From Cryomorphaceae bacterium BACL29 MAG-121220-bin8 (GTDB taxonomy: Bacteria > Bacteroidota > Bacteroidia > Flavobacteriales > Flavobacteriaceae), in assembly GCA_905181705.1 (NCBI GenBank), contig CAJIYP010000003.1:793810-857809 (forward strand): a stretch of 64,000 nt of DNA, in the 5' to 3' direction. This document shows positions 1 to 64,000 of this stretch, one piece after another. The notes beneath the pieces are model-generated. The model did not search any database and had not been told where the DNA came from. It was given only the letters and a program-made list of their open reading frames with translations. Position numbers and translations under genes: made by a program. Positions within the stretch are counted from its first letter, which is position 1, and each line of letters opens with the position of its first letter.

Positions 1-976
1 TACTTAAACTAAAAACAGCCTTGGGCTTTTCATGCCTTTTTAATTTATTAAAATATTGTTGAAAATCCCTAGGCGGGTTATTTTCAAAAATTAAAACAAT
101 TTTTTCTCCTAAATTTTTATCAGGCAAACCACAGATTACAAATGGCTGAGAATAGTACTTGTTTAGACTTCTTTCGATGCTTTCAGGACTAAACTTAATT
201 CCCCCAGAATTTATTATTGCACTAGCCCTGCCGATCCACTTAAATTTAGTACTAGAAATCAGATCAACTTTATCTTTAGTTATAATTGGGGTTTTAGAGA
301 CAAAAGGAGCTGTTATTTTTAAATATTCATTTTTAACAGAAAAAGTAACTCCAGGAATAGCACTGAAAACCTCTTCCCCATTGCTTAAGTTTTTAATTGC
401 AATATGAGAAAGGGTCTCTGTCATGCCAAATGTTTCGAATACTCCAGAGGTTTTATTTTCAACTACTCTCTTTAGGGAGTCCCCAACTGGGCTTCCACCA
501 ATGATTAAACATTTTATTTTTTTAACATGACTGACTACCCTGTCTAGTTGGTAGGGAGTCATGGCGGCAAAATCATATTCTTTTGAAAACTCATTTATTG
601 GATTTCCACTGGGTTTTGATATGAATAAATTTAAACCTAGCACCATCGCTCTAACAACCATCATTTTACCTGCTATAAAATCTAACGGTAAGCAAAGTAA
701 CGCCCGGTCCCCTTCCTTAAGATTAAAGTATTTTCCTGTATTTTTAGCTGATAAAATCATTGAATATTTTAAAGCTGTGATTTTTTTTGGATTCCCTGTA
801 GAACCTGATGTTTGAAGGTTGATTTTAGGATTATCATTTAACCACTCTGTGAAAAATTTTAATAAGCATTTGTCAAATACTGGTGAATCTTCATTTTGCT
901 TTAAAATCCCTAAACTTGAGAAAGGGACACTATTTATTTTAAAATTTGGATGAATTTTTTGATGGTGTTTAGTCAT
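1..976 (-). CDS. menE: O-succinylbenzoate-CoA ligase (AMP-binding), 3' partial at window edge
   Basis: Reverse strand reads MTKHHQKIHPNFKINSVPFSSLG...LQTSGSTGNPKKI...FETFGMTETLSHIA...; TSGSTGxPK AMP-binding motif; overlaps the menC stop; open at window start. Confidence 0.85.
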   Translation of the reverse strand, partial: MTKHHQKIHPNFKINSVPFSSLGILKQNEDSPVFDKCLLKFFTEWLNDNPKINLQTSGSTGNPKKITALKYSMILSAKNTGKYFNLKEGDRALLCLPLDFIAGKMMVVRAMVLGLNLFISKPSGNPINEFSKEYDFAAMTPYQLDRVVSHVKKIKCLIIGGSPVGDSLKRVVENKTSGVFETFGMTETLSHIAIKNLSNGEEVFSAIPGVTFSVKNEYLKITAPFVSKTPIITKDKVDLISSTKFKWIGRASAIINSGGIKFSPESIERSLNKYYSQPFVICGLPDKNLGEKIVLIFENNPPRDFQQYFNKLKRHEKPKAVFSLS

Positions 977-2028
977 TTGGAAGATGTATAACTTTCAAAT
1001 AAATCAGTTGACCAGCTTTTCTCAAATCGATACTTTAAAGAGCCTTTTTCAACAAAATAAGGAGATTCAATATTGTTTAAGAAAAGCTCTCCAGTGCCTA
1101 ACCCCTGTTTTAAAAAGGGAGCTTTATTATAAACCCATTGTGAGATAGCGTTTAGTCCAATGTTACTTTCCAAAGCACTTGTAGACCACCATTTTATATT
1201 TAAAGATTCGGCCAAATGAATCCACTCATCTGCTTTTTTAGTCCCTCCAATTAAGCTAGGTTTTAAAATTATATAAGCGGGGTTTATTTCATAAAGCAGT
1301 TTTTTACGTTCTTTTTCATCTGTAATACCAATAAGCTCTTCGTCCAAAGCGATTAAAAGAGGTGATTTTTCACAAAGAGAAGCCATTTCATGCCATTGCC
1401 TTGCTTTAATGGGCTGTTCAATAGAGTGAATTTTATATTCAGATAATCTTTCTAATTTTTCTAAACATGAAACAGGTTTAAACGACCCATTAGCATCTAC
1501 TCGAATTTCCACATCAGAATCTGAATACTCAGACCTAATTGCGCTTAATAGCTCGCATTCTAGATTAAAATCTAATGCACCAATTTTTATCTTGATACAA
1601 TTAAAGCCTGATTCAATCTTATCTTTTATTTGTTTTTTCATAAAAGATTTTTCGCCCATCCATATCAATCCATTTATAGAGATGCTGTCGTTCCCAGACG
1701 TTAATTTAGATTCTGAAAAAACAAAAGGATTAGATGACTGAAATGACAATAGTGCTGTTTCAAGACCAAACAAAATAGAAGGGTAATCTTCTAAATCACA
1801 AGACGGGTTTAATCCAGATTGGATTTTTTCACAAACCTGTTTTAGTTTGAATTCAAATGTTAAATTAGAATCTGGACTCAATCCCGCTATTAAGCTGCAC
1901 TCACCAATTCCATAATTTTCCCCATCAACAATTACAATAAACCAACTTTCCTTATCATTTAAGACTCCCCTTGAGGTTCCTCCGGGTGTTTTAAATTTTA
2001 ATAAGTGTTTAAAATAATAAGCTTTCAT
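973..2028 (-). CDS. menC: o-succinylbenzoate synthase (enolase superfamily)
   Basis: 351 aa; KIKIGA, RVDANGSF, ALDEEL motifs; men cluster context. Confidence 0.88.
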   Translation of the reverse strand: MKAYYFKHLLKFKTPGGTSRGVLNDKESWFIVIVDGENYGIGECSLIAGLSPDSNLTFEFKLKQVCEKIQSGLNPSCDLEDYPSILFGLETALLSFQSSNPFVFSESKLTSGNDSISINGLIWMGEKSFMKKQIKDKIESGFNCIKIKIGALDFNLECELLSAIRSEYSDSDVEIRVDANGSFKPVSCLEKLERLSEYKIHSIEQPIKARQWHEMASLCEKSPLLIALDEELIGITDEKERKKLLYEINPAYIILKPSLIGGTKKADEWIHLAESLNIKWWSTSALESNIGLNAISQWVYNKAPFLKQGLGTGELFLNNIESPYFVEKGSLKYRFEKSWSTDLFESYTSSK

Positions 2029-2031
2029 TTT

Positions 2032-2943
2032 TTAAATAATGTCAATGAAATGTAATGATAAAATAATTGAGTAAAAAAAGATGGAAAAAACCAAAGGCTT
2101 TAACTGAGAATCAAATTTTTCGGGATTAGTAATGTTTAAAATTAAAACAAGATGTATTGTAAGCAAAACAATAAGCGAAACAATAAGTCCTAAAAACATT
2201 AAAGAACTAGAATTCAGTTTAAAATGAAGTATTGAAATGAAAATTATAGACATGAAAATTAAGAAACAGTGGTATAGCTTTGATTTAAAAATTCCTAGCT
2301 TGACAACTATTGTTTTTTTTTCAGATTTTTCATCATTTTCTACATCTCTCATGTTGTTAAGGTTTAAAACACCAACACTTAATAAACCAATAGAGCATGC
2401 AGGGTAAATAAGAACGGAATTAAACATAGAGGTAAATAAAAAGTTAGAACCTAAAACGCTTAATAGTCCAAAAAACAAAAAAACAAAAAGATCTCCAAAA
2501 CCCATATACCCATATGCATTTTCCCCAACGGTATACTTAATGGCAGATATTATGGCAGCTAAGCCTAAGGCAATAAATAAGATTAAGTTATTTATGTCTT
2601 TCCCAAAAGATATAAAAACTAACAAGAAAGTTAAAATGAAAGATATAGTTGACAACAAAAAAATTCCTTTTTTCATTTCTTTTGCGCTTATTTCTCCGCT
2701 TTGAACGGCTCTTTTAGGTCCAATTCGGTTATTATCTGTGCCTTTTATGCCATCCCCATAATCATTAGCAAAGTTAGATAGAACTTGATAAGAAATAGTT
2801 GTAAATATGGCTAATAAAAAAATTGGCAGATCAAACATTTTTTGATTTATGGTCGCAAAAGATCCAACTAATATTCCAGAAATAGACAAAGGGATTGTTC
2901 TAAGTCGTGCGGCAGAAATCCATTGATTAAGCTTTGAAGACAT
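2032..2943 (-). CDS. menA: 1,4-dihydroxy-2-naphthoate polyprenyltransferase
   Basis: UbiA-type membrane protein with NFANDYGDGIKGTD motif; men cluster context. Confidence 0.9.
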   Translation of the reverse strand: MSSKLNQWISAARLRTIPLSISGILVGSFATINQKMFDLPIFLLAIFTTISYQVLSNFANDYGDGIKGTDNNRIGPKRAVQSGEISAKEMKKGIFLLSTISFILTFLLVFISFGKDINNLILFIALGLAAIISAIKYTVGENAYGYMGFGDLFVFLFFGLLSVLGSNFLFTSMFNSVLIYPACSIGLLSVGVLNLNNMRDVENDEKSEKKTIVVKLGIFKSKLYHCFLIFMSIIFISILHFKLNSSSLMFLGLIVSLIVLLTIHLVLILNITNPEKFDSQLKPLVFSIFFYSIILSLHFIDII

Positions 2944-2968
2944 TTATTAATATAATTTTTAACAAAGT

Positions 2969-3793
2969 TTAAGGGAACTTAGGATATTTTTTAAAATTTG
3001 GCTCTCTTTTTTCTAGAAAAGCATTTTTACCTTCTTGAGCTTCCTCCGTCAGGTAATACAATAAAGTTGCGTCTCCAGCAAGTTGCATAAGCCCATGCTG
3101 ACCATCTAACTCAGCGTTTAAACTTCTTTTTATCATTCTTAAAGCTAACGGACTTCTTTTTTGCATCATGGAACACCATTCAAGAGTAGTCTCTTCAAGC
3201 TTTTCTAATGTTACTACTTTGTTTACCATCCCCATTTTTAATGCTTCTTCAGCAGAATATTGTTGACATAAAAACCAGATTTCTCGCGCTTTTTTTTGCC
3301 CCACATGTCGGGCTAAGTAAGAAGAGCCAAAGCCTCCGTCAAAACTTCCAACCTTTGGACCTGTTTGTCCAAAAACAGCATTTTCACTTGCAATGGTAAG
3401 ATCACAAACAACATGTAAAACATGTCCTCCTCCAATTGCATATCCATTTACCATAGCAATTACTGGTTTGGGAATTTCTCTAATTTTTTTATGTAAATCG
3501 AGGACATTTAACCGTGGGACCCCATCGTCTCCAATATAGCCGCCAGAACCTTTTACATTTTGGTCACCTCCACTACAAAAGGCCTTATCTCCTGCCCCTG
3601 TTAAAACGACAACATCAACGTCATTACGCTCTCTACAAGCATCGAAAGCCTCTAGCATTTGAATATTTGTTTCAGGCCTGAAAGCATTGTAAACCTTAGG
3701 CCTATTAATGGTTATTTTAGCGACTCCATTATAAAGCTCAAACTTTATATCAGAGTATTTTTTTATTTCGTTCCACTGGATTTTCATGAACAT
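2969..3793 (-). CDS. menB: 1,4-dihydroxy-2-naphthoyl-CoA synthase (crotonase family)
   Basis: 274 aa; [30 protein letters not shown] typical of MenB. Confidence 0.93.
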
Positions 3794-3833
3794 TTTTTTT
3801 TAAATATAATACTTTCTTTAGCTTAAATGAATC

Positions 3834-5627
3834 TTAATTTTTCGATAAAAATTTAAAGTAATTTTTTAGAGTTTCTGAACTTAACTCTGAAGGGGTGGAG
3901 ACTTCTAAAATTTTTGGTTTAGTTGATTTATTAAAAAATCTTTTTAATGCAAACTTAAGTCCAAACTGTGTTTTTTTATGTTGATAATCAAACCCATATT
4001 GTTGAGCTATTTTTTTAGCATTCAAAGAATGTTTTGTTTCAATAAATTTTGAAAAAATCGCATCATCTTTATGTCCAGGAAGAATTCTAAAAATCCCACC
4101 ACCACTATTATTTATTATTATAATTCTAAAGTCAGGTTTTATGTAATTATTCCAAAGACCATTGACATCATAGAAAAAACTTAGATCTCCTGTTATTAAA
4201 AGTGTTGGAGATTTATTTTCCAAAGAAGCTCCAACGGCTGTTGACGTGCTGCCGTCAATTCCACTAGTTCCTCTGTTACAATACACGACATTATTAAAAG
4301 ATATTTTGAAAAGTTGAAGGTATCTTATCGGAGAACTATTAGAAACTTGAATAAGATATCTTTTAGGAATCCTTGATGATAAAATAGAAAAAACAATTAA
4401 ATCGGAATAATTTGCATTTCTAATAAACTTTTGATGACTAGAAGCTCTTTGCATGGAAATACCGTTCCATAAATTATAAAAATCAGATGATTTATGTTTT
4501 TTTGATAAAGTTTTTTTGAAAAACAAGTTTGGGGAAGTCTTAATGTGTTTTACTCCACTAAAATACGTGTCATTAGCCTTATTCAGTCCAATATGTAAGT
4601 GTAATTTTGGAGGCTTGGACCTTAAAAAAGATTTAATTTTTTTTGAGATTATCATCCCCCCAAGTGTAATCAAAATTTCAGGGGAAAGTTTTTTAAACCA
4701 ATTCTCTTTATCGTCAATCAACTCTAAAGGGGCAATTATTTGATCAATATTTTGGAAAAAAGCATCATTATTTAAATTTGAAGTCGACTCTGTCAATACA
4801 ATAATATTTGAAAAGGAACGTATATTGTTAATAACAGAGTTAGACAAACAATTGGGTTCAGAAGACCCGACCAGAATCATCACCTTGGAGCTTTTGGTAA
4901 TTACGTCAGCATATTTTTTATATTTTTTTTCTTCAAAAGATTTTTTAATTCTTTTAGTGCTTGTAAGGTTGACAGTAGGTTTTTTTGTAAAGCCATAAAG
5001 AGGCTCTTCCATTGGAATATTAATGTGGACAGGTTTTTGTAGCAAAGTAGATTCGTTAAGTCTTTTGTTTAATAATTTTTCATTAAACTTTTGAATATCT
5101 AATTGCAGTTTTTTTATTTTTTCAGTACTTAGGTCATCACTTATCAAATTTTGTTGATTGCTACTTATTATAGATTTTGTTTCGTGATTAACATCTTGAC
5201 GTAATGAGTCGGAACTTAATATGTTTTCTCCAAAAACATTAAGCTGGCTTATTGTCTGACCATCCCCAATATTGATTTTATATTTTGGTCTATCGGCGGA
5301 GAGTATGATTAATGGAATTTCGCTGTAAAAAGCTTCTGCAACAGAGGGAGCATAATTAAGAAGTGCAGAGCCAGAGGTGCAAAGTAGAATTACTGGACTT
5401 TTAGTTTGTTGCGCAATTCCAAGAGCAAAAAAACCTGCCGATCTCTCGTCAACAATACTATAACAGTTAAAGTCCTTGCTAGAAGCAAAACTAATTGCTA
5501 ATGGAGCATTTCTTGATCCTGGAGAAATGACCACATTGTTTATGCCTAGCTTTAAACAAGAAAGAATAGTTGTTTGAGCATTATCAATTTTGGGATACAT
5601 CATCACTATACAAATGTAGTAAATCAA
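3834..5627 (-). CDS. menD: SEPHCHC synthase (ThDP enzyme); real start may be the downstream MMYPKID
   Basis: SPGSRNAPLA motif, DERSAGFFALG, ThDP-binding GDLSFFYDVNGLW. Confidence 0.92.
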   Translation of the reverse strand: MIYYICIVMMYPKIDNAQTTILSCLKLGINNVVISPGSRNAPLAISFASSKDFNCYSIVDERSAGFFALGIAQQTKSPVILLCTSGSALLNYAPSVAEAFYSEIPLIILSADRPKYKINIGDGQTISQLNVFGENILSSDSLRQDVNHETKSIISSNQQNLISDDLSTEKIKKLQLDIQKFNEKLLNKRLNESTLLQKPVHINIPMEEPLYGFTKKPTVNLTSTKRIKKSFEEKKYKKYADVITKSSKVMILVGSSEPNCLSNSVINNIRSFSNIIVLTESTSNLNNDAFFQNIDQIIAPLELIDDKENWFKKLSPEILITLGGMIISKKIKSFLRSKPPKLHLHIGLNKANDTYFSGVKHIKTSPNLFFKKTLSKKHKSSDFYNLWNGISMQRASSHQKFIRNANYSDLIVFSILSSRIPKRYLIQVSNSSPIRYLQLFKISFNNVVYCNRGTSGIDGSTSTAVGASLENKSPTLLITGDLSFFYDVNGLWNNYIKPDFRIIIINNSGGGIFRILPGHKDDAIFSKFIETKHSLNAKKIAQQYGFDYQHKKTQFGLKFALKRFFNKSTKPKILEVSTPSELSSETLKNYFKFLSKN

Positions 5628-5635
5628 TTAATGGA

Positions 5636-6679
5636 CTACTTAAAAACCGCGTCCAATATTGTTTTAGATTTATTCATTATTTCTTCCCATTCTTTTTCTG
5701 GATTACTATCTTTAGTTATTCCTCCACCAACAAAAATTTCCCCTTTATTTTTTTGAATATGAACACATCTTAAATTTACAAAAAGGCAGCAATTACAATC
5801 ACTGAGTTTTCCTAAATATCCAGAATAAAAAGCTCTATCATAACGCTCTATTGATTTAATAATCGAAAGAGCTTTTTCTTTAGGGACCCCTCCAACCGCT
5901 GGAGTAGGATGTATAGAGGCAATAATCTCTGAGGGACTTGAACTTGTTTTTCCAGAAATTGAGGTTTTTAGATGATCAATTTTTCCTGCATTTACAGTAA
6001 TAGAACTTTCTGCTTTAATATTCTTACAAAAAGGGATTAAGTTTTTTTTTATTTCGTCTACCACTATTTTTTGTTCAAGAATCTCTTTATCCCCCCATCG
6101 GGCAACTTCTTTTTTCTTTGTGCCCGCAAGAGCCATGGTAGTTATTTTTTTATTTTGAATTTCTAAAAGAGTTTCTGGTGTGGCTCCCATCCAAAAGTTT
6201 TCTTTTGGGTGGTAAAATAAATAGCAAAAAGCATTGGTATAAAGGCTTAATAAGTTTTTTAAGTAATAGTTGAAATTTTTATCACTTAAACCAAACTCAA
6301 AACTTCTAGAATAAACAAGTTTAGTTAATTCACTTTTTGAAATTGTGTTAATTATTTCAGTAACATCTTTAATATAAACTTCTTTGAAAGCAGAGAAATT
6401 TAAGTTTTGATTAAGTGTTTTGTTCAATGAGTTTGAAAAGCCGCCTTCACTAAGTTTTGTTGAAAACATCTTGTCATTTCCAATAAAATAACCTTTTTTA
6501 TTCGTCTCAAAAGGCATCATAATAAACCCAGGTTTTTCAGTCAAAGAATTATTTATTATTTGTCCATCTCCCCAGTAACAGACTAGCTCTTCTGAATTAG
6601 GTAGTCTAAAGGCAATAAAAGGAATCTTTTGTGAGTGTAAAGATTTTAGTTTTGTAAAAAAAGCAATATTTGAAACCAT
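5636..6679 (-). CDS. menF: isochorismate synthase
   Basis: Chorismate-binding domain: GATPETLLEI, MALAGTKKK, HPTPAVGGVPKE, YSGYLG. Confidence 0.88.
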   Translation of the reverse strand: MVSNIAFFTKLKSLHSQKIPFIAFRLPNSEELVCYWGDGQIINNSLTEKPGFIMMPFETNKKGYFIGNDKMFSTKLSEGGFSNSLNKTLNQNLNFSAFKEVYIKDVTEIINTISKSELTKLVYSRSFEFGLSDKNFNYYLKNLLSLYTNAFCYLFYHPKENFWMGATPETLLEIQNKKITTMALAGTKKKEVARWGDKEILEQKIVVDEIKKNLIPFCKNIKAESSITVNAGKIDHLKTSISGKTSSSPSEIIASIHPTPAVGGVPKEKALSIIKSIERYDRAFYSGYLGKLSDCNCCLFVNLRCVHIQKNKGEIFVGGGITKDSNPEKEWEEIMNKSKTILDAVFK

Positions 6680-6705
6680 AATTGATTCTACAAGTTTTAT
6701 TAATC

Positions 6706-7422
6706 TTATTTTTTAGCAATATATATTGATGTCGCACCAAACATTTGAGTTTGAACCTTGACGTTTGAAAAGCCACATTTATTTAAAACCAAAATAAAAT
6801 TCTTGCCACTTGGAAATTTTTCTGCAGATTTTTGAAGGTATTGATATGCGGTTTTATCTTTTGAGAACAAAGATCCTATTAGAGGAATAAAAGACCTACT
6901 AAAAAAGAAATAAAAAAATTTGATTATGGAATTTTCTGGAACAGAAGTCTCCAATATTATTAATTTCCCCCTACTTCTTAGAACTCTGTGACTCTCTTTT
7001 AATCCCTTTTCTAAGTTTTCGAAATTTCTAACTCCAAAGCCAATAGTGACCAAATCAAAACTTTCTTTTTCATAATCAAGATTCTCAGCATCTCCCGAAA
7101 TTAAGACAACTTTATTTGACAGTTTTTTATTATTAATTTTTTTTCTTCCAACCTCAAGCATTTGTTCAGAAATATCCAATCCAATTATACTAGATTCAGT
7201 TATTTTAGAAAGTTCTAAAGCAATATCAGCTGTTCCCGTAGCAATGTCTAAAATATCTTTTGGATTGTCAGATTTTGCGATTTTATAGATTTTTTTTCTC
7301 CACCGAATATCATTTCCAAACGTCATTATTCGGTTTAATAAATCATATTCAGCAGAAATAGAATCAAACATGTTTTTAACTTGAACTTTTTTAGAAAGCT
7401 TTAGTTTTTGGTTTGGCTTCAT
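6706..7422 (-). CDS. ubiE: demethylmenaquinone methyltransferase
   Basis: SAM methyltransferase: FDSISAEYDLLNRIMTFGNDIRWR, LDIATGTADIAL, IGFGVRNFENLEKGL. Confidence 0.92.
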   Translation of the reverse strand: MKPNQKLKLSKKVQVKNMFDSISAEYDLLNRIMTFGNDIRWRKKIYKIAKSDNPKDILDIATGTADIALELSKITESSIIGLDISEQMLEVGRKKINNKKLSNKVVLISGDAENLDYEKESFDLVTIGFGVRNFENLEKGLKESHRVLRSRGKLIILETSVPENSIIKFFYFFFSRSFIPLIGSLFSKDKTAYQYLQKSAEKFPSGKNFILVLNKCGFSNVKVQTQMFGATSIYIAKK

Positions 7423-7483
7423 TTGTAGATTTAAAAGAGCCTCAAATATAATTAATTAGTGTGATTGAGAATTATTATAATTA

Positions 7484-7825
7484 TTAATATAATAAATGTT
7501 TTTTTTCAGAATTTTTCCATCCTGATTGGTATTGGTAGTTGACAAAGAAAACCTTTAAGTCTGCTTGATATTCATAATCTACAAAAATTACTTTCTTTTC
7601 AGCCTGATATTTCTGACTAACAAAAAACCAAAGACCATCATTTCCCATTGCTTTATAAGATTGTTTAACTTTAAAAACTCTTAAGTCTGCTTGATAATCT
7701 TGTTTGACAACGAACACCTTTAAGTCCGCTTGATAAGAGTTATTAGTGGAATATATTTTTTGTGAATACAAAGAAATACTTATAAAAAGAGCCCATATTG
7801 AAAAAAAGTAGTTTTTCATATACAA
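7484..7825 (-). CDS. secreted short-repeat protein (YQADLKVFxV repeats; possibly DUF6150-like)
   Basis: 113 aa, signal peptide then imperfect repeats YQADLKVFVV/YQADLRVFKV/YKAMGNDGLWFFV/YQAEKKVIFV/YQADLKVFFV/YQSGW. Confidence 0.6.
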   Translation of the reverse strand: MYMKNYFFSIWALFISISLYSQKIYSTNNSYQADLKVFVVKQDYQADLRVFKVKQSYKAMGNDGLWFFVSQKYQAEKKVIFVDYEYQADLKVFFVNYQYQSGWKNSEKKHLLY

Positions 7826-7863
7826 ACATATTCAAAAACAATGCCATGTATTAAATCAAATAG

Positions 7864-9312
7864 CTAGATTTCCCAACCAGCTCTGTATTTTCTTGTAACA
7901 AATTGATTAGCTTCTTCAAGGTTTGTTATTTTCATGTTTTCTCCGTCCCAAAGAAGTTTTTTTCTAGCAAAAAAGTCTAATTTACCTTTCGCATTTTCTT
8001 TTCTAAGCATATAGCTTCTTATAGCTAAATTACCCATTAGAACAGTTTCCGTCATTGGTCCTGCATAATCAAAAGAAGAAGTTAAGTCAAGATGCTCTTT
8101 ACTATTAAAGCCAGCTTTACAAGCATCCACCCATCTGCGCTGATGGCCATATTCAGGCTCAGACATTTTCTCAGTTTCTGGGCCAAACTCTGTCTCTCCA
8201 TTATATAAATACAGTTTCGGAGTTAACGCAGAGCTATCATTAATGTTTGTAGAAATAATACCTTTCTCACCAATCATTAAAACACCATTAAAGCTCCCAG
8301 GTCCTCCAATATCATCATTTGCTGGAATAATTTCTGGATGTGGTGGTCTTATTCCGCCATCTGTCCAAGTTAATTGCATTGGGGTGTCATTTTTTTCTGT
8401 TGAACCAAAGTTTAAAGTAATTAATGATGAAGGTGGACATCCTTCAGGAAAATAATCAGCATTCCACATTTTCGTATAAACACTTCCCACACTACATTCA
8501 GCATCCTTTGGATATTTTAGTCCCAGAGTTCTAAAAGGAATATCAATTAAGTGACACCCAACATCTCCTAAGGCTCCAGTACCATATTCCCACCAGCCTC
8601 TCCAATTAAATGGATGCAAGTTTGGGGTGTAAGGCTTGTCCGAGGCTGGGCCTAACCATAAGTCCCAATTTAAGGAATCAGGTTTGTTACTAGGATCAGG
8701 CTTCATCATTTCTATTCCCTGTGGCCAAACAGGTCTATTGGTCCATACTTTTACTTCTGAAATTTTACCAACCTTTCCTGAGTCAATCCAGTTTTGTACC
8801 ATTCCTAATAATGGATTGGAGCCTCCTTGGTTACCCATTTGAGTAACCACTTTTTGTTTTCTTGCTAGAGTGGTTAAAAGTCTAGCTTCTTTTATGTTGT
8901 GGGTTATAGGTTTTTGAACGTATACATGTTTGTTCCTTTCCATTGCATAAACTGCAGCACATCCATGAACATGATCAGGAGTTGATATTGTTACGGCGTC
9001 CAAATCTTTTTCTTTATCTAACATTTCTCTAAAGTCAGAGTATAGTTTTGCCTTAGGAAACTTTTTTACTGTTCCTTTAGCGCTTCCTGAGAAATCAACA
9101 TCGCACAATGCTCCTATCCTTTCTCTTCCATTTACTGAGGAGTTTAAAATATCACTAGAACCTTTCCCTCCAGCTCCAATAGCCGCTAAATTAAGTTGAT
9201 CACTTGGTGGAGTGTACCCAACCCCTCCTAAAACATTTCTTGGTACAATGAAAAATCCAGCTCCTATAGCAGAGGATTTCTTAATAAAATTTCTTCTTGA
9301 TTTTTTGTTCAT
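7864..9312 (-). CDS. Gfo/Idh/MocA family oxidoreductase with Tat-like signal
   Basis: N-term KKSRRNFIKKSSAIGAG (twin-arginine), LAAIGAGGKG Rossmann, VQKPITHN motif. Confidence 0.87.
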   Translation of the reverse strand: MNKKSRRNFIKKSSAIGAGFFIVPRNVLGGVGYTPPSDQLNLAAIGAGGKGSSDILNSSVNGRERIGALCDVDFSGSAKGTVKKFPKAKLYSDFREMLDKEKDLDAVTISTPDHVHGCAAVYAMERNKHVYVQKPITHNIKEARLLTTLARKQKVVTQMGNQGGSNPLLGMVQNWIDSGKVGKISEVKVWTNRPVWPQGIEMMKPDPSNKPDSLNWDLWLGPASDKPYTPNLHPFNWRGWWEYGTGALGDVGCHLIDIPFRTLGLKYPKDAECSVGSVYTKMWNADYFPEGCPPSSLITLNFGSTEKNDTPMQLTWTDGGIRPPHPEIIPANDDIGGPGSFNGVLMIGEKGIISTNINDSSALTPKLYLYNGETEFGPETEKMSEPEYGHQRRWVDACKAGFNSKEHLDLTSSFDYAGPMTETVLMGNLAIRSYMLRKENAKGKLDFFARKKLLWDGENMKITNLEEANQFVTRKYRAGWEI

Positions 9313-9389
9313 AGCGATATTATTTTACCTAAAAGTAGTTTAATATCGATAAGAATCAAAAGAATCAAAGAAGCTTTTTTATAAAAAAA

Positions 9390-10319
9390 TTAATTTTCAG
9401 AAATACTAACTCTAGTAGGGGAATCAGCTCCGCTAATTATAGATTTTACACCGGCTGCAATTGCCTTTATAGTTTCTGAAATAGTGAAAAGATCTAAAGT
9501 CTTGGCTTCGTCCGATACTTTGTGGTAATCTAAATCTTTATCCATAGGACTTGTGGAAAAAGTATGGGAAGGAACTCCTAATTTAGCCAAGGAGGCGTTA
9601 TCAGATCTAAAAAATAAATTAAAATTAACATATGGATCTGGAAAAACCTTGTAATCAGAACCAATTAAGTTTTGTTGTATTATTCTTCCAAAATCAGAGC
9701 GGTCAAAGCCCGTTATCCAAGCTGTTTTAGGCCCAAAAGGAGATTCTTTTCCAATCATTTCAATGTTTATCCCAGCTATTATATTTTTAGAATTGATTTG
9801 CTTTCCAAAATAATTAGAACCGAGTAAACCCATTTCTTCAGCTGTAAAAGCAACAAACAACAAGCTTCTTTCGTTGTTGTTTTGATTTGAAAAATGTTCT
9901 GCAAGCGCAAGAACGGCTGTGACTCCAGAAGCATTGTCATTAGCCCCATTAAAAATCACATCTTCTTCATCACCCCCTTTTTTAATACCTAAATGATCAT
10001 AATGAGCAGAGATTACTACAATTTCATTCTTTTTACTTTTCCCCTCAAGATACCCTACTATATTAAAGAGAGAAAGTCCTCTTTCTTCAAAATTTTGCCT
10101 GTAAGAGTTCATGCCTCCAAACCAGCCTAACCCTATTCTCTCAAACTCTTTTTCGATATAAATAGCTGCCTTTTCAATCCCAATTGTACCAGCTTTTCTT
10201 CCCTCCATTAAGTCAGAGGACAGCGCAAATAGATGTGATTTAATTAACTCTTCGGAGATAACCTGAGAGCTAAGAATCCCGGAGAAAATCAACAAAAAAA
10301 GAGTAAGTTGTTTAAACAT
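9390..10319 (-). CDS. M28 family metallopeptidase
   Basis: SAHYDHLG, NGANDNASGV, FTAEEMGLLGS motifs. Confidence 0.88.
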   Translation of the reverse strand: MFKQLTLFLLIFSGILSSQVISEELIKSHLFALSSDLMEGRKAGTIGIEKAAIYIEKEFERIGLGWFGGMNSYRQNFEERGLSLFNIVGYLEGKSKKNEIVVISAHYDHLGIKKGGDEEDVIFNGANDNASGVTAVLALAEHFSNQNNNERSLLFVAFTAEEMGLLGSNYFGKQINSKNIIAGINIEMIGKESPFGPKTAWITGFDRSDFGRIIQQNLIGSDYKVFPDPYVNFNLFFRSDNASLAKLGVPSHTFSTSPMDKDLDYHKVSDEAKTLDLFTISETIKAIAAGVKSIISGADSPTRVSISEN

Positions 10320-10335
10320 TTTTTATAAATAAGAG

Positions 10336-10722
10336 TTATTCTATTTTTTTAAATTCAATAACTATTTCAGCATTCTCTTTGTCTATTTTAATTGCAGAAC
10401 CATCTTCTTTTATAAACACTTGGGCATCATAAAAAAAAACACTCCCTCGAGAAACTGTAATTTTTGATTTGTCGTAGTGTCTGTGAGTCAATATCTTTTG
10501 AAATGAGTCAAGATCACTTTTAATTAACATTTCTTCAACATTTATAGTCAGCGTTTCTAAATTAGACTTCCAAACTCCATTAATTTCATCAATAGATTTC
10601 ATCTCTCGATAGGGGCTATTACACGATATTAAAGTAGACACAATTAAAAAGGCAATTAACTTATTCATTTTACTATTTTGATTTGTCTTGAATAGCCTTG
10701 TAAATTCCAGCACAAGCTTCAT
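10336..10722 (-). CDS. hypothetical lipoprotein (likely start at 10668, MNKLIAFLIVSTLISCN)
   Basis: Lipobox LISC after the internal Met. Confidence 0.55.
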   Translation of the reverse strand: MKLVLEFTRLFKTNQNSKMNKLIAFLIVSTLISCNSPYREMKSIDEINGVWKSNLETLTINVEEMLIKSDLDSFQKILTHRHYDKSKITVSRGSVFFYDAQVFIKEDGSAIKIDKENAEIVIEFKKIE

Positions 10723-10831
10723 AATCTTCCAATTTTTCGTGTTTATAGAGTAGTTGGTAAAGCTCGTTTATCGCAGCTCCTTTTTCAAGTTTAGTTACTG
10801 CTCTTAGATAAAATTTATCAGATACGTTCAT
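10673..10831 (-). CDS. small conserved-looking protein, 52 aa
   Basis: Below the 60-aa track cutoff: MNVSDKFYLRAVTKLEKGAAINELYQLLYKHEKLEDYEACAGIYKAIQDKSK*; closely followed by the lipoprotein start at 10668. Confidence 0.55.
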   Translation of the reverse strand: MNVSDKFYLRAVTKLEKGAAINELYQLLYKHEKLEDYEACAGIYKAIQDKSK

Positions 10832-10959
10832 TTATGAATATGAAAATAACAAATATGATACCAAAAAAAAAATCTGTCAAAAAGTCAAAAAACTAAAAAA
10901 ACTATTCTTATCGTAAAAGAGTTTTTTAAGTTTTAGAAATATTTTTACATAATTATTGC

Positions 10960-11187
10960 ATGAAATTGACAAAATCTTTTATTAAATTTAGAAGAACTCA
11001 TAAATTTAAAACAATGAATAAACTAGATAAGAGTCAAATTCCTAAATTAGGTAGTAAAATTAATCAGCTTAAAAAAAGAATTAATAGGGCGGAGCAAAAT
11101 GGAAATATTGAAAAAGTTGAATTTAGAAAAATGAGAATTAACAAAATTAAAAAGCAAATAATTGAAATTTTAAATAAAAAGAAATAA
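10960..11187 (+). CDS. small basic helical protein
   Basis: 75 aa, Lys/Arg rich coil; ORF only. Confidence 0.35.
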   Translation: MKLTKSFIKFRRTHKFKTMNKLDKSQIPKLGSKINQLKKRINRAEQNGNIEKVEFRKMRINKIKKQIIEILNKKK

Positions 11188-11197
11188 ATCATAGTTT

Positions 11198-11434
11198 ATG
11201 AAAAAGTTTTTCTTCATTTTAATTTGTTCATTTTTAGTTAGTTGTGGTGGTACAGACGATGTGATTGGTGACTGTATTGTTTCTCCTAATCCAGATATTA
11301 TTTGTACAAAAGAATATCAACCAGTCTGTGCTTGCAACAATTTAGTTTATGGCAATTCTTGCGAAGCAGAAAAAGCTGGAAATCTCAAATGGAAATCATC
11401 AAAAAAGGATAGTGGAGAAGAATGTAGCTATTAA
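11198..11434 (+). CDS. lipoprotein with Kazal-like domain
   Basis: Lipobox FLVSC; CTKEYQPVCACNNLVYGNSCEAEKAG matches Kazal cysteine spacing. Confidence 0.6.
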   Translation: MKKFFFILICSFLVSCGGTDDVIGDCIVSPNPDIICTKEYQPVCACNNLVYGNSCEAEKAGNLKWKSSKKDSGEECSY

Positions 11435-11460
11435 CTTTATAATTATGAAATTAAAAGATT

Positions 11461-11547
11461 TTATATATTTAAACAAGTGCTTTGGTCAAAGGTTTGCCCA
11501 AAACTCACAAGTGGAATAAACAGTAATAGTAGAAAGAGTTTTTTCAT
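11461..11547 (-). CDS. very short secreted peptide or truncated gene (28 aa)
   Basis: MKKLFLLLLFIPLVSFGQTFDQSTCLNI*; almost only a signal peptide. Confidence 0.3.
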   Translation of the reverse strand: MKKLFLLLLFIPLVSFGQTFDQSTCLNI

Positions 11548-11550
11548 AAA

Positions 11551-11799
11551 CTATGATTTATTCTTGCCTCCAAATTCTCTTTTTGTCCCATAGTTTTTTA
11601 TAGCTAATACTGTTATATATAAAAAGAAAATACCAAAAGGTATCAAAAGTGAGTCAGGAATAAACTCTTCTATAATAATTTCATATAAAATAATTCCAAG
11701 AGAACCAAAGTATAGTATTTGAGGTAGATACTTAACTGAATATATGAGATTTTCTGTAGCATCTAATATTTGATTGATGAGTTTTTTTAATTTTTTCAT
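11551..11799 (-). CDS. small membrane protein
   Basis: 82 aa with two hydrophobic segments. Confidence 0.4.
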   Translation of the reverse strand: MKKLKKLINQILDATENLIYSVKYLPQILYFGSLGIILYEIIIEEFIPDSLLIPFGIFFLYITVLAIKNYGTKREFGGKNKS

Positions 11800-11813
11800 A
11801 AACTATGATTTAT

Positions 11814-11936
11814 TTAAATCCAAAATCCATAATAAATTACAGCACCAGTAATTATTGTTACAGCAATTACAAATAGAACTCCTAACAGATTAGATTCTTT
11901 TGTTTTTTTATTATAAATAAAATCTTTTAGTTTCAT
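11814..11936 (-). CDS. small single-pass membrane protein (40 aa)
   Basis: MKLKDFIYNKKTKESNLLGVLFVIAVTIITGAVIYYGFWI*. Confidence 0.35.
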   Translation of the reverse strand: MKLKDFIYNKKTKESNLLGVLFVIAVTIITGAVIYYGFWI

Positions 11937-12253
11937 AATAGTAGAATTAATTTTATAAATATATTAAAAGCAATATCGCGACTATAATAAATATCCAGGA
12001 CCAAATCCCCCCCCCTTAGGGAGATTAGGACCAAAATCACCACTATCCCAGCCACCAAAATCTTCCATATCTATAAATTTAATCAATTCTTTTTAACTCA
12101 TAGTAATTAGCTTACTCACCTCTGTAACTATCGCTTAATTATTGTCGTAACTTAATAAGACAGGTCTTCATACCTGTTAAATCCAGGAATTAAAAGGGGG
12201 ATGGCTTTCTCATTGCTTTCATCCTCTTTTTAATTCTATTTAAAAAAGAGATT

Positions 12254-12385
12254 ATGATTAAGAGATTAAAATATAATAAGGAAACAGAAAAGCTAATTGC
12301 CCAGGCTATTCTAAAGCATAGGCAATTAAATAAAGTAAAAGATTTAGCATTTAAACCCAGATTCACATGGAGCAAACGAAAGTAA
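12254..12385 (+). CDS. small basic protein (43 aa) overlapping the next ORF
   Basis: MIKRLKYNKETEKLIAQAILKHRQLNKVKDLAFKPRFTWSKRK*; overlaps the 12367 ORF as in compact phage-like gene layouts. Confidence 0.35.
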   Translation: MIKRLKYNKETEKLIAQAILKHRQLNKVKDLAFKPRFTWSKRK

Positions 12386-12885
12386 AAAGACAGCCAATTA
12401 TTTTTAACGAGCATGGATATAACCATGAGTTAAAACAGTATTCACATAAGAAAGCTTTAGAGGGATTAATCCTAAATGACTTTAGTAAAATAGGAATCAA
12501 AAAGGTTGATTTTAAAAACAATATCCTGGAAACATTCTATCTCAAAATAGCCGAGATACATGAGAAAAACAATTCATTAAAACTGTCTGGCAAGAAGCTT
12601 TGTGGTTTGTTAGATATAGATGATTCTTCTATTAAAAATCACTCAGCTCAATATGAAAAGTTTAGAGATTTTGTAAAACCTAAGAAAGACACATTCACTC
12701 TATTTGCTGAAACAGACAAAGAGCTATATAGACTTGATTATGCTAAAAGATTAATAGAGGTTCTAAATGAATTAAAAGAACACAGACAAGTCCATTGGAA
12801 TGTTATGATACAAGCTTTTAATGGAGTAATTAAGCTCAATGGAATTAGTCAGTATATAGTTAATCCAAACTTTGTAAAATATTAA
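12367..12885 (+). CDS. hypothetical accessory protein
   Basis: 172 aa ORF, no recognised motif, accessory region. Confidence 0.5.
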   Translation: MEQTKVKRQPIIFNEHGYNHELKQYSHKKALEGLILNDFSKIGIKKVDFKNNILETFYLKIAEIHEKNNSLKLSGKKLCGLLDIDDSSIKNHSAQYEKFRDFVKPKKDTFTLFAETDKELYRLDYAKRLIEVLNELKEHRQVHWNVMIQAFNGVIKLNGISQYIVNPNFVKY

Positions 12886-12988
12886 GAAGCCCCTACCTGG
12901 GAAGACTAGGATGTTGGGCTAAGTTCTTGAAAACCTCTTAGTCCATTTCCCTGGTCGTTAAAATAACTAGAAATAACTATATATTGGA

Positions 12989-13123
12989 TTAAGAGTAAAG
13001 AACACCTAAAACCATAAATATTAACAATACGATAACTATAGCAATTATTATCTTTTTTGCTTTTTCGTCAGACATATTATCCTTATCGTAATGTGAACCA
13101 TCACTTCCACTGTCAAAATCCAT
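12989..13123 (-). CDS. small membrane protein (44 aa)
   Basis: MDFDSGSDGSHYDKDNMSDEKAKKIIIAIVIVLLIFMVLGVLYS*. Confidence 0.35.
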   Translation of the reverse strand: MDFDSGSDGSHYDKDNMSDEKAKKIIIAIVIVLLIFMVLGVLYS

Positions 13124-13181
13124 AATATAAATATAATGCTAAAAAACCTAACAACTCAATTAACACTAATATACATTAAAC

Positions 13182-13475
13182 ATGAAATACGAACTTGGTA
13201 ACAATTACGGAACAGGGAGGCCGAAAGGCTCTAAGAATAAAATACATTTAGAGACTAAAGAGCTTATAAATAAAATACTATTTGATGAAAAGCAATTTAC
13301 AGCAGATTGGAAAGAAATGGATGTTCATGCTAGAATGGAGCTGAGAATTAAAATGGCAAGATTTGTAGTTCCAGAACCTAAGGAATTAGCAAGCTCAGAA
13401 GATAACACAGACTATCCTTTATTTATAGATACAAGAGAAGATGCTCTAAGGCTTTTAGAAATGACAGAAGAATGA
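13182..13475 (+). CDS. phage-like DNA-binding/terminase-small-subunit-like protein
   Basis: GRPKGSKNK N-terminal motif typical of phage/mobile-element small proteins; 97 aa. Confidence 0.4.
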   Translation: MKYELGNNYGTGRPKGSKNKIHLETKELINKILFDEKQFTADWKEMDVHARMELRIKMARFVVPEPKELASSEDNTDYPLFIDTREDALRLLEMTEE

Positions 13476-13500
13476 AACTAGATTTAAATAAATTCTTTGC

Positions 13501-14211
13501 CTAATCTGTGCAATTTGTGAAATTAGGTCTTTTAGATTCTGGCCAATTATTGCTATTAAAATAGCTTATTTGATTATCGCATTTTGTTACTTTTGAAACA
13601 TCCCATCCACTTAAATCCATTCCTTCTATATAATTGTCTGTAATTTCCATAAAACATACCTGTCATTGAAGTAGCATTGCTTACATCCCAATTATTGATA
13701 TTAATATTTACATCTCCTAAATCATAATTAATGCCATATCTTTTACTTTAGAAACATCCCACCCACTTAAATCTACATTAACACGTTGAACACCATAAAA
13801 AAGTCCATTCATATCGTTCCAGTTACTTACATCCCAACCTTCAATTCCTTTGATTTCACTTCTAAAAAAAAGGGCTGCTGAACCAGAGAATTCTACTTCT
13901 ACTTTTGTGGTAACCACTTTACTCAAATCCTTACCGTCTTTTATCCATTCTTTTAAAGAAGGCAAATCAACAGCAGTATAAGTTACTCCGTTAAGGTCTG
14001 CAGTTGTTCCTACAGTAACCCAATCCCTTGCTTTGATTGTTACTCCATTGTCTGCAACATAGAAGGGTAATTCTTCTTCATCAGAGGAACAAGAAACAAT
14101 AAATAGGGCTATAAATAGTAATGTGTATTTTTTCATATTTAATATATAAAATAGTAAGAGGTTAAAATTGTGTTGGACTAACACTCTATTTGGTACTTCT
14201 TTCGTAAGCAA
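13501..14211 (-). pseudogene. DUF285/BspA-like repeat lipoprotein, interrupted by frameshifts
   Basis: ORF 13717..14211 (MKKYTLLFIALFIVSCSS...GWDVSNWNDMNGLF...DLSGWDVSKVKDM) continues in other frames as NNWDVSNATSMTGMFYG and GMDLSGWDVSKVTKCDNQ...FTNCTD*. Confidence 0.65.
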
Positions 14212-14683
14212 AACCGCCTTTTTTGCCCTCAGACCAAGACGTGATTTTCACACTTAAGTACGTGTCATCATCAACTAAATACATCACAAGGTTTTTACCA
14301 ATAGCATCTTTTGGTTTACTAACTGCTGTTCTGAATTTTGTAAATGAAAGAGTTTCGATTTGACTTAATGTACCAATAGCCCATTTAGTACCAACGGGAC
14401 TATTTGTTTTATCAGCGACGCTTTCTTTTACAATGTTATAAAATTGACCGCCATCATTTCCTCTGGTAATCCATACATTAGATGTTAATCGGTCTTGATT
14501 GGCCTGAGCGGTAGGGTCTGAACCCTCTGATTTAGTAAATGTTATAGTTGCTCCATTCCAAATAGTTGCAGAATTTGTGAAAGTATTTTCACCTTCGTCA
14601 CTAGATGAACAAGAAACAATAAATAGGGCTATAAATAGTAATGTGTATTTTTTCATAGCTACAAAAGTAATAAAAACATCCAC
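14186..14683 (-). CDS. hypothetical lipoprotein (real start probably MKKYTLLFIALFIVSCSS at 14656)
   Basis: Lipobox; signal peptide identical to that of the 13717..14211 ORF. Confidence 0.6.
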   Translation of the reverse strand: MDVFITFVAMKKYTLLFIALFIVSCSSSDEGENTFTNSATIWNGATITFTKSEGSDPTAQANQDRLTSNVWITRGNDGGQFYNIVKESVADKTNSPVGTKWAIGTLSQIETLSFTKFRTAVSKPKDAIGKNLVMYLVDDDTYLSVKITSWSEGKKGGFAYERSTK

Positions 14684-14817
14684 ACAGAAAGGTTAGTTAA
14701 TAAAAGTATAAAGGCAAAAAAGACGATAAATAGTACTTAAATGGGCTTTGAGTGTGTTTCTGGTGTGTTTGAGTACAAAAAACATATCACAAATTGACCT
14801 GTTTTTAAGCTTACTAT

Positions 14818-14863
14818 AAAACAAAAAACCCCTCTGTTGAAGGGTTTTAAGGGTGGTCCCACC
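14818..14863. repeat. putative att site (left): tRNA 3'-end plus terminator duplicate
   Basis: aaaacaaaaaacccctc at 14818-14834 and gggttttaagggtggtcccacc at 14842-14863 duplicate the sequence at the 3' end of tRNA-CAU. Confidence 0.75.
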
Positions 14864-14917
14864 TGTACTATAACCATCCTATTAGTGCACTGATAATCAA
14901 ACACTTATAAGGAGCGA

Positions 14918-14970
14918 TGGTACACAATGTGTACCATATAACCCTGTACGTGGTACACTTCTGTGTACCA
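14918..14970. repeat. two TGGTACAC inverted-repeat pairs
   Basis: TGGTACACaatGTGTACCA (14918-14936) and TGGTACACttctGTGTACCA (14951-14970). Confidence 0.85.
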
Positions 14971-14972
14971 CC

Positions 14973-15000
14973 AAAAAGTGATTTAGCTAAATCACTTTTT
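14973..15000. repeat. perfect 28-bp palindrome (possible terminator)
   Basis: AAAAAGTGATTTAGCTAAATCACTTTTT. Confidence 0.85.
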
Positions 15001-15069
15001 ATAATTACTGTGGTTAAAGTCCGGTTTGGACTTAAAAAAAGATCTTCTTAAGTTTTTGAATAATAAACA

Positions 15070-15537
15070 CTAGCTCTCAAAAGCCAATCCAAGCTTCCAC
15101 TCATCAGATATTTGATCAAATGAATCGCCATCAAACATTGGACTCATCCAAACTCCACTCTCATCTGGAACGTACAACTTTGATCCTTGATCCGTTGTGT
15201 AAAGATCAACTTCACCATCTTCATCATCAACAAGTGTCCAAAGTTTTTGCATCAACGCATTCAGTATAGATGAATGCAATGGGTTTTCCTCCTCAAGGCC
15301 ATCTACTTCATCGTAGTCAAGACACTCTGAAGTCGAGCTTTCAATATCCATCCGAAAGAAACCACCGTCGTTTTCACCACCTCCAACAGACCCATAGTAA
15401 GCACCAAACCAGATGTCTCCATCCTCCGCCTGAACAACTGTATACAAAATTATCTCACTTACCACTCCACCAGATGCAGAAATATAAATATCGCAGTCAT
15501 ATGAATTTCCATTTACTACTACATTACTTTTAGACAT
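15070..15537 (-). CDS. acidic hypothetical protein
   Basis: 155 aa, Asp/Glu rich, no recognised domain. Confidence 0.6.
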   Translation of the reverse strand: MSKSNVVVNGNSYDCDIYISASGGVVSEIILYTVVQAEDGDIWFGAYYGSVGGGENDGGFFRMDIESSTSECLDYDEVDGLEEENPLHSSILNALMQKLWTLVDDEDGEVDLYTTDQGSKLYVPDESGVWMSPMFDGDSFDQISDEWKLGLAFES

Positions 15538-15585
15538 ATGCCTTCTCCTTGATTTAGAATTAATGTGATTATTGTAATCTTAATT

Positions 15586-15891
15586 TTATTCTTTGATGAA
15601 AGTAAACTCATCTCCATCACGACTGAAGGGAGGATAAGCAACAGCTTTGGGTTCAAAGTTTTCATCGTCATCATCGTCTTCAGGGATATCAGGTAATTTC
15701 AAACTAGAATGTTTCGCCTTAGCTATTTTTATAGCGATGTCTTCATTGTCTTCATCCTCAGAAATTAGATCTAGACTAACCCAATATATATATTCATTAT
15801 CTTCTGCATCTGTGAGTGCCACTTCCATATATTTATCTTCATAGTCGTCAGCTTCAAAATAACTTACATCATCATTCATTCGAATCTCCAA
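15586..15891 (-). CDS. highly acidic hypothetical protein
   Basis: 101 aa with about one third Asp/Glu (EDDDDDENFE). Confidence 0.55.
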   Translation of the reverse strand: MEIRMNDDVSYFEADDYEDKYMEVALTDAEDNEYIYWVSLDLISEDEDNEDIAIKIAKAKHSSLKLPDIPEDDDDDENFEPKAVAYPPFSRDGDEFTFIKE

Positions 15892-16091
15892 TTATTTATT
15901 ACATAAAAGATATATCTTATAATGCAACAAATATACAATATTTACATTTATTGAATAATTAAAATAATACATACTGATATATGATTTCCTTTTTTTTAAT
16001 AAAATTTATATCAGTACAAAGGTAAACTTCACACCTTCTTCTTTCATAATTTTAGATATTTCATCATCAACTATCGAACAATATCGACTAA

Positions 16092-16373
16092 CTATTCATC
16101 TGAAAAATTATAATTAAAAAAGATATAATCACCACTTGTTTTAATAGTATGTTTTGAAGACTGATAATTATCATGGATGTAATTTTCAACAATTTTTAAA
16201 ATATTTTTTTCATATGGTTCATCAAAATCATATTTGTAAAAAACTAAAGATTCAGCTTTAATTCCATCCCATTTCCAAACCTCATGTTTACAATCAAAAC
16301 CTTGAATCTTTATGAACTCTGAAGACAGCATTATTGTGTCTTTTTCAATTAATACGTTTTCAAATTTTTTCAT
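16092..16373 (-). CDS. hypothetical protein
   Basis: 93 aa, directly downstream of the 186-aa ORF. Confidence 0.5.
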   Translation of the reverse strand: MKKFENVLIEKDTIMLSSEFIKIQGFDCKHEVWKWDGIKAESLVFYKYDFDEPYEKNILKIVENYIHDNYQSSKHTIKTSGDYIFFNYNFSDE

Positions 16374-16383
16374 AGAGAATACT

Positions 16384-16944
16384 TTATTTTTTAAATAGTA
16401 TTATTTTATCTGTTTCAGAATTAAAGTTTTCGATTTCCCCTAATTCGTCTGGAGATAAATAAAATTCCTTTTCCAATGTTCCTTCTATCAAAGAATTAAA
16501 TTGAGAAGATTCTAAAAACTTTTTATTAAAATTAAACCAGCCAGTAATGCTTTGTACAGCTATATAATTTTGATTCGTATCGAATAAATCTGAGGTTTCA
16601 TAGAGTGTTTCGTCAAAATTATTTTCAAGAGGGGAAAAAGAAATATGTTCAAGATTTTCGTCCTCAATCTCTTCAAAATCAATTGAACTTAGAAGGATAT
16701 TATTGACTTCTTTTTGTAAATACATGGGCAATGAATTTCTAAATGTTTCTCCATCAGGAACACCATAGTCTTCACAAATATCAATTACAAATTTTTCAGA
16801 ATTTAATTGTACAGCATATGAAAAGACCTCGTCTTCCTCATCATAAAAAAAAATGATATTTATTGAATTTAAAATTTTATTAGTACTTATAACAGAACCC
16901 TTAGGTTCTATTTCCCCTACGATTAGACTAAAAGCTTTATACAT
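16384..16944 (-). CDS. acidic hypothetical protein
   Basis: 186 aa, no recognised domain. Confidence 0.55.
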   Translation of the reverse strand: MYKAFSLIVGEIEPKGSVISTNKILNSINIIFFYDEEDEVFSYAVQLNSEKFVIDICEDYGVPDGETFRNSLPMYLQKEVNNILLSSIDFEEIEDENLEHISFSPLENNFDETLYETSDLFDTNQNYIAVQSITGWFNFNKKFLESSQFNSLIEGTLEKEFYLSPDELGEIENFNSETDKIILFKK

Positions 16945-17026
16945 TATTTTTATTTAGAAACCACTAAGTTAATAAAAGACTTTCTTTATGGACATCAAAT
17001 TCATTACCCCTCTTATTACCCTAACT

Positions 17027-17078
17027 CCATTTTAGTTAAAAAAGTGTAACAGCAGATACACTTTTTTAACTAAAATGG
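17027..17078. repeat. perfect 22-bp inverted repeat with 8-nt loop
   Basis: CCATTTTAGTTAAAAAAGTGTA-acagcaga-TACACTTTTTTAACTAAAATGG. Confidence 0.88.
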
Positions 17079-17140
17079 TACACATAGTACTAACTTTTAA
17101 AGCAACTTATAATAGTTTTGTGGTACACAGAATGGTACAC
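17076..17140 (+). repeat. three direct TGGTACAC boxes
   Basis: TGGTACAC at 17076, 17121 and 17133. Confidence 0.85.
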
Positions 17141-17160
17141 AATTCCTTTTTTGATTAAGA

Positions 17161-17207
17161 AAAACAAAAAACCCCTCAAGAAGAGGGGTTTTAAGGGTGG
17201 TCCCACC
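17161..17207. repeat. putative att site (right): 3' end of intact tRNA-CAU plus terminator
   Basis: aaaacaaaaaacccctc at 17161-17177 and gggttttaagggtggtcccacc at 17186-17207, 22-bp identity to the left copy. Confidence 0.75.
17165..17192 (-). terminator. Rho-independent terminator downstream of tRNA
   Basis: aaaaCCCCTCaagaaGAGGGGtttt stem-loop with T-run in minus orientation. Confidence 0.65.
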
Positions 17208-17271
17208 AGGACTCGAACCTGGGACCAACTGATTATGAGTCAGCTACTCTAACCAACTGAGCTATAGGACC
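17198..17271 (-). tRNA. tRNA with CAU anticodon (Met, or Ile2 if lysidine-modified)
   Basis: Reverse strand GGTCCTATAGCTCAGTTGGTTAGAGTAGCTGACTCATAATCAGTTGGTCCCAGGTTCGAGTCCTGGTGGGACCA; cloverleaf, loop CTCATAA. Confidence 0.93.
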
Positions 17272-17425
17272 GTTTTAATTAAAAAACTTGAGGTCAAATT
17301 TAAGAATTAAAAAGTCTTTTTTAAAGATTAATTTGTTTTAATTATATATTAACTTATTTGACAACATATTTAGAATCATAAACCCCTAATTATTTTATTA
17401 ATTGTACTAAATTGTAAAAAAAAAA

Positions 17426-18316
17426 ATGAAAAGAAGAAATTTTATTTTAAACAGCGCCTTGTTTTCTGCTTCAATAGGCATCCCACTTTCTTTAAAATCA
17501 CAAGAATTATTTCATAGATCTAATATAATCTCAGAAAATTTTGCAATTCAGTTATATTCAGTAAGAGATAGTATGAAAAAAGACCCAAAAGCCACTTTAA
17601 AAGAATTAGCCTCCTATGGGTATAAATATATTGAAGGTTATGAAAGTGATCAGGGACTTTTTTGGGGCATGAGTAATACTGACTTTAAAAAATATTTAGA
17701 TGATTTAGGATTAAAAATGATAGCTAGTCATTGTGGGGAAACGGAAAAACTAGAAAGCTTCAACAAAAAATGTGCACAATCATCTGAAATAGGAATCGAC
17801 TATTTGATTTGTCCAGGGTTAGGCAGAAGAGATTTAAGCTTAGAGACTTTTAAAAATCATGCTAATACATTTAATAAATGTGGTGAAATTGCTAAAAAAA
17901 ACGGTCTTAGATTTGCTTATCACAACCATGAATATTCTTTTAAAAAAAGAGAGGGAATCTATCTCCAGGATGTACTAATGAATAATACCGATCCAGCTCT
18001 TGTCGACTTTGAAATGGATATTTATTGGGTAGTAGCTGCAGGTGAAGATCCTTTAAAATGGTTTGATAAACATCCTGGCAGGTTTACTTATTGTCATGTT
18101 AAGGATTTATTGAATCTTGATAAAAAAAACAAGAGAGGTGACTTATTTGAATCTTGTACTTTGGGGAAAGGGTCTATTGATTTTCAAAAAATCATTTCTC
18201 ATGGAGCCAAAAAAGGATTAAATACTTTTATTGTAGAGCAAGAGGCTTACAGAGGAACAAATCCTATGGAAGCAGCCAAAGATAATGTGAACTATATGGT
18301 AAATCTAAAGGTTTAG
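17426..18316 (+). CDS. sugar phosphate isomerase/epimerase (TIM barrel)
   Basis: AIQLYSVRDSM...YHNHEYSF...FEMDIYWVVAAGEDP...CHVKD; signal/Tat-like N-term. Confidence 0.85.
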   Translation: MKRRNFILNSALFSASIGIPLSLKSQELFHRSNIISENFAIQLYSVRDSMKKDPKATLKELASYGYKYIEGYESDQGLFWGMSNTDFKKYLDDLGLKMIASHCGETEKLESFNKKCAQSSEIGIDYLICPGLGRRDLSLETFKNHANTFNKCGEIAKKNGLRFAYHNHEYSFKKREGIYLQDVLMNNTDPALVDFEMDIYWVVAAGEDPLKWFDKHPGRFTYCHVKDLLNLDKKNKRGDLFESCTLGKGSIDFQKIISHGAKKGLNTFIVEQEAYRGTNPMEAAKDNVNYMVNLKV

Positions 18317-18320
18317 TCTT

Positions 18321-19169
18321 TCAATTAGAATTTAGAAAATCAATAGAAAGATAGACCACTTTGTTTAAATCTTCAGGAAGCTTATCTGAATCCCACGGGT
18401 GCTTTGAAAAAAACACATGATCAGAGCCTTCAATTCTTTCAATTTTATTTTTTTGATTCCAAGAAAATAGTTTTTCTCCCTCAACTGGTAAAACTGAAGT
18501 GTCATTTGATCCGTGAATAACTAAATACGGGATTTCAAGATTTTCAACAGCACTTTTAATATTTAGCCTAGATTCATTTTTTTTAAAGTCTTCAAATAAT
18601 TGAAAAAAATGAGGCATAAATTGTTTTGTTCGCGAATTTTCAGCGTAAATAACCCCTTCATTTTTCCATTTATTAAACTCTGGGCCACCTTCTTGAAAAC
18701 GAATTTTAAAATCACTAACACCAGCCCACGTTATAACTTTTTTAACTCGCCTGTCTTCAGAGGCTTTAATTAGCACCGACCCAGCTCCTCTGCTGTGACC
18801 AATAAGAGAAATATTTTCAAAATCTAAATCTTGACTGTATCTTTCAGAGTGTTTTAAATGTTCAATAACTCTATCAATATCGTCTAATTCGTGACTGAAA
18901 TTATTGTTTGCAAAAGAATCCAAGTCAGGAAAGTCAATAGGCTGTTTCATAGTTCCTCCATTATGAGAAAAGTTAAATTTTACAAAAAAATAATTATTTT
19001 TTGAAAACTCCTCTCCTACCAAGCCCCACGCTCCCCAATCTTTAAAACCCATGTAACCATGACAAAGGATTATTACAGGCTTTTTAATAGAATTTTTATT
19101 ATATATAGCATCGTATAATATTGGTTTTTTTTCTTTAATGTTGATAATCTGATTTAGATACGATAACAT
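18321..19169 (-). CDS. alpha/beta hydrolase
   Basis: CHGYMGFKDWG, GHSRGAGS nucleophile elbow, HGSNDTSV. Confidence 0.82.
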   Translation of the reverse strand: MLSYLNQIINIKEKKPILYDAIYNKNSIKKPVIILCHGYMGFKDWGAWGLVGEEFSKNNYFFVKFNFSHNGGTMKQPIDFPDLDSFANNNFSHELDDIDRVIEHLKHSERYSQDLDFENISLIGHSRGAGSVLIKASEDRRVKKVITWAGVSDFKIRFQEGGPEFNKWKNEGVIYAENSRTKQFMPHFFQLFEDFKKNESRLNIKSAVENLEIPYLVIHGSNDTSVLPVEGEKLFSWNQKNKIERIEGSDHVFFSKHPWDSDKLPEDLNKVVYLSIDFLNSN

Positions 19170-19233
19170 AAATTTTTTTAATTAGAAGAGATAAATTTAA
19201 TACCTTTCAGTTATAATACTAATAATTCTATAA

Positions 19234-19905
19234 ATGAAAAAATATATTCTTTTTACATTTCTTCTAACTTCATTGAGTATTTCATCTCAAAACGCTACAA
19301 TTGACAGTATAATAGAAGAGGTCACAAATAATTCGCAACTTGAGATACTTGCTCATGAACTTTTTGATTTAATCGGTCCTAGACTGGTGGGGACTCCTCA
19401 AATGAAAAATGCTCACGATTGGGCAGTAAAAAAATATGAGAAATGGGGGATGACTGCTAGACTTCACCAGTGGGGTGTTTGGAGAGGTTGGGAAAGAGGA
19501 ATTACACACATTGACATGTTAGAGCCAAGAATTAGAACTCTTGCTGGAAGACAATTAGCATGGAGCCCATCCACATCAAAAAGAGGGATTACCGCTGAGG
19601 TAACAAAAATTCCAGAAATAAAAGAAAAGGCTGAATTTGATCAATGGTTAAAAACTATAAAAGGAAAATTTGTTTTAGTTAGTCAAAATCAAATAACGGG
19701 GAGACCTGATTATCAATGGGAGGAATATGCAACTCCTGAATCTTTTGAAAAATTAAAAGAAGATAGAGATGAAGCATCTGAAAAATGGTTTTCAAATTTT
19801 AGTAAGACAGGATATGGATACAGAGACATCAACAAGGCTTTTGAAGATGCTGGAGCAGCTTGGTTTAATTTCAAGTTATTGGTCAAAAGCTTTTGGAGCG
19901 AATAA
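19234..19905 (+). CDS. M28 family peptidase, N-terminal part (frameshifted)
   Basis: Signal peptide; HELFDLIGPRLVGTPQMKNAHDW; continues in another frame after about 19860. Confidence 0.8.
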   Translation: MKKYILFTFLLTSLSISSQNATIDSIIEEVTNNSQLEILAHELFDLIGPRLVGTPQMKNAHDWAVKKYEKWGMTARLHQWGVWRGWERGITHIDMLEPRIRTLAGRQLAWSPSTSKRGITAEVTKIPEIKEKAEFDQWLKTIKGKFVLVSQNQITGRPDYQWEEYATPESFEKLKEDRDEASEKWFSNFSKTGYGYRDINKAFEDAGAAWFNFKLLVKSFWSE

Positions 19906-20794
19906 AATTTTTAGTGCAAGAACAGAAAAAATACCTAACGTAGATTTAAATCTTGAGGACTATACAATGTTGTACAGAATGGTTGAGAACGGAACAACAC
20001 CGAAAGTTAAGATTATTTCAACTTCAAAAGAACTTGGAGAGATGCCTACTTTTAATACTATTGCACAAATAAAAGGGGTTGAAAAACCAGATGAGTATGT
20101 TATACTTTCTGCACATTTTGACTCTTGGGATGGAGGACAAGGAACCACCGATAATGGTACAGGATCACTTGTTATGATGGAGGCAATGAGAATTCTTAAG
20201 AAATTTTACCCAAATCCAAAAAGAACTATTATGGTTGGTCATTGGGGAAGCGAGGAACAGGGTTTAAACGGTTCAAGGGCTTTTGTTGAAGATTATCCTG
20301 AAATTGTTGAAAATACTCAAGCAGTTTTTAACCAGGATAACGGAACCGGTAGAGTGGTTGATATTAATGGACAAGGTTTTTTAAATTCGTATGATTATTT
20401 ATCTGATTGGTTGTCTGAAGTTCCTCAAAATGTAAAAAAGCATATTGAAACAGAATTTCCAGGAAATCCAGGCGGTGGAGGAACTGATCACGCATCATTT
20501 GTAGCTGCAGGAGTGCCAGCATTTAATTTAAGTGCTTTGGACTGGGCATACTGGAATTATACTTGGCATACAAATTTGGATACTTATGATAAAATTGTTT
20601 TCGATGATTTAAAAAATAACGTTATTCTAACAGCAATCCTTGCATATAAAGCAAGTGAAGATGTAGATAAAGCATCAAGGGAGAGAAGAATAATGCCTGA
20701 AAGTACCGTTAACCCAAGAACTGGAAGAACGATGAGATCAAGAGGATGGCCCTCTGTCAGAAAGCCGAATCGAGACGGAACTTCATCTAGGTAA
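19769..20794 (+). CDS. M28 family peptidase, C-terminal part (frameshifted)
   Basis: SAHFDSWDGGQGTTDNGTG, GSEEQGLNGS zinc-peptidase motifs. Confidence 0.82.
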   Translation: MKHLKNGFQILVRQDMDTETSTRLLKMLEQLGLISSYWSKAFGANKIFSARTEKIPNVDLNLEDYTMLYRMVENGTTPKVKIISTSKELGEMPTFNTIAQIKGVEKPDEYVILSAHFDSWDGGQGTTDNGTGSLVMMEAMRILKKFYPNPKRTIMVGHWGSEEQGLNGSRAFVEDYPEIVENTQAVFNQDNGTGRVVDINGQGFLNSYDYLSDWLSEVPQNVKKHIETEFPGNPGGGGTDHASFVAAGVPAFNLSALDWAYWNYTWHTNLDTYDKIVFDDLKNNVILTAILAYKASEDVDKASRERRIMPESTVNPRTGRTMRSRGWPSVRKPNRDGTSSR

Positions 20795-20843
20795 AAGTAG
20801 AGTTAAATCTCCCGATTGGAGTTTTAACACCAGGTCTTTAGAA

Positions 20844-20933
20844 TTATAGCACGTAGCTATAAAGGAGTCTAATAACTACATAGCTTACAATAGCTATTAA
20901 AATTACTTTTCTGTTTTTAAGGTACCATTCCAT
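20844..20933 (-). CDS. possible 29-aa membrane peptide
   Basis: MEWYLKNRKVILIAIVSYVVIRLLYSYVL*. Confidence 0.25.
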   Translation of the reverse strand: MEWYLKNRKVILIAIVSYVVIRLLYSYVL

Positions 20934-20937
20934 AAAA

Positions 20938-21447
20938 TTATTTTTTTAAATTGTTGATTGCTTTTTGATGATGCTTAAAATGAAAATTAAAAAAATATAA
21001 TGTTAGCTTTAAGTTTATTCTTCCCATTAAGGGGTGTCTAAAAACAGCCTTTTGGTCTAACTTTTTTTCTTTTAATTCTTCCATTAAATTTTTAAAAGAT
21101 TCTCTGGATTCTTTCCAGTTTTTGTTAAGTTTAATAAGGTCTATTTTTTCTGGAAACGTAGTTGTAGTTAATGGCGCTTTTACCTTAATGCCAAGGTTTA
21201 ATAGCAACCTTAAGCACAAGGAAGATAAATGAACTACAGGAGACATTTCTTTAATAAAATCTGGGTATTTAGTTTTAGTTCTAATGTATTTCTCTGAGCT
21301 AGTTTCTGCTAACCAAGTATGGTATAGGTGCTCATTAATAGACCAATTACCGTTGTTTTTTTTGTTTAATATTTCATAGGGCACTCCCTCTAATTCCTTA
21401 AAAAAAAAGACTCTTTCTTTTTCTAAGCTTTCTAGCGTACTAATCAT
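20938..21447 (-). CDS. DinB-like family protein
   Basis: WSINEHLYHTWLAE, HPLMGRINLKLTLYFFNFHFKHHQKAI (DinB_2 pattern). Confidence 0.72.
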   Translation of the reverse strand: MISTLESLEKERVFFFKELEGVPYEILNKKNNGNWSINEHLYHTWLAETSSEKYIRTKTKYPDFIKEMSPVVHLSSLCLRLLLNLGIKVKAPLTTTTFPEKIDLIKLNKNWKESRESFKNLMEELKEKKLDQKAVFRHPLMGRINLKLTLYFFNFHFKHHQKAINNLKK

Positions 21448-22097
21448 AATAGGCTTTTAGCTAATTTAAGCATTACATCTGGATATATTCTGTGGTCTCC
21501 ATCGTACAGAGTTAGCTTATAGTCTAGTTTATATTGAGAAATAATATCTAAAAATTTAGCCTTCATTTCCTGGGTAATTAAATGGTCTTTTTCTCCCATT
21601 ACCAAATGGGTATTTATAGAATCCCATTTGGATTTATTCTTTTCTGTAAGTGTGTCTTTAGGAACATCCCCCGCCCATAATACTAAACTACTAACTTTCA
21701 TTTCGGATGAAAATATCCATCTGCAAGCAGTTGCTCCGCCTTGTGAAAACCCTAGAACATTTAAATTAAAATCACGATGCCCCACATCACTATAAATGGA
21801 TTCAATAATTGCATTTAAATATTGGATGTTTTCCTCTATGTCACTTTCCCTTTCCTCTTTAGTCATCCAGCTTGCACCAACCCTGTTGTAAGTACCATCA
21901 ATATAAAACCTGTTCAATGCTTCTGGAGCAATAATTAAAGTATTACCATTATCAAGGTTTTTAAATTTTTGAATAAAAAACTCGCTTAACATGGCATAAC
22001 CGTGCAGTACAATCCAAACATTTGAAATGTTTTTATTGGGATCTCCAATTTGATAGTAACGAGCTTTTTTTGAAACACTAATTGATTTCTTCAACAT
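21444..22097 (-). CDS. alpha/beta hydrolase (carboxylesterase/phospholipase-like)
   Basis: LHGYAMLSEFF, LGFSQGGATACRW. Confidence 0.8.
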   Translation of the reverse strand: MLKKSISVSKKARYYQIGDPNKNISNVWIVLHGYAMLSEFFIQKFKNLDNGNTLIIAPEALNRFYIDGTYNRVGASWMTKEERESDIEENIQYLNAIIESIYSDVGHRDFNLNVLGFSQGGATACRWIFSSEMKVSSLVLWAGDVPKDTLTEKNKSKWDSINTHLVMGEKDHLITQEMKAKFLDIISQYKLDYKLTLYDGDHRIYPDVMLKLAKSLL

Positions 22098-22180
22098 TTT
22101 TTTACTATTTTACTTTGTAAAATTAGCACATTATTCCAATCAAAATAATTATTTTTGAAATGATAAATTGATTTTATTGT

Positions 22181-22657
22181 ATGATAACATTAAGTGAAAT
22201 AGAAAAAGTTCAATCTAAGTGGGCAGAAAGTATAGTGCTCATAGGGTCATTAAAGTCAGATAAAAAAGCATGTGAGAAGGCTACTGATGAAATGCTTCAG
22301 GAACTTTATGCTTTTCAAGAAGGAGAGGTTTTGTTTAAGCCCACTAGAGTTTCCCAAAAACAATTTAGATTAGACCTTGAAGCAGCAAAATCTTATTTTA
22401 TTGGCGGCAACTCTAAACACCAAGAAGACAAGGGTTTTGCACTTCATCCGTGGAATTTTGTTAGCTTTGAGAACGCTGCAGTGATTCTAAAGGAAGATCA
22501 TGCAACTGCAATGGGAAATTATTTCTTCACCGATCCAAAAGGGAAACAGGTAAAAGTGGAATATAGTTTTGGTTATATTAAAGACAGTAATGGAGGTCTT
22601 AAAATAAATTTACATCACTCCTCGTTTCCATACAATGATGATGAACACTTTGATTAA
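22181..22657 (+). CDS. SnoaL/CaMKII-association-domain-like protein
   Basis: NTF2-fold-like pattern ending IKINLHHSSFPY. Confidence 0.5.
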   Translation: MITLSEIEKVQSKWAESIVLIGSLKSDKKACEKATDEMLQELYAFQEGEVLFKPTRVSQKQFRLDLEAAKSYFIGGNSKHQEDKGFALHPWNFVSFENAAVILKEDHATAMGNYFFTDPKGKQVKVEYSFGYIKDSNGGLKINLHHSSFPYNDDEHFD

Positions 22658-23126
22658 AATAGTATTTCTTTTTTCTTCTTTTTTATGTCTCTCACAAAAC
22701 GACATCGTTTCCAGCGGGGGAGAAGCTAGTTCTGAAAACGGTTCTTTTAGTTATAGTGTCGGTCAAATTCTAATATCACAAATAGACCCCCCTTCTAGCT
22801 CTTGGTCTGAGGAGGCAATAACTATAAACCATGGAGTTCAACAATTTTTTATTCCTAGATGTCAGAACAACGAAAACATAAAAATATCCGCTTCCCCGAA
22901 CCCCTCAAATGGACTTGTCAACGTTGAATTATCTAATTGGGATGATATTGAGGTGAATTTATCTGTGTATGATGTCTTGGGACGGTCCATTTTAAGCCAA
23001 TCTTTATCTAAAAACAAAACACAACTAAACCTGACAGAACTAAATTCAGGAATTTATTTAATTTCTATAAATAATGTTTGTGGTGGCGTAAGTACTTTCA
23101 AATTAATTATTAGCAATAATAAATAA
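22635..23126 (+). CDS. secreted protein with T9SS type A sorting domain
   Basis: Signal peptide; C-term ASPNPSNGLVNVEL...VYDVLGRSI...LNSGIYLISI. Confidence 0.82.
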   Translation: MMMNTLIKIVFLFSSFLCLSQNDIVSSGGEASSENGSFSYSVGQILISQIDPPSSSWSEEAITINHGVQQFFIPRCQNNENIKISASPNPSNGLVNVELSNWDDIEVNLSVYDVLGRSILSQSLSKNKTQLNLTELNSGIYLISINNVCGGVSTFKLIISNNK

Positions 23127-23193
23127 AAAAAGGAAAGAGTCATTTATTAAAAATTTTCAATAAAGATGCTATTAAGAATTTTATAGTAAATTT

Positions 23194-26100
23194 GTGCTCC
23201 TATTTTTATTTAAAAAATTAATGTATTTAAAAGATTTTAAATCTTGGGTTTTTTTAATGTTTATACTTTTTAGTATAAACAGTTATTCCCAGTCTCCTGA
23301 GAAATTCACTTACCAGTCCATTGTGAGAAATGCCGATGGGCTAGTTTTAAAGTCTTCAGATATAGGAATTAGAATCAGTGTTTTAAAAAACTCTAATAAT
23401 GGAGTTTCAGTTTATACGGAATCTCACACTACCTCTTCTAATAAAAATGGATTGGTGACCTTGCTTATAGGTGAAGGCACTAGCTCAGATAGTTTTTCTG
23501 CAATAGACTGGTCTACAGGACAATATTATCTAAAAGTAGAATTAGATCCTATGGGAGGAATAGACTATTCTATTGAACAGTCTTCCCAACTATTAAGTGT
23601 TCCTTACGCTCTTTACTCATCAAGAAGCTCCAACATAGATTTAACAAAAGACGTAAAAGGGATTCTCCCTGTTTTAGAGGGAGGAACGGGATCTACCACC
23701 GCACCTATGATCGCCTTAGTTACTGCTAATAATGCGCAAATGGCAAGAGATATTTTGGGGGTAGATGCAGCTGGGACTGGCGGAAGTAATGTTGTTTTGA
23801 CAGATGTTAAAGATAATTATTTAACTATTTCTGATTCCTCTGTAAATGCTAGTGATCAAGAAATAACAGCTGGTATCGTTCCGGTAACTCTTGGTGGAAC
23901 AGGGTCTGCTACAGCACCCATGGTTGGGGTAATTACCGCTGCAGATGCTGCAGCTGCTAGAACTGCCATTGGAGCAGGAACAATAGCAACTCAAAACAAA
24001 GATGCTGTGGATGTAGATGGAGGTGTTATTGACGGAACAGTTATTGGACGCAACGCTCCCTCTACAGGTGTATTTACCTCAGTAAACTCTGGACTTATTC
24101 AATCCGTTGGAGATACGGACATTATTATTAAAACAGGAAACGATACAACTGGGAACATTACTCTTGCCAATGGAGCAGATGGAAAGATACTGATTTCACC
24201 AAACGGAACTGGGAGTGTAGTGATAGACGACTTAACTTTTCCCTCTGCAGATGGATCTGCGAACCAAATCTTAAAAACCGATGGAAGTGGAATTCTTAGC
24301 TGGACAGATAACCTTTTTTATGTCGTAAAATTAGATTCTCTTTCAAAACTTTCAGTAGCAGATGGCAATATAATAGTTGGAGACGGAACAAATTTTGTTG
24401 TGGAGTCTGGCGCTACAGCCAGAACTTCTTTAGGTCTTGGAAGTGTAGCTACTCAAAACAAAGATGCTGTGGATGTAGATGGAGGTGCTATTGACGGAAC
24501 AGTTATTGGAGCAAGCGCTCCTTCTACAGGTATATTTACGTCAGTAAACTCTGGACTTATTCAATCCGTTGGAGATACGGACATTATTATTAAAACAGGA
24601 AACGATACAACTGGGAACATTACTCTTGCCAATGGAGCAGATGGAAAGATACTGATTTCACCAAACGGAACTGGGAGTGTAGTGATAGACGATTTAACTT
24701 TTCCCTCTGCAGATGGATCTGCGAACCAAATCTTAAAAACCGATGGAAGTGGAGTTCTTAGCTGGATAGATAACCTTGATTATAACGTAAAATTAGATTC
24801 TCTTTCAAAACTTTCAGTAGCAGATGGCAATATAATAGTTGGAGACGGAACAAATTTTGTTGTGGAGTCTGGCGCTACAGCCAGAACTTCTTTAGGTCTT
24901 GGAAGTGTAGCTACTCAAAACAAAGATGCTGTGGATGTGGATGGAGGTGCTATTGACGGAACAGTTATTGGAGCAAGCGCTCCTTCTACAGGTATATTTA
25001 CGTCAGTAAACTCTGGACTTATTCAATCCGTTGGAGATACGGACATTATTATTAAAACAGGAAACGATACAACTGGGAACATTACTCTTGCCAATGGAGC
25101 GGATGGAAAGATACTGATTTCACCAAATGGAACTGGGAGTGTAGTGATAGACGATTTAACTTTTCCCTCTGCAGATGGATCTGCGAACCAAATCTTAAAA
25201 ACCGATGGAAGTGGAGTTCTTAGCTGGATAGATAACCTTGATTATAACGTAAAATTAGATTCTCTTTCAAAACTTTCAGTAGCAGATGGCAATATAATAG
25301 TTGGAGACGGAACAAATTTTGTTGTGGAGTCTGGCGCTACAGCCAGAACTTCTTTAGGTCTTGGAAGTGTAGCTACTCAAAACAAAGATGCTGTGGACGT
25401 GGATGGAGGTGCTATTGACGGAACAGTTATTGGAGCAAGCGCTCCTTCTACAGGTATATTTACCTCAGTAAACTCTGGACTTATTCAATCCGTTGGAGAT
25501 ACGGACATTATTATTAAAACAGGAAATGTAACAACGGGAGATCTTACTATTTCAGATGGAGCGAACGGCAATATTAATATTACACCAAATGGAACAGGAA
25601 AGGTTATAGCAAAGAATACGGATTTAACAGGAACCACTAGTTTTGCTGGAACGGCTTTGACCATTAGTGCTGCTGAACTAAACATGTTAGATGGAGATAA
25701 TTCTCCTGCTGATATAACTCTTGCTAATGCGGATAGAATTATAGTTAATGACGATGGAATAATGAAACAAGTTGCTATACCATCGATTGGCGCATTTCTA
25801 ACAAGTTTAGTAAATATAGACGTGCTTACAGATGCTAAATCTGATGGAACAAACTTTACAGATGGTTTATCAATTGGCCATCCTATGACTGCATCAACAT
25901 TAAACGATGCAATAGGGAATATCGCAGTCGGTTTAACTGCTTTAGATGCTCTTACAGAAGGAGATTATAATGTTGCTGTTGGAGATGATGCATTAACGGC
26001 AAACACAACGGGAAATGAGAATACAGCGATTGGAGCCTATGCTTTAACGTCTAATGTGGATGGATTTTCTAATACAGCAGTTGGAGTGGAGGCTCTAGAA

Positions 26101-27453
26101 GCTAACGTATCGGGAGATTTAAACACAGCAATTGGATTAGAGGCTCTCGAGGCAAATGTATCTGGGAATAATAACACGGCTATAGGGTCAGATGCTTTAA
26201 AATTAAATGTTGATGGGGAGTTCAATGTAGCTGTTGGAAGTAAATCTCTTGCCGATAATACTACAACAGGAAATACAGCTATAGGATTTGAATCTTCAAA
26301 TAAAAACGTGGGCGGGGCATCCAATACGGCTGTAGGATTTCGATCTTCAAAATTTAATGTTACTGGAAGCAATAATACAGCTATTGGAGTCAGATCTATT
26401 TTAGGGGTTTCTACAAATTCTAACAGCGGAAATACTGCCGTGGGTTACGAGTCAGGAAAAAACATTACAACAGGTTCTGATAACGTAATGGTTGGATTAT
26501 CAGCAGGAAATAATATAACAACAGGAAATCAGAATGTGTTTATTGGAAAAACTGCTAGGGCAAGTGGAGCTGGAATAGATAATGAAATTGTAATAGGATC
26601 TGGAACTACTGGGCTTGGAACTAATAAAGCAGTAATAGGAAACGCTAGCATTACAGACGTTTATATGTCTCAAGATTCCGGGGCTACTGTTTACGCTTCC
26701 GGAATGGCTGTGGTTGATGAAAGCGACTTGACAATAGGAAATGTTGCGGGAGATTTGTATTTAAAAGTTTCCCCAAGTGCAACGGTTGGCAATGAGGATA
26801 TTAGAATTGTCAATAATGTTGGAACTGCCGAAGCTTCTGTACAAGTTACTTCCATAGCTGGAGGAATAGACATGGATGCTGCTGCTGCTAAAGATATTAA
26901 TATTGCTGGAGGACAGGTTGCTCTTGTGTCAAAAGACGAGGGAAATTCCGCTATCTCATTACTAACAAATGTAGGAACAAGCGAAACCATTACTATTACT
27001 AATACACAAGGGACAGGTGCATCGGCAGTCAACATTACTTCTTCGGCAGGAGGGGTTGCAATAAACTCTTCTTCAACGACCGTAAGTGGAGCTTTATCGG
27101 TTGCCGGAAACCTTTCTAGTACATCCGGAAACATTGCAGGCTTTGACGCTACTCTTAATGCAGTAACTTCCTTTTCTTCCAATAATTATACACTTGTTGC
27201 TTCTGATAACGGAAAAGTAATAACACTAGACAACGGAACAACAGCCTCTACATTAACTATTCCAACTGGATTAGGAGATGGATTTAATTGCCTTATTGTA
27301 CAGAAAGCAAATCACGATACTACTATAACTGCTGGATCGGGAGTAACTCTTTTCAACAGAAGCACTCAGGTTATCACAGCAGGAAGATATGCCATTGTTA
27401 CTTTAGTAAACATTGGGTCTGAAAATTATATTTTATCTGGAGACACTAAATAA
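23194..27453 (+). CDS. large tail-fibre/YadA-head-like surface protein with internal tandem repeats
   Basis: 1419 aa; KFTYQSIVRNADG...LLSVPYALYS N-term; 154-aa repeats; NTAIGxxAL head repeats. Confidence 0.8.
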   Translation: MLLFLFKKLMYLKDFKSWVFLMFILFSINSYSQSPEKFTYQSIVRNADGLVLKSSDIGIRISVLKNSNNGVSVYTESHTTSSNKNGLVTLLIGEGTSSDSFSAIDWSTGQYYLKVELDPMGGIDYSIEQSSQLLSVPYALYSSRSSNIDLTKDVKGILPVLEGGTGSTTAPMIALVTANNAQMARDILGVDAAGTGGSNVVLTDVKDNYLTISDSSVNASDQEITAGIVPVTLGGTGSATAPMVGVITAADAAAARTAIGAGTIATQNKDAVDVDGGVIDGTVIGRNAPSTGVFTSVNSGLIQSVGDTDIIIKTGNDTTGNITLANGADGKILISPNGTGSVVIDDLTFPSADGSANQILKTDGSGILSWTDNLFYVVKLDSLSKLSVADGNIIVGDGTNFVVESGATARTSLGLGSVATQNKDAVDVDGGAIDGTVIGASAPSTGIFTSVNSGLIQSVGDTDIIIKTGNDTTGNITLANGADGKILISPNGTGSVVIDDLTFPSADGSANQILKTDGSGVLSWIDNLDYNVKLDSLSKLSVADGNIIVGDGTNFVVESGATARTSLGLGSVATQNKDAVDVDGGAIDGTVIGASAPSTGIFTSVNSGLIQSVGDTDIIIKTGNDTTGNITLANGADGKILISPNGTGSVVIDDLTFPSADGSANQILKTDGSGVLSWIDNLDYNVKLDSLSKLSVADGNIIVGDGTNFVVESGATARTSLGLGSVATQNKDAVDVDGGAIDGTVIGASAPSTGIFTSVNSGLIQSVGDTDIIIKTGNVTTGDLTISDGANGNINITPNGTGKVIAKNTDLTGTTSFAGTALTISAAELNMLDGDNSPADITLANADRIIVNDDGIMKQVAIPSIGAFLTSLVNIDVLTDAKSDGTNFTDGLSIGHPMTASTLNDAIGNIAVGLTALDALTEGDYNVAVGDDALTANTTGNENTAIGAYALTSNVDGFSNTAVGVEALEANVSGDLNTAIGLEALEANVSGNNNTAIGSDALKLNVDGEFNVAVGSKSLADNTTTGNTAIGFESSNKNVGGASNTAVGFRSSKFNVTGSNNTAIGVRSILGVSTNSNSGNTAVGYESGKNITTGSDNVMVGLSAGNNITTGNQNVFIGKTARASGAGIDNEIVIGSGTTGLGTNKAVIGNASITDVYMSQDSGATVYASGMAVVDESDLTIGNVAGDLYLKVSPSATVGNEDIRIVNNVGTAEASVQVTSIAGGIDMDAAAAKDINIAGGQVALVSKDEGNSAISLLTNVGTSETITITNTQGTGASAVNITSSAGGVAINSSSTTVSGALSVAGNLSSTSGNIAGFDATLNAVTSFSSNNYTLVASDNGKVITLDNGTTASTLTIPTGLGDGFNCLIVQKANHDTTITAGSGVTLFNRSTQVITAGRYAIVTLVNIGSENYILSGDTK
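23991..25520 (+). repeat. 462-bp tandem repeats (three full plus one partial)
   Basis: tcaaaacaaagatgctgtgg at 23991, 24453, 24915, 25377; constant 462-bp spacing and near identity. Confidence 0.92.
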
Positions 27454-28400
27454 TGAAGTATTTATTTCTAATTCTGTTTACTGTTAGCTTAAATGCTCAA
27501 ATACTCCCTTCTCAACAGGCTACGCATTATAAAAAAAATTCTGCAGCAGCAGGATCTAAGACTCTTTAATAATTGTGCGAAATACAGGTTATGACGGTCC
27601 ATCTCAGTCCGATTGCAATAGCTTAGCTTCTAGTGATTTAAATGGAGAGGTACTGTAACAAGGTGAATTCAGTACTGGACGTACCAGCACAGGGACTTAT
27701 ACAATTACAGCAATAGGTGCTACTGCGGGAAATCTAATGACCTACCAGACAGTTGGGTTTCTCTCTCAGATAACAGGTGATTTCTCTCTCAATCAAGGAG
27801 ATGTTGTAAAATTCTTGTTGGCAGAAGGGTGGATGCAGTTAATACTAGGAACTTTACGTTGGGGCGTGGCGGCGGAACATTTGTACTAAAAATGACAATC
27901 AATATTGGTGATTGCTGGAGGAACTGGAGTGCTCATTTTTGATAGCGTCTAGTTGGATGGACCGATTTGATAAAGCGCAATGTCTTACATAGCGGACAAT
28001 GCAGGGGCTTCAGGATTTTAATAGGAACAAATGGAGGTGGAGGGTCCGGTGGTATGGAGGTGCGCTGCAGGATATTCAGGAAATGGACCACGGGAAATAG
28101 TAAGAGTAAGCTAATTCAGGAATGCCTATCCTCTGATTCCTCAATCTTTTTTAAATGGAGGTGCTGGAGATGTCATATGGTGGAGGTTTTGGAGGAGCGG
28201 AGGATACAAATATTGGCGGCGGCGGTGGTGGTATAGTGGAGGAGCAGGTCGTTCAGAAATCCTTATATAGCGTGGTGGTGGGTCAAAAATAACGGCTCAA
28301 ATCAGACTATATTAGGATCAGCCATGACACTAATACGACCATGTCAGACGGTTCAGTAACCATTACTTGGTATTTACTTGAACTTATATTATTTTTTTAA
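27452..28400 (+). pseudogene. degraded glycine-rich secreted protein
   Basis: ATG + signal peptide MKYLFLILFTVSLNAQ, then coding-like segments in alternating frames (TSTGTYTITAIGATAGNLMTYQTVGF; GDFSLNQGDVVK; Gly-rich; TNTTMSDGSVTITW). Confidence 0.6.
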
Positions 28401-28469
28401 ATGATTTTATCTCCTTTATAAAGGGAGACTAATAAATAAGCCTTAAATTTAAATAATAAATTAAAAAAC

Positions 28470-28661
28470 ATGGAAACTTATTCGTGCAAGAAATGTGGAA
28501 TGTCTGTCAATGCTCAATGTGGAAAATGTGACGTTGCCTTAGTAAACGGACACATTAGCTTAGAGGATGGAACTCAAGTTCAAGTCTCAAAATGCCCTTC
28601 TTGTGAAGGGAAAATTAAATCTCCTTTGTGCTGTGGAGAAGACATGAGCTGTGCAGCTTAG
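28470..28661 (+). CDS. small zinc-ribbon protein
   Basis: CKKCGM...CGKC...CPSCEGKI...CCGEDMSC. Confidence 0.7.
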   Translation: METYSCKKCGMSVNAQCGKCDVALVNGHISLEDGTQVQVSKCPSCEGKIKSPLCCGEDMSCAA

Positions 28662-28665
28662 ACCT

Positions 28666-29640
28666 TTATAATTGGAAGGTCATGCCCATCTGAGCAACTT
28701 GAAACCCTTTAGCTTTAATTGATTTATAAGCTTCAGAGTCTTTGTTGTTTGCCGGATTAGTATGGTTTAGATGAATAAAATATATTTTATTTTTGTCCGA
28801 CTCTTCAAGTCCCTTAAAAAGTTCTAAACTTTCAATGATAAAAGGATGTGGAATTTGTGAGATGTCCCGGTTATTAACCTCATTGCCATCATAAAAAGTA
28901 CCATCTAAAAAAGCATAATCTACCTGGGAAATAAGAGACTCTATGGACTTTTCCCATTTACTCCATTTGTCAATATCGGGAATAAACAAAGCTTTCTTTT
29001 TTGGTCCAATAATTTTGTATCCTACCGTTTCAGAGTATTCGTCTCTATGAGGAACCTTAAGAGGAACTATAGTTAAGTTTTCAGTTAATTTCTCTTCTTT
29101 TTCATTAAATAATTCTCTTAATTCGATGTTTTCTAATTTGACTAGCTGATCCCAAGGTCCATTATTGGAAATAAACTGGGTCATCTTGGGCATTAAATAC
29201 AAGGGGGTTTTTGAAGTATTTGCCACTTCTTTTCCTAAATTAATAAGTCCAGAATAGTGGCCTATATGAGCATGGGTAATAAAAATACCGTCTAGTTTAC
29301 TGGATTTATTTTTAAGAAGTTCGTTTAGCTGGATAGAAATATCTGGGGAAGCTTCGATTAGATAGTTTTTATTTTCTTTGGAATCTAAAACTCCCAAACT
29401 AACTACTCTTTTTTTTGAAAATCCTTTTTCAAAATAGTCTTTGCAGCAAGATTTTACACATCCTAGGTGGGGCATTCCCCCATCCTGCATGGTCCCCAGT
29501 ATTTTTATTTCTACTGTTTTTTGAATGGATTCAAAAGACTTGGCTTCTTTTTGTTTGCAGCTAAAAAAAAGTAATGAAATAGATAGAAAAAGGAATATTT
29601 TTTTTTTATTTAAATAACTCCGCACTGCCAAACTAATCAA
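28666..29640 (-). CDS. MBL-fold metallohydrolase (PqqB-like)
   Basis: ILGTMQDGGMPHLGC, ITHAHIGHYSGL, DGTFYDG. Confidence 0.8.
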   Translation of the reverse strand: MISLAVRSYLNKKKIFLFLSISLLFFSCKQKEAKSFESIQKTVEIKILGTMQDGGMPHLGCVKSCCKDYFEKGFSKKRVVSLGVLDSKENKNYLIEASPDISIQLNELLKNKSSKLDGIFITHAHIGHYSGLINLGKEVANTSKTPLYLMPKMTQFISNNGPWDQLVKLENIELRELFNEKEEKLTENLTIVPLKVPHRDEYSETVGYKIIGPKKKALFIPDIDKWSKWEKSIESLISQVDYAFLDGTFYDGNEVNNRDISQIPHPFIIESLELFKGLEESDKNKIYFIHLNHTNPANNKDSEAYKSIKAKGFQVAQMGMTFQL

Positions 29641-30142
29641 ATAAAGCTTTTAGTTCTGTCGCTTCTTTTGGAGAAAGTTTCCCTGCTAAAACCAAACTGA
29701 GTTGCCTTCTTCTAAGAGCAGCATCGTATCTTTTTTTCTCTAGCTCAGTCTGTGGATTTATTTCTGGTACTTTGACGGGCTTTCCATGTTTATCAACCGC
29801 AACAAAAGTATAAATAGCCTCATTGACCTTAAGTTTTTTTAATTGGGTTTTATTTTGTTTCCATACATCAATAAATACTTCCATAGAAGAGTTAAATGCT
29901 CTGGATACTTTTGCTTCAATAGTTAAAATACTTCCGTTAGGGACAGGCTCTCCAAAAGCAACATTATTAATGGATGCGGTGACAACGATTTGTTCGGAAT
30001 GCTTTACTGCTGCAATACTAGCTACCTTGTCCATTCTTGACAATAATTCCCCTCCAAAAAGGTTGTTAAGGCTGTTGGTGTCCACTGGCATTACTACATC
30101 CGTATTAATTGTTTTAGAATCTTCAGGAGTTTTAAAATCCAT
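29633..30142 (-). CDS. acyl-CoA thioesterase (hotdog fold)
   Basis: MPVDTNSLNNLFGGELLSRMDKVASIAAVKHS pattern. Confidence 0.85.
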   Translation of the reverse strand: MDFKTPEDSKTINTDVVMPVDTNSLNNLFGGELLSRMDKVASIAAVKHSEQIVVTASINNVAFGEPVPNGSILTIEAKVSRAFNSSMEVFIDVWKQNKTQLKKLKVNEAIYTFVAVDKHGKPVKVPEINPQTELEKKRYDAALRRRQLSLVLAGKLSPKEATELKALFD

Positions 30143-30166
30143 TATGTTGGGTGATTTAATATTCTT

Positions 30167-31072
30167 CTACTTGGCCTCAAAGATCCAAGCGTCTTTGTTT
30201 TCTTTTTGCTGAATAACTCTCAGTTCTGTAACCGCTTCAGTTCTATTGGAAAAGCTAGTAAAGGCAACTGGACTTAATCCTTTGTCGTTTAGCCCCAATC
30301 TTGATGCTTCATAACCCTTTTTCTTTAAATTCAGCATAAGGTTTTGTGCATTTTGAGGGATTCTAAAAGCTCCAGCAATGATAAAATATTTTTTTTCTTT
30401 CATCTTCACATTAACAGTCAATGAAGGAAGAGATCCTAAATTAAAAACTGCTTTTTGAACTTTTTCTTTGGTCTGTTTTCTGAATTCTTGCTCGTAGGCT
30501 AATTCTTGTTCAATCAAATCATTTTTCCCATTGATATAAATAGAAGACACTCCGATAATTAAACAAGCCCAAATTGCTGCCTGAGTGAAATAATTACTTT
30601 TCTTTTTCTGAGTGTTGGAGTAGATTGGTGATTTTTTGGATTGTAATGGTTTTTTGCCCTCAAGTTCAGTAACAAAAATTGGAGAAAGGCCAAAAGATTC
30701 TTTTAAGTGGTTAAGCTCATTGCTTGGAATAAAAGTAATTTTGTCTTCTGTGCTTAAATAAAGTTCTCCTATGTTTTTTAAGACAATAGTTTCTGTTGTT
30801 ATTTTTTTTGTCCAAGTCAAAACTTCTTGGTGAATCTTTTTTACAGCCTGGTCGTAAGGCAAGTCTAATTCCTTAGAGATGTTTTTAGCCAATAACCCAT
30901 CGTTATCTTTAATCTGAGAATTAAATGAAATCTGCTTAGAAGGAGGATGGAATTTTTGTTCTTTAAAGTCGTATTGAGCAGATTTATAATTTCCTAAAAA
31001 ACTTCCAAATCCCGGAACAGTCACACAATCGTGATCAAATAATAAATTACTAATGTAATTGGACAGCTGCAT
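30167..31072 (-). CDS. HU-CCDC81 / SPOR domain protein
   Basis: ISNLLFDHDCVTVPGFGSFLGNY N-term; KKYFIIAGAFRIPQNAQNLMLNLKKKGYEA SPOR C-term. Confidence 0.82.
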   Translation of the reverse strand: MQLSNYISNLLFDHDCVTVPGFGSFLGNYKSAQYDFKEQKFHPPSKQISFNSQIKDNDGLLAKNISKELDLPYDQAVKKIHQEVLTWTKKITTETIVLKNIGELYLSTEDKITFIPSNELNHLKESFGLSPIFVTELEGKKPLQSKKSPIYSNTQKKKSNYFTQAAIWACLIIGVSSIYINGKNDLIEQELAYEQEFRKQTKEKVQKAVFNLGSLPSLTVNVKMKEKKYFIIAGAFRIPQNAQNLMLNLKKKGYEASRLGLNDKGLSPVAFTSFSNRTEAVTELRVIQQKENKDAWIFEAK

Positions 31073-31132
31073 CTATCAAAAATACATTTTTTTGATTTAA
31101 AAATTAAGAAGAAGTATTAAAATTATTAACCG

Positions 31133-32125
31133 TTAATTGTAGCCCAACTTTTTCCTTACTCTCTCAAGGACTTCTTGTGCCACTAATCTAGCTTTATCGG
31201 CTCCAATATTTAATGCAGAATCTATTTCATCTAAATTATCCATGTAGTGATTGAAACTCTTTCTTTCTTTTTCGAAGTTTACCAGAATGTAATGGAGTAA
31301 TTCTTTTTTGGCATGTCCGTATCCAAACCCACCTTTTATGTAATTTGCTTTTAAGGCTTCAATAGATTTTGGATCTGCTATCAAAGAATATAATTTAAAT
31401 ACGTTACAGTTTTTAAAATCTTTAGATTCCTCGATAGGGGTACTGTCCGTTTCAATGGACATGATTTGTTTTTTTAATTTATTTTCAGGAAGAAAAATAT
31501 CGATAGTATTCCCTTTAGATTTACTCATTTTTTCACCGTTAGTCCCCCCCACATACTTTGTGCTTTCATTAATCTTTGGACTGGGAAGAACAAATGTTTC
31601 TCCATACGTATTGTTAAATCTGGAGGCCATGTCTCGTGTCATTTCAAGATGCTGTTGCTGGTCCTTGCCAACTGGAACAAATTCCGCATCATAAAGTAAA
31701 ATATCTGCAGCCATTAATACGGGATAGGTAAAAATACCCGCGTTTACATCATTCAATCTATCAGACTTGTCTTTAAAGGAGTGCGCTAGGGTGAGTCTTT
31801 GATAGGGGAAATGACAAGATAAAATCCAGGAAAGTTCAGTTGCAATTGCCACATCACTTTGTCTGTAAAATATAGTCTTTTCGATATTTAATCCAAATGC
31901 TAGCCAAGCTGCAGCAGTGGCATAGGTGTTGTGTTTTAATTGTTTGGGGTCTTTAATTTGAGTTAAAGAGTGTAAATCTGCAATAAAAAGAAAAGACTCA
32001 TTTTCCTTATTATTTGCCATTTCAATGGCGGGAATTATAGCTCCCAAAATATTGCCTAAATGCGGGGTTCCTGTACTTTGAACTCCAGTTAAAATTCTTG
32101 ACATACGAATTAGTAATATCAACAA
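31133..32125 (-). CDS. trpS: tryptophanyl-tRNA synthetase
   Basis: SRILTGVQSTGTPHLGN, GEKMSKSKGN (KMSKS). Confidence 0.96.
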   Translation of the reverse strand: MLILLIRMSRILTGVQSTGTPHLGNILGAIIPAIEMANNKENESFLFIADLHSLTQIKDPKQLKHNTYATAAAWLAFGLNIEKTIFYRQSDVAIATELSWILSCHFPYQRLTLAHSFKDKSDRLNDVNAGIFTYPVLMAADILLYDAEFVPVGKDQQQHLEMTRDMASRFNNTYGETFVLPSPKINESTKYVGGTNGEKMSKSKGNTIDIFLPENKLKKQIMSIETDSTPIEESKDFKNCNVFKLYSLIADPKSIEALKANYIKGGFGYGHAKKELLHYILVNFEKERKSFNHYMDNLDEIDSALNIGADKARLVAQEVLERVRKKLGYN

Positions 32126-32174
32126 AAGTAATAGATTTCAAAAACATATTACTCATTTACTTACTTTTACATTA

Positions 32175-32930
32175 ATGGGTAGAATTATAAAAATGATTTT
32201 ATGCGGGCTTTACAACGTGTGGTTCTACACACTCACGGGGGGAAGCCTAATCCTTTTTCTTCCTATTTTCTTTGTGGTAAGCTTTAAAGAAAGTTGGTAT
32301 CCCTATTTCTTTTGGTTTGCTAGAAATGTTTGGTGTACTGTCATTTTATATGGGATGGGCCTAATTCCAAAGGTGGAGTATAAGGAGCCTTTTAAAAAAG
32401 GAGAAAACTACATGCTGGTAGCTAATCATAAAAGTATGATTGATATCATGTTGATGCTAAAGGTTTGCAAACACCCTTTTGTATTTGTTGGAAAAAAAGA
32501 ATTATTAAGGCTTCCTATTTTTGGATATTTTTATAGAAGGGTTGCTATAATGGTAAACCGCGACAGTGCTAAAAGCAGAAAAGCGGTATACGCTCATGCT
32601 GAGAGAAGGCTTAATCAAGGGCTGGGTATTTGTATTTTTCCGGAGGGACTTGTAACTCCTCCTGACACAAAATTAGGCCCATTTAAAAATGGAGCTTTTA
32701 GATTTTCCACGGACTTTCAAATGCCTATAGTTCCTATGTCTTTTTTAGATTGTGAAAAAAGATATCCTTATCATTTTGATCACAATCTTTTTATAGGAGG
32801 CCCTGGGTTTCTTCGAGTTAGAGTACACAATCACATAAGTACAAAGGGGAAAACCCATGAAGACATGGAAGATCTTAAACAGGAAGTTTATGATTTACTA
32901 TGGAACGATTTAGAGGATTTAAGCCTTTAG
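32175..32930 (+). CDS. plsC: 1-acyl-sn-glycerol-3-phosphate acyltransferase
   Basis: NHKSMIDIM (HX4D-like), FPEGLVTP. Confidence 0.85.
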
Positions 32931-33917
32931 TTTCTCAATAATTTTAGCTTCTAATTCATCACAAAGGTCAGGGTTGTCAGTAAGGATGGCTTTTACAGAA
33001 TCTCTTCCTTGTCCTAGTTTGGTTTCACCGTAGCTAAACCAGGATCCGCTCTTATCAATAATATCGTTATCAACACCCAGGTCAATGATTTCTCCCATTT
33101 TCGAGATTCCTTTACCATACATGATATCAAACTCACTTAATTTAAAAGGAGGAGCTACCTTGTTTTTAACTACTTTTACTCTGGTTTTATTACCAAGTAC
33201 ATTTCCGTTTGTATCTTTTATCTGAGTCGATCTTCTAATGTCTAGCCTAACCGAAGCATAAAATTTAAGGGCATTTCCACCAGTAGTAGTTTCGGGGTTT
33301 CCGAACATAACACCAATTTTTTCTCTTAATTGATTAATGAATATTACTGTACAATTGGTTTTGCTGATATTAGAAGTTAATTTTCTTAGCGCTTGAGACA
33401 TTAGTCTAGCATGAAGACCCATTTTAGAATCTCCCATTTCTCCTTCAATTTCACTTCTTGGTGTAAGTGCAGCTACAGAGTCAATAACAATGATATCAAT
33501 TGCTCCAGATCTAATTAAATTATCTGTAATTTCTAATGCTTGTTCTCCATTGTCTGGTTGGGAGATAATTAATTCGTCTATATTAATTCCTAAGTTTTGA
33601 GCATAGTATCTATCAAAAGCATGTTCCGCATCAATAAAAGCTGCAATTCCTCCAGCCTTTTGGCACTCAGCAATTGCATGCAGAGTTAGCGTGGTTTTTC
33701 CAGAGGATTCAGGACCATATATTTCTATCACCCTTCCTTTTGGATAACCACCAACACCCAACGCGTAGTCTAGAGTTAATGAACCACTAGAAATACACTC
33801 AACTTCTTGAGCGACAGAATCCCCCATTTTCATGACCGTTCCCTTGCCATAAGTTTTGTCTAATTTGTCTAAAGTTAACTGAAGTGCTTTTTGCCTGGAT
33901 TCTTTGTCTTTACTCAT
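32919..33917 (-). CDS. recA: recombinase A
   Basis: [51 protein letters not shown]. Confidence 0.98.
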
Positions 33918-34026
33918 AAATAAATATAATTACGTTGCTAGCTAAAGTACAATATATTTAAAAGAACTCATAATAGAAAAAGACTGATTTTTGTTATAAA
34001 TTATAAAATATTAATTTCGCTTTTTA

Positions 34027-35067
34027 ATGGAATTGTACAATAAACTTAGCGCGAAACAAAGAGCTGTTTTAATTGAAGAAGCTGGAGGCAAAAGACTTAC
34101 GCTTTCTTTTTACAAATACCATCTAATAAAAAACTGCAAGTTCTTTAGAGACCACCTTTATGTAAATTGGAACAACTTGGATGTTTTAGGTAGAATTTAT
34201 ATTGCAGAAGAAGGGATAAACGCACAACTTTCCTTGCCATCAGAAAATTTTGAAGACTTTAAAAAAAGCATTGATGAAATTGATTTTTTAAATGGAGTAA
34301 GGTTGAATATTGCTATTGAACACGACAACCATTCTTTTTTAAAATTAAAAATAAAACTTAGAAATAAAATTGTTGCGGACGGTTTGGATTCTATAAACAT
34401 AGATTTGAAAAAAAGCGGTAAACATTTAAATGCTAGTCAATTTAATTCTTTAGTTGAAAAGCCCCAGACTCTTCTTGTTGACATGAGAAACCATTACGAA
34501 AGCGAAATAGGACATTTTCAGGGAGCTATTCTTCCAGATGTAGATAGCTTTAGAGAATCTCTACCGATCATTGAAAAAAGCCTAAGCCAGCACAAAAACA
34601 CCAAAAATATAGTGATGTACTGCACGGGGGGAATAAGATGTGAAAAAGCCAGTGCTTTTTTAAAACACAAGGGATATAAAAATGTTTTTCAGCTTGAGGG
34701 AGGAATTATTGAGTACACTCGTCAAGTTGAAAAGGAGGGTATCGAGAACAAGTACATTGGAAAAAATTTTGTTTTCGATCACAGAAGAAGCGAGTCTATT
34801 TCCGGGGAAATAATTTCAGACTGCCACCAATGTGGAGAGAAATGTGACAACCATGTTAATTGCGCAAATGAAGCTTGCCACCTTTTATTTATTCAATGTG
34901 AAAAGTGCTTTACTTTATATGACAACTGCTGTTCGTCTGCATGTCAAAAAACAAATACTTTACCAACTGAGGAACAAAAAAAACTTAGAAAAGGAAAAGG
35001 AAACAGTAATAAAATATTTAAAAAAGGACGGTCTAAGGTTCTTAAATTCAAGAAAACATCTTCTTAA
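34027..35067 (+). CDS. trhO: rhodanese-related sulfurtransferase (tRNA uridine hydroxylase)
   Basis: AEEGINAQLS, VMYCTGGIRCEKAS rhodanese loop, C-terminal Cys cluster. Confidence 0.9.
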   Translation: MELYNKLSAKQRAVLIEEAGGKRLTLSFYKYHLIKNCKFFRDHLYVNWNNLDVLGRIYIAEEGINAQLSLPSENFEDFKKSIDEIDFLNGVRLNIAIEHDNHSFLKLKIKLRNKIVADGLDSINIDLKKSGKHLNASQFNSLVEKPQTLLVDMRNHYESEIGHFQGAILPDVDSFRESLPIIEKSLSQHKNTKNIVMYCTGGIRCEKASAFLKHKGYKNVFQLEGGIIEYTRQVEKEGIENKYIGKNFVFDHRRSESISGEIISDCHQCGEKCDNHVNCANEACHLLFIQCEKCFTLYDNCCSSACQKTNTLPTEEQKKLRKGKGNSNKIFKKGRSKVLKFKKTSS

Positions 35068-35128
35068 ATAAGTTTTGAGTTAGGCTCTTAAATTCGCTAA
35101 CTTTAAAAAAACTTAATAAAAACTTACA

Positions 35129-36247
35129 ATGGGTTGTTCAAGTTGCGGTACGGATTCAAATGGAGCGCCAAAAGGCTGTAAAAACAATGGCACTTGTGGA
35201 ACAGATGGTTGTAATAAAATGACGGTTTTCAATTGGCTTTCGAACATGGAGGTGGTAACTGAAAAAGAATTTTCTAATATAATTGAAGTAAGATTTAAAA
35301 ACGGAAGAAAAGAATTTTATAGAAATACAGAAGATCTAACTATTTCCATTGGAGATTTAGTTGTTGTTAAAGCGGAAAGGGGATATGATTTGGGACACAC
35401 CACTTTAAGGGGTGGGTTGATTCAGGTTCAAATGAAAAAAAAGAAAGTAGATTCAAAAAAAGTTTTACTGTCCGTTCTTAGAAAAGCTTCTCAAAAAGAC
35501 ATCGATATTTGGACTAAATCTAGAGAAAAAGAGGAGGCCATAAAAAAGAAATCAAGACAAATAGCCATTGATTTAAAATTAAAAATGAAAATCTCCGATA
35601 TTGAATATCAGGGGGATGGCTCTAAAGCAACCTTTTATTATACTGCAGGGGGGAGAGTAGACTTTAGGCAGCTTATTAGAGAAATGGCCAGAGAATTCCG
35701 CACTAGAATAGAAATGAAGCAAATAGGGCTTAGAGAAGAAGCCGCTCGACTTGGAGGAATTGGCTCTTGCGGAAGAGAATTGTGCTGTTCAACTTGGCTA
35801 AGTGATTTTAGATCCGTAACCACCTCAGCAGCAAGATACCAACAGCTTTCATTAAACCCACAAAAATTAGCTGGTCAATGTGGAAAGCTGAAGTGCTGTT
35901 TAAATTATGAGCTAGACTTTTATCAAGACGCTTTAAAAGGGTTTCCAAAATCTAACACAAAAATTTTAACAGAAAAAGGAATTGCCTTTTGCCAAAAAAT
36001 TGACATTTTCAAGGGGCTACTGTGGTTTGTCTATAAAAACGATAGTGTTAACTGGTATGAACTTAGTGTGGATAAAGTAAATGAAATACTTAAAATAAAT
36101 GCTACAGGAAAAAAAATAGCTAGCCTAGAGGAATATGCGTCTTCAGATAAGCAAGAGGATACAGAATTCAAAAATGTGGTAGGCCAAGACAGCTTAACTA
36201 GATTTGATAAGAAAAAATTTAAAAAAAAGTTTAGGAAAAAGGTGTAA
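35129..36247 (+). CDS. ricT: PSP1/RicT domain protein
   Basis: RIEMKQIGLREEAARLGGIGSCGRELCCSTWL; LAGQCGKLKCCLNYE. Confidence 0.88.
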   Translation: MGCSSCGTDSNGAPKGCKNNGTCGTDGCNKMTVFNWLSNMEVVTEKEFSNIIEVRFKNGRKEFYRNTEDLTISIGDLVVVKAERGYDLGHTTLRGGLIQVQMKKKKVDSKKVLLSVLRKASQKDIDIWTKSREKEEAIKKKSRQIAIDLKLKMKISDIEYQGDGSKATFYYTAGGRVDFRQLIREMAREFRTRIEMKQIGLREEAARLGGIGSCGRELCCSTWLSDFRSVTTSAARYQQLSLNPQKLAGQCGKLKCCLNYELDFYQDALKGFPKSNTKILTEKGIAFCQKIDIFKGLLWFVYKNDSVNWYELSVDKVNEILKINATGKKIASLEEYASSDKQEDTEFKNVVGQDSLTRFDKKKFKKKFRKKV

Positions 36248-36734
36248 AAACATGAAAAGTATAAGTCCATTATTTTTTGTTTTAATATTTCTTTTTATTG
36301 CCTCGTGCAATCATTCTAATCTGCAGAAACCTTATGAGTTTTCTAATGGATGGAAAAACGGGGAAGTAGTGAAATTTGATTTTAAAGCTTCCGATTCAAA
36401 AATAAATCAAGACTTATTTTTGATATTAAGGCACAATAAAAATTATCAGTTTTCTAACATTTTTTTAATCACAGAACTTCAATTTGAAAATGATTCTATA
36501 AAAACAGATACTCTAGAATACCGACTTAGCGCAAATAGCGGAAAATGGCTTGGAGAACAAAAACTATCGATAGTAGAACATAGACTTCCCTTTAAAATGA
36601 ATTTAGAATTACAAAAGGACAGCCTTTATACTTTGCTGGTAAGAAACTCAATGAGATTAAACAATGAAATCTCACCAATTCAAAATTTAGAAAATGTCTT
36701 AGATTTAGGATTGCTAATGGAAAGTGCTAAATAG
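36204..36734 (+). CDS. gldH: gliding motility lipoprotein GldH (real start likely about 36252)
   Basis: Lipobox FIASC; position between RicT and PBP1A; GldH-like sequence. Confidence 0.78.
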   Translation: MIRKNLKKSLGKRCKNMKSISPLFFVLIFLFIASCNHSNLQKPYEFSNGWKNGEVVKFDFKASDSKINQDLFLILRHNKNYQFSNIFLITELQFENDSIKTDTLEYRLSANSGKWLGEQKLSIVEHRLPFKMNLELQKDSLYTLLVRNSMRLNNEISPIQNLENVLDLGLLMESAK

Positions 36735-37055
36735 ATGGCCAAAAAAAGAAAAAAGAAAGTAATGCCAAAAAAATATAGAGTATTCTATTACGGATTCTGG
36801 GCGCTCTTTATTATTGGTTTTTCAAGTATTTTTGGACTTTTTTATTCTGCCTCAACTGGAAGACTTGGAGAAATGCCCGATTTCAGACAGCTGGAAAATC
36901 CAAACACTAATTTAGCAAGCCAAATAATATCTTCAGACAATAAAGTTTTAGGGAAAATTCATTTTGGAGAAAACAGAATACCAATTGAATACAAGGACCT
37001 TCCTCAAGATTTAATAGACGCCCTTATCTGCAACAGAGGACGAAAGGTTTTATAG
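36735..37055 (+). CDS. penicillin-binding protein 1A, N-terminal fragment
   Basis: TM helix, ENRIPIEYKDLPQDLIDAL; frame breaks at about 37035. Confidence 0.85.
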   Translation: MAKKRKKKVMPKKYRVFYYGFWALFIIGFSSIFGLFYSASTGRLGEMPDFRQLENPNTNLASQIISSDNKVLGKIHFGENRIPIEYKDLPQDLIDALICNRGRKVL

Positions 37056-37083
37056 CCACTCGGGAATAGACTTCAAAGCAACT

Positions 37084-39060
37084 TTGAGAGCTATTGTATT
37101 TCTTAACAAAAGAGGGGGAGCAAGTACAATTTCTCAGCAATTGGCAAGGCAATTATTTGTAGGTGTTCGTTCAAAGAACATTTTCGAGGCCATTACCCAA
37201 AAAGCAAAAGAATGGGTCCTTGCAGTAAGACTTGAAAAACAATATACCAAGGAAGAAATAATAACCATGTACCTCAATATATATGATTTTGGATACAATG
37301 GAGATGGAATAAAATCAGCTTCCGATATCTTTTTTGATAAGGATTTGGACAGCTTAAAAATAGAAGAGTCTGCAGTATTGGTGGGGATGCTTAAAAACTC
37401 ATCTTATTACAATCCTTTAAGACGACCTGAACTTGTTAAATCAAGACGAAATGTAGTGTTTGGTCAGATGAGAAAAAACAACCATTTAAATGACAGGGAG
37501 TTAGATTCCTTAAAACAACTTCCTCTTGGAGTTAACTACACCCCACAATCTCACAGAGAAGGTCTTGCTACCTATTTTAGAGCCTACCTTCAGGAGTTTA
37601 TGAAAGACTGGACAAAAGAAAACACGAAAGAGGATGGCTCAAAGTATAACTTATACTTAGATGGTTTAAAGATTTACACTACCATTAATCATGAAATGCA
37701 GGGTTATGCAGAGGAATCAGTAAAGGCACACATGACCAATCTCCAAAGGGAATTTTTTAATCAAAATACCCCAAAATTAAATCCAACTGCCCCTTTTTTA
37801 GAAATCGAGGAAGAGGACCAGGAAATGATTTTTAAAAGAGCAATGAAGAGATCTGAAAGATGGAGAAAAATGAGAATCTCTGGTAAATCTGAAGAAGAAA
37901 TGTTTGAGTCTTTTCAAAAGCCAGTTTCTATGAGGATTTTCTCTTGGGATGGAGATATTGATACCATCATGAAGCCTATTGACTCTATTCGTTATTACAA
38001 ACACTTTATGCAAGTTGGAATGATGTCTATGGAACCTCAAACGGGCCACGTAAAAGCATGGGTAGGAGGAATCAATTACAAGCACTTTCAATACGACCAC
38101 GTTAAACAAGGAAAAAGACAAATTGGCTCAACTTTTAAACCATTTTTATATGCCACAGCAATAGATCAGTTAAAGCTTTCGCCTTGTGATTCTCTTCCTG
38201 ATGCGATATATTGTATTGAACCAAACAAATTTGGAAACCCTGAACCTTGGTGCCCTACAAATTCAAGCGATAAATACGGAGGATTTAGAACATTAAAAAA
38301 TGCTTTAGCCAATTCAAAAAATACGATTAGTGCTCAATTAATGGATAAAGTAGGGCCAAAACCTGTTGCGGATTTAGCAAGAAACTTGGGAATTGATTCT
38401 TTTATTCCTGATGTACCAGCCATTGCGCTTGGAACACCAGATTTAAGCGTTTATGAAATGGTAGGTGCTTACGGGGCATTCGCCAATCAAGGAATATATG
38501 TCAAGCCAACGATGATAACAAGGATTGAAGATAAAAACGGAGCGTTATTGTATCAAGCAAATCCAGAAACCAAAGATGTAATCAGCCAGGAATCTGCATA
38601 TGTAACGGTTAATCTTTTAGAGGGAGTTACTAAGTTTGGATCTGGGGCAAGATTACGCCACGACATACCTGAAGAAGAAAGAAACCCTGTTTACAGAGAT
38701 GTTGTAACGGGATATCCCTACAAATTTCAAAATGCAATAGCTGGGAAAACAGGAACCACTCAAAACCAAAGTGATGGTTGGTTCATGGGAATGGTTCCTA
38801 ATTTAGTTACTGGAGTTTGGGTTGGAGCTGAAGATAGAGCTACTCATTTTGAAACCATTGCTTATGGTCAGGGAGCCACGATGGCTCTTCCAATATGGGG
38901 ATTATACATGAAAAAATGTTATGAAAGTGAGGCTCTTGGAATTTCAACCGAAGATTTTATTGCCCCTGAAGTATTGAATATTCCACTGGATTGCGAAATC
39001 TTAAAACCTATTGAAAGCATAAACAGCGATGCGGACGATATTGAAGGTTTAGGATTATAA
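37084..39060 (+). CDS. mrcA: penicillin-binding protein 1A (transglycosylase/transpeptidase)
   Basis: GGASTISQQLARQLF, KQGKRQIGSTFKPFLYATA (SxxK), GKTGTTQNQSDGWF (KTGT). Confidence 0.93.
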   Translation: MRAIVFLNKRGGASTISQQLARQLFVGVRSKNIFEAITQKAKEWVLAVRLEKQYTKEEIITMYLNIYDFGYNGDGIKSASDIFFDKDLDSLKIEESAVLVGMLKNSSYYNPLRRPELVKSRRNVVFGQMRKNNHLNDRELDSLKQLPLGVNYTPQSHREGLATYFRAYLQEFMKDWTKENTKEDGSKYNLYLDGLKIYTTINHEMQGYAEESVKAHMTNLQREFFNQNTPKLNPTAPFLEIEEEDQEMIFKRAMKRSERWRKMRISGKSEEEMFESFQKPVSMRIFSWDGDIDTIMKPIDSIRYYKHFMQVGMMSMEPQTGHVKAWVGGINYKHFQYDHVKQGKRQIGSTFKPFLYATAIDQLKLSPCDSLPDAIYCIEPNKFGNPEPWCPTNSSDKYGGFRTLKNALANSKNTISAQLMDKVGPKPVADLARNLGIDSFIPDVPAIALGTPDLSVYEMVGAYGAFANQGIYVKPTMITRIEDKNGALLYQANPETKDVISQESAYVTVNLLEGVTKFGSGARLRHDIPEEERNPVYRDVVTGYPYKFQNAIAGKTGTTQNQSDGWFMGMVPNLVTGVWVGAEDRATHFETIAYGQGATMALPIWGLYMKKCYESEALGISTEDFIAPEVLNIPLDCEILKPIESINSDADDIEGLGL

Positions 39061-39084
39061 TTCGTTTTTTTATAACTTAATTAG

Positions 39085-40167
39085 ATGAGTCAAAGACTAA
39101 TTTCACTCGATTTTTTTAGAGGATTTACTATTGCTGCGATGATTGTAGTAAACGATCCTGGGAGCTGGTCTTATGTTTTCCCCCCATTAAGGCATGCCAA
39201 TTGGCATGGGGTCACTCCCACAGATTTAGTTTTCCCTTTCTTTTTATTCATTGTTGGAGTTTCCATTGTTCTCTCCCTATCTAAAGTCAAAAAAACTACT
39301 TCTTCCCTATATTTTAAGATTATTAAAAGAACTTTTATCCTTTTTGGAATTGGAATTTTTTTAGCACTTTTCCCAAATTTTGATTTTGAAAATGTAAGAA
39401 TCGCTGGGGTTCTTCAAAGAATTGCTCTTGTTTATTTCTTTTGCTCCTTTATCTATTTAAACTCTAATAAATCTCAGCAAATATGGATTGGGGCTTTCTG
39501 TTTAATAATCTATTGGGCTATGATGAAGCACGTTCCTTTTGGAGATTCCATTGTTGGAGTTTTAGAGCCTGGAAATAATTTTGCAGCTTGGATAGATCAC
39601 TTTATAACCCCTGGAAGAATGTACCAAAAAACTTGGGATCCTGAGGGGTTTTTTAGTACCATTCCTGCAATTGCCACTGGAATTTCTGGAATGTTTTGTG
39701 GGCACCTTGTATTAAATAAATCCAAATCTTTAAAAGAAAAAATCATTGCAATGTATTTGGTTGGTAGTATTTGTTTGTGTCTTGGAATGGTCTGGGACTT
39801 TAGTTTTCCAATGAACAAACATATTTGGACCAGTTCGTATGTTCTTTTTTCTTCTGGTCTTGCTATGTTGTTTCTTGCTAGTTGCATGTGGATAATTGAT
39901 CATAGAAAAACTATTTCTTTTACCAGATTTGGGATGGTTTTTGGGTCCAACGCTATTTTTGCTTACATACTACACTCTATGCTAGGAAGGGTATTTAGAA
40001 TTCCTGTTTTAAACGGGGATGGGATTCAACAGGTCTGGATGAATTTTGGTATTTCCACTAATTTAGATCCTCAAATCTTCTCACTATTGTGGGCTCTGTT
40101 CTATACTTTTGTAATCTATCTTATTGTAAATGAAATGTATAAGAGAAAAATATTTATTAAAATATAA
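39085..40167 (+). CDS. HGSNAT-like/DUF5009 transmembrane acyltransferase
   Basis: RLISLDFFRGFTIAAMIVVNDPGSW..., LRHANWHGVTPTDLVFPFFLFIVGV. Confidence 0.85.
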   Translation: MSQRLISLDFFRGFTIAAMIVVNDPGSWSYVFPPLRHANWHGVTPTDLVFPFFLFIVGVSIVLSLSKVKKTTSSLYFKIIKRTFILFGIGIFLALFPNFDFENVRIAGVLQRIALVYFFCSFIYLNSNKSQQIWIGAFCLIIYWAMMKHVPFGDSIVGVLEPGNNFAAWIDHFITPGRMYQKTWDPEGFFSTIPAIATGISGMFCGHLVLNKSKSLKEKIIAMYLVGSICLCLGMVWDFSFPMNKHIWTSSYVLFSSGLAMLFLASCMWIIDHRKTISFTRFGMVFGSNAIFAYILHSMLGRVFRIPVLNGDGIQQVWMNFGISTNLDPQIFSLLWALFYTFVIYLIVNEMYKRKIFIKI

Positions 40168-40201
40168 TTCTTGTATTATTGCAATTAATTAAACCTCTTA
40201 A

Positions 40202-40699
40202 ATGAAAAAACTTCTTTTCTTGCTTGTTATCCTAGTTTCTATTAGCGCTTGTAATAATAATTCTGGCAATGGATTTGTTGCTGATTCTGATTTGGAATTT
40301 CATATGGGATCAAATCCCTCAGTAGAAGCATTTAAAGTTTTTGATTCTGCATGGAGAAACCTGGACTATAAATTAATGAAAACCTTGATAGCCGATTCTG
40401 TTTCTTTTGAATTTCATGATGGTAAAATCGCCAATAGCGGAGATGAATTTATTGAATTAATAAAAGCGGATGTTGAGAAAACCAAATTGGAGGGGAATAG
40501 TTATAGTTGGACTACAGACTATGCTTTTTCAGTAGACCTTAATCCATCAAAGGAGGGGGAATGGGTAAATGCAGGATTTACCTCCATTTTGGATAATCCA
40601 AAAGATAGTATTGTTAAAAAAGTTTATAACGACTGGTACTTTTTCAACAAAGGAAAGCTAGAACTTTGGTATCAAGCCATAAGAGATATTAAGGAATAG
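40202..40699 (+). CDS. NTF2/SnoaL-like lipoprotein
   Basis: Lipobox ISAC; NTF2-like sequence. Confidence 0.65.
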   Translation: MKKLLFLLVILVSISACNNNSGNGFVADSDLEFHMGSNPSVEAFKVFDSAWRNLDYKLMKTLIADSVSFEFHDGKIANSGDEFIELIKADVEKTKLEGNSYSWTTDYAFSVDLNPSKEGEWVNAGFTSILDNPKDSIVKKVYNDWYFFNKGKLELWYQAIRDIKE

Positions 40700-40702
40700 A
40701 TT

Positions 40703-42658
40703 TTATTTTCCAGCATTTAGAAGCATACTCTCGATTTTTTCTAGCCTTTTATTTAAATCTTCTATGATTTCTTGTTGTTCTTGCACAGCTTTTATTAGTG
40801 GCATGGTAATTTTTTGATAATCCATCCTATAAATTCCATCCTCATCAATAGTAACAATATTACTTTTAAAGTTTATGCTCTCACTAGCTTTCTTAACTTC
40901 TTGAGCTAATAAGCCTATTTCAAACTTTAATTCATTTGGAGTTTTATTATTTAAAAAGTCACTCACCTGCATCTTGTCATAGGAAACGGGATTTAATTTT
41001 TTTATAAAATCTAAACCATGTGTTATAAATTTTATATTTTCTTTTAACCGCTCATCTGAAGACACTATTGTCGCATCTGCATAAAGAACAGCTGCTCCAT
41101 CTTGAGCAGCATAAACTCGAGTAACTTGCGCATTTCCTATAACTGCGTAGTTGTTTCCCTGTCCAGTCGCTCCTTTTCCAATCACTATTTGGTTCGATGA
41201 ATTAGTGGCGCTTACATCAGCATCATCACCTATAACAACATTGCTAGAACCGTCATCTATTGTATTTCCTGCCTCTTTTCCAATAAAGACGTTGTCTGAT
41301 CCTGTTGTAATCCCTTTCCCAGCTCGAAAACCAACGGCAGTATTACTTGCATTATTTCCAGATCCATCTAGTGATTCCTGTCCAACCGAAGTATTATATC
41401 TCCCTGTTTGATTTCCTCTCCCCGCGTGTACCCCAACGGCAGTATTATTACCACCCGAGGTAAGAGAATACAATGCTCCTTGTCCAAACCCAGTATTTTC
41501 AGATCCATCAACCAAAAACTGCATTGTCTTATGCCCCATTGCTGTGTTGCCGTTTCCTGTTGTTAGATTTGAAAGGGCTTCCGATCCAAAAACATTGTTA
41601 TATAATCCTGATGTTAAATCCTCCAAGCCATGATTTGAAAACGCAGAATTACTTGTTCCTGAGGTAATATTCCCTGGAATGTGTCCAACTACTAAATTGG
41701 CTGCAGAACTATTAAAAAAAGCGTCAGATAATGCGTCTAATGATGAAGCCCCCGAAACATTCGTTGTCCAAGAAAGCGTTCCGCTTCCATCTGTTTTTAA
41801 TATCTGACCGACAGATCCATCTGCTGCAGGAAGAACCCATATTTTATCTGCTGATAAAGCAGGAGCTTCAAACCCTACATAATTTGCTCCTTCATAAAAT
41901 CTTAATTCTTTATTGCTTCCTCCTAAGGATAAATCTCCACTAGTGGTTGTGTTACCATTTGAGTAAACAACAAATGCATCGGATAATGAACCGCTTTCCC
42001 CATTTCCAATAACGAAAGCGGAGTTGTCAGTATCAAAAACTGTTCCACTTCCGTTAGATGTTACAGCAAGATTTCCTACAGAATTATATTGCCCAATCAC
42101 TAATGTGCCATAGTCCCTTGCAACTGTGTATTTACCTGTAGTAACAGAAAGTGTTCCACGCGCTTCATTGGCCATCCCTAATGTAGTTGAACGAGCTCCG
42201 TAAGAATAAGATCCCTGCCCTGTAGCAAAAGAAAACTGGCCAGGAGAATTATTATTATAACCAAAAGCTGTAGATTGAGTTCCACTCGCAAATGAAGAGC
42301 CTGCTGCAAAACTTTGAGTTCCTGATGCTGTTGAAATATTAGTTGCGAAAGAGTTGGTTCCTGTGGCTCCCTTGGTTGAGCTTGCAGTAGAGGAAATACT
42401 TAAATCAACGGCACTGGCTCCTATCTCTCCATAATTATTAGCATCGGCCTCAGAGAGTCTATATCCAGTTTTTGAATTTTCTGTTAATTGAGCCAGTGAG
42501 CCCCCACCACCACTAACAGTTGTCCAACCAAGAGCTCCACTTCCGTCTGTTTTTAAAACTTGATTTGCTGACCCATCTGCTGTTGGAAGCGTCATGGCTA
42601 CAGTTCCAAAACCAATGGCATCTGTATAAGCTACTCCATCCACATAAATATCTTTCAT
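40703..42658 (-). CDS. tail-fibre-like surface protein, C-terminal part with Peptidase_S74 chaperone domain
   Basis: SSDERLKENIKFITHGLDFIKKLNPVSYD...EIGLLAQEVKK...MDYQKITMPLIKAVQEQQ. Confidence 0.85.
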   Translation of the reverse strand: MKDIYVDGVAYTDAIGFGTVAMTLPTADGSANQVLKTDGSGALGWTTVSGGGGSLAQLTENSKTGYRLSEADANNYGEIGASAVDLSISSTASSTKGATGTNSFATNISTASGTQSFAAGSSFASGTQSTAFGYNNNSPGQFSFATGQGSYSYGARSTTLGMANEARGTLSVTTGKYTVARDYGTLVIGQYNSVGNLAVTSNGSGTVFDTDNSAFVIGNGESGSLSDAFVVYSNGNTTTSGDLSLGGSNKELRFYEGANYVGFEAPALSADKIWVLPAADGSVGQILKTDGSGTLSWTTNVSGASSLDALSDAFFNSSAANLVVGHIPGNITSGTSNSAFSNHGLEDLTSGLYNNVFGSEALSNLTTGNGNTAMGHKTMQFLVDGSENTGFGQGALYSLTSGGNNTAVGVHAGRGNQTGRYNTSVGQESLDGSGNNASNTAVGFRAGKGITTGSDNVFIGKEAGNTIDDGSSNVVIGDDADVSATNSSNQIVIGKGATGQGNNYAVIGNAQVTRVYAAQDGAAVLYADATIVSSDERLKENIKFITHGLDFIKKLNPVSYDKMQVSDFLNNKTPNELKFEIGLLAQEVKKASESINFKSNIVTIDEDGIYRMDYQKITMPLIKAVQEQQEIIEDLNKRLEKIESMLLNAGK

Positions 42659-42896
42659 TTCTTTTGTACTGCTTCCCTAAATCTACTTCATTAGTATCAG
42701 TTGGAAGCCAGTTAGTAATAGAGCCGTTTCCTAAAAGAACCGTATTATTATCCAATCCTCTGGCATCTTTTCCAATAACTATTCTGTTTTCTGCAGCGGC
42801 ATCGTCTACACCTGCATCACGTCCAATTAATACATTATTAATTCCTGCCACAATAGCTGCATTACCATTTCCTCCTACCTCCAGCATAATACCCAA
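42513..42896 (-). CDS. tail-fibre-like protein, frameshift fragment
   Basis: NNVLIGRDAG...NTVLLGNGSITNWLPTDTNEVDLG repeat block, frame changes at about 42675. Confidence 0.6.
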   Translation of the reverse strand: MGIMLEVGGNGNAAIVAGINNVLIGRDAGVDDAAAENRIVIGKDARGLDNNTVLLGNGSITNWLPTDTNEVDLGKQYKRNERYLCGWSSLYRCHWFWNCSHDASNSRWVSKSSFKNRRKWSSWLDNC

Positions 42897-43935
42897 CTGC
42901 GGTATTACTATCCCCGGTTACTGCATTTAAACTATATGCCCCAAAACCAGCGTTTTTACTTCCACTTTTTCCACTGAGATAACCAAAAGCAGCATTTCTT
43001 TCTCCAGTTTGATTAAAAACCATTGCCTTGTATCCTACTGCAGTATTTCTCTTTCCTTGAGTATTTGCAACCAAGGATTGATTACCAACAGCTACGTTAT
43101 ATTCTCCAGAATCATTTGCTGTTAAAGCATCATATCCAACAGCTACGTTATGATCTCCTGTTGTGATCGAATTTAGAGAGATGAGCCCAAGTGCTGTGTT
43201 ATATGTAGCGGCATCTAAAGTACCAGTATCACTATGACCAACAAATAACGATCCTGTAAAATTAGTTCCAGCTGATTTGTGTGTTATCCCACTTCCACTA
43301 GAAGCCCATCCCAGATTACCACTTCCATCTGTTTTTAAAACTTGATTTGCGGATCCATCTGCTGTTGGAAGCGTCATGGCTACAGTTCCAAAACCAATGG
43401 CATCTGTATAAGCTACTCCATCCACATAAATATCTTTCATTTCTTTTGTACTGCTCCCTAAATCCACTTCATTAGTATCAGTTGGAAGCCAATTAGTAAT
43501 AGAGCCGTTTCCTAAAAGAACCGTATTGTCTGTTGTTCCAGTAGCTCCTTGTCCAATCACTATTTGATTGGTAGCATTATTAGCGCTAGGATCGGCATCT
43601 TTTCCTATAAGAACATTATTACTTCCCGTAGTAATTACATCTCCTGCTTGATAACCAAAAGCGGTGTTGGAATTTCCTGTGGTGTTAGCTAAAGAAGCAT
43701 GTCCAGATGCTGTATTGTAATTTCCTTCCGTGTTCTGTGACATCGAAGAATGCCCAGATGCTGTATTATAATTTCCTATCGTGTTATTAAACAAAGAATA
43801 AACCCCAGAAGCAGTATTCCTTTCTCCTGTTGTATTCGCTGTCAAAGCATTGTATCCTATTGCCGTATTTCTGTCTCCAGATGTTATTGCATCTAATGAG
43901 CCTATTCCAACTCGCTGTGTTTTTTTCCGCGGCAT
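42862..43935 (-). CDS. tail-fibre-like protein, middle fragment
   Basis: NTAIGYNALTANTTGERNTASG head repeats; joins flanking ORFs through +1 shifts. Confidence 0.7.
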   Translation of the reverse strand: MPRKKTQRVGIGSLDAITSGDRNTAIGYNALTANTTGERNTASGVYSLFNNTIGNYNTASGHSSMSQNTEGNYNTASGHASLANTTGNSNTAFGYQAGDVITTGSNNVLIGKDADPSANNATNQIVIGQGATGTTDNTVLLGNGSITNWLPTDTNEVDLGSSTKEMKDIYVDGVAYTDAIGFGTVAMTLPTADGSANQVLKTDGSGNLGWASSGSGITHKSAGTNFTGSLFVGHSDTGTLDAATYNTALGLISLNSITTGDHNVAVGYDALTANDSGEYNVAVGNQSLVANTQGKRNTAVGYKAMVFNQTGERNAAFGYLSGKSGSKNAGFGAYSLNAVTGDSNTAVGYYAGGRRKW

Positions 43936-46900
43936 CTAAAGTTCCTGTTGTTTGGTGACCAAGAATCATTGAGCCTGTGAAGTCCGTTCCTTCTAATTTA
44001 GCATCTGAAAGACCGTCTATTGCGCCACCACCACCTGCTGCAGTCCATCCAAGATTTCCACTTCCATCTGTTTTTAAAACTTGATTTGCTGAGCCATCTG
44101 CTGTTGGAAGCGTCATGGCTACAGTTCCAAAACCAATGGCGTCTGTATAAGCCACGCCATCTACATATATATCTTTCATTTCTTTTGTACTGCTCCCTAA
44201 ATCCACTTCATTAGTATCAGTTGGAAGCCAATTAGTAATAGAGCCGTTCCCTAAAAGAACCGTATTGTCCGTAGTTCCAGTCGCTCCTTGTCCAATCACT
44301 ATTTGATTGGTAGCATTATTAGCGCTAGGATCGGCATCTTTTCCTATAAGAACATTATTACTTCCCGTAGTAATTACATCTCCTGCTTGATCTCCAAGTG
44401 CTGTATTGGAATTCCCCGTGGTATTTTGTTGTAAAGAACCAGATCCAGACGCTGTGTTTGTGCCCCCCGTGGTGTTGTTTTGTAAAGAAGCAACCCCAGA
44501 TACTGTATTTCTGCTACCCGTGGTGTTTTGTTGTAAAGAAGCATACCCAGACGCTGTATTGTTACTCCCTGTGGTGTTAGCTTTTAAAGCAATAGCTCCA
44601 GATGCTGTATTGGAATTCCCCGTGGTGTTAAATTGTAAAGAAGCATACCCAGATGCTGTGTTTGTGACCCCCGTGGTGTTATAAGTTAAAGAATTGTTTC
44701 CTATTGCCGTATTCTCATCACCAGTTGTTATTGCATCTAACGAGCTTATTCCAACGGCTGTATTTTTTTCCGCAGCATCTAAAGTTCCAGTTGTTCGGTG
44801 ACCAATAATCATTGAGCCTGTAAAGTCCGTTCCTTCTAATTTAGCATCTGAAAGACCGTCTATTGCGCCTCCTCCACCTGCTGCAGTCCATCCAAGGTTT
44901 CCACTTCCATCTGTTTTTAAAACTTGATCAGCGGATCCATCTACATTAGGAAGAACCCATATTTTATCTGCTGCTAAAGCTGGTGCTTCAAATCCTACAT
45001 AATTGGATCCTTCGTAAAATCTCAACTCTTGGTTACTTCCTCCAACGGATAAATCTCCAATAATTGTTGTAGCTCCCGTTACAGAAGAAGCCCCCGATAC
45101 ATTTAAAGCCCCCGTTAAAGTAGTAGCCCCTGTTACATTTAAAGCTCCTGATAAAGTACTAGCTCCTGTTACTCCTAAAGTTCCAGACGTTCCAATATTT
45201 CCAGTTACACTTAAAGCTCCTACTAAAGTAGAATTTCCAGCTACATTTAAGGTTCCAGCCGTTCCAATATTTCCAGATGCTGCTAATACTGTAAATTTAT
45301 TGGTGTTAATTGCTAAGTCTGACGATACAGCTACTTTCCCTGTTCCATTTGGATTTAATTTAATGTCTCCATTCGCGCCATTAATAATAGTAATGTCACC
45401 TGAGGTTGCATTACCAGTTTTTATAGTCAAGTCATGGTCTCCTTTGGATTCAACCGTTCCACCTCCACTTCCATCACCAACTTCAATTCCATCTCCACCT
45501 GGATTTATAGCTACCGTATTGTCAATCCAGCCTAAAGTTCCGCTTCCATCTGTTTTTAGTATTTGATTCGCAGAGCCATCAGAGGAGGGAAAAGTCAAGT
45601 TGTCTAATACTACTTTCCCTGTTCCATTTGGGCTAATATTTATGTTTCCATTCTCCCCATCTGTTATGGTGAGGGTTCCCGTTGTTTCGTTTCCAGTTTT
45701 AATAACAATATCCGTATCTCCAACAGATTGGATAATCCCTGAGTTGACCGAAGTAAATGTCCCAATAGCGGGAGCGCTTGCTCCAATTGCAGTTCCGTCA
45801 ATAGCCCCTCCATCGATATCTACCGTTCCTTTGTTTTGAACAGCCATTGTTCCTGCACCAATAGCAGTTCTAGCTGCTGCTGCATCTGCAGCAGTAATCA
45901 CACCGACCATTGGTGCGGTGGCAGACCCTGTTCCACCAAGAGTTACTGGCACGGTTGAGGCTGTTATTTTTTGTCCTGTTAGTGTTAAATAATTGTCAGT
46001 TACAGTTTCAAGGGTAACGGATTCAGAATCGGCTACACCTAAAACAGTTCTAGCTGCTGCTGCATCTGCAGCAGTAATCACACCGACCATTGGTGCGGTG
46101 TTAGACCCTGTTCCACCAAGAGTTACTGGTACGGTTGAGGCTGTTATTTTTTGTCCTGTTAGTGTTAAATAATTGTCAGTTACAGTTTCAAGGGTAACGG
46201 ATTCAGAATCGGCTACACCTAAAACAGTTCTAGCTGCTGCTGCATCTGCAGCAGTAATCACACCGACCATTGGTGCGGCGTTAGACCCTGTTCCACCAAG
46301 AGTTACTGGTACGGTTGAGGCTGTTATTTTTTGTCCTGTTAGTGTTAAATAATTATCAGTTACAGTTTCAAGAGTAATAGGGTCAGAACTTTCCACTCCC
46401 AGTATTGTTCTAGCTGCTGCTGCGTCTGCAGCAGTAATCACACCGACCATTGGTGCGGTGTTAGAACCTGTTCCACCAAGAGTTACTGGCACGGTTCTAG
46501 CCAATATCTCTTGTCCATTTAAGCTCAAATAGCTATTATTGACTTCAATTAATGAAACTGGAGTTGAGTTGTCTTTTCCTGCAGCATCTACTCCTAAAAT
46601 AGTTCTTGCACCCGCCGCATCATTTGCAGCAATTAACCCAATCATTGGAGATTTTTTTAATCCAGTTCCACCGCTACTAACCGGAAGAGTTCCTTTTACG
46701 TTGGATGATAAATCTATTTTTTCAAGAGTCAACTCACTCTCAGAATAGGAAAGGTAGTTTTCTCCAAACAATAGTATTTCTTTTTCCGAACTAGGGGAAC
46801 TCCCAGAATAAAGTGCGTAGGGTACACTTAAAAGCTGTGAAGTGTCGTCCATTAAATAATTTATTCCACCAACAGGGTCAATTTGAGTTTTTAAGTAATA

Positions 46901-47257
46901 TTGTCCTGAAGACCAGTCAATTGTTGCAATACTTCCTTGGCTATTTCCAGTTCCGATAGCTAAAGATATAAGTCCATTTTTATTAGTGTAAGTAGAGTGA
47001 GATTCAGTGTAGACTGCCTCACCATTATTTGAGTTTTTTAAAATACTAAACCTAATTCCTATCTTTTTTGACTTTAAAACAGATCCATCTGAGGCTCTTA
47101 TCACGGATTGGTAATTAAATTTTTGTGGAATTTCAACGTTAGCAGCTTGCGCCGCTATTTTTAACGCATCTTCCTTGTCAAGAGACTGGGAGTAGCTGTT
47201 GAAATTAAAAAGAACGAAAAACACTAAAAAGTATTTTTTTAAATAGGAGTATTTCAT
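43787..47257 (-). CDS. tail-fibre/YadA-head-like surface protein, N-terminal part
   Basis: Signal peptide; KFNYQSVIRASDGSVLKSKKIGIRFSILKNSNNGEAVYTESHSTYTNKNGLISLAIG paralogous to the 23194 ORF. Confidence 0.82.
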   Translation of the reverse strand: MKYSYLKKYFLVFFVLFNFNSYSQSLDKEDALKIAAQAANVEIPQKFNYQSVIRASDGSVLKSKKIGIRFSILKNSNNGEAVYTESHSTYTNKNGLISLAIGTGNSQGSIATIDWSSGQYYLKTQIDPVGGINYLMDDTSQLLSVPYALYSGSSPSSEKEILLFGENYLSYSESELTLEKIDLSSNVKGTLPVSSGGTGLKKSPMIGLIAANDAAGARTILGVDAAGKDNSTPVSLIEVNNSYLSLNGQEILARTVPVTLGGTGSNTAPMVGVITAADAAAARTILGVESSDPITLETVTDNYLTLTGQKITASTVPVTLGGTGSNAAPMVGVITAADAAAARTVLGVADSESVTLETVTDNYLTLTGQKITASTVPVTLGGTGSNTAPMVGVITAADAAAARTVLGVADSESVTLETVTDNYLTLTGQKITASTVPVTLGGTGSATAPMVGVITAADAAAARTAIGAGTMAVQNKGTVDIDGGAIDGTAIGASAPAIGTFTSVNSGIIQSVGDTDIVIKTGNETTGTLTITDGENGNINISPNGTGKVVLDNLTFPSSDGSANQILKTDGSGTLGWIDNTVAINPGGDGIEVGDGSGGGTVESKGDHDLTIKTGNATSGDITIINGANGDIKLNPNGTGKVAVSSDLAINTNKFTVLAASGNIGTAGTLNVAGNSTLVGALSVTGNIGTSGTLGVTGASTLSGALNVTGATTLTGALNVSGASSVTGATTIIGDLSVGGSNQELRFYEGSNYVGFEAPALAADKIWVLPNVDGSADQVLKTDGSGNLGWTAAGGGGAIDGLSDAKLEGTDFTGSMIIGHRTTGTLDAAEKNTAVGISSLDAITTGDENTAIGNNSLTYNTTGVTNTASGYASLQFNTTGNSNTASGAIALKANTTGSNNTASGYASLQQNTTGSRNTVSGVASLQNNTTGGTNTASGSGSLQQNTTGNSNTALGDQAGDVITTGSNNVLIGKDADPSANNATNQIVIGQGATGTTDNTVLLGNGSITNWLPTDTNEVDLGSSTKEMKDIYVDGVAYTDAIGFGTVAMTLPTADGSANQVLKTDGSGNLGWTAAGGGGAIDGLSDAKLEGTDFTGSMILGHQTTGTLDAAEKNTASWNRLIRCNNIWRQKYGNRIQCFDSEYNRRKEYCFWGLFFV
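44400..44705 (-). repeat. 51-bp repeats encoding 17-aa NTASGYASLQxNTTGxx units
   Basis: Unit starts at 44400, 44451, 44502. Confidence 0.85.
45840..46530 (-). repeat. 180-bp tandem repeats
   Basis: gcagcagtaatca ... ends at 45900, 46080, 46260, 46440 exactly 180 bp apart; encodes 60-aa LTGQKITASTVPVTLGGTGSN repeats. Confidence 0.9.
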
Positions 47258-47442
47258 GATAATAGATTTTAATAGGTAGTATGTTTTTACTTGTTAATTA
47301 GAAAAACATTTTAACTCAGAATTGAGTAAAAGTAAAACAATTTAAATTTATTGGGTGAATTTGGTAGTCTTTAGAGTTATAATAAAAAACTATGAGCGAT
47401 AGATATGATGATTGTTTTTTTAGAAAACACACCTTACCTTAA

Positions 47443-47682
47443 TTATTCATCCACGCAATATTCATCCCCAACTTTTTTCAATAGATAGGTTGTTTTATCA
47501 ACCGATACATCGCCATATATTCGACCTGAATCTGTATCAGAACTCCCATGGGCATCATCTAAAATTAATGCAAAAAAATACTGTCCATCCTTTTCAAATT
47601 TTCTGTCTATTTTTCCGCAATTATATGAAGAACTTCCGCATGAGATAAGAATAAAAAAGAGAAGTGAATATAAAATTCTCAT
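47443..47682 (-). CDS. small lipoprotein
   Basis: Lipobox ILISC; 79 aa. Confidence 0.5.
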   Translation of the reverse strand: MRILYSLLFFILISCGSSSYNCGKIDRKFEKDGQYFFALILDDAHGSSDTDSGRIYGDVSVDKTTYLLKKVGDEYCVDE

Positions 47683-47692
47683 AAGCTGTAAT

Positions 47693-48745
47693 TTAAAGGC
47701 CTAAAATTTCATTTATGTCCTTATTGTTTGTTTCTTTCCCCGCAAAATCATCAAATGCTTTTTTAGAAACTTCAATAATGTGGTCTTTGATAAATTGAGA
47801 CCCTTCTCTTGCCCCTTGCTCTGGAGATTTAATGCAACACTCCCACTCTAGGACTGCCCAACCATCAAAATCATATTGACTTAGCTTAGAAAAAATACTT
47901 TTAAAGTCTATTTGTCCATCTCCAGGAGACCTAAATCTACCAGGACGATCTATCCAATCTTGGTACCCCCCATAAACCCCAGATTTTCCAGAAGGATTGT
48001 ATTCCGCATCTTTTACGTGAAACATTTTTATGTGTTCATGGTAATAGTCTATAAACTTTAGGTAATCCATTTGTTGTAAAATAAAATGACTTGGATCGTA
48101 TAGAATTTTTGCACTAGAGTGGTTGTTGGTAGCTTTTAAAAATCTTTCAAAAGTTACTCCATCATGTAAATCTTCACCAGGATGAATTTCATAACAAACA
48201 TCTACACCATTGTCTTTACAGTGGTTAAGTATAGGAACCCACCTAGAAGCTAATTCTTTGAATCCAGCCTCAACAAGTCCCTTGGGTCTTTGTGGCCAAG
48301 GATAAATAGTGTGAAAAAGAAGGGATCCTGAAAAGGAAGCCATCACATTTAAACCCATATGTTTGCTGGCATCTGAAGCAGATTTCATTTGGTTTATTGC
48401 CCACTCTGTTCTGCCCTTTACATTTCCGTGTAGCTCTTGTGGGGCAAAGGCATCAAACATTTTATCGTAAGCATTGTGAGAAGCCACCAATTGGCCTTGG
48501 AGATGAGTTGAAAGTTCACAGATTTCTAATCCGGCAGAATTTACAATTCCTTTAATTTCATCACAATAGGCTTTGCTTTCTCCAGCTTTTTTAATGTCAA
48601 TTAATCTTTGGTCCCATGTTGGGATTTGGACTGCTTTATACCCCAAATCTTTTGCCCATTTACAAATATTGGTAAGGTTGTTAAATGGTTTTTCGTCTCC
48701 AACAAATTGTGCTAAAAAAATAGCAGGCCCCTTTATAGTTTTCAT
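47693..48745 (-). CDS. sugar phosphate isomerase/epimerase
   Basis: CYEIHPGEDLHDG, LYDPSHFILQQMDYLKFIDYYHEHIKMFHVKDAEY. Confidence 0.88.
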   Translation of the reverse strand: MKTIKGPAIFLAQFVGDEKPFNNLTNICKWAKDLGYKAVQIPTWDQRLIDIKKAGESKAYCDEIKGIVNSAGLEICELSTHLQGQLVASHNAYDKMFDAFAPQELHGNVKGRTEWAINQMKSASDASKHMGLNVMASFSGSLLFHTIYPWPQRPKGLVEAGFKELASRWVPILNHCKDNGVDVCYEIHPGEDLHDGVTFERFLKATNNHSSAKILYDPSHFILQQMDYLKFIDYYHEHIKMFHVKDAEYNPSGKSGVYGGYQDWIDRPGRFRSPGDGQIDFKSIFSKLSQYDFDGWAVLEWECCIKSPEQGAREGSQFIKDHIIEVSKKAFDDFAGKETNNKDINEILGL

Positions 48746-48750
48746 GTTTT

Positions 48751-49890
48751 TTATTTATTCAGTTCCATCCAAATATTTCCCTCAGAGTTTGATTTAAGAG
48801 CTTTATCAATAAAGTCCATTCCTCTTACTCCATCTTCAATGCCAGGAAACTCTGCTTTTTCATAAGATTCCCCCTTAATTGCTCTAGCAACTCCTTTATA
48901 AATATTTCCCATTGCATCAAAGATGCCTTCAGGATGACCTGGGGGTAATTTAGTGCCGTCAAGGGATATTTCAGAATTGTAAGAATGACCGGGTTTTAAA
49001 ACCTGCATCGGCTTATCATCGCTTAGTTGGTAAAGAAAATTGGGATTTTCTTGCTCCCATTTTAAAGCTCCTTTGCTTCCATAAACATTTATTCTTATGT
49101 TATTTTCTTCTCCTGTTGCAATTTGACTAGATCTAATGGTTCCTTTTGCATTATTGGAAAATCTAATGAGAATATTGGCATCAATATCCATTGAATTGTC
49201 TTCGTATAAGGTATTGAGGTCAGCCAAAAGTTTATTTACCTTCATCCCCGTAACTAATTCCATCATATTAAATGCATGTGTTCCAATATCCCCTAAACAG
49301 CAACTAGAACCAGACTTTTTGGGGTCTAATCTCCAAGTAGAAGATCTTTTTTCTTTGTCATGAATAATTGGGTTTAACCATCCTTGTAAGTATTGTGCAT
49401 CTACTTTTTGAATGTCTCCAATTACACCTTGTGAAATCATTTTAGTCATTTGGCGAACCATAGGGTAGCCAGTGTAAGTGTGGGTGACAGCAAAAACAGC
49501 ATTCTTTTCTTTTTGAATTTTCTGTAATTCTATCGCTTCTTGATAAGTTGTAGTTAAGGGCTTTTCACAGATTACATGAAAATTATTTTCCAGTAATTTT
49601 TTAGCCATTGGATAATGAAGGAAATTAGGAGTTAAAACCGAAACGACTTGCATTCTTTCAGAGGAATTTAATTTAGATTCCTGTTCAATTAAAGTTTCAA
49701 AATCCTTATATATTCTAGATGTATTTAATCCTATTTTTTTGGCAAAATCGATGTTTTGATCAAAGTCGGGATTGAAAACTCCTCCTACAATCTCATACTG
49801 ATCGAACATATTTGCAGCAACTCTGTGAAGTACTCCGATAAGCGAATCACCACCACCACCAAGTATTCCTAATCTAATTTTTTTACTCAT
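48751..49890 (-). CDS. Gfo/Idh/MocA family oxidoreductase
   Basis: RLGILGGGGDSLIG, CEKPLTTTYQEA. Confidence 0.88.
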   Translation of the reverse strand: MSKKIRLGILGGGGDSLIGVLHRVAANMFDQYEIVGGVFNPDFDQNIDFAKKIGLNTSRIYKDFETLIEQESKLNSSERMQVVSVLTPNFLHYPMAKKLLENNFHVICEKPLTTTYQEAIELQKIQKEKNAVFAVTHTYTGYPMVRQMTKMISQGVIGDIQKVDAQYLQGWLNPIIHDKEKRSSTWRLDPKKSGSSCCLGDIGTHAFNMMELVTGMKVNKLLADLNTLYEDNSMDIDANILIRFSNNAKGTIRSSQIATGEENNIRINVYGSKGALKWEQENPNFLYQLSDDKPMQVLKPGHSYNSEISLDGTKLPPGHPEGIFDAMGNIYKGVARAIKGESYEKAEFPGIEDGVRGMDFIDKALKSNSEGNIWMELNK

Positions 49891-49899
49891 ATTTCTTGA

Positions 49900-51123
49900 T
49901 TATGCTCCTTGTGGGATTCTATTTTCTTCTAATTTTTTTCTAAAAGCAAATAGAATTCCAAAAAGGACTATTAAGGCTAAGGGAAAATAAGCCATATTTC
50001 CAAGTGCAGCTTTTCCAGCAATAAGCTCAGCTGCTTCTTGTGCAATTCCAGCATTTAAAGCAATTTCTTTTTCTGCATCTAGCCATGAACCAATTACAGG
50101 TTGCCAAATAGAAGTAGAAAGCATCCCTGCTCCTCCAACTAGTGACATTCCTAATGCTCCAGTTTTTGGAAGGTATTCCGAAACAAAACCAATCATGGTT
50201 GGCCAGAAATAACAAACTCCAAAAGCAAATAAAACAGCACCAAAATAAATCATAGAACCCTCAGCTATGCTCATGTAATATACAGCAACTGTGGTAACAA
50301 CAGCTGACATTAATAATACTCCAATAGGGTTTAGCTTGTGAATAAATGGTCCAGCAAAATATCTGCCTAAAGCCATAATCCCTGAAACCATTGCTAAAAT
50401 TAGAAGTGGGTTCACTCCAGAGTTACCAAGAATTCTTTCAATCCATTGCTGTGGGCCAAACTCTGAAATAGCCGTCAGTGTCATACAGGCAACGATTAAT
50501 AAAAACAATGGATTTAATAGTGATTGAATGTTTACATAAGTACTGGTTTCAATATGTTCGCTTTCAGGAAATTCTTCTTTAAAAAACAGATAACCATAGA
50601 TTGCCGTTGGGATTAGCATTACTGCAATTTGTAATTCCCAACCCAGTCCAAAACTGGTCATAAAGTTAGAAGTTAAGGCGCCAATTACAATCCCACCAGG
50701 AAACCAAACATGAAATTTATTTAACATAGCCGTTCGGTTTTTTGTATACATATCAGCGATTAAAGGGTTACAAGCGGCTTCAACAGAACCGTTTGCAAAT
50801 CCAATGAAAAACGAGGATACTAATAACATTTCAAATCCATCTGCATAAATGGTCATTACAAGACCTAAAACGTGAGACATAAAAGCTATAATCATCAATT
50901 TACGTGCACCTAGAAAATTATATAAAAGCCCTCCAATTACTGTGGCAACTGGGAAGCCTAGAAATGCTAGACTATTTATGTATCCCAATTGAGTGTCAGA
51001 GAGATTGAATTGTAATCCTAAATCAGTTAATATACCAGCCCTGATTGCAAAGGTCATGGCTGTTACAATTAATGAAATACATGCAGCAGTAAATAATTTG
51101 TTTTTTGAAATAGAATTATCCAT
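49900..51123 (-). CDS. MFS transporter (sugar permease-like)
   Basis: 12-TM-like hydrophobic protein, GLLYNFLGARKLMI MFS loop. Confidence 0.85.
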   Translation of the reverse strand: MDNSISKNKLFTAACISLIVTAMTFAIRAGILTDLGLQFNLSDTQLGYINSLAFLGFPVATVIGGLLYNFLGARKLMIIAFMSHVLGLVMTIYADGFEMLLVSSFFIGFANGSVEAACNPLIADMYTKNRTAMLNKFHVWFPGGIVIGALTSNFMTSFGLGWELQIAVMLIPTAIYGYLFFKEEFPESEHIETSTYVNIQSLLNPLFLLIVACMTLTAISEFGPQQWIERILGNSGVNPLLILAMVSGIMALGRYFAGPFIHKLNPIGVLLMSAVVTTVAVYYMSIAEGSMIYFGAVLFAFGVCYFWPTMIGFVSEYLPKTGALGMSLVGGAGMLSTSIWQPVIGSWLDAEKEIALNAGIAQEAAELIAGKAALGNMAYFPLALIVLFGILFAFRKKLEENRIPQGA

Positions 51124-51556
51124 AATGTTTTTTTGTTTGAAAATATCTTTTTTTCAAGATACTAACTTTCTTTTAAAAATAGTAAACTCTGAATTATTAG
51201 ACCTTAAAAAAGGTTTAAAATTAACTAAAGTGGTTAAATAATCTGTGAACCTTTAAGGTTTGTAGGTCAATGCGTGGCATTCATTAAAAAACCAATTGCA
51301 TTTTTGTGTAATATTTTCTCAATATCTATTTCAAAGAAGTTTCTATTTTTTAACAATAAATCCAATTTTTGAAGATCGCTAATTGTTTTCAAACAATAGA
51401 GACATAGCTATTTGTCAAACCCTCTATCTAAATCATATTTCATACATATGTGATGTCAATTTTTCAACCAACCAAACAGAGTAATGTGATCAATGTAGTC
51501 TAGTGCTGTTTTAATTACATCAAACCAATTTGGTGCTAAAGAAAACATGGGTAAAT

Positions 51557-52024
51557 TTACTTATGTAATTCAAAATGAGCTTCAATTTCTACAGCAATAT
51601 TGCGGGGAAGATTCATCCCAACGGCACTTCTAACGCCAACACCCATTTCTGGTCCAAAAACATCAATCATTAATTCACTGAATCCGTTAATAACAAAGGG
51701 GTGATCTTCAAACCCTGGAGTGGCATTTACCATACCCAGAACTTTCACAACCCTCTTGACATTATCAATATTTCCATAGTGACTAATTATTGTTGATAGC
51801 ATAGTGAGCCCAACCTGTCTAGCCGCTTTTTTCGCCTCTTCTTTGTTTAAATCAGAGCCTACTTTTCCAATTATTAAAGAACCATCATTTTTAATTGGAG
51901 CTTGCCCAGACACATATAAAATATGATCTACAACTAGTGTGGGCCTGTACACGCCAACCGGCTTAGGAGCAGTAGGAAGTATAAGTCCCATTTTTTTTAT
52001 TGTTTCAGAATGTTTTGTAATCAT
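51557..52024 (-). CDS. RidA family protein
   Basis: PVGVYRPTLVVDHILYVSGQAPIK; GVGVRSAVGMNLPRNIAVEIEAHFELHK. Confidence 0.9.
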   Translation of the reverse strand: MITKHSETIKKMGLILPTAPKPVGVYRPTLVVDHILYVSGQAPIKNDGSLIIGKVGSDLNKEEAKKAARQVGLTMLSTIISHYGNIDNVKRVVKVLGMVNATPGFEDHPFVINGFSELMIDVFGPEMGVGVRSAVGMNLPRNIAVEIEAHFELHK

Positions 52025-52077
52025 AATTGTATAAAATTAATACGTCAATTATCTAACATATTCCAATGGAAATTTTT

Positions 52078-52923
52078 TTATTTAAAAATAAGAGAGGGTG
52101 TTTTTTTAAGATATTCTTGATAGCTTTCTAAATGACCCCACCTTTCTTTTCCACTAGCTTCCAATAACCTTACTCCACTTATGTACACAAGTAAAACATA
52201 AGTAAAAACAGGAGAGATTAAAGTGACAAATTGCCATCCATTTAAAGAAGATATAGACATAATGGTAATTCCTAACCATAAGATTATTTCTCCTAAATAG
52301 TTTGGATGTCTAGAGTATGACCACAATCCAGAGCTTATAAAATTATTTTTATTTTCAGGATTTGATCTAAATTTTGTTTTTTGGTTATCCGCAATAACTT
52401 CTATAAAAAATCCAATTAAAAAGATAGCTAAACCAATAAACAACAGGTAATTAATTTGGACACCCTTTGAGCTAGAAATGGCAGTAAGAGCACAAGCCGA
52501 ACATATTGAAACCCACATTCCCTGTAGAGTCCATGTCATAAAAAACCTTGTGGCAGAAGTTTTAATTTCATTAAACCTCCTGTCTTCTCCAGCTTTATGA
52601 ATTCTTAAAAAGAGGAAGCTCCCAAGTCTAACGGCCCAAAAAATTATTGCAAGACCTATAATAATATTTCCAAAGTTTATCCCATCAATCAAGTAATAAT
52701 TGTAAGAAACATAGCTTACAACAAATATATAAGTGAGACTTCCAGATAAATCATAGAATTTCTCTGTTTTTAGTAAATAAGCGGGAACAAATAAAACCCA
52801 TTGAATTACAAAAGCATATAAAATGGCAGATTTAACTAAATCAATCTCAGTTAAAAAGGCAATAGAATAAGCAAGTGAAAATGCGGTAATAGAAATAGCT
52901 AGGTGAATAATATTTTTTAACAT
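52078..52923 (-). CDS. DUF1295 / steroid 5-alpha reductase-like membrane protein
   Basis: SRHPNYLGEIILWLGI motif, multiple TMs. Confidence 0.85.
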   Translation of the reverse strand: MLKNIIHLAISITAFSLAYSIAFLTEIDLVKSAILYAFVIQWVLFVPAYLLKTEKFYDLSGSLTYIFVVSYVSYNYYLIDGINFGNIIIGLAIIFWAVRLGSFLFLRIHKAGEDRRFNEIKTSATRFFMTWTLQGMWVSICSACALTAISSSKGVQINYLLFIGLAIFLIGFFIEVIADNQKTKFRSNPENKNNFISSGLWSYSRHPNYLGEIILWLGITIMSISSLNGWQFVTLISPVFTYVLLVYISGVRLLEASGKERWGHLESYQEYLKKTPSLIFK

Positions 52924-52985
52924 CTATTAAAGATAAAAAATATCACAAGAGAATTATAATTCATATATTAATTAAAAATATTTTA

Positions 52986-54545
52986 ATGAAATTATTTATA
53001 AAAATAATATTGATCAGCGTTTTTTTAAGTTCTTGTAAGAAAGAAGTTAAAAGTCCAAACTTCATATTCATTTATACAGATGACCAGAGGTTTGATACCG
53101 TCGGACTAATTGGAAACAATCAAGTTAAAACACCAAATCTAGATAAGTTGGCTAAAAATGGAGCTGTTTTATCAAATGCATATAATATGGGGGCTTGGCA
53201 CGGGGCTGTTTGTGTAGCTTCTAGAGCAATGATTATTTCTGGAAAATCAGTTTGGAGGGCTAAGGAAGCTTTTAATATACCATCCAATATTACTAACAAT
53301 TCAGAAATATCAAGATTAAATCAATTGGCAATTTCTAAAACCTGGCCAAAATTATTGAAAAATAAAGGGTATAGAACTTATATGACTGGGAAATGGCACA
53401 TTCAAATTCCAGTGGAAGAAGTTTTTGATGTAGTGGCTAATGAAAGACCAGGAATGCCTGATGACAATAGAGTAGAGTTTAGTAAGCAATTAAAAATTTG
53501 GGAAGAACAATCTGGAGATTTAAGCCAATTAGATAAGTTTATGCCACCAGGATATGGAAGACCAGTTAATGAAAATGATAATTCTTGGAGCCCAACCGAT
53601 TCAATATTTGGAGGGTTTTGGAAAGGAGGGAAGCATTGGAGTGAAGTCATAGCAGAGGATGCTATTGATTTTATTGAAGATTCAAAAAAGTTCAATGATC
53701 CCTATTTTATGTATTTGGCATTTAATGCTCCTCATGACCCAAGACAAGCTCCTAAAAGATTTTTAGAGATGTATCCAATTGACGAAATCCCTCTTCCCTT
53801 GAATTATTCTCCCCAACATCCATTTTTGAACGAAATCGGAAATCCACCTGGTCTTAGAGATGAAGCTTTAGCACCTTTTCCAAGATCTCCTTACGCGGTA
53901 AAAAAACACATTCAAGAATACTATGCAGTAATTAGTCATTTAGATGAGCAGGTAGGTAAAATAATAACCCATCTAGAAAATCAAGACATGCTAGAAAATA
54001 CTTATATTATTTTCACATCTGATCATGGTTTATCTGTTGGGCAACATGGATTAATTGGAAAACAAAGTTTATATGACCACAGTATTCGTGTTCCAATGAT
54101 AATTTCTGGACCTAAAATAACAAAAGGATCTTGGTTTAATCAGGATATTTATCTTCAAGATATCGTCCCAACGACTTTGGATTTAGCAAATATATCCATC
54201 CCAAACGAAATTGATTTTAAGAGTTTTTATAATCTTTTAATTAACGAAGATAATCAAGAAATACACGACGGTATTTACGGAACTTTTGGGTGCTGCCAAG
54301 GAAATTATAGAGATTTTCAAAAAATGATTAGGAAGGATGGGTATAAACTTATGCTGTTTCCAGAAAATAAGAGAATGGAGCTTTATGATCTTAATAATGA
54401 CCCAAACGAAATAGTGAATCTTTCTGAAAAATTTGAGTACAAAGAAAAAGTAAGTGAACTTTTTGAGGATCTAATTTTATTACAAAAAGAACTAGGTGAT
54501 ACTTTGAATTTAAAACGAGTTTTTAATCAAAATAGATATTTATAA
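52986..54545 (+). CDS. sulfatase
   Basis: FIYTDDQRFDTVG, C-x-A-S-R (CVASRAM) formylglycine motif, TGKWH. Confidence 0.92.
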   Translation: MKLFIKIILISVFLSSCKKEVKSPNFIFIYTDDQRFDTVGLIGNNQVKTPNLDKLAKNGAVLSNAYNMGAWHGAVCVASRAMIISGKSVWRAKEAFNIPSNITNNSEISRLNQLAISKTWPKLLKNKGYRTYMTGKWHIQIPVEEVFDVVANERPGMPDDNRVEFSKQLKIWEEQSGDLSQLDKFMPPGYGRPVNENDNSWSPTDSIFGGFWKGGKHWSEVIAEDAIDFIEDSKKFNDPYFMYLAFNAPHDPRQAPKRFLEMYPIDEIPLPLNYSPQHPFLNEIGNPPGLRDEALAPFPRSPYAVKKHIQEYYAVISHLDEQVGKIITHLENQDMLENTYIIFTSDHGLSVGQHGLIGKQSLYDHSIRVPMIISGPKITKGSWFNQDIYLQDIVPTTLDLANISIPNEIDFKSFYNLLINEDNQEIHDGIYGTFGCCQGNYRDFQKMIRKDGYKLMLFPENKRMELYDLNNDPNEIVNLSEKFEYKEKVSELFEDLILLQKELGDTLNLKRVFNQNRYL

Positions 54546-55415
54546 ATTTTTTAAATGATTTAAAATATTTTCTGATACCTTGTCAAAAGAGTCTTGTATC
54601 AACCAGTGAGAGGAGTGCATTTTTTTAATAGAATAGTTGGCTTTAATATACTTGGCAGTTTCATCCACAGCTTTTTCTCCAATTGCCATGTCTTTTGTCC
54701 CGTATATCATTAAAGTAGGCACTAATATCTCTCCAATTTTTCTGGTACTTCTTAAATTAGTTGCCCTATACCAATGTAGCATAGTTTTCAAAGCATTTTT
54801 TTGACTAAACACTTTTAAATAAGCCTCAATCTCTTCTTTATCACTACTTTTCCAAAGAGTTTTTAAATTGCGGAAACTGAACATTTTAAAATAAAGCTCA
54901 GGAAAAAAATTTATTCTAAATAGCTTAATGTAATAACTTTTTTTCTTTTGAATCTTATCACTTGACATAGCGTGACTAAAGGCATCTAGGTGGGGTACAG
55001 AAAGCGCGGAGTAGCTAATGATTTTTTCTTTAAACATAGAGCTCAATACCCAGCCTATGGCAGCCCCCCAATCGTGACCAATCAAATGAAACTTATTTGC
55101 ATTAAAAGCACTGGCAATGTTTATTATGTCCTTTGATAATTTATTGATTTTGTAATCACTAATTTTTAAAGGTCTTGCCCCTTTACTATATCCTCTTTGA
55201 TCAGGTGCAATAACCTTGTAATTTTTAGAATCCAAAACTTTAATCAGTTTGTGCCACATCCTTGATGTTTCAGGAAATCCATGAAGTAAGATAACGGTAT
55301 CGCCAGTATTTTTCATTCCACTTACTCTACAAGTAAATGTTAGATTTTGATCTACAGAAACATCAGCAAAACTTTCATCATTTATCTGGTAATATTTAAT
55401 TTTTGACTCATTCAT
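54540..55415 (-). CDS. alpha/beta hydrolase (epoxide hydrolase-like)
   Basis: LLHGFPETSRMWHKL, APDQRGYSKG, GHDWGAAIGW. Confidence 0.87.
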   Translation of the reverse strand: MNESKIKYYQINDESFADVSVDQNLTFTCRVSGMKNTGDTVILLHGFPETSRMWHKLIKVLDSKNYKVIAPDQRGYSKGARPLKISDYKINKLSKDIINIASAFNANKFHLIGHDWGAAIGWVLSSMFKEKIISYSALSVPHLDAFSHAMSSDKIQKKKSYYIKLFRINFFPELYFKMFSFRNLKTLWKSSDKEEIEAYLKVFSQKNALKTMLHWYRATNLRSTRKIGEILVPTLMIYGTKDMAIGEKAVDETAKYIKANYSIKKMHSSHWLIQDSFDKVSENILNHLKNL

Positions 55416-55511
55416 TTTTATAAATATAATTATAAGAAGTTATTCATCTAGTGAAATACAACAAAAAGCATTGAATTATTTTTTATAGGATTTCCTTTGT
55501 AAGTTTATATT

Positions 55512-56180
55512 ATGATTTTATCAAATGCAATATTTAGTTTTTTTAAAAAACTTCATTCAAATAATAATCGTGATTGGTTTTTAAAGCATAAGCCAACTTT
55601 TAAATCACACGAATCTCAAGTGAAAATTTTTGGAGAGGAGTTGAAAAACAGATTAAATAAGTTCGATGATATTGATAGCTTTAAAGTGTTTCGTATTTAC
55701 CGAGATGTAAGATTTTCTAAAGATAAAACCCCTTTTAAAACCCATTTTGGATTGACATGGCACCGAATTAAGCCTCAATTTCGAGGGGGGTATTATTTAC
55801 ACATATCTCCTGGCAATAACTTTTTAGCATGTGGGTTTTGGGATCCTAACCCCAGTGATCTTAAAAGAATTCGTCAAGAATTTATGTATGATGCAAAAGA
55901 ATTTAAAGATATAATGAAAACCCCTTCTTTTCATTCTACATGGGGAGAACTTAAAGGAAGTGAGCTTAAAACTGCTCCAAGAGGTATGGACAAAAACCAT
56001 CCAGAAATAGAGTTAATTAGAAAAAAGCAATATATATTTTCCATTACTTACTCTAACAAAGAAGTGTGTGAGATAGATTTTATTGACAGAGTAGAAGAAG
56101 CAATTAAAAAAGTTCAGCCGTTTGTGAATTATATGTCAGAAGTTCTAACTACAGATGAAAATGGAGAATCAATATTATAG
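55512..56180 (+). CDS. DUF2461 domain protein
   Basis: NNRDWFLKHKPTF..., FRIYRDVRFSKDKTPFKTHFGL. Confidence 0.87.
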   Translation: MILSNAIFSFFKKLHSNNNRDWFLKHKPTFKSHESQVKIFGEELKNRLNKFDDIDSFKVFRIYRDVRFSKDKTPFKTHFGLTWHRIKPQFRGGYYLHISPGNNFLACGFWDPNPSDLKRIRQEFMYDAKEFKDIMKTPSFHSTWGELKGSELKTAPRGMDKNHPEIELIRKKQYIFSITYSNKEVCEIDFIDRVEEAIKKVQPFVNYMSEVLTTDENGESIL

Positions 56181-56187
56181 CTCTTGG

Positions 56188-57111
56188 TTAGTTGCTATTT
56201 ATAAAATTTAATAATAAACCCAAGCTTTCTAATGGTCTTTCCTCCATTGGAATGTGGCCAGTTTCTTGCATTATGTCGATTCTAACGTTTGCTATTGCAT
56301 CCTTGAAAAACTTAGAATTAGAAACAGGTATCCATGCGTCTTCATTCCCCCATATAATTTGAGTAGGAGCTGAAATTAGCTTTAGTCTATTTGTATGGTC
56401 TTTAGGTTTTAAAAGCGATCTGCTAATAAATGATTTCCTGTTGTTCTCCCTTAAAATCATGTCCCTATAGGTATCTATTTTAAGATCTGTTAATTTGTTT
56501 TCGTCATAGTAAACTTCTTTTAAAGTATTTTTTATAAAAAACCTAGGAGTAACGTATCTGAGTATTTTATTAATTATAGGCGCTCTTGCTAGTTTAATTA
56601 CCAAAGGACTTTCGTTGTCGTTGTTTAAAAATCCTCCAGGGCTTAATAGGCTTAAAAGCTGAACCTTTTCAGGGTAAACAGAAGCATAGTACCATGAGAT
56701 TGATCCTCCAAGTGAATTTCCTGATAGAATAAAATCATTTAGTTTTAGTTGATTTACAAATGAGTTAAGAAATTCAGAATATTCAGAAATGGAGTATTTG
56801 TTCTCAGGGTGAGGCCCAGTTAACCCATAAGCTGGAAGATCTAATCTAATTACACGATAGCTATTTTTTAATTTATCAGTCCATTTGTCCCAAGTGTGCA
56901 AAGAAGCCCCTGTCCCGTGTAATAAAATAATAGTCTCCCCTTTCCCTTGGTCACGATAATGAACATTCATTCCGTCTATTTCAATAAATTTTGAATATTG
57001 ATTAGCATACTTACTCATTAAATTTGAAACTGGAATATCAGGGGAATATAATATTAGTCCAAGTATAATTACGACACAAGAAAATATTGAAACTAAACTT
57101 CTGAACTTCAT
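56188..57111 (-). CDS. alpha/beta hydrolase
   Basis: LLHGTGASLHTWDKW, SGNSLGGSISW. Confidence 0.86.
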   Translation of the reverse strand: MKFRSLVSIFSCVVIILGLILYSPDIPVSNLMSKYANQYSKFIEIDGMNVHYRDQGKGETIILLHGTGASLHTWDKWTDKLKNSYRVIRLDLPAYGLTGPHPENKYSISEYSEFLNSFVNQLKLNDFILSGNSLGGSISWYYASVYPEKVQLLSLLSPGGFLNNDNESPLVIKLARAPIINKILRYVTPRFFIKNTLKEVYYDENKLTDLKIDTYRDMILRENNRKSFISRSLLKPKDHTNRLKLISAPTQIIWGNEDAWIPVSNSKFFKDAIANVRIDIMQETGHIPMEERPLESLGLLLNFINSN

Positions 57112-57169
57112 TATTATGTATAATTCAATTAATATAAAGAATTATTTTACAATTAGTTAACAAAGAATC

Positions 57170-59014
57170 TTATTCTACTGTAACTGATTTAGCTAAGTTT
57201 CTTGGTTGATCTACATCACATCCTTTTTTGTCAGCGATATAATATGACAATAGCTGAAGGGGAATATTTGCTAAAATAGGAGCGATTAATTCATCACATT
57301 CTGGAATTTCAATAAAATGATCTGCAATAACTTCAATCTCCTTGTCTCCCTCTGATACTATCGCAATAACTTCAGCTTCTCGTGCTTTTATTTCCATTAT
57401 GTTACTAACTACTTTTTGGTAATTGCCTTTTTTAGTAGCAATCACTACAACTGGCATGTTTTTATCAATTAAAGCAATTGGGCCGTGTTTCATTTCAGCA
57501 GCAGGATAACCTTCTGCATGAATGTAGGATATTTCTTTAAGTTTAAGAGCGCCTTCTAGTGCAATAGGAAAATTGTATCCTCTTCCTAAATAAAGAAAAT
57601 TGGAAGCTTTTAAAAATTTGTTAGCAATACTTTCAGCTTTTTTAGCAGAAGAAAGAACTTTTTCAATAGTTTCAGGGAGATTAGATAATTCCTTTAAAAC
57701 TCTTTTGTACCTTTTTTCCTCAATTGTATTCATTCTATTTCCAATATCAAGTGCCATTAGTAAAAGCAGACTGATTTGACAGGAAAAAGCTTTAGTAGAA
57801 GCTACTCCAATTTCTGAACCAGCATGAGTATATATTCCCGTATCGGTTTCGCGAGCAATGGAAGATCCAACAACATTGCAAATTCCATACAAAAATGCAC
57901 CTCTTTTTTTAGCCATTTTTACAGCGGCTAAAGTATCTGCTGTTTCACCAGATTGAGAAATGGGAATTACTATATCACCTTTATTAATAATGGGGTTTCT
58001 ATAACGAAATTCAGAGGCATATTCTACTTCAACAGGGATCCTTAAAAGTTCTTCAAAAAAATACTCACCAAGTAAACTTGCATGCCATGAGGTTCCGCAG
58101 GAAATAAAAATTATTCTTGTAGCAGATTTAAATTTGTTAAAATGCTCTTCAATTGAAGATATTTTAATTGGAAGGGATTGCGAAAGTAAACGCCCTCTAA
58201 AAGTGTCCTTTATTGATTGAGGTTGTTCAAATATTTCTTTTAACATAAAATGTGCATATCCTCCTTTTTCAACCTCTTCAATATTATGTTTTAGGTTTTC
58301 TATGTAAGGATCGATAATGGAATCTTTTTTAATTTCTCTTAAAGTGAGACCTTTTTTAAGGCTAATGATTGCCATTTCGTGATCATTTAAGTAAATACAC
58401 CTTTTTGTAAATTCTAAAAAAGGGGATGGGTCAGACCCTATATAATATTCAGAATCACCAACTCCAATTGCTAATGGACTTCCCAGTTTAGCAGTAACGA
58501 TTTCTGTGGGGTTGGTAGAATCAAAAACCACAATAGCATATGCCCCCACCACCTGCTTAAGAGCTAAAAGAACTGCTTTACCTAATTTAACTTTTTTAGT
58601 CTTTTTGACCTCTTCAATTAAGTTCACAAGAACCTCAGAATCAGTTTCAGATTTAAACAAATATCCTTTTTTGGAGAGTATAGCCTTTAAAGCATCGTAA
58701 TTTTCAATAATTCCATTATGAATCAGAGATAAATCTCCAGAGTTTGATAAATGAGGATGTGAATTAATTTTATTAGGAGGACCATGAGTTGCCCATCTAG
58801 TGTGTCCAATGCCTATGCATCCCTTTTGTTCTTTTCCATTTTTGTAGAGAACCTCCAAATCGGAAACTTTTCCTTTAGCTTTCTTTACAGATGCTTTTTT
58901 ATCATAAAGCATGATTCCTGAAGAATCATAACCTCTATATTCTAATTTTTTTAAACCATTTATTAAAATAGGATAAGCATCTTTATTACCAATATATCCA
59001 ACAATTCCACACAT
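57170..59014 (-). CDS. glmS: glutamine-fructose-6-phosphate aminotransferase
   Basis: MCGIVGYIG, LEYRGYDSSGI, SQSGETADTLAA, DQPRNLAKSVTVE C-terminus. Confidence 0.97.
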   Translation of the reverse strand: MCGIVGYIGNKDAYPILINGLKKLEYRGYDSSGIMLYDKKASVKKAKGKVSDLEVLYKNGKEQKGCIGIGHTRWATHGPPNKINSHPHLSNSGDLSLIHNGIIENYDALKAILSKKGYLFKSETDSEVLVNLIEEVKKTKKVKLGKAVLLALKQVVGAYAIVVFDSTNPTEIVTAKLGSPLAIGVGDSEYYIGSDPSPFLEFTKRCIYLNDHEMAIISLKKGLTLREIKKDSIIDPYIENLKHNIEEVEKGGYAHFMLKEIFEQPQSIKDTFRGRLLSQSLPIKISSIEEHFNKFKSATRIIFISCGTSWHASLLGEYFFEELLRIPVEVEYASEFRYRNPIINKGDIVIPISQSGETADTLAAVKMAKKRGAFLYGICNVVGSSIARETDTGIYTHAGSEIGVASTKAFSCQISLLLLMALDIGNRMNTIEEKRYKRVLKELSNLPETIEKVLSSAKKAESIANKFLKASNFLYLGRGYNFPIALEGALKLKEISYIHAEGYPAAEMKHGPIALIDKNMPVVVIATKKGNYQKVVSNIMEIKAREAEVIAIVSEGDKEIEVIADHFIEIPECDELIAPILANIPLQLLSYYIADKKGCDVDQPRNLAKSVTVE

Positions 59015-59437
59015 TTAATTATTTCTTAAAACCATTTGTATTTCATTCACATTAAATCCGATTTTTTCATAAAAAGGAACATTTTTCTCAGAGGAACTTA
59101 GTATAGTTTTGTCACAACCTTTTGCTCTAGATTGTTCAATTAAATTTTCAATTAATTTTTTTCCAATCCCATTCCCTCTCTGATTTGAATCAACTGCAAC
59201 ATCCTCGATAAGACCCATTATTCTTGTTAATTTTTCAATAACATATAGAGAGGCCACACCAACAATTAAGCCGTCTAGTTCAGCTACTATTGTTATACAT
59301 CTTGAATCGGTAAGATTATTAGAAAAGAGAGTTTTATTATACCTTGGACTAAATGAATTAACCAGAAGATTAATTACTTGATCAACATCATTAGTACAGA
59401 TTCTACGTATTTTCATAAAAAAAGTGAAAATACTCAA
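59015..59437 (-). CDS. GNAT acetyltransferase, GNA1-like
   Basis: GLIEDVAVDSNQRGNGIGKKLIENLIEQSRAKGCDKTILSSSEKNVPFYEKIGF. Confidence 0.78.
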   Translation of the reverse strand: MSIFTFFMKIRRICTNDVDQVINLLVNSFSPRYNKTLFSNNLTDSRCITIVAELDGLIVGVASLYVIEKLTRIMGLIEDVAVDSNQRGNGIGKKLIENLIEQSRAKGCDKTILSSSEKNVPFYEKIGFNVNEIQMVLRNN

Positions 59438-59495
59438 TTAATCGATAATAAAAAGAAATTAGTCGTTAAAAAATTATCTTTAAGAGATTTTATTA

Positions 59496-59882
59496 TTAAA
59501 AGCTTAAAGTGACTTCAAGCTCTATTTCATCTAAAATTAGTTTGTCTCCAAGGTTTTCAAAGAAAGATCCCGAATTAAATCTAACATTGTGTTTGCTTCT
59601 GTCGAAAGTTAGAGAACTGAACCAGTTATCTCCATCTTTTTTCATTTCAAACTCAACAGGGGAAGAAATCCCCTTAATAGTTAAATTCCCAGATACTTTT
59701 AGTAGATCACCATCTTTAGTGCTAGAGTTAATTTCTAAAGTAGATTCTGTAAATTCTTCAGTTGAAAAAAAATCATCACCTTTAAGGTGACCCTCTAATC
59801 TCGCTTTTGATTTTCCTGCTAAATCCTCTACATTAATTGTAGTCATGTCTACAATAAACTTACCATGTTTCAATAACATCAT
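59496..59882 (-). CDS. YceI family protein, C-terminal part (frameshifted)
   Basis: GKFIVDMTTINVEDLAG, GNLTIKGISSPVEFEM. Confidence 0.82.
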   Translation of the reverse strand: MMLLKHGKFIVDMTTINVEDLAGKSKARLEGHLKGDDFFSTEEFTESTLEINSSTKDGDLLKVSGNLTIKGISSPVEFEMKKDGDNWFSSLTFDRSKHNVRFNSGSFFENLGDKLILDEIELEVTLSF

Positions 59883-60057
59883 CGGAAAATGTTACAGATC
59901 CACTTTTGAATTTTAAAGAACCAGAATGAGAACTATTAGTGATTTTTTTACCCGCCCATTTAACAGTGCTTTTTTCTACATTTAAATCAACTTTTTGTGC
60001 TGAAATAATGAAAGATGATAATAATAGTATTATTGATAAAGACTTGATTGTTTTCAT
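59860..60057 (-). CDS. YceI family protein, N-terminal part (frameshifted)
   Basis: Signal peptide + KVDLNVEKSTVKWAGKKITNSSHSGSLKFKSG. Confidence 0.8.
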   Translation of the reverse strand: MKTIKSLSIILLLSSFIISAQKVDLNVEKSTVKWAGKKITNSSHSGSLKFKSGSVTFSDDVIETW

Positions 60058-60113
60058 TTAGAATAGTTTAAAATTAATTTACGTTGTGAATTGTAACAGG
60101 TTAAATAACTTGA

Positions 60114-60245
60114 CTAGCTTCCTCTTCCTACTTTTCTTACTCCCCCAGACTTGGCATTGTTATTTTTATTAGCGAATTTTTGCTTTGCTCCTTTTTTGCC
60201 AGGAGTTTGCTTTTCCATCCTGTTTCCGAAAAATTTACTTCCCAT
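60114..60245 (-). CDS. small basic protein (43 aa)
   Basis: MGSKFFGNRMEKQTPGKKGAKQKFANKNNNAKSGGVRKVGRGS*; below track cutoff. Confidence 0.45.
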   Translation of the reverse strand: MGSKFFGNRMEKQTPGKKGAKQKFANKNNNAKSGGVRKVGRGS

Positions 60246-60289
60246 AATTATTTGATATTATTTATTAAAAGTAATAAAAGAAGGTTGAA

Positions 60290-60964
60290 TTAGGCTAATA
60301 ATTGTTCAAAAAATCCGCCAATTTTTTTTTCTTTATCAATAAAATGAATTTCTAATATCCAGTTTTTAATATTGCCATCCTTATTTTTTTTAAGCATATT
60401 CTCATTATTGTTGGGATGAACGTAATTTGTTTTGTCTTCTTTTTCTAATTTTTCGTGTGGATAATGACCAATAATATGACCCGCAATCTCTCCTCCAAAT
60501 TCCCAACCATATTTGTGCGCTAATCTTGTAGCATAATCGTACAGCTGTGCTCCAGTTATTTCTTTTTGTTTTTCAAAATAAGATTTACATTCATACCATG
60601 CAGATTCAATATCGGTTTTCAATTTTACTTTATAAGTATCTTTTCCAATCACATAAGTTCTTCCAAAATCAGCCTCCCATTCTTCAAATATGGGTCCAAA
60701 GTCTATGAAAAGAATATCGTCCTCTTTCAGAGTTAAGTTTTTCGGATTTTCATTGTACGGTTCTAAGGTGTTTTCTCCACAACGAACAATTCTTTTGTGC
60801 CAGTATTTTTTAATCCCGTACATTTCATAGGCTAAATCAAAAATAGAAACGTTTATTTCTTTCTCAGTTTTTCCGGGTAATAAAAGGTTTCTGGATTCAA
60901 TTTCTTGAAAAAGCTTAGATGCTTTCTTCTCAGCTTCTATCAAATTAATTAAAATGGAATTCAA
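60290..60964 (-). CDS. M24 family aminopeptidase-like protein
   Basis: DILFIDFGPIFEEWEADFGRTYVIG metal ligands; EIAGHIIGHYPHE. Confidence 0.82.
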   Translation of the reverse strand: MNSILINLIEAEKKASKLFQEIESRNLLLPGKTEKEINVSIFDLAYEMYGIKKYWHKRIVRCGENTLEPYNENPKNLTLKEDDILFIDFGPIFEEWEADFGRTYVIGKDTYKVKLKTDIESAWYECKSYFEKQKEITGAQLYDYATRLAHKYGWEFGGEIAGHIIGHYPHEKLEKEDKTNYVHPNNNENMLKKNKDGNIKNWILEIHFIDKEKKIGGFFEQLLA

Positions 60965-61404
60965 TTCTTGAAATTTAATTTAAATAAACTGGAAAGCAGG
61001 ATAACTGGCTCCCATATTTTAGATTTGTTACAATAAACAACGTGACTAGTGCTTTTGGGCTCAAGAAATTCTTTTTTTAATCCACAATCTATTATTTGAT
61101 TTTTTGAGAAATTTTCTTTTAAACCTGTCTTTATTTGATTAGAAAAATAATCTAATTTTGTTACAGGTATCTTCTTAAAACCCAATTTTTTTAAGGCAAA
61201 AAACCTATGGTGTCCATCAATTATAACCATGCTTTTGGAACAGCATAATATAGAAGAGACTACAATAGATTCATTAAAAGTATTTAAGTAGTTTATTAAC
61301 AAAGAAGTTTTTTCATCAATTACTTTTTCGTGAGGATGAATCATTTTTGGTGAGATCAATGATAGACCTTCAACTAGATTTTTTTCAAAAGAAATAGAGT
61401 ACAT
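60961..61404 (-). CDS. ParB/SerK-like domain protein
   Basis: IDGHHRFFALKKLGFKKIPV motif. Confidence 0.6.
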   Translation of the reverse strand: MYSISFEKNLVEGLSLISPKMIHPHEKVIDEKTSLLINYLNTFNESIVVSSILCCSKSMVIIDGHHRFFALKKLGFKKIPVTKLDYFSNQIKTGLKENFSKNQIIDCGLKKEFLEPKSTSHVVYCNKSKIWEPVILLSSLFKLNFKN

Positions 61405-61406
61405 GG

Positions 61407-61520
61407 TTAATAATAGGTATAGTAAGCCACTAAAAAAGCGATAATTACAAGTAAAATTATACTTGTAGTAACCGCTCCGTATTTATTATTTGAAATCAAA
61501 AAATTATTTTTCTTTTTCAT
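61407..61520 (-). CDS. small membrane protein (37 aa)
   Basis: MKKKNNFLISNNKYGAVTTSIILLVIIAFLVAYYTYY*. Confidence 0.35.
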   Translation of the reverse strand: MKKKNNFLISNNKYGAVTTSIILLVIIAFLVAYYTYY

Positions 61521-61524
61521 TTTT

Positions 61525-62076
61525 TTAGAACCTTTTTCCAATTGAGATACCAGCTCTCACGACTCCCTCAGTATGGTCACTATACACTTCATCATCAGAG
61601 TCGAATAATAAATTTCTTCCAAAACCAGCTAGTAATTCAAAAGTAAAACCCTTTCTGTTTATCCATTTTCTACCTACAGCTAATCCTGGTGCAATTTTGT
61701 GAGATGTAAATTGAGTAAAAACTTCAGCAAATATTCCATAACCCCCAAAATCTTCTGATTGTAAAAAATAAAATCTGTAGTACGGAGTTAAAACAAATTT
61801 ATCATTATAATCATCACCTATATCGCCTTTTCCAGCTAAATTTATAAATAAGGTTGATCCGAATCCTGAATAAGAATTATTAGTTTTTTCATACCCAATT
61901 GTTAAGGCAGGGAATATAAAAAAATCTAAGAAATCAACTTTTAATTCGTTCTTCCCTAAAGAGGAAGTAAACTGTTCAATTTGGGTATCTGACTTAACCA
62001 CTTCCACTTTTTGAACATCCTGTTGAGAGAAAGAAATTAAGGGAAATAACAACAATATTATGATAGCTTTTTTCAT
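61525..62076 (-). CDS. outer-membrane beta-barrel-like hypothetical protein
   Basis: Signal peptide; alternating beta pattern ending GISIGKRF. Confidence 0.6.
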   Translation of the reverse strand: MKKAIIILLLFPLISFSQQDVQKVEVVKSDTQIEQFTSSLGKNELKVDFLDFFIFPALTIGYEKTNNSYSGFGSTLFINLAGKGDIGDDYNDKFVLTPYYRFYFLQSEDFGGYGIFAEVFTQFTSHKIAPGLAVGRKWINRKGFTFELLAGFGRNLLFDSDDEVYSDHTEGVVRAGISIGKRF

Positions 62077-62127
62077 TGTAAAATTTTAATCCAAATATAG
62101 TTTTTCTATATTTAATCAAAAATTATT

Positions 62128-62577
62128 ATGAAAAAACTGCTATTGATTTTATTGATGATTACTGGTTGTCAAAACGAAAAAAAAGAATCACATATTTTAA
62201 TGAATTCAGATTCTGAAGAAATAACTTTTATACTGGAGCTCTCTACAAAAGATAATCCCATAAAAGATGTTGAAGAGTTCACACAATATTTATCAGATTT
62301 TATAGCGGAAAGAGAACCAAGTTCAGTATATGGATATTTTGTTTCATCTGATGGGAAAAAAGTTTCTTTGATTGAAAGGTATAACAACAGTGAAGATGGG
62401 AAGCAACATGGGATAGATTTTATTAACGGACCTAATTTTGAAAAGTTTTTTGAAATGTTTGAAATAGAGTCATTTATAACTTTAGGAAAAGCTTCAGATG
62501 AATTTAAAATATTTGCCTTAGAGAATGGATTTGAGATTGAATACAGAGAGTCTATAGGAGGATACGTTAGAAGATAA
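62128..62577 (+). CDS. lipoprotein with antibiotic-biosynthesis-monooxygenase-like domain
   Basis: Lipobox ITGC; VSLIERYNNSEDGKQHGIDF pattern. Confidence 0.55.
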   Translation: MKKLLLILLMITGCQNEKKESHILMNSDSEEITFILELSTKDNPIKDVEEFTQYLSDFIAEREPSSVYGYFVSSDGKKVSLIERYNNSEDGKQHGIDFINGPNFEKFFEMFEIESFITLGKASDEFKIFALENGFEIEYRESIGGYVRR

Positions 62578-62641
62578 TTTCTAAAACTTTTAATAGGGTA
62601 AAATAAAAGTTAAAGAAGAATAACCCAATAGCTTTATTTTA

Positions 62642-63370
62642 TTAATTTAAGGAATAAACTATAGGCTTAATAAACTCTACCCAAGTATTGTATCCTTTTT
62701 CGTTGAGATGAATTCCGTCAGATGAAAGTTCCTTTTTAATTAATCCATTTTCGGTTGCAAAAATCGAATAAAGATCTATGATTTCGTAGGCATTTTCTTT
62801 TTCGTTAGCTTCTATTATTTCGTTTACTTTTAGTATGTTATTTTTATAAATTTCTTTATCGATTGGCAATACGGTTTGGACATAAACCTTAGTTTTAGGT
62901 GCTTTTGCGCTAATAACTTGTGCGATTTTAATAATGTTATTTCCAATATATTCTGCTGAGGGGTTGTTTGGACTACCATTATTCCACAAATCATTTATTC
63001 CAATTAATAAGAATACAGCTTTTGGTTTAAAATAAACTATTTCATCGATTCGTGCCAATACACCATCAGTAACATCCCCACCAATTCCTCTATTTTTAAT
63101 ATTAGGATAATTTAATCTTTTACTCCAATCTTTTCCACCTTGAGTTATACTATTTCCTAGAAAGACAACATCGTTATAGTTTAAGGGATTACTTTTAAAT
63201 TCTTTAATTACTTTTTTATAATTTCCTTCTCCCCAATCATCGTGGTTTTCGATTATTAAATCCTCACTAGGATATAAGTGATCAATGGAAACTTTATTTA
63301 TGCAACTTGACATACAAAACACAACAAACAGGAGTAAAGTTTTATTCATAACTCTCAAATTTACATACAA
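62642..63370 (-). CDS. SGNH/GDSL hydrolase
   Basis: VVFLGNSITQGG, LLIGINDLWN, SDGIHLNEKGY. Confidence 0.88.
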   Translation of the reverse strand: MYVNLRVMNKTLLLFVVFCMSSCINKVSIDHLYPSEDLIIENHDDWGEGNYKKVIKEFKSNPLNYNDVVFLGNSITQGGKDWSKRLNYPNIKNRGIGGDVTDGVLARIDEIVYFKPKAVFLLIGINDLWNNGSPNNPSAEYIGNNIIKIAQVISAKAPKTKVYVQTVLPIDKEIYKNNILKVNEIIEANEKENAYEIIDLYSIFATENGLIKKELSSDGIHLNEKGYNTWVEFIKPIVYSLN

Positions 63371-63500
63371 TTAATCTAAGATTTTAAAAACTCAATACTA
63401 CATTATTGCTGCACTGCATAATGTATTTTAAATTCAAAATTACAAACAGTTTTAAAATAAAAACTTTAATTAGATTTATAATAATTATTATATTTAAAAC

Positions 63501-64000
63501 ATGAGAAAACTAATTATACTATTACTTTTTATTTCATTCTCTTGTGATGGAGACAGCAGTGCTGACGACAAAGAACTTATAGAACAAAATTTATATGAGT
63601 TTTTAAGAGGAAAGGTATATAATGCACCATCAACTAGTTCTAATGATTTTTGGAATACTGGGGCTGAGATAGACGGTAAAATGTATGTTAAATTTTCAAA
63701 AAGTGGAGATGAATGGGACGGGTGGCAAATATTTTACAAAGCGGACAACAATAAAAATTGTGAATTAGATTGGGTATTTGATGATTATTCATATGCTTTT
63801 ATTAACACCACAAATACCCCTTCAAAATTAAGAATAGATGGCGCTTACGGGCAATTTTGGGTTTTTACTAAAACAGTGAAAAATAAAATTGAAATTCAGC
63901 GTGGAGGTGGGGCTGGTTCAGGAACAGAAAATTTTATTGGAGAAGAATTAAAATTAGAGTTGATGAGTTTGGTGGATTTTAATATGTTAGATTGTGAATA
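63501..64000 (+). CDS. hypothetical lipoprotein, 3' partial at window edge
   Basis: MRKLIILLLFISFSCDGDSSADDKELIEQNLYEFLRGKVY... lipobox ISFSC; open to window end, not in the track. Confidence 0.6.
   Translation, partial: MRKLIILLLFISFSCDGDSSADDKELIEQNLYEFLRGKVYNAPSTSSNDFWNTGAEIDGKMYVKFSKSGDEWDGWQIFYKADNNKNCELDWVFDDYSYAFINTTNTPSKLRIDGAYGQFWVFTKTVKNKIEIQRGGGAGSGTENFIGEELKLELMSLVDFNMLDCE

Follow-up and report, generated by a model that had tools for sequence, protein, structure and literature searches.

The tRNA-Met Locus and Its Repeats

The window, which is the whole 64-kb stretch of DNA analyzed here, contains an intact tRNA-Met (CAU) gene whose 3' end is duplicated at some distance within an exact 22-bp direct repeat. 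The unit between the two repeat copies is 2,344 bp long and encodes four small ORFs, which are co-oriented and lie on the same strand as the tRNA. Its G+C content is 30.5%, compared to 33.6% for the whole window. The features of the locus are the following (strand is given where it applies, and the source of the assignment in parentheses):

14825–14848, minus strand: displaced host tRNA terminator (sequence, terminator scoring)
14842–14863: left-hand 22-bp core direct repeat, at the distal junction (sequence, repeat finder)
14864–14876, plus strand: TGTACTATAACCA, flank of the core on the element side, distinct from tRNA sequence and conserved in other elements (locus comparisons)
14891–14899: TGATAATCA, conserved palindromic box between the core and the left sites (alignment of 16 left ends)
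14918–14936: TGGTACACAATGTGTACCA, first left palindrome, made up of two putative arm-type sites in inverted orientation (site scan, left-end alignment)
14951–14970: TGGTACACTTCTGTGTACCA, second left palindrome, built in the same way from two inverted putative sites of the arm type (site scan, left-end alignment)
14973–15000: AAAAAGTGATTTAGCTAAATCACTTTTT palindrome at the left cargo boundary, terminator-like by inspection only and with a presumed role (sequence, counterparts elsewhere)
15070–15537, minus strand: cargo ORF for an acidic 155-aa protein, no identified family
15586–15876, minus strand: cargo ORF for an acidic protein of 96 aa with ATG as start codon (101 aa with TTG at 15891)
16092–16373, minus strand: cargo ORF, 93 aa, no identified family
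16384–16944, minus strand: cargo ORF, 186 aa, no identified family
17027–17078: 22-bp perfect inverted repeat CCATTTTAGTTAAAAAAGTGTA / TACACTTTTTTAACTAAAATGG, right cargo boundary (repeat finder)
17076–17084, plus strand: extra right-end site TGGTACACA, also in G109 and G416 (site scan, alignment)
17121–17141, plus strand: right sites TGGTACACAGAATGGTACACA, two direct copies with a 12-bp period (site scan, alignment)
17168–17192, minus strand: tRNA terminator now on the element right end, with the same loop in G015 and G016 (terminator scoring, locus comparison)
17186–17207: right-hand 22-bp core direct repeat, at the junction where the tRNA 3' end is restored (sequence, repeat finder)
17196–17271, minus strand: tRNA-Met (CAU), integration target, intact (ARAGORN)

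The core repeat, GGGTTTTAAGGGTGGTCCCACC, is exact in both copies, as the sequence, the repeat finder, and ARAGORN agree. By arithmetic assuming equal base frequencies, about 1e-4 chance duplications of an exact 22-mer are expected within 64 kb. An earlier note on this DNA had described the repeat at the same positions, and only its overlap with the tRNA has to be amended, from 10 nt to 12 nt plus flank. As in tRNA-targeting tyrosine-integrase elements, the repeat spans the tRNA 3' end and the tRNA is restored at one end. A second duplicated block, AAAACAAAAAACCCCTC, is found at 14818–14834 and 17161–17177. It had been read as providing a second copy of the tRNA terminator; the duplication is present and both copies score as terminators, but the two are not identical and their loops differ (CTGTTGAAG on the left, CAAGAAG on the right). 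Immediately inside the left repeat copy TGTACTATAACCA takes the place of the tRNA T-arm, and this sequence is also present in other species.

Both ends of the element contain copies of a short site, TGGTACACA, a feature absent from the earlier note. On the left there are four, arranged as two palindromes, and on the right two direct copies with a 12-bp period, plus one at 17076. All six exact matches to TGGTACACA in the 64 kb fall in these two end clusters; the remaining matches have one mismatch each, and one of them also lies in the left cluster. The cargo is flanked on either side by palindromes centered on AAAGTG...CACTTT. Judged from their layout, the sites would place putative arm-type sites on either side of the core, which is the arrangement of a tRNA-targeting tyrosine-integrase element.

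Cargo and Genomic Context of the Window Element

No recombinase was found between the repeats in the ORF listing or with Pfam, in agreement with the earlier description of four co-oriented ORFs and no integrase. The element (14842–17207) thus lacks the integrase that a tRNA-targeting tyrosine-integrase element would encode itself. The ORFs had also been described as being of unknown function, and indeed none of the four proteins gave a match above the Pfam cut-off or any match in PADLOC or NCBIfam; weak Pfam matches such as EppA_BapA and Reg_prop were below the cut-off and were discarded. For the 155-aa protein no convincing homologue was found in 400 family-level genomes, where weak matches (E 0.002–0.008) occurred in proteins of >1300 aa. 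Searches against phages and against plasmids, with one protein each, gave zero matches, and the AlphaFold models of the 155- and 186-aa proteins were unusable (pLDDT 37 and 34, respectively).

The genome to which the window belongs (87% complete) encodes two Xer-like recombinases and one 338-aa tyrosine recombinase. The latter was considered as a helper and rejected, being without 12-bp-period sites and away from any tRNA. A gene of this kind, beside a small GKKSKRGP-type protein and not at a tRNA, is common to G000 and G011 (L075 3775–4791; L076 9730–10746).

Several observations concern the surroundings of the element. Two orphan ORFs of 172 and 97 aa lie at 12367–13475 and are possibly the remains of another small element abutting the window element. 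On visual comparison, the 97-aa GxGRPKGSKNK protein looks like small proteins whose genes adjoin other tyrosine recombinases (L076, L077, L079) or tRNA-Met loci (L028, L108, L116). Genes for DUF285-type surface proteins recur near tRNAs, namely tRNA-Met (in the window), tRNA-Leu/Gly, tRNA-Asn, and tRNA-Asp (window 13717–14211; L043 4634–5078; L044 9–416; L119 284–1375), and the copies share a near-identical lipoprotein leader. The regions 23194–27453 and 40703–47257 encode very large repetitive proteins in which NTAxG-type motifs recur and which, by eye, are YadA-head-like; the second is broken up into overlapping ORFs, as a frameshift or phase variation might do.

A Family of Integrase-Less Elements at tRNA-Met

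In congeners the tRNA-Met locus is hypervariable between conserved flanks, with an M28 peptidase on one side and TIM-barrel, alpha/beta-hydrolase, and peptidase genes on the other. G015 (2.58 kb) and G016 (1.88 kb) have units whose ends are those of the window element, and such units are present at contig ends in G012, G004, and G017. The core plus the element-side flank, used as a pattern against 85,488 species genomes, was found at 14 loci, which added further tRNA-Met units in several lineages. The right-end pattern was matched in 9 of 400 family-level genomes and, in the order-level sample of 328 genomes, only in the window's own genome. Fourteen complete integrase-less elements are now recognized at the same tRNA-Met(CAU) in several genera of marine Flavobacteriaceae, with sizes from 0.98 to 4.6 kb (the window, G015, G016, L106, L107, L110, L116, two in G183, three in tandem in G109, and one each in G416 and G197). 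Zero recombinases were found among their listed and scanned ORFs. The earlier note had proposed a search for copies that share these ends but differ in cargo, and such copies are present at tRNA-Met in other genomes. The sample contains one genome per species, mostly MAGs or single-cell genomes, so chimeras are conceivable.

The elements share a common end plan. The left end consists of the core, a TGATnATCA box, and two palindromes of 8–9-nt sites, and the right end contains two direct copies of the same 8–9-nt site with a 12-bp period. When left ends were aligned, the core was common to all and the box and site palindromes were at similar offsets in most; the right ends showed the 12-bp-period pair. 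The interiors are mostly different. The window and G416 elements, for example, are 87% identical over the first 118 bp and 83% over the last 164 bp, and their interiors do not match. Conserved ends around unrelated interiors, in several copies (ends 83–87%; 14 complete elements), are what defines a MITE-like family.

The sites fall into the classes TGGTACAC, TGGAACCC, TGGTACCC, TGGAACTC, TGGAACAC, TCACTCT, and TGTCCTA, with the window element belonging to the TGGTACAC class. The site sequence is class-specific, yet the left and right ends of one element agree. In 17 elements, 39 sites of the right-end type recurred in the element's own left 190 bp, compared to a mean of 0.92 and a maximum of 4 in 200 shuffles; since the shuffles preserved base counts alone and related elements were treated as independent, this is taken as strong support and not as a P-value. 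The automated site test found no clear 12-bp-period pair in G007 and G345_1. By eye, the L116 unit (2961–4131, reverse complement) has a TCACTCT-like left end and GGTTCGGA sites at the right end, and is a possible hybrid from recombination between tandem units. Right-end-like TTGCCA direct sites with an 11-bp period adjoin tRNA-Met in G009 and G017 (L028, L031, L032), in G009 without a recognizable left end. They are probably another class or relics, and in G017 a tandem seems to be divided between two contigs.

The cargo elsewhere in the family is often restriction-modification. A Bsp6I-type system was found in G015 and, behind a different site class, in G109_1 and G416, and an EcoO109I-type system in L107. 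G109_2 encodes two C5 methylases and a NOV_C protein, and G109_3 a PDC-S18 defense candidate. These G109 units form a tandem array (L290, 4258–13726, reverse complement), in which three integrase-less units with three site classes, all with defense-like cargo, share one tRNA. Other cargo includes a trypsin-like protease, a short-chain dehydrogenase, and a methyltransferase, among others. The cargo is under purifying selection, with dN/dS of 0.03–0.26 in five of six comparable pairs; the sixth, a nearly identical pair, gives no information.

Evidence for Mobility

An empty tRNA site, which the earlier note had suggested looking for, exists for a sister element. The G005 site equals the G015 left flank joined to the tRNA, and the flanking genes are colinear. 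For the window copy no orthologous empty site was found, its left flank being absent from the congener loci examined. The 2.3 kb is not fixed syntenic core in those loci.

The integrase-less units G109_1 and G416 (3.6 kb, TGGTACAC class) are 95% identical overall and about 100% identical in the right half. Their hosts are assigned to different genera; the Xer proteins and neighboring regulator proteins are 45–63% identical, with dS >2 or uncomputable. Near-identical units in hosts with such divergent proteins point to recent transfer, and the simplest reading of these sequences is that an integrase-less unit moved between genera recently. The site pair was not found in the other g215 genomes searched.

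Integrase-Bearing Relatives

Larger elements at the same tRNA encode tyrosine integrases of approximately 530–550 aa and have the same site layout. In G007 a 7.56-kb unit encodes a 549-aa integrase, and a search with this protein found relatives in 6 of 351 family-level genomes, beside tRNA-Met, Phe, Asp, or Val. Most of these integrases have two direct 12-bp-period sites between the start codon and the tRNA. The 6.0-kb integrase-bearing unit of G345 at tRNA-Met shows the full left-end layout, with its left sites at offsets 40/49/60/70, as in the integrase-less elements. The integrases of G345 and L078 match PF17293 (Arm-DNA-bind_5), SAM_5, and PF00589 (Phage_integrase). Given the same layout in integrase-bearing elements and the analogy with lambda integrase, the 8–9-nt sites are most likely integrase arm-type sites.

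Integrase-bearing elements were found with AGTACCCC sites, as in G345, and with GGTTCGGA sites. An integrase with sites of the window's class, TGGTACAC, was found neither in viral contigs nor in 400 family-level, 328 order-level, and the other g215 genomes searched. The left-end signature was absent from the viral contigs, where integrase relatives were remote only. Matches to the arm pattern in these contigs were chance-like and were set aside; no family integrase was among them, and a tRNA-Met-like core was present in one contig only. Integrase elements using the same tRNA, for which the earlier note had suggested a search in the rest of the genome, are present with the same end layout in other genomes; in the window's own genome, 87% complete, only the Xer-like pair and the 338-aa enzyme away from tRNAs were found. 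Genes for ParB-like proteins, DNA methylases, and small serine recombinases occur in varying combinations in the integrase-bearing L078, L036, and L289, a gene content that recalls the ssrA integration modules of Dehalococcoides (PMC3146451).

Proposed Mechanism and Alternatives

Very probably, the window unit is a non-autonomous integrative element and the tRNA-integrase counterpart of a MITE. The element would keep a complete attP, made up of a core matching the tRNA-Met 3' end and putative arm-type sites on both sides, and would have lost, or never had, an integrase. The integrase of a visiting element which recognizes the core and the TGGTACAC arm sites would act in trans on the 2.34-kb unit; this helper is pictured as preceded by TGGTACACnnnnTGGTACAC, adjoining the tRNA-Met core. 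Lambda-type recombination inside the 22-bp core would insert or excise the unit. Integration would restore the tRNA and replace its terminator with the one carried by the element, and the interior would be free cargo space between the two palindromes. We infer that the integrase binds the sites, that it acts in trans, and that the window copy is active. The earlier note had likewise suggested a minimal non-autonomous element needing an integrase in trans, and the same-end copies, the empty site, the integrase-bearing relatives, and the inter-genus transfer now speak for it.

A decayed remnant would be a full-size element which lost its integrase and other genes by deletion, leaving att-flanked debris whose movement, if there is any, is in cis and due to a later tandem neighbor. 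CIMEs have been described in this way, without integration and transfer genes, with attL and attR kept and often in tandem (PMC5704250), and integrase-less ssrA islands in Dehalococcoides were interpreted as such remnants (PMC3146451). Tandem arrays also occur in the tRNA-Met family. This origin is nevertheless unlikely, as no recombinase was found among the listed and scanned ORFs of the 14 complete elements, their ends stay in register across genera while the interiors are exchanged, and the cargo is compact and under purifying selection. Moreover, in G109, which has three tandem elements, only two Xer-like PF00589 matches were found, and the recent move of the G416/G109 element took place although it encodes no integrase. 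The same scarcity of recombinases, with two Xer-like proteins as the only PF00589 matches in G109 and G183, could suggest that host XerC/XerD recombines the elements, as in IMEX. We regard this as very improbable: IMEX insert at the chromosome dif site, whereas the target here is the 3' end of tRNA-Met, and the sites flanking the core are laid out as beside integrase genes with an arm-binding domain. One host recombinase would also leave the three site classes in G109 unexplained.

Finally, the locus might not be an element at all, but ordinary chromosomal genes flanked by an ancient duplication of part of the tRNA, at its 3' end, and of the terminator, a case the earlier note had itself raised. 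In its favor, the left copy resembles the tRNA over no more than 12 nt, and the window is without an orthologous empty site. It is scarcely credible, however, given that the left copy continues into conserved element-side sequence and not degenerate tRNA, that this inner flank, TGTACTATAACCA, is conserved among elements at 14 loci, that both window ends match elements in other genera, and that the sister element has an empty site.

Beyond the non-autonomous element itself, a broader proposal is offered tentatively, at somewhat less than even confidence. The 8–9-nt arm-type sites may be interchangeable addresses, and the tRNA an open, integron-like cassette dock without a resident enzyme, stocked largely with defense genes. 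This is based on the same Bsp6I-type cargo being found behind different site classes in different hosts. Tandem cargo units on one tRNA would then answer to different visiting integrases.

Comparison With Known Systems

Integrase-less att-flanked segments are usually written off as dead relics. The family described here keeps its recombination sites, exchanges its cargo, and has recently crossed genera, so island finders based on integrases would overlook a class of very small elements by which restriction-modification genes, among others, are carried in marine bacteria. In the literature no description of this integrase-less arrangement at tRNA-Met was found, most subscription journals being outside the search.

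Tycheposons and other tRNA-linked marine islands are likewise tRNA-anchored, with tyrosine-recombinase integration, variable cargo, and marine hosts. Tycheposons were described as carriers of 4–200 kb of cargo with a recombinase gene (PMC10872708). Unlike these, the present elements are 1–5 kb and have no recombinase. Phage satellites (PICI, PICMI, P4-like) are also small, helper-dependent, and often found at tRNAs. Satellites encode an integrase of their own, along with genes for regulation or packaging, and an integrase together with interference or packaging genes is absent from the window element.

The nearest named concept is the CIME. Like the family, CIMEs of streptococci and ssrA islands of Dehalococcoides are att-flanked, lack a recombinase, are located at the 3' end of an RNA or other gene, and are often in tandem; the window element is similarly att-flanked without integration and transfer genes. 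CIMEs, in contrast to the family, are seen as deletion relics of ICEs or IMEs mobilized in cis. A deletion origin is not apparent for the window element, in which no ICE/IME gene families were found. When its interior was compared with integrase-bearing members there was no match, although complete gene replacement would leave none either. The family also differs from CIMEs in its standardized ends, widely differing cargo, varied site classes, and inter-genus movement without an integrase.

In its working, the family more closely resembles MITEs and CALINs, the two non-autonomous groups named for intragenomic mobility in a review of helper-dependent elements (PMC11389934). These too are non-autonomous and keep their recognition ends while the enzyme is encoded elsewhere (PMC11389934). 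MITEs use a transposase and are without protein-coding genes (PMC11389934), and CALINs consist of arrays of attC cassettes on which an integron integrase acts; in the family it would be a lambda-type attP at a tRNA that is parasitized, with 1–5 kb of cargo. The question raised is whether a lambda-type integrase can be parasitized in trans via arm-site identity, as MITEs do with transposases.

Follow-up and report, generated by a model that had tools for sequence, protein, structure and literature searches.

Probable arm-type integrase sites at both ends of an integrase-less tRNA island in marine Flavobacteriaceae

An island of 2,344 bp lies within the 64,000-nucleotide stretch of DNA analysed here (the window). 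Both of its boundaries are formed by the same 22-bp repeat, which combines the 3' terminus of a tRNA(CAT) gene with the beginning of its terminator. Copies of a short box, TGGTACAC, are grouped near the two ends of this island. The locus raises the question of which protein such boxes would serve in an element with no recognisable integrase, and whether that element could still move.

Boxes, att cores and cargo of the island

The seven boxes lie exactly where the first-pass annotation had placed them, near the ends of the island only: on the forward strand at 14918, 14951, 17076, 17121 and 17133, and on the reverse strand at 14929 and 14963. The innermost are ~107–110 bp from the core, within the limit of about 140 bp given by that annotation, and the unequal geometry it described for the two ends is also present. 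At the left end the boxes form inverted pairs, with spacers of 3 and 4 bp inside the pairs and 14 bp between them, and at the right end they form three direct copies whose starts are 45 and 12 bp apart (Table 1).

The unusual property of the boxes is their clustering. Dinucleotide shuffles of the 64-kb window contained a mean of 0.66 copies of TGGTACAC and a maximum of 3. The genome-wide count proposed in the first-pass annotation was run on the host assembly (1.84 Mb, 87% complete) and gave 22 copies with no second cluster, the 15 copies outside the island being dispersed. A reversed-pattern control gave 24, so that the motif is not enriched and the signal resides in its grouping. If 22 copies were placed uniformly, four would be expected to fall within 53 bp ~7e-10 times, and three within 65 bp ~6e-6 times. 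Motif abundance across the genome is thus ruled out as a trivial cause.

Table 1. Coordinates of island features within the window
Feature	Position	Strand	Remarks
Terminator-like hairpin past far core	14825..14848	-	repeated at 17169-17192
att core GGGTTTTAAGGGTGGTCCCACC, far (distal) copy	14842..14863	.	identical to 17186-17207
Inverted box pair 1, TGGTACAC-N3-GTGTACCA	14918..14936	.	motif positions
Inverted box pair 2, TGGTACAC-N4-GTGTACCA	14951..14970	.	motif positions
Perfect palindrome AAAAAGTGATTTAGCTAAATCACTTTTT	14973..15000	.	most sibling cassettes have a similar one
Cargo ORF, 155 aa, orphan	15070..15537	-	no family; no relative among 341 family genomes
Cargo ORF, 101 aa from listed TTG, orphan	15586..15891	-	no family of weight
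Cargo ORF, 93 aa, orphan	16092..16373	-	no family of weight
Cargo ORF, 186 aa, orphan	16384..16944	-	no relative among 338 order genomes
Hairpin, 22-bp arms, inside tRNA-proximal boxes	17027..17078	.	
Proximal box 3	17076..17083	+	start 45 bp from next box; siblings alike
Proximal box 2	17121..17128	+	
Proximal box 1	17133..17140	+	start 12 bp from box 2
Terminator-like hairpin immediately after tRNA, cassette-supplied	17169..17192	-	same sequence type in sibling cassettes
att core GGGTTTTAAGGGTGGTCCCACC, tRNA-proximal copy	17186..17207	.	identical to 14842-14863
tRNA, anticodon CAT (Met or Ile2), integration target	17196..17271	-	

The 22-bp att repeat sits within a longer imperfect repeat of 73 bp. 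Both attL and attR are retained, with two intact, identical cores and seven intact, identical boxes. An insertion sequence or MITE was rejected as the source of the island, since the tRNA 3' end is directly repeated at its flanks, in place of the terminal inverted repeats and short target duplication of such elements. The hairpin past the far core is probably the displaced terminator of the host tRNA, as a filled/empty site pair described below suggests. The perfect palindrome beside the left boxes is probably a bidirectional terminator that insulates the cargo, and the hairpin inside the tRNA-proximal boxes is probably a terminator as well. Palindromes containing runs of A and of T are found in most cassettes of this kind, immediately internal to the boxes at one end or at both; they look like bidirectional terminators, and autonomous elements have no such palindromes at the corresponding places. 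A segment inside the island (16983–17020) resembles the tRNA flank in the congeners G005 and G015 (85–87% over 38–39 bp) and is possibly captured host DNA.

Structure models of the four cargo proteins were obtained at pLDDT 34–37. No integrase or excisionase candidate was found among the island ORFs, and the island contains no integration or transfer genes and no recognised replication gene. The cassette holds no phage gene of weight, and its four-box pattern is absent from viral contigs. When the island was compared with phages by BLAST, the matches listed covered the tRNA region alone.

Shared end geometry in cassettes and integrase-bearing elements

The far-end pattern of three boxes was scanned across 85,462 species representatives and occurs at five loci, four of them from Bacteroidetes/Flavobacteriaceae; the Egibacteraceae locus (L061) is taken as chance. 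Locus L065 has the whole layout with identical spacings and the same tRNA type adjoining, around a single YHYH gene. Its ends and those of the island share 96% identity across 128 bp and 88% across 170 bp, and its cargo is unmatched. The same layout encloses a restriction-modification system at L063 (which appears to be one contig with G474:C4, equal to it in length, hence L063/G474) and is present with two mismatches in the far-end boxes of G741. On the short contig L062 only the far end is present, next to genes for a type II restriction enzyme and a methyltransferase-like protein; just past its far att (L062:2509–2530), a pair of GGGTACCA boxes with 12-bp spacing marks the beginning of a differently coded cassette. 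At L064, six TGGTACAC boxes follow tRNA-Phe and precede a second, slightly altered tRNA end with no cargo between, and we read L064:90–400 as a cargo-less or deleted cassette. The first-pass annotation had named absence of the motif from other copies of the element as evidence against its proposal; the motif instead recurs elsewhere with spacing kept nearly base for base. The genomes are mostly drafts or MAGs, in which misassembly at repeats is possible, but the layouts recur in independent assemblies.

A similar design is found in elements that encode an integrase. In the congener G007, a 549-aa tyrosine integrase is encoded by a 7.56-kb element located at this tRNA. A search with this protein in 400 family genomes, a sample of the family as in our other family searches, gave eight matches in seven genomes, and 8/8 adjoin a tRNA gene (CAT, Phe, Asp or Val). 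The related tyrosine integrases are ~515–550 aa long and lie directly after the tRNA genes; among the eight matches, L168 is cut by a contig end and the longest ATG-started frame of L166 is 447 aa. In an alignment of seven integrases, R317, H443, R446, H469 and Y478 are invariant, and we take these residues to have the roles expected in an active tyrosine recombinase. A far att was found for five elements (G685a, G015phe, G701, G011 and G007), in which the proximal boxes are spaced by 12 bp and the same motif recurs at the far end, mostly as inverted pairs; no far att was found for G685b and G723. Three autonomous elements encode a common small HTH protein, which is a candidate excisionase. 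These relatives support the arm-type sites proposed in the first-pass annotation, as integrase-encoding elements positioned after tRNA genes share the two-end geometry, each with a motif of its own.

Geometry was scored in 14 cassettes and elements, one of which, a presumed second element in the G685 array, gave no clear box and was set aside. The proximal pair is spaced by 12 bp in 13/13 elements with a recognised box. The distance from the start of this pair to the core is 56–57 or 66–68 bp, two classes that differ by close to one helical turn, except in G007, where it is 158 bp. A third box is located 44–45 bp further on in the TGGTACAC cassettes and in G015phe. At the far end, the box start is ~62 bp from the core in most elements, with G015phe and G011 as exceptions. 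When each box type was represented by a single element, an element's own ends were the best match for one another in 8/9; in the exception, G015phe, the ends resemble those of G701 slightly more closely than one another. Because the score was devised once the pattern was known, this figure is a description and not an independent test.

Movement of cassettes and alternative readings of the boxes

Sibling cassettes occur in tandem arrays. In G474 (L098), three cassettes follow one another behind tRNA(CAT), each ended by an att sequence: the first has the box GAGTTCCA and a PDC-S18 candidate defence gene, the second GGGTACCA and methyltransferase-like genes, and the third GTGTACCA and restriction-modification. 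In G741 (L099), which belongs to a different genus, the third-type cassette comes first and the PDC-S18 cassette second. Between the two genomes, identity is 95.2% across 3.6 kb for the restriction-modification cassettes and 85% for the PDC-S18 cassettes, whereas the Xer-containing loci compared align only in pieces, at 65–78%, and the array flanks compared did not align. Together with the swapped order, the contrast between the 95.2% cassettes and the 65–78% chromosomal loci is the strongest indication that such cassettes are transferred between genera as whole units.

The congener G015 has a 2.58-kb cassette with the box GGGTTCCA and a Bsp6I-type restriction-modification system. In G005 there is one att only, with a flank that matches the DNA past the far att of G015, and the two genomes thus give a filled/empty pair. 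The G015 cargo is related to that of the third G474 cassette (75% over 1.6 kb) and the box codes differ, which suggests that cargo may be re-housed under a new code. Contigs of several congeners stop at tRNA(CAT); these ends fit a variable site, and assembly limits could give the same result. In L159 (G017:C62), a second tRNA 3' half with an altered 5' part, not called as a tRNA by ARAGORN, lies beside a GGGTTCCA-type cassette end. In L154 and L160 (G009 and G017), GGCAACT boxes ~11–12 bp apart follow the tRNA, with no far att found, and are possibly another box code.

We consider it highly probable that the boxes are arm-type sites of a tRNA-targeting tyrosine integrase and that the island is an integrase-less cassette inserted and excised in trans. 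By comparison with other loci, this reading draws on the geometry, the use of one motif at both ends, the att repeat and the filled/empty site of the sister cassette, as well as on the tandem arrays, changed order and spread across genera of sibling cassettes. We infer from it protein binding at the boxes, excision, action in trans, a cognate integrase and a route between cells. In the mechanism that we propose, the catalytic part of the integrase would act on the 22-bp core at the tRNA 3' end while its N-terminal part, the arm domain, would hold the boxes. The three direct boxes at the tRNA end and the two inverted pairs at the far end would together form the intasome, and the unequal arms would give recombination its direction. 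Insertion would leave the tRNA intact and bring a new terminator behind it, the terminator-like palindromes inside the boxes would shield the cargo, and the integrase would be supplied in trans.

The boxes could in principle serve either the integrase or its directionality factor, and we favour the integrase because one motif recurs at both ends. Excisionase sites are usually limited to one arm. Binding of the boxes by an excisionase that controls direction and does not build the intasome would agree with the small HTH protein of three autonomous elements, with which the box motif could co-vary too, but we regard it as very unlikely given a single motif used on both sides, as direct copies close to where the integrase starts and as inverted pairs at the distal end. 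The cassette encodes neither protein and so does not decide the matter. It is barely credible that the boxes are operators of an unrelated regulator or replication iterons of a plasmid-like replicon: the left four boxes lie downstream of every cargo ORF, the spacing from box to att core is kept across different cargos and motifs, and none of the island genes was recognised as a replication gene, even though the first cargo ORF has the right boxes upstream of it and unrelated phage contigs carry TGGTACAC arrays with other spacing.

A further reading agrees with ours on the identity of the boxes and differs on whether this copy of the island still moves. The island would be a dead remnant that lost its integrase by deletion, with fossil boxes and no mobilisation in trans. 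We assign this a low but real chance, since the island offers no integrase or excisionase candidate, no cognate helper was found in the collections searched and the cargo is unique to the host genome among the genomes searched. Against it, all boxes and cores have stayed intact and identical, and a private deletion does not explain sibling cassettes with other cargo, changed order and 95% cross-genus identity.

The helper integrase that would act on the island most likely belongs to the ~515–550-aa family found after tRNA genes in related bacteria. No integrase was found beside TGGTACAC boxes of island geometry in 400 family genomes or, for island-type boxes, by a pattern scan of the 85,462 species representatives, and no boxes of this geometry lie near the recombinases of the cassette-bearing genomes, which are incomplete. 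The host genome encodes three tyrosine recombinases, of which two are Xer-like (~300 aa, strong matches); the third, of 338 aa, was rejected as helper because its 3.4-kb neighbourhood contains zero boxes. A clade of ~400-aa integrases (G038, G249) has GTGTACCA beside a CAT tRNA and is our second choice, being less likely because of its 21-bp spacing and different far end. A box pair in G022 was rejected because it lies inside an ordinary gene. Viral contigs (L083–L097) also carry TGGTACAC arrays, which we take to belong to unrelated phages, several of them being regularly spaced at a 15-bp period. No relative of the G038 integrase is encoded in the pieces examined of viral contigs with TGGTACAC arrays, and integrase alignment against viral contigs gave distant relatives alone, 25–31% identical.

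Relation to known mobile elements

Islands that lack an integrase and accumulate behind tRNA or tmRNA genes have been described as cis-mobilizable elements, or CIMEs (PMC5704250), and Dehalococcoides has many ssrA islands that lack integration modules and are associated with serine recombinases (PMC3146451). Both resemble the cassettes described here in having two att ends and no integrase, in stacking behind an RNA gene and in being bounded by 3'-end repeats (PMC5704250, PMC3146451). However, CIMEs are described as decayed ICEs or IMEs (PMC5704250), whereas the present small cassettes recur with fixed ends, private box codes and palindromes that probably insulate the cargo. Relatives of our cassettes use tyrosine integrases, unlike the Dehalococcoides islands with their serine recombinases (PMC3146451). 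Integrase-bearing relatives exist, as descent from an ICE or IME would require, whereas the recurrence of cassettes with different cargo does not have the look of chance decay.

Lambda-type recombinases such as KplE1 IntS at argW provide known cases of arm-type sites close to an integrase and a tRNA, with repeated boxes likewise flanking a tRNA core near the integrase start (PMC2951348). In contrast to these, our cassettes keep the boxes without the integrase, and the motif varies between elements while the geometry is constant. The Riemerella 10K island at tRNA-Arg integrates, and its excision has been shown (PMC6764341). Riemerella is a bacterium of the same order as those studied here, and its island likewise sits behind a tRNA with a direct repeat that includes the terminator region, but it encodes its own integrase (PMC6764341). 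Islands at tmRNA with defence cargo can also be carried by phages, one example being I55, which is moved by jumbo phages (PMC12595487). I55-type islands likewise lie behind an RNA gene with restriction-modification cargo and no transfer genes, and differ in encoding an integrase (PMC12595487).

Integron and CALIN arrays are similarly built of tandem, reordered, integrase-less units with small cargo and an integrase in trans (PMC11389934). Integron cassettes have attC sites moved by IntI (PMC11389934), whereas the cassettes here have a tRNA 3'-end core and flanking box arrays and are not integron members. Membership was rejected on these bounds, and the related integrases match integron models weakly, far below the cut-off. 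An integron-like system operating on a tRNA, in which cassettes share one core and a private arm-box code picks the trans-acting integrase, is a tentative proposal that we would put a little short of even. If true, a single tRNA could serve several integrases free of cross-talk, and the cargo, in many cases defence genes, could be re-housed under new codes. With the cassettes described here, it becomes testable how integrases on one shared core keep their cargo separate. No description of cassettes with private arm-box codes was found in the literature searched, little of which was subscription literature.

The combination of two direct boxes 12 bp apart near the tRNA with inverted pairs ~62–107 bp from the far core is a signature by which mobile cassettes lacking an integrase gene can be detected; integrase-centred island finders would miss them. 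Type II restriction-modification and a candidate defence gene are among the cargo of sibling cassettes, and the findings point to one tRNA locus where marine Flavobacteriaceae gain and reorder restriction-modification and other defence genes.

Outside the island, host-syntenic DNA is found at 8001–10927 of the window, which matches G007. From there to the far att (~10930–14800) the distance is ~3.9 kb in the window and ~0.9 kb in G007, and this interval may hold older accessory DNA. A 65-bp repeat, 94% identical (14073–14137 and 14593–14657), covers the starts of two adjacent lipoprotein-like ORFs next to the island. On the other side of the island, a 1,419-aa ORF with long near-identical internal repeats is located at 23194–27453.
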